A stretch of 64,000 nt of DNA from Caldilineaceae bacterium (GCA_022821545.1 JAJEDJ010000007.1:1-64000); one strand, 5' to 3'; counted from the stretch's first letter, positions 1 through 64,000 are shown. Made by a program: numbers and translations. Notes: generated from the letters alone by a model not told the origin.

Positions 1-1
1 G

Positions 2-340
2 GCCGATTATGCGATTGAAGCCATTGGCACAAATGTGACGTATGAACAGGCCATACGGGCCATTCGACCGCGGGGCAAAGCGATCTTGATTGGTTTACCG
101 CAGTCCGAACCGATTTGTCTGGAGCCTCAGCTGCTGATGAATGGGGAGAGGATAATAATGGGCAGTGCCCTCGGCTCGACGCGGATGCGCTATGATGTAC
201 CTCGCCTCATCTCACTCTATCGGGCCGGAAAACTGAAACTGGATGAACTTATCACCCAAACCTATCCGTTGGAAGCGGTGAACGAGGCGTTTGAAGATAT
301 GCTCAATGGCAAGGTTGCCCGTGGGGTAATTCGATTATGA
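2..340 (+). CDS. zinc-dependent alcohol dehydrogenase family protein, C-terminal part (cut by window edge)
   Basis: The frame is open from the left edge, so only the last 112 or so residues are present. The sequence starts inside the Rossmann fold (EAIGTN, then RPRGKAILIGLP, a typical beta-strand of the medium-chain dehydrogenase NAD(P) domain) and ends with the standard C-terminal motif of a substrate-domain helix (LEAVNEAFEDM followed by KVARGVIRL). This matches the class III/zinc-type alcohol dehydrogenase superfamily. The catalytic domain and zinc ligands lie outside the window, so substrate cannot be judged. The stop codon overlaps the ATG of the next gene (ATGA), which implies translational coupling with a second dehydrogenase that is itself truncated. 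Confidence 0.85.
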   Translation, partial: ADYAIEAIGTNVTYEQAIRAIRPRGKAILIGLPQSEPICLEPQLLMNGERIIMGSALGSTRMRYDVPRLISLYRAGKLKLDELITQTYPLEAVNEAFEDMLNGKVARGVIRL

Positions 341-528
341 AATCACAGCGCATCGTCGCCACAGCTCAGAGCAAAATTGCAGTTGAGGACTTTGAGCTAC
401 CATCATTAGAACCAGATCAGGTGCTTATCGAAACGCAGTTCTCTGCAATTTCGCCGGGTACGGAGTTGGCCTTTCTAAATCACCTGCCAAATACGCCCGG
501 TGTTTATCCCTACTATCCGGGCTACTCA
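337..528 (+). pseudogene. truncated zinc-binding dehydrogenase (N-terminal fragment only)
   Basis: This frame begins with a normal medium-chain dehydrogenase N-terminus: ProSer-rich VLIETQFSAISPGTE resembles the GroES-like domain (VLVKT.YSAISPGTE) of the zinc-binding dehydrogenases, followed by a PGVYPYYPGYS stretch that in relatives continues into the zinc/substrate region. After the serine codon ending at 528 the homology stops and the frame closes at a TAG at 538-540, giving only 67 codons of an expected 330 or more. The sequence right after 528 is the start of a transposase gene on the other strand. The gene is therefore read as inactivated by an insertion followed by deletion. It overlaps the upstream dehydrogenase by 4 bp. 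Confidence 0.75.
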
Positions 529-640
529 TCTGACCTTTAGGATATCCTGCTCCGGCGTATCTCTCCTCTTAGCCATCTTTCCCCCTTTCTACGGCCCTAT
601 TCTAACATTATACCTGGACCAGTTTTTGGGGGGCAGGTCG
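529..640 (-). mobile_element. IS3-like insertion sequence remnant (one end plus OrfA start)
   Basis: On the minus strand an ATG at 576-574 opens MAKRRDTPEQDILKVR and stops at 528-526. This resembles the first 16 residues of IS3-family OrfA proteins (a lysine/arginine patch, then PEQ-I-x-K-L-R). A purine-rich Shine-Dalgarno (AAGGGGG, about 579-588) precedes it, and a TATAAT-like box lies further upstream. The outer end near 622-640 reads CTGCCCCCCAAAAACTGG on the minus strand, which looks like the terminal inverted repeat of such elements. The rest of the element and the other end are missing, and the inner edge abuts the broken dehydrogenase at 528/529. The family assignment rests on pattern memory, not on a search. 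Confidence 0.5.
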
Positions 641-711
641 ATCTGGCCATCTCAAGTTCGCGCTGCAAGGTGTAGGGTAGAACTCTTGGAAACCCATCTC
701 AGAAATCATGT

Positions 712-740
712 TTGACACGGCTGGTGAGCCGTGCTACGGT
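712..740 (+). promoter_or_regulatory. candidate promoter of the deformylase gene with overlapping palindrome
   Basis: A perfect -35 box TTGACA (712-717) is followed after 17 bp by TACGGT (735-740), a weak -10. An inverted repeat CACGGCT-N4-AGCCGTG (716-733) starts inside the -35 box and fills the spacer, so a dimeric repressor bound there would block polymerase. The deformylase start lies about 80 bp downstream. Confidence 0.4.
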
Positions 741-819
741 CGCGCGGTAGTTGCCTCACTGTTTTGTCCACCGGATTCGGCCAGCGCGTTATGTCAGTAC
801 TGAAAGTAGGGCCATCCAG

Positions 820-1320
820 ATGGCAGTTCGAAAGGTTCTCTTGTTAGGACATCCGAAGCTGTACGAGGTGTGCGAGCCGGTGGGGCGGGATGAGGTGGAA
901 GGGCTCGGGCCGGTTATCCAGGACCTGCATGACACCCTGTTCGATTTTCGCCGCAAGTTCGGCGTCGGCCGGGCGATCGCGGCGCCCCAGATCGGCGTGA
1001 TGAAGCGCCTGGTCTACATGTATATCTCCTCCCCAACGGTCTTCTTCAATCCGGTCCTCGACCAGCAGAGTGAAGAGATGTTCACAATGTGGGACGACTG
1101 CATGTGCTTTCCCGACCTGGTGGTCAAGGTGAGGCGGCACAAGAGGTGCAGGATCACCTTTCTTGACCGGGAATGGCAGGAGCAGACGATGCTGCTTGAA
1201 GATGATCTGTCAGAACTGCTTCAGCACGAGTGCGATCATCTGGACGGCGTGCTGGCTGTAGCGCGGGCGATAGACGCCGAATCTTTCGCGCTGCGGAGCC
1301 AGCTGAGCCTTGTGGGCTGA
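820..1320 (+). CDS. def: peptide deformylase, atypical
   Basis: Peptide deformylase removes the formyl group from the N-terminal methionine of new proteins in the cytoplasm. The 166-residue protein has the three family motifs in order: GVGRAIAAPQ at about 48-57 (usual GxGLAAxQ), DDCMCFPD around C94 (usual EGCLS, supplying the cysteine metal ligand) and HECDH at 136-140 (metal histidines and catalytic glutamate). Motifs 1 and 2 are both changed: an insertion of residues before AAPQ and DDCMC in place of EGCLS. This places it among the divergent deformylase homologues rather than the housekeeping form. The ATG at 820 is chosen because homology starts there; an in-frame TTG at 751 would add an unrelated 23-residue tail. 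No fmt gene is adjacent, so it may be an accessory or antibiotic-tolerant copy. Confidence 0.85.
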   Translation: MAVRKVLLLGHPKLYEVCEPVGRDEVEGLGPVIQDLHDTLFDFRRKFGVGRAIAAPQIGVMKRLVYMYISSPTVFFNPVLDQQSEEMFTMWDDCMCFPDLVVKVRRHKRCRITFLDREWQEQTMLLEDDLSELLQHECDHLDGVLAVARAIDAESFALRSQLSLVG

Positions 1321-1484
1321 ATGAGCGTCGAAAATCCAGTGCGCTCGCACTCGCTTTCCCCGTTCAGAGACAGTGGGATGCATCCCCTATGAAGGGCTGA
1401 ATTCGATATGCAGAGAGATCCAGAGTAGAATGATCGCAGTGTTTGCAATACAGTGGTTACAATACAGCAGGCATTTCGCAAGTG

Positions 1485-1544
1485 ATGGCAAGGACTATGA
1501 CGGCAAGGACTATGGGGGATAGGGTTATGGGGGATGGAGCCATG
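1485..1544 (+). repeat. 15-bp-spaced repeats of in-frame start codons
   Basis: ATG codons of one frame occur at 1485, 1497, 1512, 1527 and 1542. GGCAAGGACTATG is present at 1487-1499 and again at 1502-1514, and TATGGGGGAT at 1511-1520 and 1526-1535, so most units have a 15-bp period. The peptide reads as degenerate five-residue units each ending in Met (TARTM, GDRVM, GDGAM). Confidence 0.8.
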
Positions 1545-2285
1545 ACGGACGGCGCGTCGTTGAAGGAACGGATTCGGAGGGGTGACATCGTGATTGGCGT
1601 GTCGGCCCCATTTGACGCCAACAAGAGTCAACTGGAAGAGATTCTGAGCAAGGACAGTTACGACTTCCTGTCGGTGGACAGCCAGCATTCGCCCTATAAT
1701 GAGGAGAGGCTGGTGGAGATCTGCGGGCTGGCGGGAGAGCTGGGCGTCCCGGTCCAGTTTCGGATAAAGCACACGCGGCACGCCTACTTGATCGGCAACA
1801 TCCTGGACCTGGGGCCGCTCGGCATCGAGATTCCGATCGTGGAGGATGAGGCAACCGTGGATGAAGCGCTTGAAGCCTTCTACTACCCCCAGGTCGGCAG
1901 GAGGAGCTGGGGCGGCGCGGCGCGCTATGGGATCGAGGGGCGCGACGATCGTTTGGGGTATGCGGACTGGTGGAACAGCACCGGCATCCTGTGCCTGCAG
2001 ATGGAGTCGGTCCGGGCGGTGACCAACGTGCGCAAACTGGCCAAACCGGGCGTCGACTGTTTGACCTGGGGTCCGAACGATCTGCTCTATGACCTGGAAG
2101 CGCATCCGGAGCATCCGTTCAAGACCGTTGACGATTGTGTGCGGCACGCGCTCAAGCAGTTGGAGGGCGCGGACGCCAAGATCAGCTTCAGGAGCTACTC
2201 GCCGGACCTACGCAACAAATACATTGATATGGGCGTCACAGTACTGATGGAAGGCCCGAGACTGACGGAAAGCCCGAGGGCGTAG
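1542..2285 (+). CDS. HpcH/HpaI aldolase family protein
   Basis: HpcH/HpaI enzymes are class II (metal-dependent) aldolases that split 4-hydroxy-2-oxo acids, often from sugar-acid or aromatic catabolism, into pyruvate and an aldehyde. From the ATG at 1542 the protein has 247 residues, close to the usual 250. It shows the family N-terminus (LKERIRRGDIVIGV), the DFLSVDSQHSPYN strand (relatives have D.EHGP.), GPLGIEIPIVED in the place of the usual GA.G...P.V metal site, and late WGPNDLLYDL as in the family's GPNDL motif. The exact start is uncertain: five in-frame ATGs at 15-bp spacing precede the conserved region and 1443 is also possible. It is followed 65 bp later by an NHL propeller and a PhyH dioxygenase. 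The substrate is not predictable. Confidence 0.8.
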   Translation: MTDGASLKERIRRGDIVIGVSAPFDANKSQLEEILSKDSYDFLSVDSQHSPYNEERLVEICGLAGELGVPVQFRIKHTRHAYLIGNILDLGPLGIEIPIVEDEATVDEALEAFYYPQVGRRSWGGAARYGIEGRDDRLGYADWWNSTGILCLQMESVRAVTNVRKLAKPGVDCLTWGPNDLLYDLEAHPEHPFKTVDDCVRHALKQLEGADAKISFRSYSPDLRNKYIDMGVTVLMEGPRLTESPRA

Positions 2286-2350
2286 GGCCGGCCTGCGGTT
2301 GCGCTGCGGGGATGGGGCGCCCGAACCGTTAAAGCAGAGGAGGACGGGAG

Positions 2351-3208
2351 ATGGCAGGAAGCCAGGGCGGACTCGCATACGAGGTCGTTGAAGGGTGGGG
2401 CCAGGGAGCGGGCGGCCGCGTTTTCGGCGGGGTGACACCGGCGGTCGCGACCGACTCGCGTGACCGCGTTTACATCGCACGGCGCGATCCTGCGGCGATC
2501 CTGGTCTATGACAGCGGGGGCAATTTCCTTGCCGAGTGGGGCGCGGACCTGTTCAAGAATCCGCACAGTGTCTGGTTCAACGAACAGGACCAGATGTACG
2601 TGGCCGACGTTGACGACCACACCGTGCGCAAGCTCGACACGGAGGGGCGGGTCTTGCAGACGCTGGGCACGCCCGACGCGGTCGGCACGCCGGGCCAGCC
2701 GTTCAACCGGCCGACCTGGGCGGTGGAGGCGCCATGGGGCGATATCTACGTAGCCGACGGGTACGGCCAGTTTCGCGTGCATCGCTTCTCCGGGGACGGG
2801 ACGCTGCTGCAGTCGTGGGGCGAGGAGGGCAGGGGGCCGGGCCAGTTCGCGTTGCCCCACGGCCTGCGGGTGGACAGCCGCGGTCGCGTGCTGGTGCTGG
2901 ACCGCGAGAACAGGCGGATGCAGATTTTCGATGCGGAGGGCGCGTACATGGGCGAGTGGCCGGACCTGGCCGGGCCCAACGACCTATACATCGACAGCGA
3001 CGACAAGGTCTATATGGCTGAGGGCAACTACCGCATCAGCGTCTTCGATCTGGACGGCGGGCTGCTGGCGCGCTGGGGCGAGCAGGGCGAGGCGCCGGGC
3101 CAGTTTGCCAACGGCCCGCACGGGCTGTGGCTGGATTCCAAAGGGGACCTTTACGTGGCGGAGGTGCCTTTCCTCGACAACCGGCTCCAGAAGTTCACGC
3201 AGGCATGA
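2351..3208 (+). CDS. NHL-repeat six-bladed beta-propeller protein
   Basis: This 285-residue protein consists of NHL-type blades: repeated units with a hydrophobic strand, GxxYVAD or equivalent (MYVADVDDHTVRKLD, IYVADGYGQFRVHRF, VLVLDRENRRMQIF, VYMAEGNYRISVFD, LYVAEVPFLDNRLQKF) and spacing near 45 residues, which fits a single closed propeller. No signal peptide or catalytic domain is visible. Relatives are annotated as peptidyl-alpha-hydroxyglycine lyase-like or SMP-30-like lactonase-type proteins, and Chloroflexota often place them in sugar catabolic clusters. A strong ribosome site (GGAGGACGGGAG) sits just before the ATG. A lactonase role in the neighbouring pathway is possible but unproven. 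Confidence 0.8.
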   Translation: MAGSQGGLAYEVVEGWGQGAGGRVFGGVTPAVATDSRDRVYIARRDPAAILVYDSGGNFLAEWGADLFKNPHSVWFNEQDQMYVADVDDHTVRKLDTEGRVLQTLGTPDAVGTPGQPFNRPTWAVEAPWGDIYVADGYGQFRVHRFSGDGTLLQSWGEEGRGPGQFALPHGLRVDSRGRVLVLDRENRRMQIFDAEGAYMGEWPDLAGPNDLYIDSDDKVYMAEGNYRISVFDLDGGLLARWGEQGEAPGQFANGPHGLWLDSKGDLYVAEVPFLDNRLQKFTQA

Positions 3209-3235
3209 AGCGGGGTGAGAGTTAAGGGGCAATCG

Positions 3236-4006
3236 ATGCTCAGCGAACAGCAGATCGACCACTTCAGAACGTTTGGTTTTCTCCTGTTGCGGCAGCTTTT
3301 CTCCGCCGGCGAGATCGGCGAAATACGGCGCGCGGCAGATGAACTATGGCGCGAAGAGCGGGGAGGCGGACCCAGCCAGGGCGAGTACCAGCATGTTGCG
3401 CCCTTCATCGAGTCGAGCCGCGATCTCAGCGGCCTTGTGGAAGACGACCGCATTTATTTGACGATAAGACAGCTGCTGGGCGCCGGTTTCGTGTGGGGCG
3501 GCTCCGAGGGCAACAAGGGCAGCTTCAACGAGACGCAGAGCCACGAGTGGCATTGCGACCGCCCCGGGGAAGAAGAGCCGGACTACGTGCGCATCAAAGT
3601 GATGTTGTACCTCACGCCCACGAAGAAGGAAGCCGGGGCGCTGCGCGTAATGCCGGGGTCGCATCGGAAGCCGCTCTATGATCAGCTGGAAAGGCTCAAC
3701 CGGATTCAGTCCAAGCCGGAAGTGATGCCCTTTGGCGTGCCCGGACCCGATCTGCCCGGTTGCGCGCTGGAGGTCGAACCGGGCGACGCGGTCTTCTTCA
3801 ATCAGTACCTGTATCATGCCGTCTTTGGCAAGCAGACCGACCGGCGCTACATTGCCCTGAAGTTTGCGGAGAAGCCAACGTCGGCGCGGCATTTCGAAGG
3901 GCTGCAGAAGCACGGCGCCTTCTCATTTCACCGTTCATTTGCGGACCTGAAGCGGCCGCGCATCCGGCAGATGACCGAGCTGCTGCCGGCGGAGGACTGG
4001 CCCTGA
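3236..4006 (+). CDS. phytanoyl-CoA dioxygenase (PhyH) family Fe(II)/2-oxoglutarate oxygenase
   Basis: PhyH-type enzymes hydroxylate a substrate with molecular oxygen, Fe(II) and 2-oxoglutarate. The 256-residue protein has the iron-binding HxD pair (H106, D108, in EWHCDRPGEE), a distal histidine (H194 in YLYHAVFG) and a following arginine pair (R203/R204) fit for the 2-oxoglutarate carboxylate, plus GALRVMPGSHR, which is typical of the family. The ATG at 3236 is preferred to an upstream GTG at 3215 because AAGGGG lies five bases before it. It sits 27 bp after the NHL protein and is likely co-transcribed. The substrate is unknown; most bacterial members act on small metabolites, not phytanoyl-CoA. 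Confidence 0.88.
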   Translation: MLSEQQIDHFRTFGFLLLRQLFSAGEIGEIRRAADELWREERGGGPSQGEYQHVAPFIESSRDLSGLVEDDRIYLTIRQLLGAGFVWGGSEGNKGSFNETQSHEWHCDRPGEEEPDYVRIKVMLYLTPTKKEAGALRVMPGSHRKPLYDQLERLNRIQSKPEVMPFGVPGPDLPGCALEVEPGDAVFFNQYLYHAVFGKQTDRRYIALKFAEKPTSARHFEGLQKHGAFSFHRSFADLKRPRIRQMTELLPAEDWP

Positions 4007-4064
4007 TGGGTCAACGGTTTTTGGCTGCCTTACTTGATTGTCACCACGCGCCAGGGAGTTGTTG

Positions 4065-4748
4065 ATGAGAATTCTGATTACGGGCGCTGCCGGCGCGGTC
4101 GGCGCGGTCCTGGTGAAGGGTCTGCGCGACCGCTACTCGCTGCGGGCTTTCGACCGCGTGCCGGTTCCGGACCTTGAAGACGTTGTCGTAGGTGAATTGA
4201 CCGATTTCGAGGCGGTGGCCAGGGCGACGCAGGGCATGGAGGCGGTCGTCCACCTGGCCGGCAACCCGCTGGGATCGGCGCCGTGGGAGGAGATCCTGAA
4301 CAGCAACATCATCGGGACCTATCACTTGTTCGAGGCGGCGCGGCAGAGCAAGGTGCGCCGGGTGGTGTTTGCGAGCCGCGCGGGGCTGCTGGCTGCCTAT
4401 CCCGAGGAGATCACGCGCACGATAGAGATGCCGCCCCGGCCGGAGAGCTATTACTCGATCAGCAAGGTTTTCGGCGAGAATCTGGGTTACATGTACGCCA
4501 GCCAGTTCGGTCTGGAGTGCGTTTCGGTGCGCATCGGCAACGTACGCGCGGACCGTCCCCAGGCGGAGCATCCACACCACCTCAGCCACGTCGACCTGGT
4601 GCGTGTTTTTGAGCGCGCCGTCATCCATCCGGACGTAGAGTACGAGGTAGTTTTCGGTGTTTCCGGCGGAGACTGGCCGCTGTACGACATGGATCACGGC
4701 CGCCGCGTGATCGGATATGAGCCGCAGAAGCCAGGCGAAGGCGGCTAG
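4065..4748 (+). CDS. NAD-dependent epimerase/dehydratase, uronate-dehydrogenase-like
   Basis: An extended-type SDR of 227 residues. It has the dinucleotide motif TGAAGAVG (6-13), VHLAGN, a catalytic serine (S104 in FASRAG) and the YxxxK pair (Y130, K134, in SYYSISK). Overall pattern (WEEILNSNIIGTYHLFEAA, PESYYSISK, VSVRIGN, GYEPQ near the end) resembles bacterial uronate dehydrogenase, which oxidises glucuronate or galacturonate to the aldaro-lactone. It is somewhat shorter than characterised members, about 265 residues. GGGAG precedes the ATG at 4065; a TTG at 4038 is less likely. Next to an HpcH/HpaI aldolase and an NHL propeller, an oxidative sugar-acid route ending in pyruvate is a reasonable inference. 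Confidence 0.8.
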   Translation: MRILITGAAGAVGAVLVKGLRDRYSLRAFDRVPVPDLEDVVVGELTDFEAVARATQGMEAVVHLAGNPLGSAPWEEILNSNIIGTYHLFEAARQSKVRRVVFASRAGLLAAYPEEITRTIEMPPRPESYYSISKVFGENLGYMYASQFGLECVSVRIGNVRADRPQAEHPHHLSHVDLVRVFERAVIHPDVEYEVVFGVSGGDWPLYDMDHGRRVIGYEPQKPGEGG

Positions 4749-4788
4749 CCGGGCTTACATGAAACGGCGGTCGCGACGGGCCGCGCTA

Positions 4789-4797
4789 TGTTATAAT
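4789..4797 (+). promoter_or_regulatory. extended -10 promoter before pyruvate dehydrogenase E1
   Basis: TG-T-TATAAT (4789-4797) is an exact extended -10 element. No good -35 box is visible, as is usual for extended -10 promoters. Transcription would begin near 4804, 20-55 bases before the E1 start, so the dehydrogenase genes can be expressed apart from the upstream cluster. Confidence 0.5.
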
Positions 4798-4826
4798 CTT
4801 CTGGGGACGGTCATCCTGAGAGTGCG

Positions 4827-7271
4827 ATGAGGCGGGTTGGGGCAGGATCAAGTGTGCCAATGAAGCTGACATCAGAGTATCTGGACACGCTGAACAGGAT
4901 TCAGGAACGCATCATGTGGCTGTCGATGCGGATCGTGCATGAGGCCAACAGCGTTCGTCCGCAGCGGGACGGCGTCAAAGTTGGCGGGCACCAGGCTTCG
5001 TCGGCCAGCATGGTGACGATCATGACCGCGCTCTACTTTCACCTGCTCAGGCACGGGGACAAGGTGTCGGTCAAGCCGCACGCTTCCCCGGTCTTTCACG
5101 CCATTCAATATCTCCTCGGGCAGCTGCCCCGCGACTATCTGACCACGCTGCGCGCCTTCGGCGGCCTGCAGGCCTATCCAAGCCGGACCAAAGACCCGGA
5201 CCCGGTCGATTTTTCCACCGGTTCGGTGGGACTGGGGGCGGTGGCGCCGGCCTTCGCCGCGCTGACGCACCACTATGCCAAGATGCACTTTGGCGACGTG
5301 ACTTCCAACCGCTTCATAGCCATCATCGGCGACGCGGAGCTGGACGAGGGCAATGTCTGGGAGGCCGTCTTTGATGAGTGGATGGCCGAACTTTCCAACG
5401 CGATCTGGATCGTGGACCTGAACCGACAGAGCCTGGACCGGGTGGTCCCCGGGATTCGCGCGGGGACGCTGAAGTCGATGTTCGACAGTTGGGGCTGGCA
5501 GGTGTTGGAGGCGAAGTACGGTCGCAAACTGCAGAATCTGTTTGCAATGGAGCATGGCGAGCTCGTCCGCAAACGGATCGATGACATGAGCAACGAGGAG
5601 TACCAGCTGCTGGTACGCCTGCCCGGAGATGAGTTACGCCAGCGTTTTGTAACGGTAAACGGGCACAAGGACCCGCACCTGGAGGCGCTGCTGGCCCCGA
5701 TCAGCAATGCGGAGCTGCCGGGCGTCGTGGGTAATCTGGGCGGACATGACCTTTCTGAGATGATCGGCGTGCTTGAAGCGGCCGACGCCACGGCAGACCG
5801 CCCGTCCGTTATTTTCGCCTATACGATCAAGGGCTGGCGGCTGCCGATCGCGGGCGATCCCCACAACCATTCGAAGTTGCTGAGCGTTGATGAGATGTCG
5901 GCGCTGGCCGAGGAGCTGTCGATTCCCGGCGACGATGAATGGGCCGCCTTCGACCCGGATTCGGAGGAGGGGGCACTCTGCACAGAGATCGCCCAACAGC
6001 TCTACCCTGCCCCGAATGGAGAGGCCGCCGCAGCCCCGGGCAAGGCGAACGGCGCGACAGAGCCGCCCGCGGGACTCTCGGCGCAGGACGTTCCGGAAAG
6101 CGTGCCGGCGCGAATGCACGGCATGCTGAGCACGCAGCAGTCGTTCGGCCAGATCCTGGTGAGCATGAGCCGCGATCCGAAGCTGGCGCCGCGCATGGTC
6201 ACCACTTCGCCCGATGTATCGACGTCTACGAACCTGTCCGGCTGGATCGCCAAACAGGGCGTCTTTTCCCTGACCGATAGGGAGATATACGAACTGGAGG
6301 AGAATCGGGGGCTGAGCTGGCACTACGGGCCGGACGGTCAGCATATCGAGCTGGGCATTTCGGAGATGAATCTCTTCATGATGCTGGCGATGCTGGGCCT
6401 CTCGGCTGAGCTGAACGGCCAGCAGCTGATCCCGATCGGCACGGTCTACGATCCCTTTGTGCTGCGGGGACTGGACTCGTTCATCTACGGACTCTACGCG
6501 GACTCCCGTTTTATCATCGTGGGCACGCCCTCGGGCGTCAGCCTGGCGCCGGAGGGCGGCGCGCACCAGTCAACGGTGACCCCGTCGCTCGGGGCGGAGC
6601 TGCCCAACCTGAACAGCTATGAGCCCTGCTTCGCGCAGGAGCTGGTCTGGATCATGCTGGAGGCGGTGCGCCAGTGCTGCCGCGACGTGGATGGCAGAGC
6701 GACCTATCTGCGTCTCTCCACCAAGCCGACCGATCAGGCGATGCTGGAGCCGGCCATGGAGCGGCTCGGCGCGACCGAACTGCGGCGCCAGGTACTCGAA
6801 GGGGGGTACCGGCTGCTGGATTGGAAGACGGCCACGCCGGAAGCGGACCCCGGCTCGCTGGTCCACATTGCCTCAACCGGCATCATGCTGGCGGAGGCGA
6901 TGGAGGCGGCGGAGATGTTACAGGGAGAGGGCATTGCGGCCAACGTGCTCAACATAACCAGTCCCCGCCGGCTCTACGAGAACTGGCGGGCGGCGCAGTG
7001 GGGACGCAGGCCGGGCAGGGAGCCGAGCCGGCTGCTTTCGTGGCTGATTCCGCCAAACGAGCGCCAGGCGCCGATTGTCACGGTGCAGGACGGGGCGTCC
7101 CACAACCTGGCCTGGCTGGGGAGCCTCTTCGGAAGCTACCTGATACCGCTGGGCGTGGACGATTTCGGTCAGTCGGGGACGCCTGCCGATCTCTACCGGC
7201 ATTTCGGGATCGACAGCCGGGCGATCTTCGAGGCGGCGCTGGTGGGACTGAATCGAACCGAGTTTGGGTAG
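4827..7271 (+). CDS. aceE: pyruvate dehydrogenase E1 component, homodimeric (AceE) type
   Basis: E1 decarboxylates pyruvate with thiamine diphosphate and passes the acetyl group to lipoyl-E2. The 814-residue chain has the single-polypeptide AceE arrangement. The N-terminal ThDP domain contains GGHQASSASM, a DFSTGSVGLG stretch and the cofactor motif GDAELDEGN (168-176) with the closing asparagine N199. A low-complexity linker rich in Ala/Pro/Gly follows around 395-420, then the transketolase-like pyrimidine and C-terminal domains (LGISEMNLFMMLAMLGLS; PEGGAHQSTVTPSLG). It is somewhat shorter than E. coli AceE (886). The ThDP motif reads GDA instead of GDG. An internal ATG at 4860 is an alternative start, because homology begins there. 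E2 follows 74 bp downstream; E3 is not in the window. Confidence 0.88.
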   Translation: MRRVGAGSSVPMKLTSEYLDTLNRIQERIMWLSMRIVHEANSVRPQRDGVKVGGHQASSASMVTIMTALYFHLLRHGDKVSVKPHASPVFHAIQYLLGQLPRDYLTTLRAFGGLQAYPSRTKDPDPVDFSTGSVGLGAVAPAFAALTHHYAKMHFGDVTSNRFIAIIGDAELDEGNVWEAVFDEWMAELSNAIWIVDLNRQSLDRVVPGIRAGTLKSMFDSWGWQVLEAKYGRKLQNLFAMEHGELVRKRIDDMSNEEYQLLVRLPGDELRQRFVTVNGHKDPHLEALLAPISNAELPGVVGNLGGHDLSEMIGVLEAADATADRPSVIFAYTIKGWRLPIAGDPHNHSKLLSVDEMSALAEELSIPGDDEWAAFDPDSEEGALCTEIAQQLYPAPNGEAAAAPGKANGATEPPAGLSAQDVPESVPARMHGMLSTQQSFGQILVSMSRDPKLAPRMVTTSPDVSTSTNLSGWIAKQGVFSLTDREIYELEENRGLSWHYGPDGQHIELGISEMNLFMMLAMLGLSAELNGQQLIPIGTVYDPFVLRGLDSFIYGLYADSRFIIVGTPSGVSLAPEGGAHQSTVTPSLGAELPNLNSYEPCFAQELVWIMLEAVRQCCRDVDGRATYLRLSTKPTDQAMLEPAMERLGATELRRQVLEGGYRLLDWKTATPEADPGSLVHIASTGIMLAEAMEAAEMLQGEGIAANVLNITSPRRLYENWRAAQWGRRPGREPSRLLSWLIPPNERQAPIVTVQDGASHNLAWLGSLFGSYLIPLGVDDFGQSGTPADLYRHFGIDSRAIFEAALVGLNRTEFG

Positions 7272-7345
7272 GACCGACGCGCCGCCGGGCGCACAGTTGT
7301 GAATGCGAGGCGGCCAGCGGCCGTTTCCGTTCATGGGAGGGATTC

Positions 7346-8638
7346 GTGGCCGAGATTATCCCCATGCCCGACCTGGGTTTTGAGGCCGGTGAAGGTGAAC
7401 TTTCGGTCTGGTTGAAGGGCGTGGGCGACGCGGTGGCGACGGGCGAACCGATCGCCGAATTCGAATCGGACAAGGTCACGCTGGAGGTGGAGGCGCCTGT
7501 TGCGGGCGTCCTGCTGGAGCATCTCATTCAGCCCGGTGAAAGCGCAGGAGCCGGCGCGCCGATTGCCCGGGTTGGTGAGCCGCATGAACTGTCAAGCCCA
7601 TCGCCGCCAGCTCAAGCGCCGGCGCCCCCGCCGGTGAAGCCGCCCGGAGAAAGGGCGCCTGAAGTAAGGGCGCCTGAAGTAGAGTCGCCGGCCGATCCGT
7701 TGCCGGCCGCGCCGCAGGAGAGCCGGCCGCTGGACCGCGTGCCGGCGGAACCCGTTGGGAACGGCGTTTTGGCGACTCCGATTGCACTGCGCATGGCCCG
7801 TGAGCACAATCTGGATTTGCGGCGGGTGGCCGGCAGCGGCCCCGGCGGTCGGATTTTGCGCGGGGACGTGGAAAATCACCTGGCGGAGGCCCGTCCGGGC
7901 GCGATCGAGGAGGTCGCCCCGCGCCCGCCAGAGGACGGCAACCGGTCTCGGCCTGCAGGAACTGAAGCTTCATCGCTGCGGCGGGCGATTGCGCGGCGCA
8001 TGAGCCTGAGCAAGCAGACGATCCCGCACTTTTACATTACCAGCTCGGTCACGATGGACGACGCGCTGGCGCTGAGAAAGCAGTTCAACAGTGAGTTTCC
8101 GCCGGACATGCAGGTTACCGTGAATGACATGGTGATGAAGGCGGCGGCCCTGGCGCTGCGCGATTTTCCCAACCTGAACGCGTCCTACGTAGACGACCGC
8201 ATCGACGTTCATGCCGAGATCAATGTCGGTGCGGCCGTTGCAGTGGACGGGGGTGTAATGAAGGTCGTCAGCCGCCAGACCGATCGCAGCCCAATTGCCG
8301 ACGTCGCCCGCGAAAACAGAGCCATGATAGAGAGGGCGCGGGCCGGCAGGGCCACGCCCGAGGACGTGTCGGGCAGCACCTTTATGGTAAGCAACCTGGG
8401 CGGCTACGACACCGATCACTTCGCCGCGATCATCAGCCCGCCGCAGGCGGCGATCCTGGGTGTGGCCACGGCGCGGGAGACCGCGGTCGTCGAGGCGGGC
8501 CAGGTGGTGGTGCGGACGGTGATGCAGGTCACGATCTCCGCCGACCACAGAGTGACGGACGGCGCCGAGTGCGCACTCTACCTGAAGAGATTGAAGGAGC
8601 TGTTGGAGGCGCCGATCAGGCTGTTCCTGGGCGGGTGA
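7346..8638 (+). CDS. aceF: dihydrolipoamide acyltransferase (E2) of the 2-oxoacid dehydrogenase complex
   Basis: E2 carries the acyl group on a lipoyl arm and transfers it to CoA. The 430-residue protein has a single lipoyl domain at the N-terminus (lipoylated K43 in the ESDKV turn), a Pro/Ala/Glu linker, a peripheral-subunit-binding domain at about 142-178 (TPIALRMAREHNLD, then GSGPGGRILRGDV) and the catalytic domain ending in DHRVTDG near residue 400, whose histidine is the general base. The GTG at 7346 is the start: GGGAGG lies five bases upstream and the lipoyl fold begins at once. The same frame runs open far upstream inside the E1 gene, but that part is a shadow. Paired with the E1 gene it should form pyruvate dehydrogenase. 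Confidence 0.93.
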   Translation: MAEIIPMPDLGFEAGEGELSVWLKGVGDAVATGEPIAEFESDKVTLEVEAPVAGVLLEHLIQPGESAGAGAPIARVGEPHELSSPSPPAQAPAPPPVKPPGERAPEVRAPEVESPADPLPAAPQESRPLDRVPAEPVGNGVLATPIALRMAREHNLDLRRVAGSGPGGRILRGDVENHLAEARPGAIEEVAPRPPEDGNRSRPAGTEASSLRRAIARRMSLSKQTIPHFYITSSVTMDDALALRKQFNSEFPPDMQVTVNDMVMKAAALALRDFPNLNASYVDDRIDVHAEINVGAAVAVDGGVMKVVSRQTDRSPIADVARENRAMIERARAGRATPEDVSGSTFMVSNLGGYDTDHFAAIISPPQAAILGVATARETAVVEAGQVVVRTVMQVTISADHRVTDGAECALYLKRLKELLEAPIRLFLGG

Positions 8639-8690
8639 CAGGCCCAGGATCATTGGAGCACGGAATCCGGCGCGGGGCGGCGCGACGTCA

Positions 8691-8746
8691 GGTTGGACAC
8701 TTCAGGTTGGACACTTCAGGCTGGACACTTCAGGCTGGACACTTCA
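8691..8746. repeat. four 14-bp tandem repeats at the dioxygenase stop codon
   Basis: GGYTGGACACTTCA occurs four times head to tail (8691-8704, 8705-8718, 8719-8732, 8733-8746). Units 1 and 2 have GGTT, units 3 and 4 GGCT. The last three bases of unit 4 are the stop codon (TGA on the minus strand) of the oxygenase gene. Confidence 0.95.
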
Positions 8747-9550
8747 GAACAGGGCCCCGTAGGCCTCGAAGTAGGCTTCGCTGGTCATCGAACCCCGCCC
8801 TGGCATCTCGAACGCCCGCTGCGGAAACGGCAGCGAAAAAAGGGAAAAGGTGAATCGTTCTGCGGCCCTGTTGTCGCTCAGGCGAACGCGGTGATTCATT
8901 GCTTTGATCGCGCCCTGGGTCCACATCTCCATCAGGTAGCCCGGGTAGACCAGGATCCTGTCCGTAGCGTCGACTGATTGCCACTCCAGTACCCCGTTTT
9001 CGCCAGCAAGCTGCAACTCCAGCTCTTCGTCGACACCAAAAGGGAACACTGTGAACAGAGAGGCATCGGGATGCGCGGAGAGCCGCGTGTTGCCGGCCGC
9101 GGTAGAGGTGAACTGCTGCAGGGGCGGATAGTAGTTGCTTGAGACCATGTGGCCGGCGTTGCGGCGGTAGAAATCGAGCAGGCCGGGGACGTCAAGCTGC
9201 GCAAGCAGGGCGGTCTCCAATGAACGCACCGTCTTCACGACCTCTTTCCAACTTCCCTTCAGAAAGCCCTGAAACTCTGCGGGGTAGCGGTCCACCGGGT
9301 AGAACTCGGAGAGGACAAAGGTGCTGATGAGGTCGTCCTCGGCCTGATGGCTGCTGTCGGTCTGGCCGTAGAAGGAAAAGCCGTCGTAGGCGTACCCGTA
9401 TCGCTTTTGAAGAAAGCGGCGTTGATAGTCTCGATCTCTGTGGATGAAAGATTGAAACGCCGCCAGGGGTTCGGAACAGTCCAGGGCGGCGAAGGAAGTT
9501 ACAAGGTATCCTCTCGACTTCAGGTGGTCTGCGCTGTGCCGGTCGGTCAC
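8744..9550 (-). CDS. Fe(II)/2-oxoglutarate dioxygenase, isopenicillin-N-synthase-like, last gene of the thiamine-type operon
   Basis: The 268-residue protein has the core of the isopenicillin N synthase/2OG-Fe(II) oxygenase family: HPDASLFTVF with H160 and D162 as iron ligands, the distal histidine H220 (AMNHRVRLS) and R232 (RFTFSLF) in the position that binds the 2-oxoglutarate carboxylate. Family members are usually over 300 residues, so this is a compact form, with a shortened N-terminal domain. The GTG start at 9550 lies 18 bp after the stop of the ABC ATPase gene, and a GGAG precedes it. It should therefore be transcribed under the TPP riboswitch of the operon. Its substrate is unknown; a thiamine-precursor or thiamine-breakdown compound taken up by the linked transporter is the obvious candidate, but this is inference. 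Confidence 0.82.
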   Translation of the reverse strand: MTDRHSADHLKSRGYLVTSFAALDCSEPLAAFQSFIHRDRDYQRRFLQKRYGYAYDGFSFYGQTDSSHQAEDDLISTFVLSEFYPVDRYPAEFQGFLKGSWKEVVKTVRSLETALLAQLDVPGLLDFYRRNAGHMVSSNYYPPLQQFTSTAAGNTRLSAHPDASLFTVFPFGVDEELELQLAGENGVLEWQSVDATDRILVYPGYLMEMWTQGAIKAMNHRVRLSDNRAAERFTFSLFSLPFPQRAFEMPGRGSMTSEAYFEAYGALF

Positions 9551-9568
9551 GGGGCGGCTGCTCCATTT

Positions 9569-10345
9569 TCAGAGTTTCAGGTGCGCAAGCGCGTTGCGCT
9601 TCAGAGTGAGAAAGTCCGGTTCGAGGATTGTATTCTCGTCTCGCGGATGGGGCAAGTCGATCTTCAGGTCGGCGGTGATGCGGCCGGGGCGGGGGCTGAA
9701 GACGAGCATGCGATCTCCGAGCAGCAGCGCTTCGTCGACGTCGTGGGTGATGAAGAGAATCGTCTTGGAGAAACGCCTTCTGACGCCCAGCAGCCACTGC
9801 TGCAGCATGCGGCGGGTGAGGGCGTCGAGGGCGCCGAAGGGTTCATCGAGGAGAAGGATGTCGTAGCCGGCCAGGAATGTGCGCAGCAGCGCGGCCCGCT
9901 GCCGCATTCCGCCCGAGAGTGTGCTGGGCCAGTTGTTTTCGAAACCGTCGAGCCCGAACAGGGGGAGCAGTCGACGCGCCTCTTCACGGGCTGCGTAGCG
10001 GCTGCCTCCCGCCAGCTCCACGCCCAGGATGACGTTGTCGAGCACAGTGCGCCAAGGCAGCAGGGTATCCCGCTGGGGCATGTAGCCAAAGCGCCCCTGC
10101 CGATCGGACGCGTTCGGCAGGGGCCGCCCTTGCAGATAGATCTGGCCGCTGTCCGGCTGTACGAGGCCGGCCAGCAGGCGTAGAAGAGTGGACTTGCCGC
10201 AGCCGCTGGGGCCGATAATGGTCAGGAACTCGCCCGCTTCGACCTTGAAGGTCAGGTCGACGAGGGCATCGACCTGACCGTGCGGGCCCCGGCGGGGGCT
10301 GCCGCCGAAGGACTTGGAAAGAAAATCGACCGCCAGTAGTGTCAT
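9569..10345 (-). CDS. ABC transporter ATP-binding protein of a thiamine-precursor-type importer (ThiZ/SsuB-like)
   Basis: This 258-residue ATPase has Walker A GPSGCGKST (45-53), the Q-loop (MPQRDTLLPWRTVLDNV), signature LSGGMRQR near 147, Walker B ILLLDEPFGALD and the switch histidine in FITHDVDEA. The MPQ..LLPW..V.DN pattern is that of the nitrate/sulfonate/taurine/pyrimidine group (NrtD, SsuB, TauB, ThiZ). The start overlaps the end of the substrate-binding protein gene by 4 bp. With the TPP riboswitch at the head of the operon, the cargo is best read as thiamine or a pyrimidine precursor such as formylaminopyrimidine or HMP. Confidence 0.9.
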   Translation of the reverse strand: MTLLAVDFLSKSFGGSPRRGPHGQVDALVDLTFKVEAGEFLTIIGPSGCGKSTLLRLLAGLVQPDSGQIYLQGRPLPNASDRQGRFGYMPQRDTLLPWRTVLDNVILGVELAGGSRYAAREEARRLLPLFGLDGFENNWPSTLSGGMRQRAALLRTFLAGYDILLLDEPFGALDALTRRMLQQWLLGVRRRFSKTILFITHDVDEALLLGDRMLVFSPRPGRITADLKIDLPHPRDENTILEPDFLTLKRNALAHLKL

Positions 10346-11370
10346 TCTCGTTCGGGCAGGAACTCGTTCGTAAATGCGGCCTCGGCGTCAAACGACTCGA
10401 TGATGCCGTTCGCCATCAGGAAGTCGGCGTACCCCTGCCAGATGCCGCCGGACTGGATACCCCACTGGGACGCGGCGGCCCGGTACTCTTTGGACAACCA
10501 TGCCTGGCTAGTCCGTACCAGATCGGCGTCCAGATCCGGATTGGCCGCAAGCAGGATATCCGCTGCATCTTCCGGATTTTCGATTGCGAATTCATAGCCC
10601 CGGGCCGATGCCTCGACAAAGGCTCGCACAGTGTCAGGATCGTCCGCGATCATGGCCTCGCTCGTGATCAGGATCGGCGTATAGTAGTCGGGAATGCAGT
10701 CCAGATAGTCTTTGAGCATGACAATATCCAGCTCGACGCCCTGGAGCTCGGCGTTGATGCCGCCCCAGCCGTAGAATATCCAGACAAAGTCGACCTGATC
10801 CGCTTCCGTAACCGACAGGAAATCGGCCCAACCGATGTCTATAAACTCGATATCCTCTGCCGACCCGCCCTCACACTGCATCAACAGGTCGATAGTGGGA
10901 AATTCGATGGGAGAACCGAAAGAGCCATAGCGCGTACCGGCCATAGCGGTGGGCGTCGTGATCCCCTTTCCCGCGCTGCTTCTCGAAGCGAAGCCGGAAG
11001 TGTTGTGCTGGATAATGGCAGCGACGGACACAACCGGCACACCTTCATTGCGGGCAAACGTAGTGCCCTCCTGGTAGCTGAACCCAAAGTGGGCGGAACC
11101 GGTGCCCACGACTTTATGCACGTCGGACTGGCCCGGAAGGACGATTTCCACGTTCAGGCCGGCCTCCTCATACCAGCCCTTTTCGCGGGCTACGTAGATT
11201 CCCGTGTAGTTGGTATTTGGGGTCCATCCCAGCATAAGGGTAACGTCGGTCGGCGAGGCGGCGGCGCCATCGCCGGTAGTGGCGGGCGCCACAGGAGCGC
11301 AGGCTGAAACCAGCAGCAACGCAGAAAGCGCTGCAATCAACAGGACTGAACGTCGCATTCGTTTGGTCAT
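10342..11370 (-). CDS. ABC transporter substrate-binding lipoprotein, NMT1/THI5-like (ThiY type)
   Basis: The protein binds the transported ligand outside the membrane. From the ATG at 11370 it has 342 residues, a signal peptide ending in the lipobox LLVSAC, then the NMT1/THI5 fold (LMLGWTPNTNYTGIYVAREKGWYEEAGLNVE, a GSAHFGFSYQEG segment, and a VDFVWIFYGW ligand-pocket region). GWTPNTNHTG-like openings are typical of ThiY-type binding proteins for formylaminopyrimidine. An AAGGAG site lies just before 11370; a further 17 codons upstream are in frame but follow no ribosome site. The CCCFC iron motif of the eukaryotic and Legionella THI5 pyrimidine synthase is absent, and the signal peptide argues for transport, not synthesis. 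Confidence 0.9.
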   Translation of the reverse strand: MTKRMRRSVLLIAALSALLLVSACAPVAPATTGDGAAASPTDVTLMLGWTPNTNYTGIYVAREKGWYEEAGLNVEIVLPGQSDVHKVVGTGSAHFGFSYQEGTTFARNEGVPVVSVAAIIQHNTSGFASRSSAGKGITTPTAMAGTRYGSFGSPIEFPTIDLLMQCEGGSAEDIEFIDIGWADFLSVTEADQVDFVWIFYGWGGINAELQGVELDIVMLKDYLDCIPDYYTPILITSEAMIADDPDTVRAFVEASARGYEFAIENPEDAADILLAANPDLDADLVRTSQAWLSKEYRAAASQWGIQSGGIWQGYADFLMANGIIESFDAEAAFTNEFLPERE

Positions 11371-11385
11371 CTTCGTCTCCTTAAA

Positions 11386-11415
11386 TGGATAGCCGGCAAA
11401 TGAATAGCCGGCAAA
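11386..11415. repeat. two 15-bp tandem repeats in the leader of the NMT1/THI5 gene
   Basis: TGRATAGCCGGCAAA occurs twice (11386-11400 and 11401-11415), just upstream of the ribosome site of the substrate-binding protein gene. It lies in the 92-bp gap between the permease and that gene. Confidence 0.85.
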
Positions 11416-11462
11416 GGCCAACTGTGTGTTGCGGGATGGCGCCGGCCAGCGGCAGTTGAATG

Positions 11463-12227
11463 TCAGTGGCCGCCGCTGCGTTCCTCAAAGTACCAGGGCA
11501 TCGTTCCACGCTCGATTGCAAAGACGGTCAGAAACAGGAGAATGCTCAGGAGCGAAATAATGACGATGGTTGAGAAGACCTGGGCGGTCTTGAAGGCCGC
11601 CGACGATCGCAGCAGGAATATCCCCAGCCCCTGTTTGGCGCCAACCCACTCTCCTACGACCGCGCCAGCTACGCTATAGGTGGCGGCGATTTTCAGGCCC
11701 GAGAAAAAGTAGGGCGCGGCGGCCGGCAGCCGAACCTTTAGCCAGATTTGAGGCCGCGTCGCCCCCATTGAGCGGAAAAGGTCGATCATTTCCGGTTCGG
11801 TCGAGGTCAGCCCGTCGCTTGTATTGATGGCGATTGGGAAGAAGCAGAACAGCGTCACAACGATTACTTTGGGCGCAATGCCAAAGCCAAACCAGATGAT
11901 CAAGAGGGGGGCAAGCGCAAGAATCGGCACCGTTTGCGAAATAACGAGCAGGGGATAGACAGCCCTGCGCAGCATGGGGGAGTAGTCGAGAATTGCGGCC
12001 ACGGCAACACCGGTCATCAGGGCGACTCCAATGCCAATGGCGACTTCCAGCATCGTCTGGCCCACGTGGACGCCCATCAGGGCACGCGTGGCCCAGAACG
12101 CCTGCCAGATCGCCGAGGGCGCGGGCAAGATCCACTTCGGGACGGCCATTGCAAGTACTGCCAGTTCCCAGCAAACGGCGAGAGAGATCAGCACGATTGC
12201 GGGGACGAGGAGCCGGGCGTTCCTCAT
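11463..12227 (-). CDS. ABC transporter permease of a thiamine-precursor-type importer (ThiX/SsuC-like)
   Basis: A 254-residue integral membrane protein with about six hydrophobic helices. The cytoplasmic EAA loop that docks the ATPase reads DLFRSMGATRPQIWLKVRLPAAAPYF, typical of the nitrate/taurine/pyrimidine permease group. The N-terminus begins directly with a membrane helix. The ATG overlaps the stop of the thiamine-binding protein gene by 4 bp, so the two are translationally coupled. It forms the importer with the adjoining lipoprotein and ATPase. Confidence 0.9.
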   Translation of the reverse strand: MRNARLLVPAIVLISLAVCWELAVLAMAVPKWILPAPSAIWQAFWATRALMGVHVGQTMLEVAIGIGVALMTGVAVAAILDYSPMLRRAVYPLLVISQTVPILALAPLLIIWFGFGIAPKVIVVTLFCFFPIAINTSDGLTSTEPEMIDLFRSMGATRPQIWLKVRLPAAAPYFFSGLKIAATYSVAGAVVGEWVGAKQGLGIFLLRSSAAFKTAQVFSTIVIISLLSILLFLTVFAIERGTMPWYFEERSGGH

Positions 12228-12523
12228 GGGGCATCTTCTCGAAACTTGGAGACCAGCCCGTCTATCGTCGTTCCACCAGCGGACTCGCCGATCTTTATGA
12301 TGGTAACGACACGCTCGACGCCGTCTACAAAGCAGGCGCGATGAGCTGCTTTGGCCACCTCCAGACAGGTGTCAAGGTCTCCTTCAACCGTTGTCCCCAT
12401 TGGGCCGACTGCATATTTCAGGCCGGATGCCTGAATGACCTCGATGGCGCGGTCCACAACCGAGTAGGCATCGCCGCCGGTCCCGGGAAGCACTTCAATA
12501 TCGACAATCACGGTGTTGGACAT
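12224..12523 (-). CDS. MTH1187-family thiamine-binding protein
   Basis: This 99-residue protein matches the MTH1187/YkoF-type thiamine-binding family (formerly DUF77): VDIEVLPGTGGDAYSVVDRAIEVI, then SGLKYAVGPMGTTVEGDLDTCLEV and VVTIIKIGE. These small cytoplasmic proteins form ferredoxin-like oligomers that bind thiamine or the HMP moiety. AAGGAG lies at the right distance from the ATG at 12523; 44 upstream in-frame codons belong to the riboswitch and terminator and are not translated. It is the first gene of the operon, directly behind the TPP riboswitch and terminator, and probably buffers or senses the imported vitamin. Confidence 0.88.
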   Translation of the reverse strand: MSNTVIVDIEVLPGTGGDAYSVVDRAIEVIQASGLKYAVGPMGTTVEGDLDTCLEVAKAAHRACFVDGVERVVTIIKIGESAGGTTIDGLVSKFREDAP

Positions 12524-12542
12524 CGTGTCTCCTTTCGCAAAC

Positions 12543-12567
12543 AAAAAAACCGCCCTGATGGGCGGTT
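12543..12567 (-). terminator. intrinsic terminator of the TPP riboswitch
   Basis: AACCGCCC-ATCA-GGGCGGTT forms a perfect 8-bp stem with a 4-nt loop, followed on the minus strand by a T tract (TTTTTTT overlapping the last stem bases). It lies between the riboswitch aptamer and the thiamine-binding protein gene, so ligand binding would stop transcription of the operon. Confidence 0.9.
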
Positions 12568-12603
12568 GGCGTTGCTTGCAATGTGCGGTTCTTCCACTTA
12601 TCG

Positions 12604-12714
12604 CTAAGGTTCCTACGCCAGCATTACCTGGATCAGGTGTGTCGGTCATCTCCACAGAGCGCCATTCGGACGCAGAAGGAGATTTCTCAGCCCAGTTCTT
12701 CCGAGCTCCCGATT
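12604..12714 (-). promoter_or_regulatory. TPP (THI-box) riboswitch aptamer
   Basis: The minus strand contains the conserved THI-box elements: GGGCTGAGAA (near 12690) in the pyrimidine-sensing arm and ACCTGATCCAGGTAATG followed by CTGGCGTAGGAA (12610-12637) in the pyrophosphate-sensing arm and closing stem. A 7-bp ATCTCC/GGAGAT stem links the arms with a longer than usual optional loop. A terminator follows at once, so the switch should act by transcription termination. This supports the thiamine assignment of the whole operon. Confidence 0.95.
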
Positions 12715-12766
12715 GCGAATCAGTTGTTCAGGTGCGGAAGCGCTCACCTCAAGCGCAATCAGGCTT

Positions 12767-12795
12767 ATTATATTTGACAACCACTCAGAAGTCAA
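12767..12795 (-). promoter_or_regulatory. promoter of the TPP-riboswitch operon
   Basis: TTGACT (12795-12790), a 17-bp spacer and a perfect TATAAT (12772-12767) on the minus strand. Transcription would start near 12760, about 45 bases before the aptamer. Confidence 0.8.
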
Positions 12796-12809
12796 GCCGG
12801 AAAGCGGCT

Positions 12810-12913
12810 GGGGTGCATCCCAGATTTGGGGTTGACCAGAGTAGCAGGCTGCGGAGCCCAGTGGTTCTCCCCAGAGGTAGCCAGAAACTCGCCCCCATTT
12901 TGGGATGCACCCC
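12810..12913. repeat. 104-bp inverted-repeat element, MITE-like
   Basis: GGGGTGCATCCCA at 12810-12822 is matched by its exact reverse complement TGGGATGCACCCC at 12901-12913. The homology continues inward with differences (GATTTGGGG against CCCCATTT). No open frame lies between. A related palindrome, GGGATGCATCCC, occurs near 1376, so the motif is scattered in this genome. It could be a miniature transposable element or a REP-like structure; no target duplication was recognised. Confidence 0.5.
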
Positions 12914-12927
12914 TGGAATTTCTTCAT

Positions 12928-12956
12928 TTGCTATGGCGATTCAGATGTGCTATAAT
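12928..12956 (+). promoter_or_regulatory. candidate promoter
   Basis: TTGCTA (12928-12933), 17 bp, then a perfect TATAAT (12951-12956). It starts 15 bp beyond the inverted-repeat element and reads toward the small open frame at 13011 and the secreted protein gene at 13333. Confidence 0.55.
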
Positions 12957-13010
12957 GAGATTCCACGGAGAATTCGGATACACTCAGTTGTTTTGAAGGC
13001 TGTCTATACC

Positions 13011-13106
13011 ATGGGCCCGCCGGAAACCAGATTCCGCTGGGCGATCGCGACGCTCATCATGCTGCAAACCCTAGGCTGTCGCCGCGGGAGTGGCTACCCC
13101 CCATAA
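13011..13106 (+). CDS. possible small lipoprotein (31 residues)
   Basis: A short frame about 50 bases after the promoter start encodes MGPPETRFRWAIATL, a hydrophobic stretch and LQTLGC, which looks like a lipobox, then a short basic tail and stop. No clear Shine-Dalgarno is seen. It may be a real lipoprotein, a leader peptide for the downstream secreted protein or chance. The sequence from 13107 to 13332 shows no gene. Confidence 0.2.
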   Translation: MGPPETRFRWAIATLIMLQTLGCRRGSGYPP

Positions 13107-13332
13107 TTAGCATATACATTTGAAGGGCTAGCATTATCGCAGACGCCGCTCTGTCCCGTGCAATCTCAAGAGGATGCCTCTGAGAACTTCCGGCGCGCCT
13201 CCTGACCGGGACCACCTCCGCCCGGCCGGCGGCGTCATATGGATCGCGCTCAAACCGAATTTCAGTCAATCTGCAACCGCCGTTTGGAGCCACATATGAT
13301 CCGTACACTCTTACGGTATGGAGGTAAACATC

Positions 13333-14340
13333 ATGAAGCAGATGCAGAGAAAGACCATGCCAATTGGGGCGTGCGTTCTGGCTTGCTGCGTGATTGTCGC
13401 TATACTCAACAAAGCGCCCGCTGCGGCACAAACCGCTGTCGGGCCATGCTTTGTTGTCGGGAGCATCTGGTTTTTCAACCTTAATGGCGTTACGCAAGGC
13501 CCGTTTCATACTCGGGATCTCTGTGAAATAGAACGCTACAGGCACTATTTTCCGTTGACAGCTACGGCTGCAGCTGAGACAGCTACGGCTGCAGCTGATA
13601 CAGCTACGCCCACGGCTACGGCTACAGCTACGGCAACGCCCACGGCAACGGCAACGGCTACGGCTACGCCCACGGCTACGGCTACGCCCACGGCTACGGG
13701 TACCATTACCCCTATCCCTACCGCTACGGCTACACGGAGACCAAGCCCGATTCAGGGAAGGGCCACGGCTACATCCACGGCTACGGCTACGAGTACCGCT
13801 ACCCCCACCGCTACATGGAGACCAGGTCCGATTCAGGGAAGAGCCACGGCTACACCGAGACCAGCGCCAATTCAGGGGAAGGCCACGGCTACACCGACGC
13901 CAGAGCCGCAGTGGTCTTTTTCAAGTGGAAATCCGTATGGAGATAGGGCGTGCTTGCCGAACCATGCGGGTCGGCCCCTGGCAATCTGTGAGGATGGCAG
14001 TATCCATTTATTTGGCGCCTCATCATATACGATAACCACTTTCCCATACGGGATTTTGGTGGAATCAGCTTATGCAGATGGCAAGCCATACATCTTCTTT
14101 ATCAAAAATGGGGAGGCAGAACTGTTGGACAGGCCTATTCCACCTGCGCCGGAATGCTTCCCTAACCACGCAGGTCGCCCTCTGGCAATCTGTGAGGATG
14201 GCACGGTGCATCTGTTCGGCGCTCCGTCCTATGAGATAACTCCGTTAGAGGACGGGATTTTGGTTACGTCATCCTATGCCGATGGCAAGCCATATGTTTT
14301 CATTCTGCGGGGCTATGAAGTCGAATTCCTGCACTGGTAG
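13333..14340 (+). CDS. secreted protein with Thr/Ala/Pro-rich stalk and duplicated C-terminal domain
   Basis: No known family was recognised. The 335-residue protein starts with a signal peptide (hydrophobic core about 12-28, AAAQ cleavage region), then a short Cys-containing segment with VGSIWFFNLNGVTQGPF. A Thr/Ala/Pro stalk at about 75-190 is built from TATATPTA-like runs and three copies of R-P-x-P-I-Q-G-R/K-A-T-A-T. Two similar C-terminal domains of about 60 residues follow, each with PNHAGRPLAICEDG, HLFGA-SY-IT, GILV-S-YADGKPY. GGAGG eight bases upstream fixes the ATG at 13333. The layout suggests a surface protein that displays a paired small beta domain on a flexible, perhaps glycosylated stalk. 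A strong terminator follows. Confidence 0.8.
   Translation: MKQMQRKTMPIGACVLACCVIVAILNKAPAAAQTAVGPCFVVGSIWFFNLNGVTQGPFHTRDLCEIERYRHYFPLTATAAAETATAAADTATPTATATATATPTATATATATPTATATPTATGTITPIPTATATRRPSPIQGRATATSTATATSTATPTATWRPGPIQGRATATPRPAPIQGKATATPTPEPQWSFSSGNPYGDRACLPNHAGRPLAICEDGSIHLFGASSYTITTFPYGILVESAYADGKPYIFFIKNGEAELLDRPIPPAPECFPNHAGRPLAICEDGTVHLFGAPSYEITPLEDGILVTSSYADGKPYVFILRGYEVEFLHW
13592..13735 (+). repeat. GCTACG/CCCACG hexamer-type coding microsatellite
   Basis: Units of six bases (GCTACG, GCAACG, CCCACG and close variants) are repeated through the stalk-coding region, encoding Thr-Ala and Pro-Thr pairs. Because the unit is a multiple of three, slippage would change stalk length without breaking the frame. 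Confidence 0.85.
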
Positions 14341-14359
14341 ACGCAGCCTGCCAAAACAG

Positions 14360-14393
14360 AAGAGGCCGGCTCTCTGACGAGAGCCGGCCTCTT
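14360..14393. terminator. bidirectional terminator hairpin
   Basis: AAGAGGCCGGCTCTC and its exact reverse complement (14379-14393) form a 15-bp stem with a TGAC loop. It lies 20 bp past the secreted protein gene and 23 bp before the stop of the convergent ABC gene, so it can serve both; T-rich sequence flanks it only weakly. Confidence 0.8.
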
Positions 14394-14416
14394 GCTCTTG
14401 AACGACCGGGGACAAC

Positions 14417-16243
14417 TCAGGCCGCTACCAGCTTCCTCTTCTGCAGAAGAGGCTGCGCGGAGCCGATGCGCTCGTCGCGGAACTGCTTTGTATAGAGGTC
14501 GTAGTAATGGCCCCGCCGGCGGATCAGTTGGGCGTGTGTGCCCTGTTCGGCGATGCGGCCATCCTCGATCACCAGAATCCGGTCCGCCTTGCGGATGGTG
14601 GAGAGGCGGTGGGCGATGATGAAACTGGTGCGGTCGGCGAGAATCGCGTCCATGGCATCCTGGACCAGCGCTTCGGTGAGCGTGTCGACCGAGCTGGTGG
14701 CCTCGTCCATCACGAAGATATCAGGATCGGCCAGGATTGCCCGCGCCAGGCTCAACAGCTGTGTTTGACCGACCGACAGGAGGACGCCGCCTTCGCCGAC
14801 CTGACTGTCATATCCATCTTCCAACGCCTCGATGAAGGCGTGCGCTCCGGCCATTTTGGCGGCATTCACGACCTCGGCGTCGGAGGCATCAAGCCGGCCG
14901 TAGCGGAGATTCTCCCAGATCGTGCCTGAAAAGAGATAGGGTGTCTGAAGCACGACGCCGACGCGACTGTGGATTCCGTGCAGGGTCCACTCGGTATAGT
15001 CCCTGCCGTTGATCAGGATACGGCCCTTTGAGGGTTCGTAAAAGCGGCAGACCAGGTTGACGATGGTCGACTTGCCGGCGCCGGTCGGCCCGACCAGCGC
15101 GATGGTTTCTCCCTGCTTCACGTGCAGGCTGAAGTCGCGCAGAACCGGCTTTTCTTCCTCATACTGGAAGTCCACATTCTCGAAGACGATATCGCCGCGG
15201 AGGGTGTCGGGCGCCTGCGCGCCGCTGCTGTCCTGGATCTCGGGCACGGCGTCGACGAGGCTGAAGATGCGTTCTCCGGAGGCTATGGCCTGCTGCATTT
15301 CAGCGTAGATGCGCGCCATCTCCTGGATAGGAAAGAGCATGAAGGTGATGTAGAAGATGAAGGCCTGGATGCCGCCGATGGTCATGCCGCCCAGTTGGAA
15401 CTGCCAGCCGCCGTAAAGGACAATGCCGGATATTGCGACGGCGCTGATCAGCTGCACAACGGGCAGGAAGAGCGCGGAGAGCCATGCGGCCCGGAACCCG
15501 GCCCGGTACATGGTCCGCGTAAGATCCTGGAATTCATCGAGGTTGGCTTCTTCTCGGCGCAGAGATTTTACGACGCGGACACCTGTTATGTTTTCATTGT
15601 AGGCCCCGGTGATTTTTGAATTCATCCTGCGCACGTCGCGGTATTCCAAAAGGATCTTCCTTTTGAAACGGAGGGCAACGACCACCAGGACCGGTATCAC
15701 GGCGGCAATGATCAGCATCATCCGGAAGTTGATCACCGCCATGAAGGATAGAGAGACCAGGATATTGCATACGCCCCAAGCCAGGTCCATGATGCCCCAG
15801 GCGACGAGGTCCCCTACCCGGCTGGCATCGGACGTGAGCCGGCTCATGAGCCAGCCAACGGGTGTGCGGTCGTAGTAGGAAAGCGACAGGTCCTGCAGGC
15901 GGGCGAACATTTTTTTGCGCAGGTCGTACTGCACGCGCTCGCCCATTCTTCCCGCTGAGAAGATAAAGCCCATCACCCCTAATGCAACCAGCAGGAGTCC
16001 CAGGCCATACTGGAGGACCAGCCGCCAGAGCTGCTCGGCATTTCCGGCAAGGATGCCCTCATCGACTATCCGCTTGGAGAGAAAGGTCAGGTACCCGTCC
16101 ATAAGAGAGGTAACGACCATGGCCATGAGATAGCCGAACATAAGCGGCCAGTGCGTAAGACCGAGACGAAGGATGCGGGCGACGGTTTTTCCGTTGAATT
16201 CGGTGTCGAACTCTTCTTCTTCAAACTGTTCGTGTTGCGTCAT
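14417..16243 (-). CDS. ABC exporter half, catalytic-Walker-B partner of a heterodimer
   Basis: A 608-residue ABC exporter: six transmembrane helices (about 30-340) fused to an ATPase domain. Walker A is GPTGAGKST near 383-391, Walker B is DIFVMDEATS near 507 with the catalytic glutamate present, and the H-loop is IIAHRLST. The ABC signature is altered, LSVGQTQLL in place of LSGGQ. The start overlaps no gene but lies only 3 bp after the stop of the partner gene, so both are one unit. Pairing of an intact Walker B here with a degenerate one in the partner fits heterodimeric multidrug exporters such as BmrCD and TM287/288. Cargo is unknown; drugs or lipids are likely. Confidence 0.92.
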   Translation of the reverse strand: MTQHEQFEEEEFDTEFNGKTVARILRLGLTHWPLMFGYLMAMVVTSLMDGYLTFLSKRIVDEGILAGNAEQLWRLVLQYGLGLLLVALGVMGFIFSAGRMGERVQYDLRKKMFARLQDLSLSYYDRTPVGWLMSRLTSDASRVGDLVAWGIMDLAWGVCNILVSLSFMAVINFRMMLIIAAVIPVLVVVALRFKRKILLEYRDVRRMNSKITGAYNENITGVRVVKSLRREEANLDEFQDLTRTMYRAGFRAAWLSALFLPVVQLISAVAISGIVLYGGWQFQLGGMTIGGIQAFIFYITFMLFPIQEMARIYAEMQQAIASGERIFSLVDAVPEIQDSSGAQAPDTLRGDIVFENVDFQYEEEKPVLRDFSLHVKQGETIALVGPTGAGKSTIVNLVCRFYEPSKGRILINGRDYTEWTLHGIHSRVGVVLQTPYLFSGTIWENLRYGRLDASDAEVVNAAKMAGAHAFIEALEDGYDSQVGEGGVLLSVGQTQLLSLARAILADPDIFVMDEATSSVDTLTEALVQDAMDAILADRTSFIIAHRLSTIRKADRILVIEDGRIAEQGTHAQLIRRRGHYYDLYTKQFRDERIGSAQPLLQKRKLVAA

Positions 16244-16246
16244 GGG

Positions 16247-18388
16247 TCAACCTTTGGAAACGGAATGGGGGATGTCGGATTCGGCCAGCGCGCCGTCCCT
16301 TGCCGGCGTGCGCTGCCCTTGCTCCAGGCCGTCCAGCTTATCCTCAGCCGCTTCGACCACCGCGGCGATTTCGCGTTCGAGGTCGGCCTCAATTTGGACC
16401 TGCAGTTCGAAGACCTGGCGGTAGACACCGGGCTGGGCGACGAGTTCTTCATGGCTGCCGTGCTGGATAATGCGGCCCGCGTCCATTACCAGGATCTGGT
16501 CGGCCGACATGACGCTCTGCACGCGGTGGGCGATGATGAATGTCGTCCGACCTTGCATCAGACGGCGAAGCGCCTGGCGGATCGCGGCATCGGTCTCCGT
16601 GTCAACGCTGGAGGTGGCGTCGTCCAGAAGCAGGATCGCAGGGTCCTTGAGAAGTGTACGCGCAATTGTCACCCGCTGCTTTTGGCCGCCGGAAAGCGTT
16701 ACGCCCCGCTCGCCGACGAGAGTATCGTAACCGTTGGGGAAGGACTCGATAACGTCATGGATGGCGGCAGCCCTGGCAGCAGCCTCCATCTCTTCATCGG
16801 AGACATCTCTTCCCAAACCATACTTGATGTTGTTGCGGATCGTCGTCGAGAACAGAAACGGCTCTTGCTGCACGACGCCGATCTGCCCGCGCAGAAAGCC
16901 GCGTGGATAGGTACGCAGCTCCTCGCCGTCCAGGGAGATGCTGCCGCCGCTATAGTCGTAAAAGCGGGGTAGAAGGTTGACGAGGGATGACTTTCCCGAT
17001 CCGGTGGCGCCGAGCAGACCGATCACCTGGCCGGGCTCGACGTCGAAGCTGATGTCGCGCAGCACGTAGCCTCGTTCGGCAAAGGCCCTTCGCCGCGCTT
17101 CTTGCGGGTCCGGTTTCCGCTCTTCCCCTTTGTCCGCTTGTCCGTCTTCTGCGGCGGCCGGCGACTCATAGGCGAACTGCACGTCGCTGAACTGCAGCGC
17201 GCCGGTCAGACGCCTGCCGGTTGACGCGCCGCCTTCCTCCAACTGCTCTCTGTCCTGGCGAATGATCTCCTGCAGGCGGTTCAACGAGACGATACCGGTG
17301 GAGACGTGAGCGACCAGCCGTCCGATCCCCTGCACATGCCAGACCATACCCATGAGGAGACCGGTGAAAGCAACGTATGTGCCCACGCTGATCTCGCCAT
17401 TAAGGGCCAGCACGGCGGCCAAGTACATGCCAACCAGGAACTGGCCGCCGGTCAGCAGTTCAACAACCGGCCAGAACATGGTGTGGAGATTGGCAATCCA
17501 GAGGCCGCGCCGGTACTTTTCCCGGTTTTCCACTTCGAACTGTTCGATCTCATAGGACTGGCGGGCGAACGCTTTCACGACACGCACGCCGGTCAGCCTC
17601 TCCTGCAGCCGGTTGGAAACGGCCGCGTCCTGACTCTGATAGGACTCAAAGACGGTCTCCATTTTCTTGAAGAAGAAGTAGGAGGCGACCGAGACGACTG
17701 GCAGCAAGGGAACTGAGAAAAGGGCCAGCCTGCCGTGCAGCAGCACAAGCGCCGTAAAATTCACCAGGAACAGCAGGCTGGTCCGACCGATCCCGATCAG
17801 CTGGTCCTGGAAAAGGCGGCGCAACGTGTCCACGTCTGAGGTCGAGCGCTGAATCAGTTCACCGGTCTGCATCGTGTCGTGGTAGGAGAAGGCCAGCCTC
17901 TGGATGTGGTCGTAGAGATAGTTGCGCAGGCGGCGGGCCATGCCTTCGGCCGTTTGCGCCGCCAGCCGGCCCATGCCATAGGAGAACAGTCCCTGCAGCA
18001 GGGCCAGGGCAGTGACGCCAACCGCCACCCACGGGATCTGCCAGGCCAGGTCGGGGCCGGCCAGAACATCGTCGACAAAGTAGCGCAGCAGGTAGAAGAC
18101 TGCGGAGCGGCTGAGCGCGGCAAAGCCGGCGGCGACGACGGCCATGATATAGATGGTACGGAAGCCGGTAGCCATGCGCCACAGGCCGACGAAGCGGTTG
18201 GGCGCCAGCGTATCTTTCAGATCGTAATCGAGCCGTATTCCCTTGTCGCCGGTCTCCTCTTGATGGTCTTCGTCAGGTCGGAGGTTCAAGGCCGACCGGA
18301 TTTTGCGAATAGGCCGCTTCCAGGCCGGCGCCTTGCGGCGCGGCAGGGAACGACCGGTCCTCACGGGTTCTGACACGTTGTCTGCCAT
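16247..18388 (-). CDS. ABC exporter half, degenerate-Walker-B partner of a heterodimer
   Basis: A 713-residue ABC exporter half with an N-terminal basic extension of about 70 residues, six membrane helices and a C-terminal ATPase domain. Walker A is GATGSGKSS near 459, the signature LSGGQKQR near 563 is canonical, but Walker B ends AILLLDDATS near 582, so aspartate replaces the catalytic glutamate. The altered signature is in the partner, so both defects fall in the same composite ATP site, as in asymmetric exporters. A charged insert (EDGQADKGEERK) sits before the ATPase core, and the C-terminus has an extra acidic tail. AGGAG nine bases before the ATG fixes the start. A long structured leader precedes it. 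Confidence 0.92.
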   Translation of the reverse strand: MADNVSEPVRTGRSLPRRKAPAWKRPIRKIRSALNLRPDEDHQEETGDKGIRLDYDLKDTLAPNRFVGLWRMATGFRTIYIMAVVAAGFAALSRSAVFYLLRYFVDDVLAGPDLAWQIPWVAVGVTALALLQGLFSYGMGRLAAQTAEGMARRLRNYLYDHIQRLAFSYHDTMQTGELIQRSTSDVDTLRRLFQDQLIGIGRTSLLFLVNFTALVLLHGRLALFSVPLLPVVSVASYFFFKKMETVFESYQSQDAAVSNRLQERLTGVRVVKAFARQSYEIEQFEVENREKYRRGLWIANLHTMFWPVVELLTGGQFLVGMYLAAVLALNGEISVGTYVAFTGLLMGMVWHVQGIGRLVAHVSTGIVSLNRLQEIIRQDREQLEEGGASTGRRLTGALQFSDVQFAYESPAAAEDGQADKGEERKPDPQEARRRAFAERGYVLRDISFDVEPGQVIGLLGATGSGKSSLVNLLPRFYDYSGGSISLDGEELRTYPRGFLRGQIGVVQQEPFLFSTTIRNNIKYGLGRDVSDEEMEAAARAAAIHDVIESFPNGYDTLVGERGVTLSGGQKQRVTIARTLLKDPAILLLDDATSSVDTETDAAIRQALRRLMQGRTTFIIAHRVQSVMSADQILVMDAGRIIQHGSHEELVAQPGVYRQVFELQVQIEADLEREIAAVVEAAEDKLDGLEQGQRTPARDGALAESDIPHSVSKG

Positions 18389-18419
18389 ACTGATAAACTC
18401 CTGGCCATCTTTTCAACGT

Positions 18420-18510
18420 GCGCGCCAGTCCGGCGCGCCGGGGGTTGTTGGTGCGGTAACGGCAGCCCCAGTTCATCGGGGGAGCGCAAACTGACACTGC
18501 ACGTTACCGC
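18420..18510 (-). promoter_or_regulatory. paired stem structures just before the exporter start
   Basis: GCGCGCC/GGCGCGC (18420-18426 with 18432-18438) and GCGGTAACG/CGTTACCGC (18453-18461 with 18502-18510) are perfect inverted repeats close to the ribosome site of the exporter gene. They may help control its translation. Confidence 0.5.
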
Positions 18511-18530
18511 TATTGGGCGGTTGCCCGCCC

Positions 18531-18566
18531 AAAACAAAAGAGCCACAGGCCGGGCCCATGACTCTT
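18531..18566 (-). terminator. second terminator in the exporter leader
   Basis: On the minus strand AAGAGTCATGGG pairs with CCTGTGGCTCTT (two wobble pairs) and is followed by TTTTGTTTT. It is an intrinsic terminator about 150 bases upstream of the exporter start codon. Confidence 0.65.
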
Positions 18567-18584
18567 AATTGGAATACGCCAATC

Positions 18585-18612
18585 AAAAAAGCCACGGGCA
18601 TCTGCACCGTGA
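18585..18612 (-). terminator. first terminator in the exporter leader
   Basis: On the minus strand GTCACGG pairs with CCGTGGC (one G-U pair) and is followed by TTTTTT. It lies between the leader reading frame and the exporter gene and so is a candidate attenuator. Confidence 0.65.
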
Positions 18613-18671
18613 CCATTTTGCCGATTTGGGAGGGGTCGGCCTTTAAGCCGATCCGTCCTCCAATTCAAGGA

Positions 18672-18743
18672 TCACCGGTGCTCTGCTCCTCCTTCGAAGT
18701 TCGCAGTGCAAAAGACTGCGGACTCGTTCCTGATACGCGCCAT
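18672..18743 (-). CDS. candidate 23-residue leader peptide of the ABC exporter
   Basis: A short frame with a strong Shine-Dalgarno (AGGAGGA at 18759-18753, nine bases before the ATG) encodes MARIRNESAVFCTANFEGG followed by AEHR and TGA. Within it, CGCAGT/ACTGCG can fold. It begins about 70 nt after the predicted transcription start and ends about 60 nt before the first terminator. Peptides of this kind control drug exporters when antibiotics stall the ribosome. No homologue was recognised. Confidence 0.4.
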   Translation of the reverse strand: MARIRNESAVFCTANFEGGAEHR

Positions 18744-18770
18744 TTTCACCGGTCCTCCTGAAGTACAGTC

Positions 18771-18792
18771 GGTGGGAGCAAAGGGTCCCACC
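18771..18792 (-). promoter_or_regulatory. first hairpin of the exporter leader
   Basis: GGTGGGA and TCCCACC (18771-18777 with 18786-18792) form a 7-bp stem just upstream of the Shine-Dalgarno of the leader frame. It is not followed by a T tract and is probably not a terminator. Confidence 0.5.
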
Positions 18793-18816
18793 CGCTATGT
18801 GCTGCCAATGATGGGC

Positions 18817-18845
18817 ACTATAGCAGGCCCGCACAAAGGAGTCAA
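18817..18845 (-). promoter_or_regulatory. promoter of the ABC exporter leader
   Basis: TTGACT (18845-18840), a 17-bp spacer and TATAGT (18822-18817) on the minus strand. The transcript would start near 18810 and run about 420 nt before the exporter start codon. Confidence 0.75.
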
Positions 18846-18945
18846 ATCCCGGAAGGCGCGAAATGAAGCGCGGACGATTGCGGGATTCCTGGATTTGGAA
18901 CGATAATGGGAGCATGACTGATGGACGACACAACCTCTGAAGCAG

Positions 18946-19009
18946 TGGAGAAAGTACACCATGGAGAGTGTACCCCATGGAGAAAGTTCCCTAAGGAGAA
19001 AGTACAGTG
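18946..19009 (+). repeat. four 16-bp tandem repeats carrying the ribosome site and start of the SDR gene
   Basis: Units at 18946-18961, 18962-18977, 18978-18993 and 18994-19009 share the pattern WGGAGARWGTWCMSYR. Each has a GGAG. The last unit supplies the real AAGGAG and ends exactly on the GTG start codon of the next gene. Confidence 0.85.
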
Positions 19010-19786
19010 AGCGATTTCAGTGGCAAGACCGTAATTGTGACAGGCGGGGCGAAGGGCATTGGTGAAGGCGTTACGAGGGCGTTCGCCCAAGCCGGGGCCC
19101 ACGTCTTCTGCGCCGACGTCGACACGGAGGCCGGGGCCAGGATGGAGGCCGAAAGCAGTTCGGCGGCCGGGTCGATTACCTATGTCAACGCCGATGTTTC
19201 CACGGCGGCGACCTGTGAGGCGCTGGTGAGCCAGGCAGCCGCGACCGGCAGTGTTGACGTCCTGGTCAACAACGTCGGCATTCAGCCCGTGGACAGCTAC
19301 CTGCCCGCCCATGAGTTTCCGGAGGAGACCTGGGACCGCATTCTGGACGTCAACCTGAAGAGCGGGTTCCTGATGTCAAAGTACGCGGTACCGGTAATGT
19401 TGCAGCAGGGCGGAGGCGTCATCATCAACATCGCCAGCGTGCAGGGGCGGCAGTCGATGAAAGGCGTGCCGGCCTACGCCGCCAGCAAGGGAGGGATGAT
19501 TTCGCTCACACAGCAACTGGCCCTGGAATATGCGGAGCAGAACATTCGCGTTCTGGCCGTCAATCCCGGCACAATTGAGACGAGCCTGGCGATGGAAAGC
19601 GTAAACCACGACCTGGAGGCCCTGCGAACCGCCGCAGAAAATACTCATCCCATGGGCCGCATCGGCAAACCGGAAGATATCGCTTCGGTCGTTCTCTTCC
19701 TCAGCAGCGACGGCGCGTCCTTTATGACCGGCGAATATGTGAATGTAGACGGCGGCATGATGGCGAAGGGGGCCTGGACTGAGTAG
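19007..19786 (+). CDS. short-chain dehydrogenase/reductase (classical SDR)
   Basis: A 259-residue NAD(P)-dependent oxidoreductase. It shows the cofactor motif TGGAKGIG (12-19), D63 region NADVS, NNVGI (88-92), N116, catalytic S144, Y157 and K161 (YAASK), and the PGTI loop. An aspartate (ADVD, near 37-40) after the second strand suggests NAD preference. These features fit the glucose 1-dehydrogenase/3-oxoacyl reductase-like group; the substrate cannot be assigned. The GTG start is in the fourth unit of a 16-bp tandem repeat with AAGGAG seven bases upstream. The gene stands alone between a divergent ABC exporter and a downstream importer. Confidence 0.9.
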   Translation: MSDFSGKTVIVTGGAKGIGEGVTRAFAQAGAHVFCADVDTEAGARMEAESSSAAGSITYVNADVSTAATCEALVSQAAATGSVDVLVNNVGIQPVDSYLPAHEFPEETWDRILDVNLKSGFLMSKYAVPVMLQQGGGVIINIASVQGRQSMKGVPAYAASKGGMISLTQQLALEYAEQNIRVLAVNPGTIETSLAMESVNHDLEALRTAAENTHPMGRIGKPEDIASVVLFLSSDGASFMTGEYVNVDGGMMAKGAWTE

Positions 19787-19980
19787 CGGCTGAGGGCTTC
19801 ACCGTCGTAAACAGCCGGCGCCCCATTTGGAGACCCGGAGCCAGGAAAGGGGGCGGCCGTCCAATCAATGTTGTACGCCGCGACCGGGTCACTGCCGGGC
19901 CAGTCTACAGGCCGCCGGAATCGTGGCCCGGTTTTGCGTGCGACTCAGGATCGTAAACGCGCGCGCCGCCGTCAAAGAAT

Positions 19981-20009
19981 TTGTAATCACGGGGACACTG
20001 GCTTAGACT
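19981..20009 (+). promoter_or_regulatory. candidate promoter of the peptide ABC importer
   Basis: TTGTAA (19981-19986), 17 bp, TAGACT (20004-20009). Each box matches four of six consensus bases. The rest of the 364-bp gap (19787-20150) shows no gene. Confidence 0.35.
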
Positions 20010-20150
20010 ATCGGGCGCAAACGTTTCGTTGATCCCCCGAACTTTTTTCTTTTCTTGTGAGACAGCAACAGCGCGCAGTTTCAGGGCTGTGGCCCGTCTC
20101 CTATGTCCGAAAGATTCCTCACACATTTACCAAGATTAAAGGAGACATCA

Positions 20151-21926
20151 ATGACCGCACAGACTTTTCGCAGATCGCGATGGTTCACCTATGGACTGCC
20201 TCTGCTTCTTCTCATAGGACTGCTCCTCCAAGCCTGCGTGCCAGCAGCCGGGCCGGAAGCCATGGAGCCGGCATCTGAAGAAGCCATGGAGGAATCCGCG
20301 GCCAACGTCACCATTTACGGTACGGAGTTGCCTGCCGGCGCCCGCCCCTATGACGAGCAGGTCTACCGGGTGGCCGCAGACATAAATCAGAGCGCGTCCA
20401 CCTTCGACTTCCCGGTGGCCGTCTACAACCGGTACTGCCTGGCCGATCTGTTCCAGGACACGCTGGTCTCGCTGGACAAGGACTTCAACGTGATCCCCGG
20501 GGCGGCAGAGAGCTGGGACGTATCGGAAGACGGCAAGGTCTGGTCTTTCCACTTGCGGCCGGGCCAGGTCTGGAGCGACGGCACGCCATTGACCGCTTAT
20601 GATTACGAGGCCACTTTCCGGCTTACCGCCACCCCCGAACACGGCTGGGACTTTTCCTGGTTCTACAGCTTCCTGGCAGACGGCGGCATCAAGAATTGGA
20701 GCAAGATCATCGCCGGCGAGTTGCCGCCCGAGGAGCTGGGCGTACGCGCCGTGGATGACCTGACTCTTGAGGTCGAGACGGAGGATGTATTCCCGCCGCT
20801 GCCCGGAGTGATGAAGTTCGCTTTCACGCTGCAAAAGAAGGCCCTGGAAGAGCATGGCCCTTACTACAACAGCAGCCTGGAAACCTCGGTTTCGTCCGGC
20901 CCCTTCGTTCTGGCCGAGTTCGATCCCGGCAACAAGATCGCCGTCGAAGCCAATCCGACGTACAAGGGGTTCCGCCCTCCGTTGATTAAGCGGATCGAGT
21001 GCATTTTCATGGATCCCAGCACGTTCTTCGCCGCCTACCAGAACGGTGACATCGACAAGGTGCCGTACGGGGCGCTGACACCGGCAGACTTCGAGCTGAT
21101 CCTGCGCGATGAGGAAATGGCCGGCAACTACCTGCGCCACTTCGGCGATTTCCGTACAGACTATCTGCTGTTCGACACTTTCACCGAGCCGTTCAGCAAC
21201 CTGGACGTTCGCAAAGCCTTCGCCCACGCAGTTGACCGCGAGAGCATTGTGGCCAGCGTGTACGGCGAGATCAAGGCAATGCCCGCCTACACGATGCTGA
21301 TGCCAGGCTACCCCTCATCCGACACCGAGGGCAATCTGCGAGAGTATCAGAACTACGACTGCGATCTTGCCAACGAACACCTGGCCGCAGCCGGCTATCC
21401 CGGCGGCGAGGGATTCCCCGACCAGGTGATGATGCTGCGAGGTGAGGCGCCGGCTATGGCTGCGGTCTATCAGGCGGTGGCGGCCTCCATTACGCAGTGT
21501 CTCAACATCGACATCGAAATCTCGAACGTGGACCGCAAGGTCTACATGGATGCGCTGAATGCCAAGCCCACCCAGCTTACATTCGGCGCCGTTGACTACG
21601 GCATGGACTTTCTTGACCCGGCCAACCTGCTGGGCAACGTGTGGAAGTCTGGCGGCCGGCACTCCTGGAAGAACGACGAGTTTGACACGCTGGTCACCGA
21701 GGCGGCCGGCATGGTCGGCAATCCGGAGCTACGCGACCAGATGTTCCGCGACGCCGAACGCGTGCTAGTGGACGACGTGGGCGGGATCTTCATCGCCCAT
21801 CGATGGGCGGGAGACCTGATGCAGTCGTGGGTGCAGGGCACAGTCCGCGACCCTGATTCTCAGGGCATTACCGGCTGGCACTGGGGCAATGACCAGGACA
21901 TTTCGCTTATCTATATAGCCGAGTAG
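20151..21926 (+). CDS. ABC transporter substrate-binding lipoprotein, family 5 (peptide/nickel/sugar type)
   Basis: A 591-residue extracellular solute-binding protein of the DppA/OppA family. It has a lipoprotein signal (hydrophobic core, lipobox LLLQAC), a Glu/Ala linker, then the family-5 core: AAESWDVSEDGKVWSFHLRPGQVWSDGTPLTAYD is the classic signature, and KAFAHAVDRESIV follows mid-protein. AAAGGAG precedes the ATG at 20151; an in-frame TTG or other start at 20103 would spoil the signal peptide. Family members carry oligopeptides, oligosaccharides or metals, so cargo is open. The two permeases follow after a hairpin. Confidence 0.92.
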   Translation: MTAQTFRRSRWFTYGLPLLLLIGLLLQACVPAAGPEAMEPASEEAMEESAANVTIYGTELPAGARPYDEQVYRVAADINQSASTFDFPVAVYNRYCLADLFQDTLVSLDKDFNVIPGAAESWDVSEDGKVWSFHLRPGQVWSDGTPLTAYDYEATFRLTATPEHGWDFSWFYSFLADGGIKNWSKIIAGELPPEELGVRAVDDLTLEVETEDVFPPLPGVMKFAFTLQKKALEEHGPYYNSSLETSVSSGPFVLAEFDPGNKIAVEANPTYKGFRPPLIKRIECIFMDPSTFFAAYQNGDIDKVPYGALTPADFELILRDEEMAGNYLRHFGDFRTDYLLFDTFTEPFSNLDVRKAFAHAVDRESIVASVYGEIKAMPAYTMLMPGYPSSDTEGNLREYQNYDCDLANEHLAAAGYPGGEGFPDQVMMLRGEAPAMAAVYQAVAASITQCLNIDIEISNVDRKVYMDALNAKPTQLTFGAVDYGMDFLDPANLLGNVWKSGGRHSWKNDEFDTLVTEAAGMVGNPELRDQMFRDAERVLVDDVGGIFIAHRWAGDLMQSWVQGTVRDPDSQGITGWHWGNDQDISLIYIAE

Positions 21927-21971
21927 TCCTCGGCAGGCATTTCCTCGACAATCAAGTTGCGATTGAGCGAA

Positions 21972-21999
21972 GCGGGAGGCCGCCCTGGCGGTCTCCCGC
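21972..21999 (+). terminator. intercistronic hairpin after the substrate-binding protein gene
   Basis: GCGGGAGGCCGCC pairs with GGCGGTCTCCCGC (one G-U). There is no T tract, so it probably stabilises the upstream mRNA or lowers read-through into the permease genes and does not end transcription fully. Confidence 0.6.
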
Positions 22000-22026
22000 C
22001 ATCGTATCACGTACTCAGGCAACTCC

Positions 22027-22998
22027 ATGGCACGTTACATCTTAGGACGGATTCTTTCACTGATTCTTGTCCTTTTTGTCGTCTCCGTTGTCACCTTCTT
22101 CCTAATGCACCAGGTGCCGGGCGGCCCCTTCGACGAAACCAAGGCGCCCCTTCCGCCGGCGGCCAAGGAGAACATCCTCCGCAAGTACGGCCTGGACAAA
22201 CCGATCCACATTCAGTACTTGAACTACATGAAGAATGCAGTCCTGCACTTCGATTTTGGCATCCCTTACCAGCAGCCGACCACGACCGTGACCGCACTGA
22301 TAGCCAAGAGCTGGAAGGTGACGGCGCAGGTGGGCGTGATGACCGTTTTGCTCGCATTCGGCGCGGGGATCACTTTGGGAATCTATGCCGCCTATCACCA
22401 GAACTCCTGGATCGACAACGTCACGACTTTTATTGCCATGCTGGGGATCACGGTACCGAGCTTTGTGGTGGCAATGTGGCTGATCCTGTTTTTTGCCGTG
22501 CGTCTCGACTGGCTGCCGATGGGCGGCTGGAATGCATCGGACTCCTGCCTGGTGGGGAGCGCCTTCGTCTGCACCGACTGGATCATGCCGGTCGTCGCCT
22601 ATGCGATCGGCCCGCTGGCGATCATCGCCCGCTACACGCGCTCCAGCGTGGTGGACGTGATGCGCCAGGATTTTACGCGTACTGCCAGGGCAAAGGGGTT
22701 GGGCAACAGGGCGATCATGCTTCGCCATGTCCTGCGAAACGCGCTGATTCCGATGGTGACCGCCCTCGGCGTCATAATTCCCAATTTACTGACGGGCAGC
22801 ATCTTCATCGAGGCGGTGTTCCGCATCAACGGCCTGGGCAAATTTTTCGTCACCAGCATCTTCAACCGCGATTATCCCATGATCATGGCGCTCTTCCTGC
22901 TAATCGCTTTTTTGTGGAGTCTTACCTATCTGTTCACTGACGTCATCTACACCTGGATCGATCCGCGCGTTCGTCTTGGCGCGGAGGGAGGCGCCTAG
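22027..22998 (+). CDS. ABC transporter permease, DppB/OppB type
   Basis: A 323-residue permease with the N-terminal TM helix and periplasmic GPF...P.E....R.KYGLD-KP signature of the OppB/DppB family, then five further helices. The EAA loop reads [23 protein letters not shown], and [11 protein letters not shown] follows. It overlaps the next permease gene by one base (TAGTG). It imports the ligand of the lipoprotein encoded upstream. Confidence 0.93.
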
Positions 22999-23900
22999 TG
23001 ACGGCCAGGGCCGCGACCGGCTTAGACGTAGCGCCAGCGGGCGGGGAAGGTCACCGAACACTCTGGCATGACGCCGCCCGAAGATTTCTGCGAAACCGGC
23101 TGGCCGTTTTTGGTCTTGCAATCGTATTCCTCTTTCTTTTTCTGGCGTTATTCGCCGACCTGGTTGCCCCATTTCCCTACGACAAGGTATATTTTGATCG
23201 CGTCCTGCGCTTCCCCTTTGAATTGCCGGGCCACCCGCTTGGCACGGACGAAGTGGGCCGGGACTACCTGAGCCGTCTCATTTACGGCGCACGGACATCG
23301 ATGACCGTGGGGATCGCGGTGCAGCTGGTCGCTTTTCTGGTCGGCGTGCCGCTCGGTAGCCTGGCAGGATATGCGGGAGGCCGCACCGATTTTGTCATTT
23401 CCCGCTTCATCGACACAATGACGGCGTTCCCCGGTCTGATGTTTTCGATTCTGATCATATCGGTCTGGGGCGGCGGCATCACAAAGGTAATTTTCGCACT
23501 CAGCATAACCAGCTGGATCGGTATCGCCCGCTTGACGAGAGGGCAGATTCTTTCGCTGAGGGAAAAGGAGTATGTTGAAGCGGCGCGTTGCACGGGAGTG
23601 AGTCAGAACCGGATCATTCTGCGCCATCTGCTCCCAAACGCTTTGACGCCGATCCTGGTTTCGATAAGTTTCGGGATCCCGGCGGCGATTTTTGGGGAGG
23701 CCGGGCTGAGCTTCCTCGGCATTGGAATTAACGATCCGATCCCCAGCTGGGGGAAGATGGTCGGCGTGAGCAATGCCTATGTGCGCGTCTACTGGCATCT
23801 GGCCCTTTTCCCCACCATTGCGGTTGCGCTGGCTATGCTCGGGTTCTCGTTTGTCGGCGACGGCTTGCGGGACGCGCTGGATCCAAAGATGATCGAGTGA
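22998..23900 (+). CDS. ABC transporter permease, DppC/OppC type
   Basis: A 300-residue permease with the DppC/OppC features: an N-terminal RRFLRNRLAVFGL helix, HPLGTDEVGRDYLSRLIYGARTS, the EAA loop EYVEAARCTGVSQNRIILRH and a GEAGLSFLGIGI segment near the C-terminus. GTG start overlaps the preceding stop by one base. No DppD/DppF-type ATPase follows; the next gene is a cytochrome, so the ATPase must come from elsewhere in the genome. Confidence 0.93.
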   Translation: MTARAATGLDVAPAGGEGHRTLWHDAARRFLRNRLAVFGLAIVFLFLFLALFADLVAPFPYDKVYFDRVLRFPFELPGHPLGTDEVGRDYLSRLIYGARTSMTVGIAVQLVAFLVGVPLGSLAGYAGGRTDFVISRFIDTMTAFPGLMFSILIISVWGGGITKVIFALSITSWIGIARLTRGQILSLREKEYVEAARCTGVSQNRIILRHLLPNALTPILVSISFGIPAAIFGEAGLSFLGIGINDPIPSWGKMVGVSNAYVRVYWHLALFPTIAVALAMLGFSFVGDGLRDALDPKMIE

Positions 23901-23998
23901 GGCGTTCTTAAGGCAGATTTCCTTATTCGCCTCCACACCGCAGCAAGCGACAGAGCACGATGTCCAGGCCAGGAAGACGGAGGGAAAGGGCTGGCAAT

Positions 23999-24517
23999 AT
24001 GGTACAGAGGAAAGTGAAAATAGGCAGACTTACCGGCAACTTTGTGCCGGCCTTAATCGCCCTCCTGTTGCTTCTTACTCTGGCAGCAGGATGCGGACCG
24101 GGTGATGAGTTGACCGAATCCGGCGGGGAATCAGCCGGCGAGGAGGCGCCAGCGGACAGCGCCGGCAGCGCGGTGCCGACGATGCCGGCGGCCCGATTTG
24201 ACCAGCCGACACCGGTCACGGATCTGAAAGGCGCCAGCGAAGCGGACAGACTGGAGGACGAAGAGGAGGCCGCGGAGGCGCCGGATCTTGCAATGGGAGA
24301 GTTTGTATACGGAAATCGTTGCGCCGAGTGCCACGGAGAAGGCGCTACGGGCACCGATCAGGCTTCATCGCTCGTGGGTCTCACCCTGGGCGAAGACGAA
24401 TTCGAGGACCTGATTCGCACTGGGGGCGAGCTTGGGCCCGATCACCTGTTCGGTTCGACTAAAATCAGCCCGGACGGACTGCGCGCAGTCTACGCTTATC
24501 TGACGTCACTTGAGTGA
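23999..24517 (+). CDS. lipoprotein c-type cytochrome
   Basis: A 172-residue exported electron carrier. A signal peptide with lipobox LAAGC (Cys32) anchors it, an acidic low-complexity linker (about 35-95) follows, and the single heme site CAECH is at 108-112 in a class I cytochrome c domain that ends [18 protein letters not shown]. In class I cytochromes a methionine late in the domain is the second heme ligand, but none follows the heme site here, so the sixth ligand must differ or be absent. The start at 23999 keeps a basic n-region; an ATG at 23960 adds 13 residues. It ends inside the 3' end of the convergent ferredoxin gene (22-bp overlap). Confidence 0.8.
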
Positions 24518-24861
24518 AGGTTGTCGCCGAGACGGTGATAGATCGCTTCCTCGACAGGTTTGCCGTTGCGGAGATGCTCCTCGACGATTCTGTCCAGCAG
24601 GGCTTCGTCGACCTGGCAGTACCAGATGCCTTCGGGATAAACGACCAGTACGGGGCCGCTGTGACATACGCCCAGACATGGCGAGGTTCCCCGCTTGACG
24701 CGCAGAGGGTTGTCGTATTCTCCCAGATCGGCCAACTTGCGGGCCAGTTGTGCATAGAGCCGGTTCGCCTTGCCGTCGGGATCGCAGAACGGCCCTGAAC
24801 ATAGGAAAACGTGACGCGTGTAGGGCGCCATCTCCGGCAGGTCCAATGTAATCTCCTCCAT
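24496..24861 (-). CDS. [2Fe-2S] ferredoxin of the thioredoxin-like fold
   Basis: A 121-residue protein with cysteines C21, C26, C62 and C66 (CSGPFC and PCLGVC) in the arrangement of thioredoxin-fold [2Fe-2S] ferredoxins, as in the NuoE/Aquifex-ferredoxin group. Such ferredoxins are found beside cobalamin genes in several bacteria and could supply electrons for cobalt reduction. It is the last gene of the cobalamin operon here, 97 bp after the adenosyltransferase, which needs Co(I), so a reducing role is a reasonable inference. A GTG at 24873 is an alternative start. The 3' end overlaps the convergent cytochrome gene. Confidence 0.8.
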
Positions 24862-24957
24862 CTGTACCCCCACTTAAGCCGGACAGTGCAAAGGGAAATG
24901 TTCGCAGGTCGTGAATGCGTCAACGGGCCGCCGCGCTCCTGCAGAGGCCGCGTTCGC

Positions 24958-25521
24958 TCATGCCGCCGGGTCCCACAGCGGCTCTGCGACCCCCTGTTGC
25001 AGATTCTCGAGGCGGGACATCACGAAGAGCGCGTCTGACAGGCGATTGAGATAACGTATTGCTTGCGGGTTGATTCTCTCTTCCCGGGCCAGCGAAGTGG
25101 CTTCCCGTTCCGCCCGCCGGCACACGGTACGCGCGACGTGCAGGAAGGAAGCGCCCTGTGACCCGCCCGGCAGGATAAAGTTCTCCAGGGGGCCGACGAC
25201 CGGCGTCAACTCGTCGATCATCGCCTCTAACCGGTCCACGTGGCGCTCCTCGATCTGCGGAGGCGTATAGCGTACTTTGTCCTCTTCCAGAAAACAGAGA
25301 TCCGATCCCAGGTGGAACAGTTCATTCTGAATCTCAGGCAGAGTCCTTTGCAAGCGTTCGCAGAGACCGCAGGCCAACGCGACACCAATGTGCGCGTTCA
25401 ACTCGTCTACGGTCCCGTACAACTGGACGCGCAGAGAATCCTTGGGGACGCGCTGACCGCCGCCCAGGGCGGTTGTCCCGTCGTCACCCCCGCGCGTATA
25501 GATCTTCGTCAACCTTGGCAT
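24958..25521 (-). CDS. pduO: ATP:cob(I)alamin adenosyltransferase, PduO type
   Basis: The enzyme moves the adenosyl group of ATP to Co(I) of a corrinoid, making the coenzyme form. The 187-residue protein has the family's ATP motif TRGGDDGTT (9-17), the VDELNA motif, and a helical bundle with NFILPGGS and the R-x-x-C-R-R-A-E-R motif; [15 protein letters not shown] closes the family signature. Its start lies 38 bp inside the end of the BtuD gene, in another frame, showing tight coupling. It sits in an operon with corrinoid import and CobU/CobS, so it finishes the salvage route. Confidence 0.93.
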
Positions 25522-26602
25522 CAGATTCTCCTCCGGCGCCGCCGCGGCGCAGGTATGTGGTCAGAGCATTCAGGGTGGCAAACCGTTCTTCTCGCCCCTC
25601 AATGTCAAGCATATAGGTAAGTCCGGCGTCGTGCTTGCGTACGGTAACGGCGCCGTTGACCGGTTGCGGAGGATTGTCGTTCGACGCGAAGGAAGATGAC
25701 TGTCCGTTCTCGCCTGCGCGCTCCACCGCGTACCCGATTCGCTCCAGTGCGCGCCGCGTCCAGAAGGCCGCCACGCCGTCTCCTTCCAGTCGCAGCCGCC
25801 CGCAGGCTTCCTGGCGCGTATGGAAGGAGCCGCGCTCGCGGTCGAAAGTCACCCCTTCGGCGGAGAAAACGCGTTCAAACGCGCCGTTGAGGATCAGGTC
25901 CTCGGGGGCGCCGTCGAGGAGGTCGCCCCCCGCCGAGAGCAGCCACAGACGGTCGGCGTTGCGCAAAGCCAAGTCGAGATCGTGCGTGGAAAGCAGGATT
26001 GCCTGGCTGTTCTCGCTGGCGAGCCGGCGCAACAGATCCATCACCTCCACCCGTCGGGGGAGGTCGAGGAAGGCGGTTGGCTCGTCCAGCAGCATGACCC
26101 GCGGCTGCTGCGCCAGCGCACGGGCAATGAGGACCTTCTGGCGTTCTCCATCGCTCATCTCAACAGTCAGCCGGTCCGACAGATCTTTGGCGCGCACGGC
26201 GTGCAGCGCCCACTGAACGATCTGCTGGTCCTGCTCGCTCATGGTCCCTGTCCAGCCGGTGTAGGGATGGCGGCCCAGGCTGACCAGTCCGTAGCCGGAC
26301 ATCGCGCCCACGTCGACCCGGTCTGTCAAGACGATGCTGAGGCGGCGGGCGAGCTGGCCGGGCCTCAGTTCGTCGAGGGGCCGTTCATCCAGCCAGATCT
26401 TCCCTGACAGAGAAGGTTGCAAACGGGCCAGCGTACGCATGAGGGTCGACTTTCCGGCGCCGTTCGGCCCCAGCAAACAGACCAGCTCCCCAGGCCGCAG
26501 CGAGAAATTCAGATCGCCGGCGATGACAACGGGAGCTTTGCGGGCGCGGCGATAGCCTATGGAGAGGTCTTTCGTTCGCAGCACGGTCCCGTTCGTCATC
26601 AT
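25484..26602 (-). CDS. btuD: ABC transporter ATP-binding protein for corrinoid import (BtuD-like) with C-terminal extension
   Basis: An ATPase of the BtuD/FecE/FhuC group: Walker [10 protein letters not shown] (about 44-52), signature MSDGERQK in the place of LSGGQxQ, Walker [13 protein letters not shown], and switch STHDLDLAL. The ATPase core ends near 260; about 110 more residues follow ([25 protein letters not shown] and a second part with [13 protein letters not shown]), an extension seen in some iron/B12-type importers of unknown role. Its start follows the permease stop by 12 bp and its end overlaps the adenosyltransferase gene. The B12 riboswitch upstream and neighbouring cobU/cobS favour corrinoid over iron. 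Confidence 0.88.
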
Positions 26603-26614
26603 GCCAGCCCCTGG

Positions 26615-27739
26615 TCAACCAGCGAATGCCTGCCGCAGATTGCGTTGGCGGAGAATCACCCAGATTACGACCGGCGCGCCAAGCAGAGCGGTCACAGCGT
26701 TCAAGGGCAGGGTAAGTTGACTGCCGGGCAGCCCGGCGACGATATCTGCGCCGAGGGCCAGCGTGGCGCCCATGAAAGATACCGCGGGCAGCAGCAGCCG
26801 GTGGTCCGACGTATGCAGCAGACTGCGGCAGAGATGCGGCACCGCGATCCCCAGAAAGCCGATCGGCCCGCAGAAGGCGGTAACTACGCCTGCCAGCACT
26901 GCCGACGTACCGATGATTGCCAGGCGCACACGGCGTACATTCAGGCCGAGAGAAAGGGCGTAGGTCTCACCCAGAAGCAGCGCGTTCAAAGGTTTCATCA
27001 ACAGATGACCGCCAGCCAGCCCCAACACAATCGCCGGCGCCATGACCTGGAGCTGGCGCCAGGTGACGCCGCCGAAAGAGCCGAACGTCCAGGAGATGTA
27101 GGCTTGAATGCGCTCAACGACACTGAAATAGATCAGCACGCTCACCAGGGCGCTCGTCGTATAGCCGAACATCAGGCCCAGGATGAGCAGCGTCATGCCG
27201 CTTTGCACTCTCCGGGCCACCGACATCACAAGCAGCAGCACCAGACCGGAGCCGGCAATCGCGGACAGAGCCAGGCTGGCATCGCCCGCAAGACTGATCC
27301 CCGCCAGCAGGGTTGTGCTGCCGCCGAGGCCGACAGCCACGCCGGCCAGCAGCACGGTCAAAGCGACGCCAAGACTCGCGCCGGAGCTGATGCCCAGAAC
27401 GAACGGTCCTGCGAGAGGGTTGCGGAACAGGGTCTGCATCTGCAGACCGCTGACCGAAAGCGCGGCGCCCGCCAGCATCGCGGTCAAGGCCTTGGGCAAG
27501 CGGAATTTGAGAACAATCGTTGCCCAGGCCTGCTTGGAGGCTTCCCCCCCCAACAGCACTGACACGATCTCGTCAAGAGGGATGCGAACGGAACCCACCG
27601 CCAAGCTCAACATGAATGCCGCAAGCGCCACGAGGGCCAGCCCGGCGAGCAGCAGACCGGGGGCAAGGGAAAAGCCCCGCGTCAGCGAAGGATGGACCCG
27701 GATTCCGGACGATGCGAAGGGTACATTCTCTCTATTCAT
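26615..27739 (-). CDS. btuC: FecCD-family ABC permease for corrinoid import (BtuC-like)
   Basis: A 374-residue membrane protein with about nine to ten helices and the FecCD landmarks: RLPKALTAMLAGAALSVSGLQMQTLFRNPLAGPFVLGISSGAS near the start of the core, GGVTWRQL midway and GFLGIAVPHLCRSLLHTSDHR near the end. About 25 extra residues precede the first helix. Its start overlaps the CobU stop by 8 bp. The dimer forms the B12 channel with the BtuD-like ATPase. Iron-siderophore permeases are the same family; context decides. Confidence 0.92.
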   Translation of the reverse strand: MNRENVPFASSGIRVHPSLTRGFSLAPGLLLAGLALVALAAFMLSLAVGSVRIPLDEIVSVLLGGEASKQAWATIVLKFRLPKALTAMLAGAALSVSGLQMQTLFRNPLAGPFVLGISSGASLGVALTVLLAGVAVGLGGSTTLLAGISLAGDASLALSAIAGSGLVLLLVMSVARRVQSGMTLLILGLMFGYTTSALVSVLIYFSVVERIQAYISWTFGSFGGVTWRQLQVMAPAIVLGLAGGHLLMKPLNALLLGETYALSLGLNVRRVRLAIIGTSAVLAGVVTAFCGPIGFLGIAVPHLCRSLLHTSDHRLLLPAVSFMGATLALGADIVAGLPGSQLTLPLNAVTALLGAPVVIWVILRQRNLRQAFAG

Positions 27740-28349
27740 CTCGCGTTACGGCTGCGTTCGCCGCCGACCCCGGGCGGACAGAGACGGGATGCCGGGGTTC
27801 GCCGCCCTTCAGTACAAGTGGAAGTCCGGCCACCATCAGGACCGCCCTGTCAGCGGCTGCGGCCAGTGTCTGATTCGCGTGACCCACGAGGTCACGGAAG
27901 GCTCTCCCTAAAGGCGTGAGGGGCGCCATGCCGGTACCCACCTCATTTGAAACGACAATCAACCGGCTCGCGTCCGGCAAATCGTTCGCCGCTTTCAGTA
28001 TCGCCGCGATCTCCCTGTCCACTTCGAGCCGAACCGCTTCAGCATAGGGGTCCGGACTGTCGACGAGCAGGTTCGATACCAGCAGCGTGAGGCAGTCCAA
28101 GACAATGGTCGCAAAGGTATGGGACTGTCCAGCGATCGCCTGCCCGACATTGCGGGGCGCCTCCAGCGTGCGCCAGTGGACGGGGCGCTCGGCCCTGTGT
28201 TTCTCTATGCGAAGGCGCATTTCGTCGTCGCCGGGTTCAGCGGTCGCCACGAAGAGCACCTGCTCCTGCGCGCGTTCTTTCGCTATACGAACGGCTTCCG
28301 CACTCTTGCCGCTGCGGGCGCCGCCAAGAATCAGTATCAGATCCCCCAC
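27732..28349 (-). CDS. cobU: adenosylcobinamide kinase/adenosylcobinamide-phosphate guanylyltransferase
   Basis: CobU phosphorylates the aminopropanol arm of adenosylcobinamide and then guanylylates it, readying it for the lower-ligand step. The 205-residue protein has the P-loop GGARSGKS (9-16), ATAEPGDDEM, the catalytic-site HRAERP with its guanylylated histidine, and CLTLLVSNLL, all typical of CobU/CobP, then VVSNEVGTGM. It directly follows cobS by 37 bp and overlaps the permease gene downstream. It is central evidence that this operon salvages cobinamide or incomplete corrinoids. Confidence 0.95.
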   Translation of the reverse strand: MGDLILILGGARSGKSAEAVRIAKERAQEQVLFVATAEPGDDEMRLRIEKHRAERPVHWRTLEAPRNVGQAIAGQSHTFATIVLDCLTLLVSNLLVDSPDPYAEAVRLEVDREIAAILKAANDLPDASRLIVVSNEVGTGMAPLTPLGRAFRDLVGHANQTLAAAADRAVLMVAGLPLVLKGGEPRHPVSVRPGSAANAAVTRDE

Positions 28350-28386
28350 TGATTTCCATCCCTTTCGCGGCCAAAGACAAGGAAGT

Positions 28387-29148
28387 TCAGTCCCAGGCAG
28401 CCCAGTTTGCCGCCAGCGTCACGATGCAGACGGTCTCACCGACTTCACACAGGGCGCCATAGATGTCGCCGGTCAGCCCCGGGATACGCGACAGAGTGAA
28501 CCTGACAATAAGCCAGGCGCTGATGCAGGCCAGGACCACAGACGCGCCGGAAGCCGCGATGCCCACGGCGGGAGCGAGGATTCCCAGCGTCGCGGCGGCA
28601 ATTGCCGTCGCTCCTGCGGCCTGGGGCCAGCCAGCGCTGTCCTTCATATCCCGGCCCAGCCCGGCAGGACGGGCATACGAGAACAGAACGATGCCGATAC
28701 TGGTCAGCCAGCGCCCCACGACCGGCGCAATGATGAGGGCTCCGGCGGCCCCGATGGCCCCGATAGCCGCGAACTTCAGCAGAAGCACTGTACCGCCGGC
28801 GGCGACTGCAAACGCGCCGACGCGCTCATCCCGGAGGATGCGCATCCGGTCCTCCGGCGTGCGACCTCCCAGCAGGCCGTCCGCTGCGTCCAGAAGGCCG
28901 TCGAAGTGGAGAGCTCCGCTGCAGGCAATCCAGACAGCCAGCAGGATTGCCGCCGCCACCGTTTCCGGGAAGACGGCGGACAGAAGCCTGTGCAGCCCGA
29001 ACAGAAGCAGCCCCATCAGCAGGCCGACAAGCGGGAAAAAGGTCACCGACTTTCCCAACTCTTCAGGCGTTACTGTCCGGCGCAGGGGCGGCGGCACGAT
29101 TGTCAGAAACTGAAACGCGACTACAACACTGTTCAGAACTGCTCTCAC
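28387..29148 (-). CDS. cobS: adenosylcobinamide-GDP ribazoletransferase
   Basis: CobS (cobalamin-5'-phosphate synthase) joins adenosylcobinamide-GDP to the alpha-ribazole lower ligand in the membrane. The 253-residue polytopic protein has the family marks FLTIVPPP, FFPLVGLLMG, the acidic GALHFDGLLDAADGLLG motif and R-I-L-R-D-E-R-V-G-A-F-A, followed by several helices; GDIYGALCEVGE near the end is also conserved. CobT and CobC, which make and trim the alpha-ribazole side, are not in this window, so the pathway is only partly visible here. Confidence 0.95.
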   Translation of the reverse strand: MRAVLNSVVVAFQFLTIVPPPLRRTVTPEELGKSVTFFPLVGLLMGLLLFGLHRLLSAVFPETVAAAILLAVWIACSGALHFDGLLDAADGLLGGRTPEDRMRILRDERVGAFAVAAGGTVLLLKFAAIGAIGAAGALIIAPVVGRWLTSIGIVLFSYARPAGLGRDMKDSAGWPQAAGATAIAAATLGILAPAVGIAASGASVVLACISAWLIVRFTLSRIPGLTGDIYGALCEVGETVCIVTLAANWAAWD

Positions 29149-29215
29149 GGGGCGCCCGGGCCTCCCGAACCGCGCCGACGCCGGCAGTCACATGGTCGCC
29201 GGGGCGGATTCATGG

Positions 29216-30457
29216 TCATTGGACCTGCTGGTAAAACCGGAGCTCGTGGTCCGGAAGCAGATGCGGGTGCAGGATCTTAACCAGATCCTTCAGAACCCTT
29301 TCGGGATGGGCTGCGCCCTCTTCGTAGTAGGCGTTGCCCCCGTTCGCGTTCACACGGGCATTGTTGTTGTACATGCGTCCACGTTTCAGCGGCGCAAAAT
29401 CGCCGTAGCGGGGGTCGCTGTCGAGCACGTTTTCGACGGTGAACCAGAAGGAATTGTCGGGGTTGAGCCAGAATTCGGCCTCTGCCGCCACAGCATAGAC
29501 CGACTCAAAATCGAGCGGCAGCGCACCCACGTCCCCTTCATCCGACCAGAGGTAGGCGGCGCCGGCGTCGGCCAGCAGTTCGGCCATGTAGCTTCCGCCG
29601 CCCGAAACATACCAGGTGCCGTTGTAGACGCTCCCGAGCAGTACCGAGGGCCGCTCAGTAAGGGTTGCCGTCAGTTCCGCCACTGCATGATATTCCGCCG
29701 CGACTGTGTCGAACTGCGCCGCGGCGTCGGCCTCCCGGTTGAAAAAGAGCGCGATGAATTTCATCCATTCCGCCCGGCCGAGCGGACTCTGCTCGACAAA
29801 GTCGCCGTTAAGGGCGACGGGAATACCGGCTTCCAGCAGTACAGGATGTGTGTCATAGTCGGCAAAACCGGTCCCGTAGGTCATCACCAGCGCCGGGTCC
29901 AGGTCGAGCGTCAACTCCACATTGACGGCCGCGCCGCCGCCGATTTCGGCGATGTCACCGGACTCAATGCGCGTGCGCACGACCGGGTTCGTTGTCCACA
30001 TGTAGCTGTCCAGCCCAATCAGCCTGTCAATCAGTCCCAGATCCTCAAGAGTGGGCAGATAGGTGGTCGACATGGCAATGATGTTTTTCACCGGCACTTC
30101 GACGATGGCGCCTTCAACGCCTTGAGGGGCCGGCGTGCCGCACTGGAGCAGCACGTAACGGAAGCTCTCCTGCGCCCCCTGCCAGGGATTGGTGACGGTA
30201 ACGATCTTGTAGTTGTTGTGATACTCGACGTCGAAGCCGGAGGCATAGGCAACCGAAAGCTTCTGTGGAAAATAGTCGACTGCCGGATCGTACGATTCGA
30301 CACAACCGTCATGCAGATTCTGGTCCGGAGACGCAGCTGCCGAGGCAGAGTTGCCTGAGGGGGCGTCCGGCGGCGAGGACACTGCAGCCGGCTGTGCGAC
30401 ACAACCGCACAGAACCAGAAATGCGATGACAAGAAGATAGTTTGGCAGACGTTGCAT
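29216..30457 (-). CDS. btuF: corrinoid/iron-type ABC substrate-binding lipoprotein (BtuF-like)
   Basis: A 413-residue lipoprotein of the TroA/BtuF periplasmic-binding family. The signal peptide ends in a lipobox (LVLCGC), a Ser/Pro/Ala linker follows, then two lobes: NIIAMSTTYLPTLEDLGLIDRLIGLDSY and LDPALVMTYGTG are typical of the first, and a long helix plus RPSVLLGSVYNGTWYVSGGGSYMAELLADAGA of the second. GGAGG before the ATG at 30457 supports this start; 46 more in-frame codons upstream cover the riboswitch terminator and are not real. First gene of the B12-riboswitch operon. It is longer than E. coli BtuF (266), which suggests inserts or a related iron-complex ancestry. Confidence 0.88.
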   Translation of the reverse strand: MQRLPNYLLVIAFLVLCGCVAQPAAVSSPPDAPSGNSASAAASPDQNLHDGCVESYDPAVDYFPQKLSVAYASGFDVEYHNNYKIVTVTNPWQGAQESFRYVLLQCGTPAPQGVEGAIVEVPVKNIIAMSTTYLPTLEDLGLIDRLIGLDSYMWTTNPVVRTRIESGDIAEIGGGAAVNVELTLDLDPALVMTYGTGFADYDTHPVLLEAGIPVALNGDFVEQSPLGRAEWMKFIALFFNREADAAAQFDTVAAEYHAVAELTATLTERPSVLLGSVYNGTWYVSGGGSYMAELLADAGAAYLWSDEGDVGALPLDFESVYAVAAEAEFWLNPDNSFWFTVENVLDSDPRYGDFAPLKRGRMYNNNARVNANGGNAYYEEGAAHPERVLKDLVKILHPHLLPDHELRFYQQVQ

Positions 30458-30532
30458 CACTCTCTTTCCTCCAAGTTTGAAGCGGGTTGATGCCCCTGCC
30501 GCGTCACCCAAAACAGCCGCCAAAACTGAAAC

Positions 30533-30556
30533 GTCCAATCTCTGTCGAGATTGGAC
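30533..30556 (-). terminator. terminator of the cobalamin riboswitch
   Basis: GTCCAATCTC and GAGATTGGAC form a perfect 10-bp stem with a 4-nt loop, followed on the minus strand by GTTTCAGTTTTGG. It lies between the aptamer and the btuF start, where a ligand-controlled terminator is expected. The T tract is weak. Confidence 0.65.
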
Positions 30557-30636
30557 GCTACCGGTCATGCTTGCCTCCCCACATGCGGAGGCCACACTCC
30601 GTCACCCAATCCACGAGATGTTTCAAGAGCACGACA

Positions 30637-30812
30637 GAGGCGGTCGACCTGGCTTGGGAAAATCCCCACCGAATCTCATGCGAGATTCCCTTCAAACTTG
30701 AAGGGGAGCAGGTTGTTCTCCCTTACAGTTGCGGGACAGCGCCGGACTCTTACCGGCTTCGCCTTTTCAGCCCTGGTATCCGGACCATGGGCACCCCTGA
30801 CGTTCGATATTC
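30637..30812 (-). promoter_or_regulatory. cobalamin (B12) riboswitch
   Basis: On the minus strand the order of conserved blocks fits the cobalamin aptamer: CAGGGGTGCC near the 5' end, GGCTGAAAAGGCGAAGCCGG, AGTCCGGCGCTGTCCCGC followed by AACTGTAAG, and at the 3' end AAGCCAGGTCGACC, close to the B12-box AGYCAGGAGACC. It precedes a btuF-cobS-cobU-btuC-btuD operon, exactly the usual target. Control is expected to be repression by adenosylcobalamin. Confidence 0.92.
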
Positions 30813-30822
30813 AGTTGCCGAC

Positions 30823-30851
30823 AGTATACAACCGGGGGCGGGGCCTTTCCA
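30823..30851 (-). promoter_or_regulatory. candidate promoter of the cobalamin operon
   Basis: TGGAAA (30851-30846), 17 bp, TATACT (30828-30823) on the minus strand; start near 30815, right at the riboswitch. The -35 is weak. Confidence 0.5.
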
Positions 30852-30917
30852 AATGGGGCGGCGGGGCGTCAAGACCATCCGGCCAGCATGTTTGAACTCT
30901 TTGGGGGACGCCAACCT

Positions 30918-30946
30918 TTGAGCATTGGTTCCTCCTTTGGCATACT
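30918..30946 (+). promoter_or_regulatory. candidate promoter of the fmdB-hisZ-hisG unit
   Basis: TTGAGC (30918-30923), 17 bp, CATACT (30941-30946), each box matching four of six consensus bases; about 64 bases upstream of the fmdB start. Confidence 0.35.
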
Positions 30947-31009
30947 GTGGTCAGTCGAAGCATAGAGCGCCTGGCGGGGCTGGGCAGCTGAGTCGGAACG
31001 GAGATCGAT

Positions 31010-31297
31010 ATGCCAATTTACGAGTATATCTGCCTGGACTGCGACAACCGGTTCGACCGGCTCTGGCCAACTATGGCCTCCGCGCAGGACAGGCAGCCGG
31101 CCTGCCCTGCCTGCTCCAGCGTCTCCACAAAGCAGGCGGTGTCGCGGGTTGCCGTTCTGGGGGAACTGGGCGGACTCACACCGCAGGAAGAGAGCGCGTC
31201 CAGCGCCGAGTCGGCCAGAACGGCCTCATACACGCCGAAGGACCAGATCGATACTCTGCAAGCCAACAGCCAGCGAAAGCGCGAGCAGGGCAGATGA
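31010..31297 (+). CDS. FmdB-family zinc ribbon protein
   Basis: A 95-residue protein beginning MPIYEYICLDCDNRF, the hallmark of the FmdB/CxxC_CxxC_SSSS family. C9/C12 and C32/C35 form a single zinc ribbon; the rest is a Ser/Glu-rich disordered tail ending in basic residues. The family was named for a putative regulator of formamidase but its function is generally unknown. The stop overlaps the hisZ ATG (ATGA), so the pair is coupled. Confidence 0.85.
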   Translation: MPIYEYICLDCDNRFDRLWPTMASAQDRQPACPACSSVSTKQAVSRVAVLGELGGLTPQEESASSAESARTASYTPKDQIDTLQANSQRKREQGR

Positions 31298-32574
31298 ACG
31301 GGCACGTCCCCTTCGGAGTCGCCGACTACTTCTGGGATGAAGCCAGCAGCCGGCAGAGCCTCCTCGATCACCTGATGGAGACGTTTCGCGGCTGGGGTTA
31401 CGGCGACGTGATTCCACCGATGTTTGAGTTCGACTCGACCTTGAGCGCGCAGTATGACGACCGGTTGCGCAGCGGCATGTACCGCTTTCTCGACCGTGAC
31501 GGCAGCACGCTTTCGCTGCGGCCCGAATTCACCACATCGGTGGCCCGCCTGGTGGGCGCCCGGCTTCACGACCGGCCGATGCCGCAGCGATTCTGTTACG
31601 GCGGCAGCGTCTTCCGCTACCTGGAACCGCAGGCGGGCCGTCAGCGCGAATTCTGGCAGGTAGGCGGCGAGTTGATTGGCGCTCCGAGCCCCGCAGCCGA
31701 CGCCGAAATCCTGGCGCTTACCGCCACCGCCTTGAAGGCCGCCGGCCTGAAGGGATTTCGACTGATTGTCGGGCATATCGGTTACTATCGCAGTCTCCTC
31801 GAAGCGCTGGCGCTCAGTCCGCAGCAGACAGAGCAGCTGCAGTGGGCTTTGGAGCGAAAGAGCGAACCGATTCTGGACGACTTTCTGCGGGACACGCCCC
31901 TGCGCACCGGTCAGCGCCAGGCTGTTGAGACGTTGCCGCAGATGGTCGGCGGAAATGTAGACGGCATCCTGTCACTGGCCGAACGCCACATTCAGAACAG
32001 AGGGATGCACGCAGCTTTGCAAAACCTTCGTCGTATCGTTGACGCTCTGCTCGGTTACGACATTCTGGACAGCCTCATCATCGACCTGACTGAGATTCGC
32101 AATTTGGGCTACTACACGGGCATCTCATTCGAGGCGATAGCGCCCGGCCTCGGCACGGCGGTCGCCAGCGGCGGGAGATACGATGACCTTGTGGGCCGCT
32201 TCGGACCTTCTCAACCGGCGGTGGGGGCGGCCTTGGGCGTGGACCGGCTGTTGGTGGCCCAGCGGCAGGATGGGGCAGAGGGCCGCCGGCGGCAGGCTGC
32301 GCTGGCGCTGCCGCACGGAGATCCGGATGCCCTGGCCCAGGTGCAGAAGTTACGCCAGGCCGGGCTGCATATACAGGTTGACGTCAACAACCGGACTGTT
32401 GATTCCGCCATCGCCTATGCGGCGGAGACTGACGTACGCGACGTCCTGGTCTGGGAAGATGGATTCCAGCATCACCGGCGGAACGGCCAGGGAGACTTTG
32501 TGCCGCTCGGCCAGCTCGATGAAAGCCGGCTGCCCGGCTGGACGGAAGCACGTCGAGAAGAGCCGTCAAAATGA
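31294..32574 (+). CDS. hisZ: ATP phosphoribosyltransferase regulatory subunit
   Basis: HisZ is a histidyl-tRNA-synthetase-like protein without ligase activity; it activates the short form of HisG, the first enzyme of histidine synthesis, and mediates histidine feedback. The 426-residue sequence keeps HisRS-like motifs: VPPMFEFDSTL-like opening after the first helix, a motif 2 of the form FCYGGSVFRYLEPQAGRQREFWQVGGELIG, and GYYTGISFEAIAPGLGTAVASGGRYDDLVGRFG with AVGAALGVDRL. The ATG at 31294 is chosen because the frame upstream lies in the fmdB gene. It overlaps hisG by 4 bp, the usual pairing. Confidence 0.92.
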   Translation: MNGHVPFGVADYFWDEASSRQSLLDHLMETFRGWGYGDVIPPMFEFDSTLSAQYDDRLRSGMYRFLDRDGSTLSLRPEFTTSVARLVGARLHDRPMPQRFCYGGSVFRYLEPQAGRQREFWQVGGELIGAPSPAADAEILALTATALKAAGLKGFRLIVGHIGYYRSLLEALALSPQQTEQLQWALERKSEPILDDFLRDTPLRTGQRQAVETLPQMVGGNVDGILSLAERHIQNRGMHAALQNLRRIVDALLGYDILDSLIIDLTEIRNLGYYTGISFEAIAPGLGTAVASGGRYDDLVGRFGPSQPAVGAALGVDRLLVAQRQDGAEGRRRQAALALPHGDPDALAQVQKLRQAGLHIQVDVNNRTVDSAIAYAAETDVRDVLVWEDGFQHHRRNGQGDFVPLGQLDESRLPGWTEARREEPSK

Positions 32575-33359
32575 GCTCATCGGTTGCTGCGCCGTATCGC
32601 GGCCCGGCAGACACTTTTGAACAGTCGCAGCCCGCCGCGGCAGGCGGGCGAAGCGAACAGTCCCTGCTCTTTGCCCTGCCAAAGGGGCGGCTGGCACAGG
32701 ACAGTCTATTCTTCCTGGCAAGGGCCGGGCTGTCGATCCCAACCGGCACGGAGAGCCGCAAACTGATTTTGCCGGCGGCAGACGGCTCGACCGGCTTTGT
32801 GATGTCCAAACCGCGCGATGTGCCCACTTACGTCGAACACGGTGCAGCCGACCTGGGCATTTGCGGACTCGACGTCTTGCGCGAGACGGACCGGGCGGTC
32901 TATGAACCGTTGCTGCTTCCTTTTGGGCACTGCCGCCTCAGCGTCGCCGGCCCGGCGGACGGGGCAGCGGTTCCACCCGGAGAGAGCGGCGATTCCGATG
33001 ACCTTGCCGTGAAGCCGGCTTCATCTTCCAACTTGCCCGGTACGCCTTTGCGCTACATGAGCCAGCCCCGCATCGCGACCGAGTATCCGCGCCTCACCCG
33101 CCGTTTCTTCGCCGAACGGGGCGTAAACGCAGAGATCATCACGCTGGGCGGCTCGGTCGAGCTTGGGCCGATCCTGGGTCTCTCCGATCTGATCGTTGAC
33201 GTGGTCCAGACCGGGACAACCCTGCGCATGAACGGGCTGGTGGAGATCCGCACCATCCTGGAGAGCCAGGCGGCGCTCGTGGTCAACCGGGCCTCGTACC
33301 AGCTCAAAGCTGCTGAGATCAACAGGATAGTCGAGCGAATGCGTTTGCTGACGACATAG
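32571..33359 (+). CDS. hisG: ATP phosphoribosyltransferase, short form
   Basis: HisG condenses ATP and PRPP, the first step of histidine synthesis. The 262-residue protein has LLFALPKGRLAQDSL at the start of the core, ADLGICGLDVLRE, and the PRPP loop DVVQTGTTLRMNGL, and it ends soon after, without the C-terminal regulatory domain of long HisG, so it needs the HisZ encoded just upstream. An unusual Pro/Ser/Asp-rich insert of about 30 residues (about 125-155) splits the second half, and about 30 disordered residues precede the core; an in-frame later start is possible. The other his genes are not in the window. Confidence 0.92.
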   Translation: MSSSVAAPYRGPADTFEQSQPAAAGGRSEQSLLFALPKGRLAQDSLFFLARAGLSIPTGTESRKLILPAADGSTGFVMSKPRDVPTYVEHGAADLGICGLDVLRETDRAVYEPLLLPFGHCRLSVAGPADGAAVPPGESGDSDDLAVKPASSSNLPGTPLRYMSQPRIATEYPRLTRRFFAERGVNAEIITLGGSVELGPILGLSDLIVDVVQTGTTLRMNGLVEIRTILESQAALVVNRASYQLKAAEINRIVERMRLLTT

Positions 33360-33455
33360 AAGGCCGGCCCTGACGGGGGCGGCTTACCGGAGTGGAAAAG
33401 CGATTCATTGCGCCCGACTCGCGGCCTCCGCGTCGGAGACGCCAAAGGGTTTCCT

Positions 33456-34007
33456 GTGCCAGAGATTACTGATTCACAGCTGATTGAAGGCGTTAACTTC
33501 GCCGCGCTACGCGCTTTCGGCGATGACCGCGGCCGCTTTCTGGAGACGTTCCGCAAGGAGTGGTTTCCGCAGCGCAGCTGGGCGCGCGTACAGTCGAACG
33601 TGAGCTATTCGAGCGCCGGCGTGCTACGCGGGCTGCACTTCCATCATCATCAGGTCGACTACTGGTTCTGCGTGAACGGTACGGTCCAGGTTGCTCTTGC
33701 CGATCTGCGGGCGGACAGCCCGACTTTCCGGCAGACAGAGACTCTGGAAATCGGCGAGCAGAACTGCACGGGCGTCTTTATCCCGGTGGGCGTAGCGCAT
33801 GGATTTCTGGCGCTGACGGATGCCGTACTCACCTACAATGTCGACAACTACTACGACAATTCGGACGAACACGGCGTTGCCTGGAATGATCCGGAGCTGG
33901 CGGTGGACTGGAAGGGGAAGGCTCCGCGGCTGTCCGATCGCGATCGCGGGAATCCCTTCCTGGCTGACCTGCCGATCGATCATTTGCCGCGCTGCGGCTC
34001 AGGCTAG
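33456..34007 (+). CDS. dTDP-4-dehydrorhamnose 3,5-epimerase-like cupin (RmlC family)
   Basis: RmlC inverts C3 and C5 of dTDP-4-keto-6-deoxyglucose in dTDP-rhamnose synthesis. The 183-residue cupin has FGDDRGRFLETFR, the active-site histidine in GVLRGLHFHHHQVDYWFCVNG, PVGVAHGFLAL, and the Tyr/Asp-containing NVDNYYDNSDEHGVAWNDPELAVDW block, all typical. The usual Q-K of LHFQ..Q.QAKLV is changed (HHHQVDYWF), so substrate could differ from the classical one. AAAGGG lies before the GTG at 33456; a TTG at 33408 is less likely. No rmlABD genes are next to it. Confidence 0.85.
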   Translation: MPEITDSQLIEGVNFAALRAFGDDRGRFLETFRKEWFPQRSWARVQSNVSYSSAGVLRGLHFHHHQVDYWFCVNGTVQVALADLRADSPTFRQTETLEIGEQNCTGVFIPVGVAHGFLALTDAVLTYNVDNYYDNSDEHGVAWNDPELAVDWKGKAPRLSDRDRGNPFLADLPIDHLPRCGSG

Positions 34008-34039
34008 TTCCCGGGTTGTTTGGCAGCGAGGGGGTACAG

Positions 34040-35515
34040 GTGCGGCAGAGCAAAGTTTCTGAGTATCGAAAGCTGCCGGCGGTCGACAAGCTTTTGTCGG
34101 CGCCGGAGATCGCCGCGCTCGCCGCGGCCTACGGCAGCGGCCCTGTCACCGAGGCGACCCGGGCTGAACTCGACGCGGCGCGCACGGCCATCGAGAGGGG
34201 AGAGCCGGCGCCCACGGAGGGGCAATGGAGGACGCGCATCACGGACAGCGTGCTTACGGCTTCCTCCTCCTCCCTGCGCCCAGTCATCAATGCCACGGGC
34301 GTAATCATTCACACGAATTTAGGACGCACGCCTCTCGGCAGCGGGGCCCAGGATGCCGTCGTGCGCCTGGCGCAGGGGTACAGTACGCTCGAATACGATC
34401 TGGAGGCCGGTCAGCGGGGCAGCCGTCACGCCCACCCGGCAAGACTCTTGTGCCGGCTGACCGGCGCCGAAGACGCGCTCGTGGTCAACAACAACGCCGC
34501 GGCCGTCTTCCTTGCACTGACGGCGCTATGCCATGGACGGGAGGTGATCGTCAGCCGCGGTGAGCTGGTCGAGATCGGGGGCGGCTTTCGCATCCCCGAT
34601 GTGTTGCGCCAGAGCGGGGCAACATTGGTGGAGGTCGGCACAACCAACCGCACACATCCGCACGATTTCTCGGGCGCAAGCGGTCCCCGGACAGCCGCCT
34701 TCATGAGGATTCATGCCAGCAATTTCAAACAGATCGGCTTCGTCAAGAAGCCGGAACTTTCAGAACTGGTCGAGATTGCCCGCGAGCAGGGAGCCGCCAG
34801 ATCGGGGGGCGCTGCCGAAGTTGTGGACGCCGGCGCCGCGAGCGAACCGGCCGGCGAAGTTCAGAGCCGGGTGTATGGCGACGGCCCGCTGGTCATCGAC
34901 GACCTTGGCTCCGGCACACTGCTGGATACAGCCCAGTTCGGGCTGGCCCCGGAACCGATGGTACAGAGCAGCGTGCAGGCCGGCGCGGACGTCATCACTT
35001 TCAGCGGAGACAAGCTCCTGGGCGGTCCTCAAGCCGGTCTAATCGTTGGAAAAGCCGAATTGATCGGAAGATTGCGCGCACATCCGCTGGCCCGCGCGCT
35101 GCGCGTCGACAAGATGACCCTGGCTGCACTGGATGCCACACTGCAGTCCTATCGACGGGGGCGCGCCACTGCCGAGATTCCCGTCTGGCGCATGATCGCG
35201 GAAAAGGGAGATTCCGTTCAAGAGCGCGCACGTGCGTTTCAACGCCATTTGACCGCAGCGAGAGTCGAGTCTGCAGTGATTCCAGGCAGAAGCACAATCG
35301 GCGGCGGCAGTTTGCCGGGCGAAACACTGCCCACGTCGCTAGTGGCGCTTGACATGCCGCGGCCGGACAGCGCGGCCGCCTCGTTGCGCCGGGCTGAACC
35401 GCCCATAATTTGCCGGATCCAGAAAGACCGGTTGCTGTTCGACCTGCGAACCGTTCTGCCGGAGCAGGAGCAGGCGTTGTTGGAAATCCTCAGCAACCGC
35501 TTGCCCATACTGTGA
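34040..35515 (+). CDS. selA: L-seryl-tRNA(Sec) selenium transferase
   Basis: SelA is a PLP enzyme that converts Ser-tRNA(Sec) to Sec-tRNA(Sec) with selenophosphate. The 491-residue protein follows the family plan: YRKLPAVDKLL near the N-terminus, VINATGVIIHTNLGR with PLP-site residues, LVVNNNAAAVFL, RGELVEIGGGFRIPDV, HASNFKQIGF, and the PLP lysine K325 in SGDKLLGGPQAG; RVDKMTLAALDATL and GGGSLPGETLPT complete it. An extra Gly/Ala-rich insert near 255-280 is present. SelB, selD and the Sec tRNA are not evident in this window. GTG at 34040 is taken as start, after GAGGGGG; a TTG at 34016 is possible. Confidence 0.93.
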   Translation: MRQSKVSEYRKLPAVDKLLSAPEIAALAAAYGSGPVTEATRAELDAARTAIERGEPAPTEGQWRTRITDSVLTASSSSLRPVINATGVIIHTNLGRTPLGSGAQDAVVRLAQGYSTLEYDLEAGQRGSRHAHPARLLCRLTGAEDALVVNNNAAAVFLALTALCHGREVIVSRGELVEIGGGFRIPDVLRQSGATLVEVGTTNRTHPHDFSGASGPRTAAFMRIHASNFKQIGFVKKPELSELVEIAREQGAARSGGAAEVVDAGAASEPAGEVQSRVYGDGPLVIDDLGSGTLLDTAQFGLAPEPMVQSSVQAGADVITFSGDKLLGGPQAGLIVGKAELIGRLRAHPLARALRVDKMTLAALDATLQSYRRGRATAEIPVWRMIAEKGDSVQERARAFQRHLTAARVESAVIPGRSTIGGGSLPGETLPTSLVALDMPRPDSAAASLRRAEPPIICRIQKDRLLFDLRTVLPEQEQALLEILSNRLPIL

Positions 35516-35556
35516 CGGCCGGGCAGGCGGCCTCTGGCCGGATAGCGGTAACCACT

Positions 35557-36387
35557 GTGCCTCTCATCTACCTGAAACTCGGCGGCTCGCTGATTACCGA
35601 GAAGGACAACCCCGAAACGCCCAGACTGGATGTGTTGGAGCGGCTGACCAGGGAAATTGCCCGGGCCAGAAAGGCGCGTCCGCGACTCCAGCTCGTTCTG
35701 GGACACGGCAGCGGCAGTTTCGGCCATGTTAGCGCGCAGCGACATGGAACCCGCACGGGAGTCAGTAGTGCGAACGATTGGTATGGGTTCGCGGTCACGG
35801 CCGATGCGGCCGCACGCCTGAACCGTATCGTCGCCGCACGTCTGCTGCAGGCGGACCTGCCCGCCTGGACTGTGCAGCCCAGCGCGGCCCTCCGCTGCAA
35901 GGACGGTCGAGTCGTCAGTGGGCCGGCCGAAACTGTACGCCTGGCGTTGGAGCGGGGTCTCCTGCCGTTGATTCACGGAGACGTGGCGCTCGACAGCGTG
36001 CGCGGGGGCACAATAGCCAGCACCGAGGAGATCTTCGAAGAGATGGCCCCCCAGCTGCCGCCGGTTCGGATTGTGCTGGCAGGCGAGGTGGACGGAGTAT
36101 ATACCGGCGATCCCCGAAAGGAGCCGACCGCCGCCCTGTTGAGGGAGATAACGCCCTCGTCTCTCGATTCTCTGCAGGCGGCGCTCGGCGCCAGCCATGC
36201 CACCGACGTGACGGGCGGCATGGCCGCAAAGGTCGAACAGTCCCTGCGTATGGTTCGCGGCCTGGCGGGCCTGGAAGTAATCGTCTGCGGCGGGCTCTTG
36301 CCGGGCGCCGTGTTTTCCGCGCTGACCGATCTCTCCGACCATCCCGGCACTTTGATTCACGCAGGGGCGCGGCGCGGCCTCTCCTGA
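35557..36387 (+). CDS. ipk: isopentenyl phosphate kinase
   Basis: The enzyme phosphorylates isopentenyl phosphate to IPP in the alternative mevalonate pathway of archaea and some Chloroflexota. The 276-residue protein of the amino-acid-kinase fold has YLKLGGSLITEKD at the start, GHGSGSFGHV with the catalytic histidine that marks IPK, and LIHGDVALD and GVYTGDPRK near the ATP site, plus DVTGGMAAKV. Archaeal-type IPKs are known experimentally from Roseiflexus, so this supports a Chloroflexota origin. The start GTG at 35557 is where homology begins; the longer frame upstream is a shadow of selA. It lies 41 bp after selA and 319 bp before the rseP gene, where dxr is often found in other bacteria. 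Confidence 0.9.
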   Translation: MPLIYLKLGGSLITEKDNPETPRLDVLERLTREIARARKARPRLQLVLGHGSGSFGHVSAQRHGTRTGVSSANDWYGFAVTADAAARLNRIVAARLLQADLPAWTVQPSAALRCKDGRVVSGPAETVRLALERGLLPLIHGDVALDSVRGGTIASTEEIFEEMAPQLPPVRIVLAGEVDGVYTGDPRKEPTAALLREITPSSLDSLQAALGASHATDVTGGMAAKVEQSLRMVRGLAGLEVIVCGGLLPGAVFSALTDLSDHPGTLIHAGARRGLS

Positions 36388-36511
36388 AAGACCCTCTGCA
36401 TACAGCAGCAGCTTTTTCACGACCACTGTGCGGACTGCGGAGAGTACGGACCGGCCGTCGATCGGCGCCGAATCGTGGTCAGTTTGCAGGGATAGGGCAG
36501 GCCGGAAGTAT

Positions 36512-36541
36512 TTGCCCGCGATTTTGGCGTCCTAGTATAAT
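36512..36541 (+). promoter_or_regulatory. promoter of the site-2 protease gene
   Basis: A perfect TATAAT (36536-36541) with TTGCCC 18 bp upstream (36512-36517). The transcript would start near 36548, leaving a leader of about 160 nt. The remaining part of the 319-bp gap shows no gene. Confidence 0.55.
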
Positions 36542-36706
36542 AATTTCATGGGAGTGTTCCTGAAGTTCAGTTGCCGCTTTTCCCTGTTGCCGGTGCGCTT
36601 GGCAGAGGCAGGTGCGCAGGCCACTTCGTTTCACCGTACATGACATGCAGATTCGAGGGAGGGTCTGGCTTGCGCCTCCTTCGCGGATTCCGGAGCAAGG
36701 ACTCGG

Positions 36707-38071
36707 ATGTTCTTAACTATTGTTTCGTTTTTTCTCCTGTTGGGCCTGTTGATCTTCTTCCATGAGCTGGGCCACTACCTGGTTGCACGGCGCAATGGAA
36801 TCGAGGTTGAAGAGTTCGGCGTCTTTGGTTTCCCGCCGCGACTGGTCAAGTTATTCACTTACGACGGCACCGTCTTTACCCTTAACGCCATCCCCTTCGG
36901 CGCGTTTGTGCGCATGAAGGGAGAGGATATGGCCGACACCAGCCCCGGCTCCTTCAACGCGGCCCGCAAACGCGGCCGCGTTCTGACTCTCCTGGCCGGA
37001 CCGGCGATGAACTTTTTTCTGGCGATCTTCTTTTCAATTGCCAGTGTCTTCTCCGGCTTTCCCGCCGGCGCCGCCCACCCTCTGTTGAGCGATGTTCCTC
37101 CCGGTACCGAATTGATGGGTGTCACTCTCGAGCAGAATGACACGCTCATCCGGCTCAACGGTCAACCCGTCTATATTAACGTAAACACCGGTGAGCTGCT
37201 GACGCCGAAGCGACGAACGCCGGCAATGGCCGACGAGGCAGGGACCGTTGTCATACTGCGCGATGACGCCCTGCACATATTGCGGGCGCCATTTGCTACC
37301 CGTACCGAACTGAATCATCTCTTGGAGGAAGTCTCCTCGCAACCTGCTCTGCATACGCAGATCACCCTGGTCGCGCCGGGCAGCCCGGCGGAGGAAGCTG
37401 GCCTGATGCCGGGAGACATCTTCTATGCCGTGAACGGGGAGGTCGTGACGGCCGAACGCAACCTCGGCGATGTCGTGCGGTCCCACCTGGGGGAGACGAT
37501 TTCAGTGACGGTGCTACGCGGTGATGAGCTGTATTCCCGCAATGTGCTGGCCCGTCAGGCCCCCCCGCCCGGCCAGGGAGCGATGGGCGTTGGCATCGGT
37601 GGAAAACTCATGTTGGTTACGCTGCCCTTTTTCCAAAGTATCTGGCAGGGAATCGTTGGCATCGTCGGCTACGTACAGGCGGTGATCGCGTTGCCTGTCC
37701 TGCTGATCTCCGGGCAACTGGCGCCCCAGGACGCCGCGCTTTCCGGCCCGGTTGGGATCGCGCAGCTTGTCGGCGGAGCCGTCAGCGCCACTGCCGATAC
37801 CGGACTCTGGTTCCCGGTCTGGCAGCTGGCCGCCATCATAAGCGCCGGCCTGGCCATTGCCAATCTGTTGCCGATTCCCGCTCTTGATGGAGGCCGCTTG
37901 CTGTTCATCTTCATCGAGAAGCTGCGCGGGCGTCGCATACCACCGGAAAAAGAGGGCGTAATTCACCTAGTCGGCTTTGTCTTGCTGCTGGGATTAATGG
38001 TTGTCATAACAATCAATGACATCCGGTCCGGACCGCAAGGCATCGACTGGTCCCAACTGTTGGGGCCGTGA
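36707..38071 (+). CDS. rseP: RseP-like site-2 metalloprotease (M50)
   Basis: Site-2 proteases cut transmembrane substrates inside the membrane, releasing sigma factors or clearing signal peptides. The 454-residue protein has the zinc-binding HELGH at 19-23 in the first helix, the second-metal-ligand motif LLPIPALDGGRL in a late helix (about residue 390), a conserved GAFVRMKGED loop, and a PDZ domain in the middle (residues about 200-290, APGSPAEEAGLMPGDIF). A partly conserved earlier PDZ-like segment may be present before it. ATG at 36707 follows GGAGCAAGG. Its regulatory partner (anti-sigma factor, DegS) is not in the window. Confidence 0.93.
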   Translation: MFLTIVSFFLLLGLLIFFHELGHYLVARRNGIEVEEFGVFGFPPRLVKLFTYDGTVFTLNAIPFGAFVRMKGEDMADTSPGSFNAARKRGRVLTLLAGPAMNFFLAIFFSIASVFSGFPAGAAHPLLSDVPPGTELMGVTLEQNDTLIRLNGQPVYINVNTGELLTPKRRTPAMADEAGTVVILRDDALHILRAPFATRTELNHLLEEVSSQPALHTQITLVAPGSPAEEAGLMPGDIFYAVNGEVVTAERNLGDVVRSHLGETISVTVLRGDELYSRNVLARQAPPPGQGAMGVGIGGKLMLVTLPFFQSIWQGIVGIVGYVQAVIALPVLLISGQLAPQDAALSGPVGIAQLVGGAVSATADTGLWFPVWQLAAIISAGLAIANLLPIPALDGGRLLFIFIEKLRGRRIPPEKEGVIHLVGFVLLLGLMVVITINDIRSGPQGIDWSQLLGP

Positions 38072-38124
38072 CGGCACAGACGTAACCCGGCAGTTCGCGG
38101 ATAGGCGAGATTCAAGCCCCGACA

Positions 38125-39150
38125 ATGTCTTTAGATGATAATAGCTTTTCGGATGCCGATTCCGATCAGTTCATTCAACCCCAGTCAGAAACCCGCTCGG
38201 GAGCGCAGGTCCCATCCTGGGGCGCAAAGCGCTGCCCTACCTGCTATACCGTTGTCCTAGAAAACCAGACAGTCTGCGCAGAGTGTGGAACTCACCTGAT
38301 CCCGCGTGTCACCAGGGTACGGTGTCTCCGCTGCGGGAAGCACGCCACAACAGACCACGTAATCTGCCCCAGCTGTGGACGCAACCTGCAGGCTGCACCA
38401 TCGCGACTGCTCACAATTGGCGTACCGGGGCTGCTTGTCGCGGCGCTGGCCGTTGTTCTGATCGCCCGCGGAATGCCTTCCTTCCTGCAGGAAAACGGGA
38501 ACTTACCCCTGCTACCGAACTTCGTGATTACACCGGCCTCTTCAGACAGTGAACCGACCGTACGGCTCGCGCGCGAGAGCCTGGCGCCCGCGGTGGTTCA
38601 AAGCGGCCCCGACCAGCCGGATGAGCCGTCCAGCTCCGATGCGTCGCCGGCAGTTGTCACGGACCCAACTCCGACGCCGGAGGAATCCGGTGCAGCGGCT
38701 GACGGCTCTCAGGCCGGAGCCATGGCGGCAGACACAGCAGTCCCGCCGGCCGGGACGCCTGCAATAACGGCAACGTCCGTCGAAGAGGAGCCAACTGCGA
38801 TTGTCGCCGCGGTCGAAAACACAGAAACGCCGCCACCCCCATTTCCACAGCTGCCGACCGTGACTGAAACGGCGACTGCGACGCCGATGGTGACGCCGAC
38901 TCCGACTCCCAGCCCCACCCCTGCCTGGATGACCTACACGATCAGAGAGGGCGATACAATCGGCGCCATTGCCAGTCGATTCGACATTTCGCAAGATGAT
39001 CTACTCAGGGCCAACAATCTCACCCCCCGGGATTTAACGAACCTGCAAATAGGAGAGGAAATCGTGTTGCCCGGGTTGCTCCAGGTCACGCCGACGCCGA
39101 CGCCAACGGAGGTCGCCACTGAGGCGCCGACCGCAACACCGGCCGGGTAG
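38125..39150 (+). CDS. double zinc ribbon, single-helix, LysM-domain protein
   Basis: No named family as a whole. The 341-residue protein has an N-terminal zinc-ribbon pair (C38-PTC and CAEC; CLRC and CPSC, residues 38-88), one membrane helix (about 96-115, GVPGLLVAALAVVLIA), a long Pro/Thr/Ala/Glu linker of about 150 residues, and a LysM domain (about 272-318, TYTIREGDTIGAIASRFDIS, then NNLTP and GEEIVLPG), with a Thr/Pro tail. The topology would put zinc ribbons in the cytoplasm and LysM on the cell wall outside. Such proteins are common in Chloroflexota; their role is unknown. It is 53 bp after rseP. Confidence 0.85.
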   Translation: MSLDDNSFSDADSDQFIQPQSETRSGAQVPSWGAKRCPTCYTVVLENQTVCAECGTHLIPRVTRVRCLRCGKHATTDHVICPSCGRNLQAAPSRLLTIGVPGLLVAALAVVLIARGMPSFLQENGNLPLLPNFVITPASSDSEPTVRLARESLAPAVVQSGPDQPDEPSSSDASPAVVTDPTPTPEESGAAADGSQAGAMAADTAVPPAGTPAITATSVEEEPTAIVAAVENTETPPPPFPQLPTVTETATATPMVTPTPTPSPTPAWMTYTIREGDTIGAIASRFDISQDDLLRANNLTPRDLTNLQIGEEIVLPGLLQVTPTPTPTEVATEAPTATPAG

Positions 39151-39257
39151 CCTTACGCGGCTGCATGCCAGAACGCGCCATTCATCTGGCGACAGTGGGA
39201 ATGTCGTTTATAATTCAATCGACCTGTGCAGGTAGTGAAGCTCCGTAACCAGGCAAT

Positions 39258-40310
39258 ATGCACGATTCGTATGTGAGGCGGCCAGTGACAGATACTGTCG
39301 CAGCCAACGGTGAAACGCAGACGCAGCCAGAGCCGGCCCGGTCCGTCGAGGTTCTGTTAGCCCAGCTGCAGGCAGACGATGCGCTGCCGAGCGCGCAAGA
39401 ACTGGTCGTTCTCTCCGACTTGAGTTTGGCCGACCTGAGGCGCGTGCAAGAGGCGTGGGGGACCCTCAGTGACACCTGCAGGCTGCATACCGTTCAGTCC
39501 CTCGTGGAAGAAAGCGCGTCCAACTTGCACTTGCAACTGGGCCGGCTGCTGCGGCTGGCGCTAAAGGACCCTCTGCCCGACGTGCGAATACTCGCCATAC
39601 GCGGCTTGTGGGAAGATAGGGAAGCGGATCTTGTCGGACCTATGGTCCACATTCTTAACAACGATCCCTACGACGCCGTCCGTGCGGCCGCGGCCGAAGC
39701 CCTGGGCGCGTTCGTGCTGGCCGGTGAGTTGGACGAGCTCTCACCGGCTCTGGCCATGCGCGCGGAGGACGCGCTGCTGGCGGTGTTGCATGCCGAAATG
39801 GAACCACTCACAGTCCAGGCCCACGCGCTGGAGAGCATCGCCTTTTCCGGGGAGACGGGCATTCGAGAGTTGATCGAAGACTGTTACTATTCCCACGATG
39901 ACGAGATGCGAATCGCCGCGCTGCGGGCAATGGGGCGCAGCGCTGACGTGCGCTGGCGTTCAACCGCACAGGCCGAGCTTGGCAGCCCCGATACGGAGAT
40001 GCGAGCGGCCGCGGCGCGAGCCTGCGGCGAACTGGAGGCCCGAGACGCGGTTGAAGACCTGGTCGATCTGCTGTCCGACGAGAGCAAAGCGGTGCGGCTG
40101 GCCGCGATTTTCGCTTTGGGCAGGCTGGGGGGAAGGCGGGCAAAAGAGATGCTGAATGCCATGAGCGCAAGCGAAGACTCCGACGAAGCCAAGACGGCTG
40201 AGCACGCTCTGGAAGAGGCCCTTTTTTACGGAGATGCCCAGGGGATTCCGCTTTTTGATGAGTCTCTCGAAAACTGGGAAGATGACGCGGATGACTGGGA
40301 GGCGTGGTGA
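39258..40310 (+). CDS. HEAT-repeat protein
   Basis: A 350-residue alpha-solenoid. At least five HEAT/PBS-lyase-like repeats are visible with the helix A-turn-helix B pattern (DPLPDVRILAIRGLWE, DPYDAVRAAAAEALG, HDDEMRIAALRAMGR, SPDTEMRAAAARACGE, DESKAVRLAAIFALGR). An acidic Trp-containing tail (WEDDADDWEAW) ends it. No catalytic motif is present, so it is probably a protein-binding scaffold. TATAAT at 39209-39214 lies 44 bp upstream. Its stop overlaps the start of the following small gene. Confidence 0.8.
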   Translation: MHDSYVRRPVTDTVAANGETQTQPEPARSVEVLLAQLQADDALPSAQELVVLSDLSLADLRRVQEAWGTLSDTCRLHTVQSLVEESASNLHLQLGRLLRLALKDPLPDVRILAIRGLWEDREADLVGPMVHILNNDPYDAVRAAAAEALGAFVLAGELDELSPALAMRAEDALLAVLHAEMEPLTVQAHALESIAFSGETGIRELIEDCYYSHDDEMRIAALRAMGRSADVRWRSTAQAELGSPDTEMRAAAARACGELEARDAVEDLVDLLSDESKAVRLAAIFALGRLGGRRAKEMLNAMSASEDSDEAKTAEHALEEALFYGDAQGIPLFDESLENWEDDADDWEAW

Positions 40311-40666
40311 ATCTGAAGCTCAAGCGCCTGGTGCGCACACACAGTTCGGAACAGTACGCGCTTTTTGACCTGGCCCAGACCGATGAACAGAATCAGCCCC
40401 TTACGATTGGCAAACTCGATCTGCATTACACAGGTGAGGGCACGTATGGCACGCTCTTGTTGTGGGAAGTCGAATCGCAGCAGATAGAGGCTGATCGCAG
40501 GCGCATGTTCGTGCAGGCCCTGCTCAGTGAACTGGTGCTGCCAATGGGCCTTCCCAACGAATTCGTAGTCGAATTCTTTGCTCCCACCTTGGACGAATAC
40601 GAAGTGTTCCACAATCTGGACGAGGGAACGGATCACTCTGCCGAATCGTTAGCACGGGCGGACTGA
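40304..40666 (+). CDS. conserved-looking protein of unknown function
   Basis: A 120-residue protein not recognised. Its N-terminus (KLKRLVRTHSSEQYALFDLAQ) and central beta-rich part (LTIGKLDLHYTGEGTYGTLLLWE) look folded, and it ends with acidic residues. It is translationally coupled to the HEAT gene (overlap by several bases; GGGAGG immediately before), so the two may form a complex. GTG at 40307 is an alternative start three bases later. Confidence 0.65.
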   Translation: MVNLKLKRLVRTHSSEQYALFDLAQTDEQNQPLTIGKLDLHYTGEGTYGTLLLWEVESQQIEADRRRMFVQALLSELVLPMGLPNEFVVEFFAPTLDEYEVFHNLDEGTDHSAESLARAD

Positions 40667-40690
40667 CGCCGATTGAACTGTGTTTGCACG

Positions 40691-40716
40691 ACAGAACTGT
40701 GTTTGCACAGTTCTGT
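40691..40716 (+). repeat. perfect hairpin between the small gene and the TPR gene
   Basis: ACAGAACTGTG and CACAGTTCTGT enclose TTTG. GAACTGTGTTTGCAC also occurs as a direct repeat (40674-40688 and 40694-40708). There is no T tract, so it is not a typical terminator. Confidence 0.7.
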
Positions 40717-40755
40717 ACCGGGCCTGTCCTTCCGAGTGAAAGTACGTAAACCGTG

Positions 40756-41382
40756 ATGACCGAGAGCGAACGGAACAGCTCCACTTCTGAAAATGGCGGC
40801 ACTTCCGCCGACTACCGCCGGATACTGAATGAGAGCGCCCGCCTGTTGCGTGCGAACCGGCCCGGTGAGGCGATTGCCGTGCTTGAGCCGCTGCAGGCAG
40901 ACATGCCTGACGACCCCGATATCGCAATAAATATGGGCGGCGCGTTGATCCTGCAGCGAAAGTGGGCGAAGGCGGTCGAGATCCTGAAAAAGGCCGTCGC
41001 TGCTTCACCTGGAAATGTACTGCTGTGGACCAACCTGGCTGCCGCCTATCTGGGCCGGCTCGAAACCTCCGGCCCGAAGCACCAGGCAAGGGCCATAGCC
41101 GCGTACGAAAAGGCGCTCTGGATCGACCCCTCCACGCCGAACGTCCACTATCACCTGGGGCTGATTTACAAACAGCAGGGGAACCTGAGCCGTTCCTCCG
41201 CAATGTTCCAGCGGGCCCTGGAAATCAATCCCAATGACCGTGACGCCCGCTACTGGATGGAAAAACTCAGTGACCAGATTGTGGAACGGGAGCGCGAGAA
41301 GAATCAAAACCGCCCCCGCGCCGGGAACGGGAGACGAGGCGCAAACGGGCGCCCGCCGGACCGGGGTGGAAAGGAATCCTGA
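40756..41382 (+). CDS. tetratricopeptide-repeat protein
   Basis: A 208-residue cytoplasmic protein with TPR units: ARLLRANRPGEAIAVLEPL, PDIAINMGGALILQRKWAKAVEILKKAV, ALWIDPSTPNVHYHLGLIYKQQGNLSRSSAMFQRALEINP, showing the W/G/Y/A/P pattern. A basic, disordered C-terminus follows (from about residue 178). The GTG three bases earlier (40753) could also start. Its ATG lies 40 bp after a hairpin. Likely a protein-interaction module for the FecR-like membrane protein encoded next, which begins 2 bp later. Confidence 0.85.
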   Translation: MTESERNSSTSENGGTSADYRRILNESARLLRANRPGEAIAVLEPLQADMPDDPDIAINMGGALILQRKWAKAVEILKKAVAASPGNVLLWTNLAAAYLGRLETSGPKHQARAIAAYEKALWIDPSTPNVHYHLGLIYKQQGNLSRSSAMFQRALEINPNDRDARYWMEKLSDQIVEREREKNQNRPRAGNGRRGANGRPPDRGGKES

Positions 41383-41384
41383 AC

Positions 41385-42674
41385 ATGACGGCGGAACCAT
41401 CGGTATCGCCGAGCGCTACCGTTGACGAGACGACGACCGTTCATTCACAGCCGATGCCCCGCTGGCGTGAACGCCCGGAACGCGCAGCCTGGATCGTCAT
41501 TCTGCTCTCTTTCTCCCTCTTTCTTGTCCTGGTGACGGGCATCCCCCTGGCGGTACGCAACCTCTACCATTCAGCCGCCGCGAAACAGTCTCTCCAATTC
41601 GAGACCACCTTAGGGACAGTGCTTCTCTACCTGCCAAATTCCGATCAACCGATTGCCCTTACAGACAGGCGCGAAGGCATTAGCGAAGGCAGTCGGCTGG
41701 AGACGGGCGCGGCGACACAGGGCGTGTTGGGGCTCCCGGCAGGTGGACAGAGCGATGAACTGATGGGAACAATCCTCCTCTATCCGAACACGACGCTTGA
41801 AGTCTTGATGAGCCGGCGTCCCTACTTTGCCGGCAGCAATGAACCCTATACGTTGCGAATTCGAGTTCAACAGGGACAGGTACGGCTGTTCACGAGGAGC
41901 GCATTTGACCGGCCGGTCGTCGTCCAAATCGAGACGCCTCAGGGCGAGGCCCAGCTTGAGGAAGGCAACTACGCTTTCTTTGTCAACGCCGAGAGCAGCG
42001 AGATTGTGGTGAAACAAGGTGTTGCCAGGATCGTTCAGCCGGGACAAGAGCCGGTCGAGATTGAACCAGGTCTGCGCTCTTGGATTCAGGCTGACGGGAC
42101 GGTATTGCCGGCTGTTGCGGCCGTGCATAACCTGCTTCAGGACAGCGCCTTTTCCCGACCTTTGGGAGAGGTGTGGGAAAGCTACACGCCCCCTTACGTC
42201 ACCGCGGGCACGGTTGAATTCATCGAGAAGGACGGACGCAAAGCCGCCCGATTTTACTATAAGGGCCCGAACCAGGTACATACCGAGGTTGGGATTCGCC
42301 AGGATGTAAAGCAGGACGTGCATAACTACGACTCAATGGTCGTCAGGCTGGACGTCAATCTGGACTGGCAGACGCTTGCAGGCGCGGGCGAGCAGAGTTC
42401 TGAATTCCCGATACGGGTCGAAATCACCTATACGGACGATTTTGGCGTGGAAAGACAGTGGGGCCATGGCTTCTATAACATGGACCCGAGACCGGAATAC
42501 CCTCTGCACGGCGGCGAAAAGTTCCCGATCTTTACCTGGAAGAGCTATGAGTCTAACAATCTCATGGAAGAGTTGGACGCGACCCCGCCGGCCCACATCG
42601 AAAGCATCAGGCTCTATGCCAGCGGCTGGAACTATCTGTCGTTCGCCAGCGACCTGGAACTGATCGTCGAATGA
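41385..42674 (+). CDS. single-helix membrane protein with FecR-like and beta-rich exterior domain
   Basis: A 429-residue protein with a short cytoplasmic N-terminus, one membrane helix (about 36-57, WIVILLSFSLFLVLVTGIPLAV) and a large outer part. Residues about 75-245 resemble FecR: strand pattern QFETTLGTVLLY, GSRLETG, then GQVRLF and VVQIETPQGEAQLEEGNYAFFV. The C-terminal 180 residues are beta-rich with a carbohydrate-binding-like look (FSRPLGEVWESYTPPYV, FYYKGPNQVH, RLDVNL). Function is unknown; FecR-like domains often sense or bind outer ligands. The start lies 2 bp after the TPR stop and the stop overlaps the GT39 ATG. Confidence 0.75.
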   Translation: MTAEPSVSPSATVDETTTVHSQPMPRWRERPERAAWIVILLSFSLFLVLVTGIPLAVRNLYHSAAAKQSLQFETTLGTVLLYLPNSDQPIALTDRREGISEGSRLETGAATQGVLGLPAGGQSDELMGTILLYPNTTLEVLMSRRPYFAGSNEPYTLRIRVQQGQVRLFTRSAFDRPVVVQIETPQGEAQLEEGNYAFFVNAESSEIVVKQGVARIVQPGQEPVEIEPGLRSWIQADGTVLPAVAAVHNLLQDSAFSRPLGEVWESYTPPYVTAGTVEFIEKDGRKAARFYYKGPNQVHTEVGIRQDVKQDVHNYDSMVVRLDVNLDWQTLAGAGEQSSEFPIRVEITYTDDFGVERQWGHGFYNMDPRPEYPLHGGEKFPIFTWKSYESNNLMEELDATPPAHIESIRLYASGWNYLSFASDLELIVE

Positions 42675-44518
42675 CCCGCGGGCAGAGCATGGTCCGGACC
42701 GGCTGGCTGGTTGCTTCAGTCAGCCTCTTTCTTTTTCTGGCCGCATACCAGTTGGGTTTGCCCGGTCTCCATTACGATGAAGCCAAGGAAGCCGGCGTCA
42801 ACGCGATCGAGTTGCTCCAGCAAGCGCCGGTCACAGCGTTCCGCGACGCGACTGTAACTCTCTTCGGCCTGAATCTTCCCTTGATGGCGCAGGACTACAT
42901 CGGCGCGGTGAACGTCTATTTGGCCATGCCGTTTCTGGCGGTGACCGGCATCGGCGTGCCCAATCTGCGCCTTCTGCCGCTGACTTTGGCAGTTCTCGGA
43001 CTGCTTGCGCTGGAACGATCCGTATCTGAATGGTTGGCCCTCAGCGACCGCAGCGCCGTTCCGGTTGCTCCCGTTGCCCCTGCCGCCCTCGCGTGCCTGA
43101 CTCTGCTGGCCGCCGCACCCAGTTTTATATTCTGGCAGCGGCAGGGAATCTTCGTAACGAATGCCACGATTCCCTTTACCTTCGCCTGTATCTGGCAGGC
43201 GCTTCGCTGGTTGCGCCTCGGGCAGGGCCGCGCTCTGATTCTTTCGGCTTTGTGCGGCGGACTGGCAGTCTATGCAAAACTGCTGGCAGCGTGGATAATC
43301 CTGCCTTTCGGCCTGATGTGCGCTGTATGGCGGCTTTGGCAGTGGAGCAGGTCGGCTCTACGCGCAGATGAAGAGAAAGGCAGGGGGAGTTCGCTGGCAA
43401 AGCCGCCGCCATACGGCCACACGAGACTGCGTCATGTTCGTCCTCTTGCCTTGCCGCTCACAGCTGCGCTCGCTTTCGCGTTGCCCCTGATCCCCCTCCT
43501 TCTGTTTAACGTCAAGACCGGAGGAACGCTGACGACGATAACGGAGAGTCTAGGCAGCAGCTACTATGGCGTGAACAATGCCGCCATCTGGACGAACGCG
43601 ACGGTACGCTGGCAGCAGTTGCTGCAGACGTTGCGCGGCGACCATCTCTGGTACCTGGGCGCGGTCGAACAGAACGCGCTTGCACCGTGGCTGGCGCTGG
43701 CGCTGCCGGCGGCCGCTCTGTCACGGCCGCATGGCCGCCGTGTTGCCGGTCCGCCGCTTCTGTTGCTGGCGGCCGCAGTCGCGGCCAGTCTGTTCACTGT
43801 CAGCGATCTGTTCGTGACCCACTATGCGCTGCTTCATCCCCTGGCAGTCGCCGTAATGGGCGCAGGTCTGCACGTACTTTGGCGATCATGCGGGTCGCGA
43901 GGCGGCCCGGCGGCCAGGAAGAGGACAGACGCCGGCGTCGAAAGCCCCTGGCCGCGCCGGGGGCCCGCCGGGTGGGCGTGGGAACGGTTACGCGCACTGG
44001 CTGCGCGCGACTTGCTAAGACCGCCTTTCGGACGTGCGTCCTTACTCCAGGTCATGCTTGCGCTTCTCGTGTTGGGTTGTGTGCTGCTCGACCTGCGGGC
44101 TACGGCCGCCTATCACAGCGCGCTGACGCGCAGCGGGGGGTTGGTGGACCATTCAGACGCTTCCTACCATCTTGCCTATGACCTGCGCTACGGAAGCATG
44201 GGCGCCCCAGTGGTTTTGGACTGGGGGATGGAGGCGCCGGTCCGTTTTCTGAGCGAGGGGAGCGTCAGGCCGATAGAGGTATTCGGCTACAGTTCGCTGT
44301 CGGAGCCGGACGATGCGTTCTTCCAGCGCATTGAGCCGTTTTTGGGGAATGCCGATAACGTATACCTCTTGCGGGCTCCGGGAAACGAGCTCTTCCGAGG
44401 GAGGCGTGAAATCTTTGAGCGAATGGTCCATGAGAGGGGCGGCCGGCTGGAGCGTGAAAAGGTCTATACGCAGAAGGACGGTACACCTTTATACGAGCTC
44501 TGGCGGGTGAAATACTGA
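42671..44518 (+). CDS. glycosyltransferase family 39-like membrane protein
   Basis: A 615-residue polytopic protein. The first outer loop has GLHYDEAKEAG, whose Asp-Glu pair is typical of GT39/ArnT-type enzymes that use polyprenyl-phosphate sugars. Many membrane helices follow, and the C-terminal 150 residues are a soluble outer domain (VVLDWGMEAPVRFLSEGSVRP) as in related glycosyltransferases. It probably moves a sugar from undecaprenyl phosphate onto a protein or lipid in the outer leaflet. The ATG overlaps the preceding stop (ATGA). Very GC-rich low-complexity inserts are seen near residues 235-250 and 415-440. Confidence 0.8.
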   Translation: MTRGQSMVRTGWLVASVSLFLFLAAYQLGLPGLHYDEAKEAGVNAIELLQQAPVTAFRDATVTLFGLNLPLMAQDYIGAVNVYLAMPFLAVTGIGVPNLRLLPLTLAVLGLLALERSVSEWLALSDRSAVPVAPVAPAALACLTLLAAAPSFIFWQRQGIFVTNATIPFTFACIWQALRWLRLGQGRALILSALCGGLAVYAKLLAAWIILPFGLMCAVWRLWQWSRSALRADEEKGRGSSLAKPPPYGHTRLRHVRPLALPLTAALAFALPLIPLLLFNVKTGGTLTTITESLGSSYYGVNNAAIWTNATVRWQQLLQTLRGDHLWYLGAVEQNALAPWLALALPAAALSRPHGRRVAGPPLLLLAAAVAASLFTVSDLFVTHYALLHPLAVAVMGAGLHVLWRSCGSRGGPAARKRTDAGVESPWPRRGPAGWAWERLRALAARDLLRPPFGRASLLQVMLALLVLGCVLLDLRATAAYHSALTRSGGLVDHSDASYHLAYDLRYGSMGAPVVLDWGMEAPVRFLSEGSVRPIEVFGYSSLSEPDDAFFQRIEPFLGNADNVYLLRAPGNELFRGRREIFERMVHERGGRLEREKVYTQKDGTPLYELWRVKY

Positions 44519-44578
44519 TGCCGGTCGAGTCGCTTAGCTTTTCCGGCCCGGTTGAGCATATCGGATATAGCTGATAGA

Positions 44579-45649
44579 ATGTGGACACGTCAGGGAGTAG
44601 TCGTTCACAGACAAAAAATGTACAGCCGAGTTCCGTCCGAAGTAAACCAGAGCAGCACTGACTCCGCACCGACCCAGCAGGCTCGAATCCGACCAAAAGG
44701 TGTCGGACAGTTGCGAGTGATCGCCCAGATGGGGCGGATGCGGGCGATACCTGCACTGCTTACGCCGGTCCTGTGGGGAGCGTCCACGGCTCGCTGGCAA
44801 TCTGAGACGATCAGCATCTGGTGGGCGGGCGTGTTGGTGCTGACCTACGGCGCACTGGCACTGGCCTGCAACTATTTCGGCGCCTATGTGGACTACATGC
44901 GCCATACACGCGCCGAAGGTCAGAACTCGACGGCGGCGAACTTGCGGAACTCTATGCGGCCGTCGCCGGTTGGGGCCTTCGATGGCTTTGACTGGATGCA
45001 GCAGGGCCTGTTGCGTCCGGGGACGTTTCTCAGTCTTGGCCTGATGTCAGCGACGATCTACGCACTGGCGGCGTTGTGGCTGGGAATCTTCGTCGGATGG
45101 CCCGTCTGGTTCTTTACACTGATCAGCGGGCTGATGTGCAGTGTTCCGCAGTGGCCGGTCGTCCGCTTCGCCCGCAGATTCTGGTGGCTCGGCGACCTGG
45201 CCTACTGGTTGGGATTGGGCGTCTTCCCTTTGCTGGCAACCTACTTTGTTCTGACCGGTACGATCACTCGCCTCGTCCTGTTGATCGCCTTCGCTCCGGC
45301 GACTTTCGCCTGGCTGGCCTATCAGTCCTACAGTTTCTATAGCTGGCGCCGAGACTGGCGCCTTCGCCGACGCACTCTGGCGGTGGTATTCGGGCCCGAA
45401 CGAGGCCTGGACATCGCCGCGATCGTCGCAATTGCCGGGTTTATCGCCCTGATTCTATTGATGGCAACGGGTGCCGTGCCGGTCTGGACAATTCTCGTAC
45501 TTGGCGCATTCCCTCTATTCCTGCGGGCATTCACCAGGGCGCGTGAATGGCCATTCTCCCGGCAGGCCGGCATCGGGACTGTAGAAAACGCTATCAACGC
45601 GGCGGTACTGGCTGGGTTGTTGTGGCTTGTGCCTTTGTGGCTCATCTGA
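44579..45649 (+). CDS. UbiA/MenA-superfamily prenyltransferase-like membrane protein
   Basis: A 356-residue protein with about eight membrane helices. The order RPSPVG, QGLLRPGTFLSLGLMSA and LGDLAYWLGLGVFPLLATYFVLTG matches 1,4-dihydroxy-2-naphthoate polyprenyltransferase (MenA) and its kin. The first Asp-rich site, usually NDxxDxxxD, is reduced to NYFGAYVDYMRH, with only one aspartate in place. It might be a non-catalytic or substrate-shifted relative. An ATG at 44579 is chosen; a TTG at 44552 and an ATG at 44618 are possible, as no ribosome site is clear. A menG gene lies further along the window, so quinone synthesis is plausible. Confidence 0.6.
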   Translation: MWTRQGVVVHRQKMYSRVPSEVNQSSTDSAPTQQARIRPKGVGQLRVIAQMGRMRAIPALLTPVLWGASTARWQSETISIWWAGVLVLTYGALALACNYFGAYVDYMRHTRAEGQNSTAANLRNSMRPSPVGAFDGFDWMQQGLLRPGTFLSLGLMSATIYALAALWLGIFVGWPVWFFTLISGLMCSVPQWPVVRFARRFWWLGDLAYWLGLGVFPLLATYFVLTGTITRLVLLIAFAPATFAWLAYQSYSFYSWRRDWRLRRRTLAVVFGPERGLDIAAIVAIAGFIALILLMATGAVPVWTILVLGAFPLFLRAFTRAREWPFSRQAGIGTVENAINAAVLAGLLWLVPLWLI

Positions 45650-45700
45650 TTGAGGTCCGGCTGTGCCAGCACCCGTCCGAGTATCTTGCGGATTTGATCC

Positions 45701-46225
45701 ATGGCAGAACTGACCCGCAAAGAGTTTTATGAGTTAGCCGACCAATGCCGGGAACGGGCGCTGGAGCTGGCCCACTTTGATCAGAACAGGGTCAACCGCC
45801 ACCAGTGCCGGCGATTCAACATGTGGCTGGCACGCCTGAAGACCTACGATCAGCTGGCTGCGGGCGTGCAGGACATCAGCGCGGCTCGCCCGATAACCCG
45901 ATATGACCTGATGGCGGCGGCGGTTGTGCTCTGGCTTGTATCGATGTTCCTGCTGCGAGAACAGCTGAGTATGGGCGGGAACAGAATTCTGGCATTCAGC
46001 ATTTGGGGACTGGTTGTGCTTCTTTACTTTTTGCCGGAATCGCTCTATGCGACGACCGTAGAACTGTTGGAGGCCAAGGTGCTGCGCGTCGTGGAAGCGC
46101 TGGAGGAACTGCTGGTCTCGCAGGAGATGGAGGTCACGGAGGCGGTTTTCTTCAAGATAAAGGAGAATCTCAACACTGCACGTCGTGAACTGCGCCAGCA
46201 GATTCACCTTGCCCACCGCCGCTAG
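45701..46225 (+). CDS. two-helix membrane protein of unknown function
   Basis: A 174-residue protein not recognised. Residues 1-65 are charged and helical (DQCRERALELAHFDQNRVNRHQCRRF), two hydrophobic segments follow (about 69-86 and 93-112), then a charged coiled-coil-like C-terminus (VELLEAKVLRVVEALEELLVSQEMEVTEAV). It begins 51 bp after the prenyltransferase-like gene and is the last of this strand's run. The gap to the convergent trmB gene (46226-46348) shows no clear terminator. Confidence 0.65.
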   Translation: MAELTRKEFYELADQCRERALELAHFDQNRVNRHQCRRFNMWLARLKTYDQLAAGVQDISAARPITRYDLMAAAVVLWLVSMFLLREQLSMGGNRILAFSIWGLVVLLYFLPESLYATTVELLEAKVLRVVEALEELLVSQEMEVTEAVFFKIKENLNTARRELRQQIHLAHRR

Positions 46226-46348
46226 GGCTGCAGAACTCTCAGGGAGCGGTTTCTGGAGCGGAAACGGTTCCTTCCTTCAGGTGATCTCCTCTACATCGAC
46301 GTTACCGGACGGCTAACCGACCACCGTCCACCAGGCATTTCGCGTTAA

Positions 46349-47092
46349 TCATTCCCGCCTCAGAAAATAGCAGTTCCATACGGGCAAGCCGTTTTGCCGG
46401 CACCAGTTTTCGCGATGCGTGGGGCGATAGGGCCCGACCCGGTCAGCCAGTTCCGGTCGGTGGTCACGGAAAGCCGGATGACGGGACAGCAGATGGCGCA
46501 CTAATTCCCCGTACTGTTCTACATCGGTCTTCAGGTGCAGGTAGCCTCCCGGACGAATTTTGGCCGCCAGCAGGTCGACAAAGGGAGGGGAGAAGAGGCG
46601 CTTGACTTTGTGCTGCGCCTTCCACCAGGGGTCGGGGAAGAGAACGTGAAGCGCGTCGACGCGTTGATCGGGAATCGCCAGCTGCAGGCCCACCCTGGCG
46701 TCGTCGTCGCTGAGCCACAGATTCTCCAATCGCTGACTCTCCAGGCGGCGGAGCGCCAGGCGGACGGCTTTGGTTCTCACTTCAAAGCCGACGAACCATC
46801 GCTCCGGCCTGCGTGCGGCCCGGTCCAGGAGGAAGTCGCCGCGGCCGAAACCGATCTCGATTTCAAGCGGAATCGGGCCGGCAGTTTGCCGGCGAAAGCG
46901 CTCGCCATTGGGCCCACGGCAGTCATCAAGGGCCAGGGCGCGCACAATGGACCGGCCCAAAGCCCAGGAAGGAAGAATATCAGAATCGGGACGCTGCCGC
47001 GGGTCGCCGCCGATAAGGCCCTTGCCGGCATGCCAGTCGGCGTAGTGCCGGGCCCTTTGCGCCGGCGTCAACTCCTCCCAGGCGAAGTCCAT
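46349..47092 (-). CDS. trmB: tRNA (guanosine(46)-N7)-methyltransferase
   Basis: TrmB methylates G46 of tRNA variable loops with S-adenosylmethionine. The 247-residue protein has the SAM site [28 protein letters not shown] in place of the usual G.E......., and the defining [26 protein letters not shown] motif, followed by GGYLHLKTD. The family acts alone in most bacteria. The ATG at 47092 is taken as start, with GGGA nearby; a longer version from a TTG at 47161 would add 23 residues. Distance to thrC (upstream on this strand) is about 150 bp. Confidence 0.92.
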
Positions 47093-47242
47093 CCGTCCCT
47101 GCGAAAAAGAGGTTGGACTATAGTCGAGCTGAGATCTGTTTTCTTCTGTCACCTGGTTCAAGAGATGTGGGAGGTCAGATCAGGACAGGAAAGTCCGCCA
47201 ACTGTCGCGTACTGAAGGAGACGTCTACACAGTCCGTCCTGA

Positions 47243-48586
47243 TCAGCCAAGCTTTCGCTGGATTGTTTCGCGTACGATATCGGCATCGGCAGGCAGGTAG
47301 ACCGGCGGGTTGGCCAGATCGCTCTCCACCTCCGCCAGCGTACCCTCGTGATAGCCGATCTTAAAGGGTGTGAATTTCAGTCCGTGGGCGGTGCTGACAA
47401 CGATCACCCGCTGATGGCTCTGTACAACTTCCCGCTGCAGAAGCTTGAACAGGGCAGCCAGCGCGGTACCGGTGTGCGGACAGGTGTACATGCCGGTGGC
47501 GTCCGCCATGGCAGCGGCCGCGGCCATCTCGTGTTCTTCTACCTGCTCGACGATGCCATCGGTCTCTTGAATCGCCTGCACGGCCTTCTCGTAGCTGACG
47601 GGATCCCCGATCTGAATGGCGGACGCCAGGGTCGATTGGGCCTCCACACTTACTTTCCGGCTGAATCCGTTCTGGAAGCTGAGATAAAAAGGGTTCGCCT
47701 TGGCGGCCTGGGCCGCGACCAGACGGGGCAGACGGTCGATTACGCCCAGATCCAACATCAGCTTCAGCCCCTTGTAGACAGCGCTGATATTGCCCAGATT
47801 GCCGACGGGAATGATGATCCAGTCCGGTACTTCCCAATCGAACTGCTGCACGATTTCGATTCCGACAGTTTTCTGGCCCTCGATGCGCAGGGAGTTCATC
47901 GAATTCGCCAGGTAGATGGAGGAGTCGGGTCTGTCGCCGTCGTGGGTTATTTCACGGATCACGCGCATGCAGCCGTCGAAATCGGTATCGAGGGCCAGCA
48001 CATTGGCGCCATTGGCGATGGGCTGAATCAGCTGCGCGGGGCTGACTTTCCCTTCGGGCAGGAAGATGACGGCGGGGATGCCGGCCGCCGCGGCATAGGC
48101 GGCCAGGGCGGCGCTGGTATCACCGGTGCTGGCACAGGCCACGGCCCGGACCGGGACGCCCCGGTCCCGCATCTGCTTGACGACGCTGACGAGAACCGTC
48201 ATACCCAGGTCCTTAAAGCTGCCTGTGTGGCTGTTCCCGCACAGCTTCACCCAGAGATCGGAGAGACCTATCTGCCGGCCCAGCCGCTCGGCCCAAAAGA
48301 GATTGGAGTTGCCTTCGTACATGCTGACAACGTTGTCATCAGCGATGGTGGGCATGATCCACTCTTTCTTGCCCCAGACGCCGCTGCCATAGGGCCACAC
48401 GGTGGTACCGACGCGACTGTCGAAGAGCCGCTTCCACTCATCGGCGGACCGCATTCGCAGGGCGCCGATGTCGTGCTCAACCTCCAGTAGACCGCCGCAT
48501 TTGGGACAGGTATAGATTACTTCATATATCGAGTAGGTACCGGCGCAGCCACGAAAGCAGCGAAAACGGGATTCGTACTCGGTCAT
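47243..48586 (-). CDS. thrC: threonine synthase
   Basis: Threonine synthase converts O-phosphohomoserine to threonine with PLP. The 447-residue protein opens with a zinc-ribbon-like [27 protein letters not shown], seen in many bacterial ThrC, then the PLP domain: [30 protein letters not shown] with the PLP lysine, [17 protein letters not shown] phosphate-binding loop, and [19 protein letters not shown] near the C-terminus ([15 protein letters not shown]) is also typical. It stands alone, without homoserine kinase or dehydrogenase next to it. Confidence 0.92.
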
Positions 48587-48680
48587 TTCATTTCACCAAG
48601 GCGCCGGCGCGCTTTCCCGCACGCCCGGCAATGCTCTCACGCCCGCCCCACGTTTACGGGGCTGTTGGGACGAGGCGACT

Positions 48681-49661
48681 TCACTTCAGCCTTTTACTGA
48701 ACTCTGCGGTCAGCGCGGGCACGGTCTTGAACAGATCATCGACGATGCCGTATTTGGCGCGCTGAAAGATGGGGGCATCCGGATCCTTATTGATTGCGAC
48801 AATGATTTTGCTGTTGCCCATGCCGGCCAGGTGTTGGATGGCGCCGGAAATGCCGCAGGCGATGTAGAGGTCCGGCCTGACCGTCTTGCCAGTCTGTCCC
48901 ACCTGATGCTTATAGGGGATGTAACCGGCGTCGACCGCGGCCCGGCTGGCGCCGAGGGCTGCGCCCAGGGTACCGGCCAGTTCGCCAACGAGCTCGAAGC
49001 CCTTCGGCGGGTCCTCGGCCACGCCGCGCCCGCCTGAAACGATGATGTGAGCATCGGTCAGGCTGACTTCGCCCGCATCTGCCGCCCGGAACTGGCTAAT
49101 CTTCTGGCGAATATCATCTTCCTTCGGCTCAACATTCAGGTTCTCCACTGTACCCGTCGCGTCTCCCGGCGCCGGCAGGGGAAAGGAGCGCGGCCGCACG
49201 CTGGCAACGGCCAGTGAACTTTCGAATTGAATCTCGGCGTGGATATTGCCCGAATAGATAGCGCGGGCGGCGACCAGTCTGCCCTCTTTCACCTTCAGGT
49301 CGGTCGCATTGGCGGCGATGCCTGCACGCCGGCGGCAGGCGACCGTCGCGGCCAGTACGCCGCCGCGAATTGAGGCATTGGTAAGGAATGCGAACGCGGC
49401 GGTGCGCTCCACCGCCTGTTCGGCGACGGCGGCAAAGGGCTGCAAGCGGAAATGTTCCAGGGTGGGAGCGTCTGCGACAAGGACACGATCGGCCCCGTAG
49501 GCAAAAGCCTGCTGTGCCGCTTCACCGGTGTCGCTCCCAATCAGAAGGGCAGCCGCGTCTGCGCCCAGTTCGCCGCCCAGTTCCTTCGCCTTTGCCAGGA
49601 GTTCCCAACAGTTGGACACCACCTGTCCGTCATTCTGTTCAATCCAGACGAGAATCGCCAT
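48681..49661 (-). CDS. etfA: electron transfer flavoprotein alpha subunit
   Basis: EtfA holds FAD and passes electrons from acyl-CoA dehydrogenases to the quinone pool via ETF-quinone oxidoreductase. The 326-residue protein ends with the FAD domain signature: [37 protein letters not shown], then [30 protein letters not shown] and [23 protein letters not shown]. The N-terminal half is the adenine-nucleotide-hydrolase-like lobe. It follows etfB by 75 bp and the acyl-CoA dehydrogenase before it, forming one unit. The partner quinone reductase is not in the window. Confidence 0.95.
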
Positions 49662-49736
49662 CGTTTTCCCTCTCTCCGAGAGAGCTTTCGAGAGGCGAGC
49701 GGGCAGTGATTCCCTTTGCCTCCGATTTGCATCGCT

Positions 49737-50522
49737 CTAAATGACCTTTTCCGCCATCAGCGCATCGGCCAGTTGGGTTACCTTTTCCTCGACACTGGCG
49801 CCGTCGAAGATACGCACTTGTACGTCTTCCGGCTCCGGCTTATCGAGATCGGTCCAGCGGGTCGTGCTTGAGGGCCGAATCTCCAGGTCGTCACTCCCAA
49901 GGGTGGGAATCGTGACGCGGCTGGCCTTGCGGATACCCATAAAGCTGGGATAGCGCGGCTCGTTGATCTCCTTGGCCACGCTGATCACGACCGGCAGGGG
50001 AACTTCAACCGTCTCCTGCCCTCCTTCAAATGCCTGCTCTGCGATCAGTTTGCCGTCGACGATATCGACGATTCGGGTTACATTTACCAGCAGGTCCCAA
50101 CCCAACATGCAGGCAACACCGGCGTAGATGACGCTGCTGTTGCCGTCCACGCTCATCTTACCGGCCAAAACGAGCTCCACTTGGTCACCGGTATCGACCA
50201 TTTTTAGGGTCGCGGCCAGGGCTTCGGCAGTTGCCCACTCGTCGCCGCCGTCGATAACGCGCTCGTCTACGTGAACAGCGGCATCCACGCCCATCGCCAG
50301 CGCGTGCTTCAGCGCATCGGTTTCGCCTTCGCGGCCCATAGAGATAGCAACCGTTTCGCAGCCGAACCTGTCGGAAAGGTCGATTGCCTCTTCAACGGCA
50401 AATTCATCCCAGGGGTTGATAACCATTGTCGCCTGCAGTTCGCCGGACTGCGCCTCGGCCACAGTTACCTTGGGCAGCTCGGCGGTATCCGGTGTCTGCT
50501 TGACTAACACCGCTACGTTCAC
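49737..50522 (-). CDS. etfB: electron transfer flavoprotein beta subunit
   Basis: EtfB pairs with EtfA and carries AMP (or FAD in bifurcating forms). The 261-residue protein has the family landmarks VLVKQTPDTAEL, INPWDEFAVEEAIDL, ALAMGVDAAVHV, and VSVAKEINEPRYPSFMGIRKASR near the end. No bifurcation-specific feature was identified by eye. It lies 84 bp downstream of the acyl-CoA dehydrogenase gene. Confidence 0.95.
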   Translation of the reverse strand: MNVAVLVKQTPDTAELPKVTVAEAQSGELQATMVINPWDEFAVEEAIDLSDRFGCETVAISMGREGETDALKHALAMGVDAAVHVDERVIDGGDEWATAEALAATLKMVDTGDQVELVLAGKMSVDGNSSVIYAGVACMLGWDLLVNVTRIVDIVDGKLIAEQAFEGGQETVEVPLPVVISVAKEINEPRYPSFMGIRKASRVTIPTLGSDDLEIRPSSTTRWTDLDKPEPEDVQVRIFDGASVEEKVTQLADALMAEKVI

Positions 50523-50606
50523 GCAGCGCTCCTTTCGTGAGAGACTGTACGCCGCCAGATCAGTTCCGAAAGATGCAGCCTCGGGTCGCGAGGGCCAGAT
50601 CGCCCT

Positions 50607-51818
50607 TTATTGCCAGGTATCCGGGTCGTAAGCCGGCATGGGGCAGCGCAACGGGCGGTCCTCGCGCATGCCCAAGGTGTACGCGGCCTGCATCAGCGTG
50701 TGGATCTGGCTGGTGCCTTCGTAGATCACCGCGCTCTTTGTATTGCGTAGATGGCGTTCCACATTGTACTCATCTGAATAACCGTAGGCTCCATGGACCT
50801 GGACGGCGTTGTCGGCGGCCCGGCGTGCGGCTTCGGTGCAGAACCACTTGGCCATGCTGGTCTCCCGGGTATTGCGTACGCCCTGATTCTTGAGGGTCCC
50901 GGCCTTCCAAACCAGCAGTTCGCCGATATCAAGGTCCTGCTGCATCTGGGCGATCATCTGCTGGACGAGCTGGTGTTCGGCGATCGGTTTGCCGAACGAC
51001 TTGCGTTGCAGGGCGTATTTGACCGACTCGTCGATACAGGCGCGAATGATGCCCACCGAACCGGCCGCGACACCGAAGCGGGCGTTATCGAGGCAGCTCA
51101 TCGCGATCTTGAAGCCTTCACCTTCTTCCCCCAGGCGGTGCCCGGCCGGCACGCGCACGTCCTGCATGTTGATCCAGCCGGTATTGCTGGCCCGGACGCC
51201 CATCTTGCCTTCAAGCGTGCCGGTGGTAAGTCCCTGCCAGCCGCGTTCCAGAATGAAGGCGGAGATGCCGCGGGCGCCCTGATCCAGCTGCGTCTTGGCG
51301 AAGACGAGGAACCGGTCGGCCACGTCGGCCAGGGTGATCCACATTTTTTCGCCGGTTAGGATATAGTCTCCGCCCTCACACACGGCGCGAGTCTGGATGC
51401 CGGCAACGTCCGAACCGGCGCCAGGCTCGGTCAGTCCAAAGCAGGCGATGTGGTCTCCGCAAGCAAGGCCCGGCAGAAAGGTCTCCTTCTGCTCATCGGT
51501 TCCCCATTGGAATATGGGAAGCGCGTGCAGCGCGAGATGAACCGCGACCGTCTCGCGTACGGAAGAATCGCCGTATTCCAGCGCTTCGGATACGATGCCC
51601 AATGACAGAAAGTCCATTCCGGCGCCGCCGTAGCAGGCAGGCAGGCAGATACCGAGGAAGCCAAGCTGCGCCATCTTGGGCAGCAGCTCAAAAGGGAAGG
51701 TGTGATTTCGGTCGTGTTCCGCAATGATTGGCATGACCTCATTTCGGGTAAAGTCATATGCCATCTTGCGTACCAGATTGTGCTCTTCCGAATACAACAA
51801 GTCGGTTGAAGAGGCCAT
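50607..51818 (-). CDS. acyl-CoA dehydrogenase
   Basis: A 403-residue FAD enzyme that introduces the alpha,beta double bond of acyl-CoA and reduces ETF. It contains [16 protein letters not shown] and [21 protein letters not shown], the family FAD and substrate signatures, the [10 protein letters not shown] helix, and the catalytic base region [14 protein letters not shown] near the C-terminus. The Glu of YEGTSQ is in the position used by medium-chain enzymes. Chain-length preference is not readable. It is the first gene of an etfBA operon with a structured leader. Confidence 0.95.
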
Positions 51819-51891
51819 CGAATCGGTCCTTTCCCGACTGCCGGCGGGCGTGTGTGCAGCGGACCGCGGTGACAGTCAACGATGACGAGTC

Positions 51892-51924
51892 GAAAAGAAA
51901 GGCGGAGACGCCTTTGTCTCCGCC
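51892..51924 (-). terminator. leader terminator/attenuator before acyl-CoA dehydrogenase
   Basis: GGCGGAGAC pairs exactly with GTCTCCGCC, six-base loop, followed on the minus strand by TTTCTTTTCG. It is upstream of the gene, not after it, so it is a candidate attenuator. The next hairpin upstream (51922-51953) shares its GCC edge, and GGCGCGCC occurs twice (51948-51955 and 51963-51970), so alternate folds are possible. Confidence 0.6.
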
Positions 51925-51993
51925 GAAGAAGAGGAACGCTCCTCTTCGGCGCGCCCAACAGCGGCGCGCCTGATTCATAGTAATGAGGGGCTC

Positions 51994-52021
51994 AGTATAG
52001 CAACAGATTGAGGATTTTCAA
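51994..52021 (-). promoter_or_regulatory. promoter of the acyl-CoA dehydrogenase/ETF operon
   Basis: TTGAAA (52021-52016), 16 bp, TATACT (51999-51994) on the minus strand. The transcript would start near 51987 and run about 170 nt before the start codon, through the leader hairpins. Confidence 0.65.
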
Positions 52022-52123
52022 AAACAGCAGGCCCACTGTGAGGCGGCGGCGGGAGACCTGGCTGCGCAGAAAGGGATATGCCTGCATTTGAATGCATCGC
52101 CAACTGTAACCTACACTAAGGTC

Positions 52124-52813
52124 ATGGACTGGCGCTACGGCCTGTTTGCCTTTTTGACTCTACTCATCACCGCGGTTGTCGGATACGGCGCGCATAAGAC
52201 CGCCCGCCTGTTGCGCTTCTGGCAACCGCAAGAGAATCTATTGCTGCTCCCGGCCGAAAATGCTCTCAGGGCAACTGTCCTGGTCATATGCCTGCTCCTG
52301 GGCAGGGGCAGCGGCCTGCCGCCGGAGACGCTGGGCTGGCAGATTCCTAATGCCGGGTCCCAGATTGCGACCGGGGCCCTGGCCGGCCTGGGATTGGCGT
52401 TAATTTTCGCGGGCGCGGGGCGGTTTGTCTCGCGTCACACCGATACCAGGTTTTACCGTTCGATTCTGGAACTGGTCGTGCCTCGCAATCGGAGGGAGGC
52501 GGGGCTGCTGCCATTTGCCCTGCTGCTGAGCGTACTGTTCGAGGAGGTCCTTTTTCGCAGCCTGCTCATCGGCGGGCTTTCACCCTTGCTCCCGACCGCC
52601 TGGCTAATCATTGGCTTCAGCGTCGTATTCGGCCTGCTGCACAGCCCGCAAGGAACGTGGGGCATCGTCGGCGCGGGAACGGCCGGCGCAGTATTTGGAC
52701 TTATGTTTGTCTGGCGCCAGAGCCTGCTCACACCGCTGGTCGCCCATTTCGTGGCGAACGGCGTGCAGATATGGCTGGCGAGCCTGGAGCTTGACCCACC
52801 TTCAACAGCCTGA
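52124..52813 (+). CDS. CPBP-family intramembrane metalloprotease
   Basis: CPBP (Abi/CAAX) proteins are polytopic membrane proteases related to the eukaryotic CAAX-prenyl protease Rce1. The 229-residue protein has the active-site sequence FEEVLFRSLL (EExxxR), a histidine in FGLLHSPQG and the last metal-site histidine in LVAHFVANG, within about six to seven helices. Substrates are rarely known; bacteriocin self-immunity and protein processing have been proposed for members. The ATG at 52124 follows AAGG; a TTG at 52088 would add 12 residues. Confidence 0.88.
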   Translation: MDWRYGLFAFLTLLITAVVGYGAHKTARLLRFWQPQENLLLLPAENALRATVLVICLLLGRGSGLPPETLGWQIPNAGSQIATGALAGLGLALIFAGAGRFVSRHTDTRFYRSILELVVPRNRREAGLLPFALLLSVLFEEVLFRSLLIGGLSPLLPTAWLIIGFSVVFGLLHSPQGTWGIVGAGTAGAVFGLMFVWRQSLLTPLVAHFVANGVQIWLASLELDPPSTA

Positions 52814-52917
52814 CAGGCAGTCCAAAAGGTTCAGGTCGTCGCTGGCGATGCTCGCGATGGCGGCGGGGGAGGACCTGCAATTGTCAGGACCTGCGATTGT
52901 GGAGGGGCGAGCAGTTG

Positions 52918-53808
52918 CTACTCCGTCGTCTTGGGGACCTGCTCGTAGATCCCCCGCAGCCCATTAACACGAATGCGTAAGACTTCTCGCACCATATTGA
53001 TCGTGTCGAGGATGGGATTGACCCGGCTCTCTGTCATGTAATACCAGTTGATTGGCACTTCGACCAGGTGCAGTCCGCGAATGCGGCTGATGTACAGGAT
53101 TTCAGGGTCGAACCCCCAGCCGTCGATCGTCTGGTGGGGAAAGACCTGGGCGGCCGCTTCCCGTGTAAACATCTTGAATCCGCACTGTGTGTCCTCGATC
53201 CCCGGCATGATCAGCTTCTGGACTACGTGGTTGAAAACGCGCCCCATCAGATGGCGATAGAAGGGCTCGTTGTACCGCACGGCGCCAGCAATCTCGCGGC
53301 TGGCGATGGCGACGTCAAATCCATTTTTTTCCTGCTGCGGCGGCAGAAATTTCTCGACCTCTTCGATAGGCATCGAAAGATCGGCATCGCAGATAAACAG
53401 ATAATCACCCTTGCCGACCAGCATCCCCGTCTTTACGGCTGCGCCCTTGCCCGGCGCACTGTGAAGCAGTTCCAGCGTGAAAGGATCTGAGGCTGCAACC
53501 GTATTCGCAAAATCGCGTACAACTGCGCTGGTTTCGTCGGTCGACCGATTCTCCACCACCAGTATCTCGGTTGTAAAGGTCTGACTCCGCAAATACGCAG
53601 CGATTCTTGACAGTGAGTCGGGAAGACGCTGTGCTTCGTTATAGGCGGGAATAATAATGGTCAGGAAAGGGCGCGACACTATGAACTCCTCGGCCGACTG
53701 GGTCGCAGCGGAAACCGTTGGGCTGTGGGCAGCGAAGTTTCCGATCGACGCGTCGAGCGATTCAGGAAACCCTGTTGGCGATCGAACTACCGTATCTTCT
53801 CCGAGCAC
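52918..53808 (-). CDS. family 2 glycosyltransferase, polyprenyl-phosphate glucosyltransferase-like
   Basis: A GT-A fold enzyme: LTIIIPAYNEAQRLPDSL, a EILVVENRSTDET loop, ICDADLSMPIEEVEKFL with the DxD-like metal site, and CGFKMFTREAA, the last typical of dolichyl-phosphate beta-glucosyl/mannosyltransferases. The 296-residue chain begins with about 45 variable residues; the core may start at VSRPFLTII. It would load a sugar on a lipid phosphate, matching the GT39-like protein elsewhere in the window. It follows the PH/DUF1648 gene by 16 bp. Confidence 0.9.
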   Translation of the reverse strand: MLGEDTVVRSPTGFPESLDASIGNFAAHSPTVSAATQSAEEFIVSRPFLTIIIPAYNEAQRLPDSLSRIAAYLRSQTFTTEILVVENRSTDETSAVVRDFANTVAASDPFTLELLHSAPGKGAAVKTGMLVGKGDYLFICDADLSMPIEEVEKFLPPQQEKNGFDVAIASREIAGAVRYNEPFYRHLMGRVFNHVVQKLIMPGIEDTQCGFKMFTREAAAQVFPHQTIDGWGFDPEILYISRIRGLHLVEVPINWYYMTESRVNPILDTINMVREVLRIRVNGLRGIYEQVPKTTE

Positions 53809-53824
53809 AGGAAACCAACTCGGT

Positions 53825-54724
53825 TCAAATGGTCAGGCTCAGGAGCGCCAGAAGCGATAGGGCTTGCACAAGAAGCGAACCCGTCCAGAACAGGTAGGCG
53901 CCTGAAAGCTGACCTTGCAGTCTCATCCACAGGCCGGCCATCGTATTGGTCAAGTATGTCAGGAGGCCGATGACAGGAAGCAGAAAAAGTGCGTTCTTGG
54001 GCCTGATGCTGTCCGGCACACCTTGTCGATTGTAATGAAAAACGAGCGCTTCCGGCAAATTCGGGAAGAGGATCATAAGATAGCCGAAGAGAGCGAGGCA
54101 GCCTATCAGCCCAGCCAGAAGCAACCAGCGGCCCGCCGCGGATTCGGTCGCCAGGGCATAGTAGTTGGTTGGCTGTTCGCGCACCAGAGGCAACGTGCTC
54201 GCCTCACCAAGGCGATTGAGTGCCTGCAGCTCTTCAAGAAAGCCGACCGGGTCTTCAGGGGATATGGCAAAAATGCCGCCGTCGGTTTCGATTAGCAGAC
54301 ATTGATCGAGAGGAACGCTGGCCAGGCGCACCAGACGCCGCCCCTGCCCTCCTTCGACGATGCGAACAAAGGGTGAAGGCCAGTCCAGCAATGAGGCTCG
54401 CGGGGACATCTCATCAACGCCTTCGACGATGCGGCGTATGCTGTGAAGCGGAATCACCTGGCGTACACCGGCCCAGCGAACGCGCAAGGCATTGCGGTCG
54501 AGCCAGTATTCAAGATTGAAGGCCCCCCATGTGCGGACCGCCAAATGGACAAGAACGGGCAGCGAGGCAAAGGAAACCAGCAGGAGCAGGAAGCTGCTCC
54601 AGCCAACCGGTTTCAGCGCCACCCAGGCAAAGATGATTGCATCGGTCAGGACCAACCAGCAGAGCGCAGCCAAGCCCTGCCACCGAGACCCATCAGAAGG
54701 CGGTGTGTACACCATCCGTGACAA
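53825..54724 (-). CDS. membrane protein with PH-like and DUF1648-like regions
   Basis: A 299-residue protein with two N-terminal helices (about 15-60), then a soluble beta-rich region (YWLDRNALRVRWAGVRQVIPLHSIRRIVEG) typical of bacterial PH domains, including a late FAISPEDPVGFLEELQAL strand-helix pair. Two to three more helices follow, with a HYNRQGVPDSIRPKNALFLLP loop resembling the HWNxxGxPD..xxK motif of DUF1648. Function is unknown. It is 32 bp after surE and 16 bp before the GT2 gene on this strand. Confidence 0.7.
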   Translation of the reverse strand: MSRMVYTPPSDGSRWQGLAALCWLVLTDAIIFAWVALKPVGWSSFLLLLVSFASLPVLVHLAVRTWGAFNLEYWLDRNALRVRWAGVRQVIPLHSIRRIVEGVDEMSPRASLLDWPSPFVRIVEGGQGRRLVRLASVPLDQCLLIETDGGIFAISPEDPVGFLEELQALNRLGEASTLPLVREQPTNYYALATESAAGRWLLLAGLIGCLALFGYLMILFPNLPEALVFHYNRQGVPDSIRPKNALFLLPVIGLLTYLTNTMAGLWMRLQGQLSGAYLFWTGSLLVQALSLLALLSLTI

Positions 54725-54756
54725 ATCGGTATCCTTTGCGGGGACCTTGGCCGGGT

Positions 54757-55587
54757 TCAGCCGGGTAGAACCCAGGCGTCTGCAGCCAGATCGGCCAGGA
54801 CTTCATGTCTGGTCAGGTCGATGCCCAGTGGTGACACGCTGACGTATCCGCTTTCGATTGCGCCAAAGTCACTGCCGGCATCGGCGATTCCGGTGGGGAC
54901 TTCGCCGCCAATCCAGTAGTACGGCTTGCCCCACGGATCGTCGCGGGCGACCAGCACGTCCCCGTAGATGCGGCGGCCCAGGAATGTGTAGCGCAGGCCG
55001 TGGATCCGGTCTGCCGGACGCCGCGGCACGTTGACGTTAAGCATGGTCTGCGGAGGCAGCGGCCGGTTGAGCGCGGCGGCCGCCAGCGTACGGGCATATC
55101 TGGCGGCGTTCTGCCAGGCATCGGAATCGGCAATGTCGAAACCTTCTACGGATCCGGTGCTAAGCGCCAGGGACGGAACACCCATCACCAGGGACTCCAT
55201 CGCCGCCGCCACGGTGCCGCTGTAGAGAACATCGCAACCGAGATTGAAGTTGTCGTTTACGCCGCTGACCACCAGGTCGTAAGCGTCTCTCGGTTCACCT
55301 GCGGCCAGGTGCGGAGATGAACTGTTCGGCGTGTACGGCGCGCCGAGAATGGCCAGGGCTACGCAGTCGGAAGGCGCGCCGCTGCAGGCGTAGACGCGGC
55401 GCCCGTCGGGCCAGCTGATCGGCGCCAGTCGCAAAGGCTTATGCAGCGTCTTGGGGTGCCCGGAGGCGCTCCAGTTCCTTTCCGGAGCAACGACCGTGAC
55501 ACTGCCCAGGTCATCGAGCGCCGCGGCCAGCACGCGGATGCTGTCTGCGTGAACGCCATCGTCATTCGTAACCAGAATGTTCGGCAT
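54757..55587 (-). CDS. surE: 5'/3'-nucleotidase SurE
   Basis: SurE is a metal-dependent nucleoside monophosphatase linked with stationary-phase survival. The 276-residue protein starts ILVTNDDGVHADSI, the NDDG metal motif, then APERNWSASG, and SGVNDNFNLGCDVLYSGTVAAAMES, the family's SGxNxGxN...YSGTVxAAxE motif with N for G at one position. The gene lies 51 bp after the penicillin-binding protein gene. Confidence 0.94.
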   Translation of the reverse strand: MPNILVTNDDGVHADSIRVLAAALDDLGSVTVVAPERNWSASGHPKTLHKPLRLAPISWPDGRRVYACSGAPSDCVALAILGAPYTPNSSSPHLAAGEPRDAYDLVVSGVNDNFNLGCDVLYSGTVAAAMESLVMGVPSLALSTGSVEGFDIADSDAWQNAARYARTLAAAALNRPLPPQTMLNVNVPRRPADRIHGLRYTFLGRRIYGDVLVARDDPWGKPYYWIGGEVPTGIADAGSDFGAIESGYVSVSPLGIDLTRHEVLADLAADAWVLPG

Positions 55588-55638
55588 CGCTATCCTTGCT
55601 TACCGCCCTTGACTACGAGAAACCGGCTTACGCTACGG

Positions 55639-58600
55639 TCACCTGTCGGGCAGCGGTTGCCGGACGTAAACCTGCACTTCAACACTCTCCGTCTCATTGC
55701 CGGCGCGGTCAAAGGCGCGTACTTTGATGAGATGACGCTCCAGATAGGTGCCGCTGCCCGAGTATATCGCCGCGAATCCATCCTCAAATTCACGGATTCG
55801 GCCTGGGCGAATGTCTTCATCATCCGACTCAAAGGCGGGCCAGTTCCGGGTTTCGGGCGACTCGACGGTCTCATAGCGAAGCTCAAGAGGCCAGCGCTCG
55901 TTGTAGGGGGCAACAGTACGGGTAATGAACCAGGTTCCGTCGATCGCAAATTCGACACGGTCCACCGCCCAATCGTCGTTAACGAGCGCGTTGATGTTGA
56001 TCTGTTCGTCCTCATTCATTACGTAGAGTGCGTCCGGCTTCGGATCGCTGATCTCAACGGTCGGCGGCGTATTGTCGATTGTGATGGGAGCATCCCAGAT
56101 GCGCACATTGCCGTCATGATACCGGACCGTCAGCCGCAGCGTATATTGCCCTTCTTCAAGTCCCGCCGTATCGAATCGTTCCAGGAGGCCGTTGGCGTGC
56201 TGCTGGCCGTGTTCCGGGCCGATCTGCGTCCACTGCGTTGGTTCATGGCCGCTTCCGAATTCGAGGCGATAGTTGGCGAAATTCCCCCCGCGGGCATTGC
56301 CGAAAATCTCGACATGGCCGCCGACGTAGCCGCCGGGCGGGGGAAAAGTGATGGCGACGTCCGGATCAAAGTCGATGAAATCCTCGGGACTCTGGCCCTG
56401 GGGCGGCTGCTCGATTCCACTGCCGCTCACCCAGTCTTCGGCTTCAGGCGGAAGGATGAGATAAACCTTGGACTCCCGCTCCTCTTGCGGCGTGGAGGTC
56501 CTGGCGAGAAGTCCATTGCGCTTGTCGATATCGAAGGGCTGCCACAGGTTATCGACGACTTTAGGCTCGGTGCCCGCAATGAAGAGCTCCACCCTCTGGC
56601 GCTGGCAATCCGGCGAAGGCTGCAGCCCGCTCGGTTGACAGACCGTCTCGGCGACGACATTGGGGGGCCGTTCATACCAGCGCTGGGGGAGCCCGTCATG
56701 GTAACGCTCCATCACGCTCTTCCAGATGGGCGCCGCGCCCGATGCGCCGGTTACGTTGTTCATAGACTCGTTGTCCGTGTTGCCAATCCAGACGCCGACG
56801 GTCAGCTGGGGGGTAAACCCGACCGTCCAGGCGTCCTTCCAACCGTTGGTCGTGCCGGTCTTGGCACTGACCCTGCGGTCCGCCAGCACGAGATTGTTAT
56901 TGATGCCGAACATGGGTGAACGGGCCACATTGTCACTCATAATGTCGGCGAGGATAAACTGGGCATCGGCGCTGATGATTCGCTCCTGGTCGGGGCTGTC
57001 ATATCTGCTCAGTATATCCCCTTGGGAGTTATGGACCTGCAGGATCGCAACAGGGTCCAGGCCGCGAAAACCGCTGCGTCTGGACTCCGGGGGGACCGGC
57101 TTGCCGGCCATGACGCCGCCATTGGCCAGCACACTGTAGGCGTAAGTGTGGTCCAAAAGTGTGACCTCGCCGCCTCCCAGCACCAGATTGAGTCCGTAGT
57201 AGTTGAGCCCGCGATCGAGGCCGTTGATGCCCAATTGATGGGCCGTGCGCAGAGCGTTGGCGACGCCGACCTGGTCCATGACGCGAATGGCGGGGATGTT
57301 GAGCGACTGGGCGAGGGCGTCGCGCAGGCCGACGGGTCCGTGGTAGAGACGGTCATAGTTTTCGGGGACGTACACGGAGCCGTCGTTCTGCTGAAACGCG
57401 GTACGAACGTCCAGGATCATCGAGGCGGCATTCATGCCTTGCAGCAGGCCGGTCAGGTAGACATAGGGCTTGAAGCTGGAACCGGGCTGCCTTTCCGAAA
57501 TCGCGACATTGACCTGTCCGTCGATTTCCTCGTTGTTGTAGTCCAGCGAACCGACCATCGCCAGGATTTCACCGGACTCCGGCTTGACGACGACGACGGA
57601 GGCATTGTTGACGTTCCTACCCTGCTCGTTCAGCCTGGCGATATTGTCGCGGGCCACCTGTTCGGCGTATTTCTGGAGGTCGACGTCCAGTGTCGTGTAA
57701 ACGGTCAGCCCCTCTTTCCAGATACGATAGGGGTCGTCGGCGGTGTTGAACTCGTCTTTGATGCGTTCAAGCGCATACAGAGCGAAATGGGGGGCTGTAA
57801 TGATATCGAAACGTTCTGCGACCGAGCCCCGCAGGTCCAGTTCCTGGGCAAAAGCGGCGTCGGCCTCGGCCTGGGTTAGATACCCGGCATCGACCATGAC
57901 CTGGAGCGTCACTCCCTGCCGGATCTTGGCGTCGTCCGGATTGTCGATGGGATTGAGCGCCGGAAACTGGGGAATCGGCGCCAGTATGGCTGCTTCGGCC
58001 ACGTTGAGCTCGGAGACGCTCTTGCCAAAGTAAACCTGACTGGCCGCCTCGATTCCATAGGCCAGGTTGCCGTAGAAATTGTAGTTGAGATACCACTCCA
58101 GGATCTTGCCCTTGTCATAGCGGCGCGTCACCTCCATCGCCAGAATGACTTCCTTGAGCTTGCGGGCGTAGGACTGCTGCGTCCGTTCCTCGACGGGAAT
58201 CACCACATTCTTGATCAACTGCTGGGTGATCGACGAGCCGCCCTGCACGCTGCCGCCTTGCAAGTTGGAGACAAAAGCACGCATCAGGCCGCGCACATTT
58301 ATGCCCGGATTGTCCCAGTAATTGTGGTCTTCAAGCGCGACAGCGGCCTGGATGACTGCGGGCGACATCTCCCGCAGAGCCATGTAGGTGCGGTCTCCGC
58401 GGAAGGGGCGGGGGTCTACGCTTTCGTAGAGGAGGTGTTTGCCAGTGCGGTCGTAAAAGCGGATGGTCTCGAACTTTTCCTGCTGGCGTTCGATGATGCC
58501 GGCGTCGGGCAGTTGTGCGGCATAGAAGGTATAGATTCCAAAGACGCCGGCAACTGCCACACCGACCGCGCCCCCTGCGGTCAGGAGGACAGCGAGAAGC

Positions 58601-58752
58601 AGGGCCGCCGTCCCCTGGAACAGCCAAAGCCACGGGCGGGCGCGGTTGGTCCTGGCCCGGTAACGCCGCCGTCGGTGCGCCAGGATACGGGCGGATCTGC
58701 TGGGCCCTGCTGCGCCTGATCGTGGTCCGGAGCCGCGATTTATCTCCGCCAC
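55639..58752 (-). CDS. bifunctional penicillin-binding protein (PBP1A type) with extended C-terminus
   Basis: PBP1A builds peptidoglycan by glycosyl transfer and cross-linking. The 1037-residue chain has a basic cytoplasmic tail, one membrane helix (about 45-75), the GT51 domain (EDHNYWDNPGINVRGLMRAF with the catalytic Glu, GGSSITQQLIKN) and the transpeptidase domain with SxxK in PGSSFKPYVY, an SxN motif and KTGTTNGWKDAWTVG. After it comes about 300 residues of extra sequence: a Pro-rich link, an Ig-like/sugar-binding-like domain (FPPPGGYVGGHVEIFGNA) and another with NTPPTVEISDP. Such tails are common in Chloroflexota-type PBPs. An operon with surE follows. Confidence 0.93.
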   Translation of the reverse strand: MAEINRGSGPRSGAAGPSRSARILAHRRRRYRARTNRARPWLWLFQGTAALLLAVLLTAGGAVGVAVAGVFGIYTFYAAQLPDAGIIERQQEKFETIRFYDRTGKHLLYESVDPRPFRGDRTYMALREMSPAVIQAAVALEDHNYWDNPGINVRGLMRAFVSNLQGGSVQGGSSITQQLIKNVVIPVEERTQQSYARKLKEVILAMEVTRRYDKGKILEWYLNYNFYGNLAYGIEAASQVYFGKSVSELNVAEAAILAPIPQFPALNPIDNPDDAKIRQGVTLQVMVDAGYLTQAEADAAFAQELDLRGSVAERFDIITAPHFALYALERIKDEFNTADDPYRIWKEGLTVYTTLDVDLQKYAEQVARDNIARLNEQGRNVNNASVVVVKPESGEILAMVGSLDYNNEEIDGQVNVAISERQPGSSFKPYVYLTGLLQGMNAASMILDVRTAFQQNDGSVYVPENYDRLYHGPVGLRDALAQSLNIPAIRVMDQVGVANALRTAHQLGINGLDRGLNYYGLNLVLGGGEVTLLDHTYAYSVLANGGVMAGKPVPPESRRSGFRGLDPVAILQVHNSQGDILSRYDSPDQERIISADAQFILADIMSDNVARSPMFGINNNLVLADRRVSAKTGTTNGWKDAWTVGFTPQLTVGVWIGNTDNESMNNVTGASGAAPIWKSVMERYHDGLPQRWYERPPNVVAETVCQPSGLQPSPDCQRQRVELFIAGTEPKVVDNLWQPFDIDKRNGLLARTSTPQEERESKVYLILPPEAEDWVSGSGIEQPPQGQSPEDFIDFDPDVAITFPPPGGYVGGHVEIFGNARGGNFANYRLEFGSGHEPTQWTQIGPEHGQQHANGLLERFDTAGLEEGQYTLRLTVRYHDGNVRIWDAPITIDNTPPTVEISDPKPDALYVMNEDEQININALVNDDWAVDRVEFAIDGTWFITRTVAPYNERWPLELRYETVESPETRNWPAFESDDEDIRPGRIREFEDGFAAIYSGSGTYLERHLIKVRAFDRAGNETESVEVQVYVRQPLPDR

Positions 58753-59082
58753 AATTGTCGACCTCTCCCATCTGCCGAGACACTGCGCTTATCTGCTTTG
58801 AAACTGACCTCTTCCTGCATTCTCTTCGTCCGGGTCCTTTCCAACCACTTCGAACTCTGCCTTTCACCAGTCCGCCTTTGCCAGCATTCTAGCATCTGCC
58901 CAATACCGACCCAAATCCGCCCGAGATGCACCGCTCTGGTGAAAAGAGGCCGATGAACACTTCTGCATCCTGCCCGAATACTGTTCGAATTCTGCAAGAA
59001 TACTGCGGGCGTCGCGGCGTCGACGGCGTGAATCAGCAGGTCCCCATGCTCGCACCGGGGCGTCATAGCGGGGCGGGACCGA
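58753..59082. other. 330-bp gap between the PBP operon and the methyltransferase gene
   Basis: No gene or RNA was recognised. A TAGAAT box on the minus strand (58891-58886) could be the -10 of the PBP promoter, with a weak TTGGGT 17 bp upstream. Short related words (CGAATTCTGCAAGAATACTG-like) occur around 58970-59000. Confidence 0.4.
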
Positions 59083-59820
59083 CTATTCGACCTTTTCGAG
59101 CACGAGAAAGTGACTGATGCCAAAGGCAGCGAAAGGCGTCTGCTCGAGTGCGTAAGTACACGCTCGCAGGAGTCGCCCGACGGCCGGGCGCCGGGCGTTG
59201 ATGCCGTCGTAGCCGGGAAAGATCTGCGTGTGCCTGCGGACGAGAACGGGTTCGCCTATGAACAGGTCCAGGAGGCCGGAGTGAGTATAGGCACGCACGT
59301 GAGGCGCAAGCTGGCTGCGCCAGGCGTCCGGCAGGTAGTTGATCAGCGGCGTATTGCCGAAATGGTAGGCGCCCTGCCAGTAGTGGCCGTGGGTTTCAAA
59401 GGGAAAGAGGCGGTTGGGGACGAAAATGGCTGCGCGGCCCCCGACCCGCAGGACGCGTACGATTTCGGCCGCGGCCAGACGGTCATCCCGCACATGCTCC
59501 AGGACTTCGTGAGACAGGACCAGATCGAAAGTCCCTGCCGGATAGGGGAGCCGCTCACACCGGCTCAGGTTCAGAGGTGCGCCGGGCACGTTTTCGGCGG
59601 CCGCCTGCAGATGCTCACCTTCGATGTCGATCCCGTGAACTTCAGGGACAGACTGCTGCAGCGCCCGCAAGTAGACACCCACACCGCATCCGTCAACCAG
59701 CGCACGTTGCAGCGGTTGCGGCGCCGCGTCAAGGATCATCTGCAGGCGCCGTTCCTGGCCGGCGCGCCAGACGAATGAAGGATTGCCGCGCAGGGCTGCG
59801 CGGTCTGGCTGGTCGGTCAC
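59083..59820 (-). CDS. class I SAM-dependent methyltransferase
   Basis: A 245-residue methyltransferase: LVDGCGVGVYLRAL is motif I, VHGIDIEGEHLQAA motif II, FDLVLSHEVLEHVRDDRLAAAEIVRVLRVGGRAAIFVPNR motif IV-V, as in the Methyltransf_11 family; a C-terminal helical part differs from plain small-molecule enzymes. Substrate is unknown. The GTG at 59820 is preferred because GGAAGGA lies just before it; a GTG at 59859 would add 13 basic residues. The gene follows menG on the same strand, with a gap of 46 bp. Confidence 0.85.
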   Translation of the reverse strand: MTDQPDRAALRGNPSFVWRAGQERRLQMILDAAPQPLQRALVDGCGVGVYLRALQQSVPEVHGIDIEGEHLQAAAENVPGAPLNLSRCERLPYPAGTFDLVLSHEVLEHVRDDRLAAAEIVRVLRVGGRAAIFVPNRLFPFETHGHYWQGAYHFGNTPLINYLPDAWRSQLAPHVRAYTHSGLLDLFIGEPVLVRRHTQIFPGYDGINARRPAVGRLLRACTYALEQTPFAAFGISHFLVLEKVE

Positions 59821-59866
59821 GGCCTTGTCCTTCCGGAGGCGGCAACGACTGGGGGGCACAGGGCGC

Positions 59867-60643
59867 TCATGCCGTGCCCACGTGAATGGCGACCGTTCCC
59901 ATCATCTTTCGCACGTAGGAGACGTGCCGAAATCCTGCCCGCTCAAATTGCCGCGCCGTCTCCTCCGGCTGCAGGAAGGCCACCGTGCTTTGCGGCAGAT
60001 ACCTGTAGGCTGCGTCTCGCGGGCCGAGAACATTTCCCTCTGTCCCGATCCCGGTCGAGAACAGCCGGCCCAATACAGGGATGGCTCTGAGCATATAGAA
60101 ACGCAGCAGCGGTTCCAGCATCGTGGGCGGGGGCGGCGATGTTTCCAGGCAGACGATGCGCCCGCCCGGTCTGGTCACCCGCCGCTGTTCAGCCAGACAG
60201 GTGTCGACGTCGGTCACATTACGCAGCAGGAAGCCGCTCGCAACTGCGTCAAAGTAGCCGTCGGCAAAGGGCAGATGCAGGCCGTCACCCTGGACGAATT
60301 CGACGCGGCCCGTCCTCCCCCCGCCGGGAAAGCGGGGAGATCGAACGGCCCTCTTCCGGCGTCCCACTTCCATCATTTCGAACGTGAAATCACAGCCGAT
60401 CACTTCGGCGTCGCGATGTGTGCGTTTGGCTTCGTAAGCGATATCGCCTGTACCGGTACCCACGTCGAGAAGACGGCCGGCGGCCGGCAACCGGCACAAC
60501 GCGACGACTTCGCGACGCCAGTTGACGTCCTGCCCACCGGTCATAAGCCGGTTGAGCAGATCGTAACGATGCGCGATCCCGGCGAACATCTGGTTGACGT
60601 ACGCGGCCTTTTCGGCTGTGGGGGGAGACGGGGACGAGTTCAT
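59867..60643 (-). CDS. menG: demethylmenaquinone methyltransferase (UbiE/MenG)
   Basis: UbiE/MenG adds the last methyl group of menaquinone (and ubiquinone). The 258-residue protein has VNQMFAGIAHRYDLLNRLMTGGQDVNWRREV, the family N-terminal signature, DVGTGTGDIAYEA as motif I, GCDFTFEMMEVG, LPFADGYFDAVASGFLLRNV, and LEPLLRFYMLRAIPVLGRLF with the UbiE-specific tail. Given the MenA-like protein in the window and the absence of ubiquinone genes, menaquinone is the better guess. It is 9 bp after the stop of the second ATPase gene. Confidence 0.93.
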   Translation of the reverse strand: MNSSPSPPTAEKAAYVNQMFAGIAHRYDLLNRLMTGGQDVNWRREVVALCRLPAAGRLLDVGTGTGDIAYEAKRTHRDAEVIGCDFTFEMMEVGRRKRAVRSPRFPGGGRTGRVEFVQGDGLHLPFADGYFDAVASGFLLRNVTDVDTCLAEQRRVTRPGGRIVCLETSPPPPTMLEPLLRFYMLRAIPVLGRLFSTGIGTEGNVLGPRDAAYRYLPQSTVAFLQPEETARQFERAGFRHVSYVRKMMGTVAIHVGTA

Positions 60644-60652
60644 TCTTCCCGG

Positions 60653-61990
60653 CTATTCGGCCATATTGCGTAGCTGAGCGCTGGCTTTCTCCAACTCCCT
60701 GCGCAGTTCCTGAATCTCCTGCAGAACCTCCGGCGGCGTTTGATCGGCATGTCCGCTGTATGCTGCCAGCAGCGACTCCAGCCGCCCCTGCAGTTCCGGG
60801 ACCTCGTGTTGCAGGTAGTCCAATTCCACCTTGCGTCCCATTTCAAGCAGCGTTTCGACCCCGTAATCGCTCACGTCCGAGTACAGGGTCTGGGCCAGCT
60901 CCTGGTAGTTTTCCAGCATCCAGCGGCGCAGAAACTCGTTGCCGATTGTCCAGCGCGGGAATTCATCGCGCGCAGGGGTCCCTGCCGTACCGTCCGCCCG
61001 GCTGTAGACCCTCTGCAGGTAACCAAGATTGTTCATACCATGCACATACATCGAGATCTGATCGATTGATTCGTTGTCGGTCTTGGCCACCAGCTCCTCT
61101 TCGCTGATCACGCCCTGGCGGGCAACGGTCAACAGAATCTGCCTCTCGGTTGGGGCGAGACACTTGAAGTCGACCTCGAAGAACCCGGCAAGCAGGTGGT
61201 CGGCCTGCAAGTCCTCCTCGCGAATCTCCCGCAAAGAACCTCTTCCCTGCTTTTCCTCGAACAGGCGGTAACAGAGCGTCTGCACCAGGTAGGGATGGCG
61301 GTGGGAGTGCCGCAGGATATCGTCGATTCGCTCCCGCTCGACGTTGACGGGCGTGTTGCTCTGTTCCTGCATTACCAGGCTAACGCTTGCCTCGGGCTCG
61401 AGGTTCCACAGATTTACGAGTGTGAACCCAAAGAGAAACGGGCTTGTGAGCCAGTTTCGGGTCAGGTCGTTCAGTTGCATCAGCAACTTGGTCGACGTCA
61501 TAATTGTGCGCATTCCACCGTTCTGGAAGGCCTTGCGAAGCCGCGCCAGCGCCTGGTAGTCGTTCCTGGCAAGACTGATCCAGGCTTCGGCTTCGTCGAT
61601 GAGAAGGAGCAGATGCTTGCCATGGGCTCTCAGGGCACGTTGCAGAGTGCGCAGGATATGAATGGCATCCTGATTGTAAAGAGCGCTTACATCGACCCCG
61701 TAGGCCTGGAACCTGGGCATTTCGTCTTCAACGGCAAGGAACAGCTCGTAGTCGAAATCGTCCTTGGTTTCACTTCCCTGCAGGTCCCAAAACAGGGGGA
61801 CTGCGCTTGCGCCTTCCTGCCTGGTCAGCAGCCATTCCAGCTGCCGCAGCATCGAGGTCTTGCCCATGCGACGGGTGCCAACGACCCAGATGGCGGGGTC
61901 TTCGGCGCTTATCAGGTATTCGAGCAGCTGCTCCCGGCCGTAGTGGTCGGGCCCGCGCAGCCAGCGGCCAACGGAGTAAGGATTACGCAT
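60653..61990 (-). CDS. AAA/STAND-type P-loop ATPase with helical tail
   Basis: The 445-residue protein has a Walker A GTRRMGKTS (about 38-46), Walker B HLLLLIDEAEAW (about 126-137), and a long helical region behind it that ends in a likely coiled coil (LQEIQELRRELEKASAQLRN). The arrangement (MGKTSMLRQLEW, then LRTLQRALRAHGKHLLLLIDE, then TSTKLLMQLNDLT) matches the ATPase domain of the neighbouring propeller protein, so the two are paralogues or partners. Family members act as signalling switches or chaperone-like proteins. It lies 85 bp downstream of the propeller gene and 9 bp before menG, all on one strand. Confidence 0.8.
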   Translation of the reverse strand: MRNPYSVGRWLRGPDHYGREQLLEYLISAEDPAIWVVGTRRMGKTSMLRQLEWLLTRQEGASAVPLFWDLQGSETKDDFDYELFLAVEDEMPRFQAYGVDVSALYNQDAIHILRTLQRALRAHGKHLLLLIDEAEAWISLARNDYQALARLRKAFQNGGMRTIMTSTKLLMQLNDLTRNWLTSPFLFGFTLVNLWNLEPEASVSLVMQEQSNTPVNVERERIDDILRHSHRHPYLVQTLCYRLFEEKQGRGSLREIREEDLQADHLLAGFFEVDFKCLAPTERQILLTVARQGVISEEELVAKTDNESIDQISMYVHGMNNLGYLQRVYSRADGTAGTPARDEFPRWTIGNEFLRRWMLENYQELAQTLYSDVSDYGVETLLEMGRKVELDYLQHEVPELQGRLESLLAAYSGHADQTPPEVLQEIQELRRELEKASAQLRNMAE

Positions 61991-62075
61991 AACGATGCGG
62001 GCATTCCTCTCTTTTGCTTCGACAGCCAGTTTCGTGTCGGGAGGAAGCTCTCGTCCGGCTCACCGGAAAAAAGGA

Positions 62076-64000
62076 CTAAGTGTCTACGTTTTCACTCAGT
62101 CCGATATTGATGGTATCACCCATCTGCTGAATATGCCCATGTGCGAATACGGCGTCCGCCATCGTAATCGTGCGCCGCCCGTCTGCGAGCATGCGCCCGA
62201 CCGCCTCGAGGCCGTACTGTTGAATGCGAAAGGGACGGCCGGCACAGTTCTCGATAATGAAGTCCACGACCCCAGGTTCATAGCGGTAAAAGCCTCGCAC
62301 CGGCTCGGTGAGCAGTTCCATCGCCTGCTCGCGTGTAAAGGGCTCCACCTCGATCTCGTTAAACAGATTGTACCAGGGGCTCTCGATTCGTCCCCATTCC
62401 TTGCTGATACGGATGCCGGCGATAACCGCTCCGAGCGTTGCCGCGAAGTCACGCATGAAGATGCGCCGCAGCCGCTGCTGCATCAGGTGATCGTAGGCGT
62501 TGAAAACGTCCATTTCGTCCATCAGAAGGATCAGGCGCAGGTGCTTGCCGGGATGACTTGCTTCACCAAAATGCTGCAACGCCTTGATCACATCACGCAG
62601 ATCTCTGATGAACTCTCTGTCGGTGTACTGTTCGTGGCCGGGGCGGTAGTAGAGAAGGTCCTGGAGGGCGTCTTTCGTCTCAGCCGTAAGCCCGGACAGC
62701 GTCGAAGCCGTGTGCAGGATCTCCTCCATCAGGAAATGGAAGAACGTATCCTCCTCAGTGCCCTCAAGGTCCACATACAGCGGCACAAACCAGTATTCCT
62801 CATCTTCCAGGCCCCAGAGATGGTTGTTCAGTTGATAGAGCAGCGTCGTCTTGCCGATCCGGCGTTCGCCGTGAATCATAATACTGTTGTTGTGCAACGT
62901 ATCCACGATCTTCTGCAGCATCTCCCGCCTGCCGAAGAACATGTCCTCCCGCCGCACCGGCTCGCCGCTGATGAAGGGGTTGAAGGAGCGGACGACGGCG
63001 TCCAGGGCCCGGCGGCGGGTCTGGATGACCTCAATACCCATATAGCCGAAGCCGATGAGCGCCAGCAGGCCGGTGACGATGAGCGTTATGAGATAGTCTG
63101 TGCGGATCGACCCCAGCAGGGGCAGCCGCACCTGCGCGGGCAGCGGCTCTGCTTCAAAGGAAACGCTGCTTATCTCGGAATAGGTGAAGGAGAAATCCCG
63201 CACCTGAAATTCGAGCGTGTACCGGCCCTTTTCAGAGAAGTCGGACAGCTCCAGAAAGGGCCGGTCCAGGAGCTGCCACTGGCCGAGTTCTCCGGGCGGA
63301 CTCAGCCGGTAGAGGACGACGAGTTCGGATTGAGGCGTATAAAGATCACCTGCCTCATAGCCAACAATGATATTGCCGTCGGATTCCACCTTCCAGGCAT
63401 TTGCAGATATCAGTTCGGCCTGGCCCGAGATCTCCTCGATCCTGATCCAGGGGGGTATCGAATCCGGGCGATGGAATGTCAGCCCTTCTCTGCTGCCGAA
63501 CCAGTAGAGCCCGCCCGGAGAGCGAACGATTGAAGAGATGGACGCGGCCGGCGAGACCGATTCGACAATGAGCGTTTCCCACGTGCGGCCGTCATAGCGG
63601 GTGACGCCGCCCTCGCTGCCGATCCACAGGGAGGCGTCGACCGGGTCGACGTACAAGTCGTAGAACAGCTTGCTCGGAAGACGGGCGGTCGCCGTGCGAT
63701 CATGCCAGACCTGCCCGTCAAAATAGATCAGGCCGTGCTGGTTGACCGCGGCCCACATGGCGCCGGGGACCTTCGGGTCCGAGACCAGGGCGGCGACGTT
63801 GTCCCCGAAGGTCGACTGCCCTGCCTCCGAGCCGGCCTGATACCGGGCCCATCTGCCATCGGGTTCGCCGACGAAAATCCCGCCGCTCTCAGTAGCCGCC
63901 CACAGACGGCCTGAGGCGTCGAGCGCCAGGTCCTGCACGACCTGCTGGGTCAGGGCCTCTTCAATTGACAGCACCCTGGTGTCAAGGTCGTAACGCGCCA
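62076..64000 (-). CDS. beta-propeller/transmembrane/P-loop ATPase sensor protein (truncated at window edge)
   Basis: The frame is open past position 64000, so the N-terminus lies outside. Visible parts, at least 641 residues: (1) two-component-regulator-propeller repeats, LDASGRLWAATESGGIF, LYVDPVDASLWIGSEGGVTRYDGRTWE, SPGGLYWFGSREGLTFH; (2) a Y_Y_Y-type beta domain (GRYTLEFQVRDFSFTYSEIS), as in hybrid two-component systems; (3) one membrane helix (LITLIVTGLLALIGFGYMGIEV); (4) an ATPase domain with Walker A HGERRIGKTTLLYQL and Walker B LRLILLMDEMDVF, a conserved family signature FGRREML. The histidine kinase that usually follows the Y_Y_Y domain is replaced by an NTPase. A second ATPase gene follows. 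Confidence 0.82.
   Translation of the reverse strand, partial: ARYDLDTRVLSIEEALTQQVVQDLALDASGRLWAATESGGIFVGEPDGRWARYQAGSEAGQSTFGDNVAALVSDPKVPGAMWAAVNQHGLIYFDGQVWHDRTATARLPSKLFYDLYVDPVDASLWIGSEGGVTRYDGRTWETLIVESVSPAASISSIVRSPGGLYWFGSREGLTFHRPDSIPPWIRIEEISGQAELISANAWKVESDGNIIVGYEAGDLYTPQSELVVLYRLSPPGELGQWQLLDRPFLELSDFSEKGRYTLEFQVRDFSFTYSEISSVSFEAEPLPAQVRLPLLGSIRTDYLITLIVTGLLALIGFGYMGIEVIQTRRRALDAVVRSFNPFISGEPVRREDMFFGRREMLQKIVDTLHNNSIMIHGERRIGKTTLLYQLNNHLWGLEDEEYWFVPLYVDLEGTEEDTFFHFLMEEILHTASTLSGLTAETKDALQDLLYYRPGHEQYTDREFIRDLRDVIKALQHFGEASHPGKHLRLILLMDEMDVFNAYDHLMQQRLRRIFMRDFAATLGAVIAGIRISKEWGRIESPWYNLFNEIEVEPFTREQAMELLTEPVRGFYRYEPGVVDFIIENCAGRPFRIQQYGLEAVGRMLADGRRTITMADAVFAHGHIQQMGDTINIGLSENVDT

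Follow-up and report, generated by a model that had tools for sequence, protein, structure and literature searches.

A predicted propeller sensor fused to a STAND-type NTPase and paired with a second, soluble NTPase in Caldilineaceae

The two genes and their products

The stretch of DNA analysed (the window) comprises the first 64,000 nucleotides of contig JAJEDJ010000007.1 from a Caldilineaceae bacterium (GCA_022821545.1). At its end lie two minus-strand genes, here called gene 1 and gene 2, followed by a ubiE/menG-type methyltransferase gene (Table 1). An earlier sequence-only reading of the window had placed both ORFs at these positions and had seen in them a sensor of the hybrid two-component system (HTCS) type feeding an NTPase in place of a kinase, next to a related soluble NTPase with a coiled coil. 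The analysis bears out this description. Gene 1 is cut by the window edge and runs on to contig position ~65372, with a full product of ~1098 aa. The start chosen, MVKRSPATDRF, gives a 1098-aa protein with a signal peptide; the ORF could also open farther upstream.

Table 1. Features of the gene pair and of the gene after it; positions are those of the window.
Feature	Position	Strand	Basis
Gene 1, in-window part (propeller, Y_Y_Y-like domain, membrane helix, STAND-type NTPase)	62076..64000	-	ORF, motifs, matches to HTCS structures
Gene 1, final blades of the double propeller (residues ~458-639; 14 blades in all)	63456..64000	-	Blade motifs, Reg_prop, HTCS structures; the rest lies beyond the window edge
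Gene 1, Y_Y_Y-like beta domain (residues 640-739)	63156..63455	-	Pfam Y_Y_Y in homologues; beta structure in the model
Gene 1, membrane helix (residues ~758-784)	63020..63101	-	Hydropathy (one strong helix); one long helix in the model
Gene 1, cytosolic NTPase (residues 796-1098)	62079..62987	-	Alignment, model, fold search; ends soon after the GxP motif
Gene 1, Walker A GERRIGKT	62847..62870	-	G-E-R-R and G-K-T unchanged across 24 aligned homologues
Gene 1, Walker B LILLMDEMD	62508..62534	-	D-E-M-D unchanged across 24 aligned homologues
Gene 2, soluble STAND/MNS-type NTPase with coiled-coil C-terminus (445 aa)	60653..61990	-	ORF, alignment, model, fold search
Gene 2, Walker A GTRRMGKT	61856..61879	-	R-R and G-K-T unchanged across 23 aligned homologues
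Gene 2, Walker B LLLLIDE	61592..61612	-	D-E unchanged across 23 aligned homologues
Gene 2, winged-helix-like region (residues 265-360)	60911..61198	-	Model; aligned with 2qen and 2fna through residue ~360
Gene 2, coiled-coil C-terminus (residues 375-444)	60659..60868	-	Model; position held by a LuxR HTH in relatives and by a nuclease-like domain in a paralogue
ubiE/menG-type methyltransferase gene	59867..60643	-	TIGR01934, 7.3e-57; starts 9 bp after gene 2

In the gene 1 product a signal peptide and 14 propeller blades are followed by a Y_Y_Y-like domain, a single membrane helix and a P-loop NTPase. The 14 blade motifs are spaced over residues 67-636 and the Pfam model Reg_prop is matched with an E-value of 5.8e-30. 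A phmmer search of the sensor half against the PDB (1e-5) returned HTCS-type sensors only, including 3v9f (1.2e-27) and 4a2l (2.9e-27), both of them crystallised HTCS sensors of Bacteroides. The Pfam model Y_Y_Y has no match in the gene 1 protein of the window; it is matched in homologues, namely one member of alignment A1 (8.3e-10) and the protein of locus L052 (1e-8), and the structure model of gene 1 has a beta domain at the corresponding position. Histidine kinase, receiver and HTH domains are absent from the gene 1 polypeptide in Pfam and NCBIfam scans, the NTPase standing in their place, and no winged helix was seen at the end of this NTPase in the structure model.

With a sensor half of HTCS type, the locus might be thought an unusual hybrid two-component system with its kinase nearby. 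A third gene upstream that could explain the pair, for example a kinase, had been raised in the sequence-only reading and was looked for; the gene upstream of gene 1 is a divergent gcvT. Neither protein has a kinase domain in the Pfam scan, and among the genes that constantly accompany the pair in its relatives no kinase was recognised. As a local arrangement an HTCS is refuted, and only a kinase encoded elsewhere could rescue this explanation, which is regarded as very improbable.

With 27% identity (E-value 2e-8), the two NTPases are related, and no further relatives of either were found in the same genome at the threshold used. Motifs of the types hhGRE, Walker A, Walker B and GxP, in that order, make up the STAND/MNS motif set, and both proteins have them in this order: FFGRRE, GERRIGKT, LLMDE and GRPFRIQ in gene 1, and HYGREQ, GTRRMGKT, LLIDE and HRHPYLVQ in gene 2, where the GxP position reads HRHP. 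The hhGRE and GxP motifs were judged by eye on the alignments. With their motifs intact, both NTPases are apparently active.

Structure models of the two NTPases (mean pLDDT about 79) were compared with known folds. The best match of the gene 2 model is 2qen (Z 16.2, rmsd 5.7, 309 residues aligned), followed by 2fna (Z 15.3) and then by Orc proteins and NLRs, while that of the gene 1 NTPase is the Orc/Cdc6 protein 1w5t (Z 16.3, rmsd 4.5, 261 residues aligned), with 2qen (Z 14.8) and MalT (8bob, Z 12.7) among its other matches. On these models, both NTPases are predicted to belong to the STAND/MNS/Orc fold group. The archaeal MNS-type ATPases SSO1545 (2fna) and PABY2304 (2qen) are closest in fold to gene 2, the winged helix included; aligned identity is 14-15% and no coiled coil is aligned. 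To our knowledge, neither has a known receptor partner. PDB sequence searches with both NTPase profiles gave no matches, phmmer of gene 2 against the PDB gave no credible match, and nSTAND1, nSTAND6 and ATPase_2 were matched in the window's proteins below their Pfam cut-offs. The only Pfam model passed by gene 2 is the general AAA_22, and therefore no named STAND clade is assigned.

Conservation and surroundings of the pair

Gene 1 is present in 37 of 46 genomes of the order, and both genes are absent from eight. A full gene 2 lies next to gene 1 on the same strand in 36 of these 37 genomes; in the 37th the gene 1 match is truncated, and a full gene 2 paired with it was not found. Gene order is held wherever both full genes were found (36/36), and pairing is therefore far beyond chance. 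The gap between the two matches in the 36 genomes is 19-316 bp, with two exceptions of 1.1 and 1.4 kb. These correspond to an insertion of ~1.1 kb between the genes (L020:7015-8109) and to a ~1.4-kb gap in L021. Within the order the pair is single copy and near-core, and its location is constant in close relatives. At 34 loci from GTDB genomes gene 2 likewise comes after gene 1, on the same strand, in every contig of sufficient length. The survey covers Chloroflexota, and most of the genomes are MAGs. The two genes almost certainly form a functional unit. Across the distant loci the propeller diverges faster, at 28-43% identity, than the gene 1 NTPase, at 53-66%, which fits a ligand that changes while the switch stays constant.

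The methyltransferase gene after gene 2 perhaps shares the transcript of the pair in this genus, and a positional coupling of the pair to menaquinone synthesis had been suggested from the window. A ubiE/menG-type gene immediately adjoins the pair in the closest relatives only, and the coupling is consequently rejected as a general feature. In other relatives there are glycan genes between the pair and the menG-type gene, or the latter does not occur in the stretch examined. Of 19 distant loci, 17 have at least one surface-glycan gene beside the pair, and the remaining two are 5-kb contigs. These neighbours include a family 2 glycosyltransferase (13/19 loci), a large membrane-protein-like gene with an ILEI domain (12/19), a DegT aminotransferase (9/19), a Gfo/Idh oxidoreductase (5/19) and PMT_2 (3/19), as well as an unnamed gene in 6/19 loci, without Pfam or NCBIfam match, which we take to resemble a polysaccharide deacetylase. 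The menG gene comes after glycan genes in six of the 19 distant loci, and its immediate adjacency to the pair in the genus of the window thus looks like the result of a loss of intervening genes. In that genus no glycan genes surround the pair, so that the argument from context is indirect there, and no orthologue of the family 2 glycosyltransferase neighbour was found in the window's own genome at 1e-20, in a search run without a positive control.

These neighbours, together with the AAA-like folds of both proteins, could point to an ATP-driven machine which builds or exports surface glycan or envelope parts, with the propeller as its outer scaffold. The propellers of gene 1 also distantly match the NCBIfam model of PorZ, an LPS-delivery protein, at 3.1e-18, below its cut-off. 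However, the best matches of the sensor are solved HTCS receptors, there is a single membrane helix and no transport domain was recognised in either protein (Pfam), and gene 2 of a homologous pair carries a LuxR-type DNA-binding domain, as described below. Such a machine is given only a slim chance.

The C-terminus of gene 2

No C-terminal LuxR-type HTH was found by Pfam in gene 2 of the window. Genome G246 and its relatives, from another order of Chloroflexota, carry a homologous pair (profile E-values of 1.7e-39 for gene 1 and 2.2e-52 for gene 2) in which gene 2 ends in such a domain. In loci L050 and L090 it is matched by the Pfam model GerE (2.5e-20 and 3.8e-17, respectively), while in L087, L088 and L089 it was seen by sequence. 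The Reg_prop-NTPase gene lies directly upstream of the LuxR-type gene 2 in L050, L089 and L090 and two genes away in L087, and in L088 it would fall beyond the contig end. An obvious glycan cluster was not seen at the LuxR-type loci. In a tree of the gene 2 core the GerE-type proteins sit on a long branch (2.1 changes per column), and the LuxR group and a nuclease group each make up one side of a branch (support 100/100 and 99/99, respectively). The latter is a paralogue of gene 2, present in five Caldilineaceae genomes, with a C-terminal PD-(D/E)xK-like stretch (motif judged by eye; Pfam is silent). As the same position holds a LuxR HTH, a coiled coil or a nuclease-like domain, this end of the gene 2 protein looks to be an output that can be exchanged, and it is the best clue to function.

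The nuclease-like paralogue is found in loci L092-L096 (e.g. L094:3004-8146) near DUF2779 (Cas4-like) and GajA/OLD-like ATPase-TOPRIM genes, an arrangement that is possibly an undescribed defence cassette of Caldilineaceae. Several other arrangements were encountered. In L091:7314-8600 (genome G425) a solitary gene-2-like NTPase with a coiled-coil-like C-terminus is divergent from an FHA-ABC transporter gene, and in L053:7236-11143 a gene 2 homologue, cut upstream by the contig end, is directly followed by a peptidase C25 (gingipain-like) gene. L054:6208-12044 has an adjacent pair of NTPases, these being a GAF-nSTAND1 protein with an N-terminal hydrophobic segment and then an nSTAND2-Ser/Thr kinase fusion, which suggests that paired STAND signalling units recur in Chloroflexota. 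A TIR-NTPase protein lies beside a second P-loop NTPase-like ORF in a Chloroflexota genome (L055:8658-11684).

Like the two-gene nSTAND2 operons (Kaur et al. 2021, PMC8195603), the pair consists of two adjacent genes which both code for STAND NTPases. Those operons have one eroded NTPase, to which a GT4 or HEPN effector is fused (PMC8195603), whereas both NTPases of the present pair are intact, that of gene 1 belongs to a membrane receptor, and a toxic effector was not found. The Pfam model nSTAND2 matches 3 of 23 gene 2 members and is missing from the list of families for gene 1. Identity with an nSTAND2 two-gene operon is ruled out by the intact Walker pairs, the lack of an effector domain and the low number of nSTAND2 matches.

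A wider form of this comparison is counter-invader defence, in which the propeller would detect phage or competitor material and the paired STAND NTPases would trigger an effector. Two-gene STAND operons are predicted conflict systems (PMC8195603), and the nuclease-like paralogue with its DUF2779 and GajA/OLD-like neighbours also speaks for a role of this kind. Against it, Pfam, NCBIfam and PADLOC scans detected no toxic effector domain in either protein, and both NTPases look active, unlike the nSTAND2 case with its eroded member. The pair is also unlike mobile, patchy defence genes in being single copy, near-core and constant in location, with housekeeping or glycan neighbours. As to known defence systems, PADLOC gave only weak matches, to the P-loop region, and these were discarded. 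Overall, defence is an unlikely function of the pair.

Related systems and a proposed mechanism

In the HTCS sensors of Bacteroides two 7-bladed propellers are combined with a YYY domain, and several of these sensors bind oligosaccharides (PMC3243724). Like these proteins (4a2l, 3v9f, 3ott), the gene 1 product has a signal peptide, a 14-blade double propeller, a Y_Y_Y-like domain and a membrane helix. It differs from them in having an NTPase instead of the histidine kinase, receiver and AraC domains, and a partner encoded by a second gene. The sensing of outside sugars, put forward in the sequence-only reading, is plausible, given the homology to glycan-binding HTCS sensors and the glycan genes beside the pair in its relatives.

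The LuxR-type form of gene 2 resembles IniR of mycobacteria, which has an SSO1545-like ATPase and a C-terminal LuxR-like HTH and acts in the envelope stress response (PMC5760070). IniR differs in being a single protein with a MalT-like middle domain, for which no dedicated membrane NTPase receptor is described. MalT with MalK offers another parallel: MalK anchors MalT at the membrane, and a soluble STAND regulator bearing a LuxR-type HTH is under the control of a membrane-associated ATPase (PMC10427625). MalK, unlike gene 1, is an ABC transporter subunit and not a STAND receptor, and MalT has its own sensor domain. No description of a propeller-NTPase fusion paired with a second NTPase was found in the open literature searched. 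The earlier statement that no such system is described can therefore stand for the fused pair as such, but the nSTAND2 operons, IniR and MalK-MalT each cover a part of it. By its domain content, the pair is an HTCS sensor combined with STAND switches, and is neither an HTCS nor an nSTAND2 operon.

The best explanation of the pair as a whole is a kinase-free transmembrane signalling pair, in which a membrane sensor NTPase would signal to a MalT/IniR-like partner; its probability is put at about 60%. Taken separately, signalling from the gene 1 sensor to its gene 2 partner is considered likely, while a surface-glycan role falls a little short of an even chance. Given the DNA-binding domain at the end of gene 2 in the cousins, the two genes probably provide a route from the cell surface to gene control that does without a kinase.

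The propeller sensor would read an outside ligand, probably a glycan, and via the membrane helix this would alter the nucleotide state or oligomerisation of the inner gene 1 NTPase. The inducer-driven ADP-to-ATP switch of STAND proteins (PMC4381067) is a precedent, as is IniR. The gene 1 NTPase could then capture or release the soluble gene 2 NTPase, in the manner of MalK and MalT or of activated STAND proteins as they assemble, and gene 2 would act through its C-terminus. In the order of G246 this may be DNA binding by the LuxR-type HTH, and by analogy gene 2 might bind DNA in the lineage of the window too; the Caldilineaceae protein would act on some target through its coiled coil. The cell's own surface glycan or envelope is the likely subject of sensing, since distant relatives have the pair inside a cluster for glycan synthesis.

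A more specific version of the signalling pair is offered tentatively. An outside glycan sensor may drive the hetero-oligomerisation of two active STAND NTPases, the first a receptor in the membrane and the second a soluble relay whose output (LuxR HTH, coiled coil or nuclease) is exchangeable, for the adjustment of surface glycan in Chloroflexota. If true, this would be a third logic of transmembrane signalling beside one- and two-component systems.

What is known of STAND NTPases concerns mainly cytosolic switches in immunity and cell death and a few regulators. A STAND receptor working from outside to inside, with a dedicated soluble STAND partner, would show such a switch replacing the histidine kinase under the same sensor. 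The pair belongs to the near-core gene set of a bacterial family with few cultured members, and its cousins of the LuxR type are open to ordinary reporter assays.
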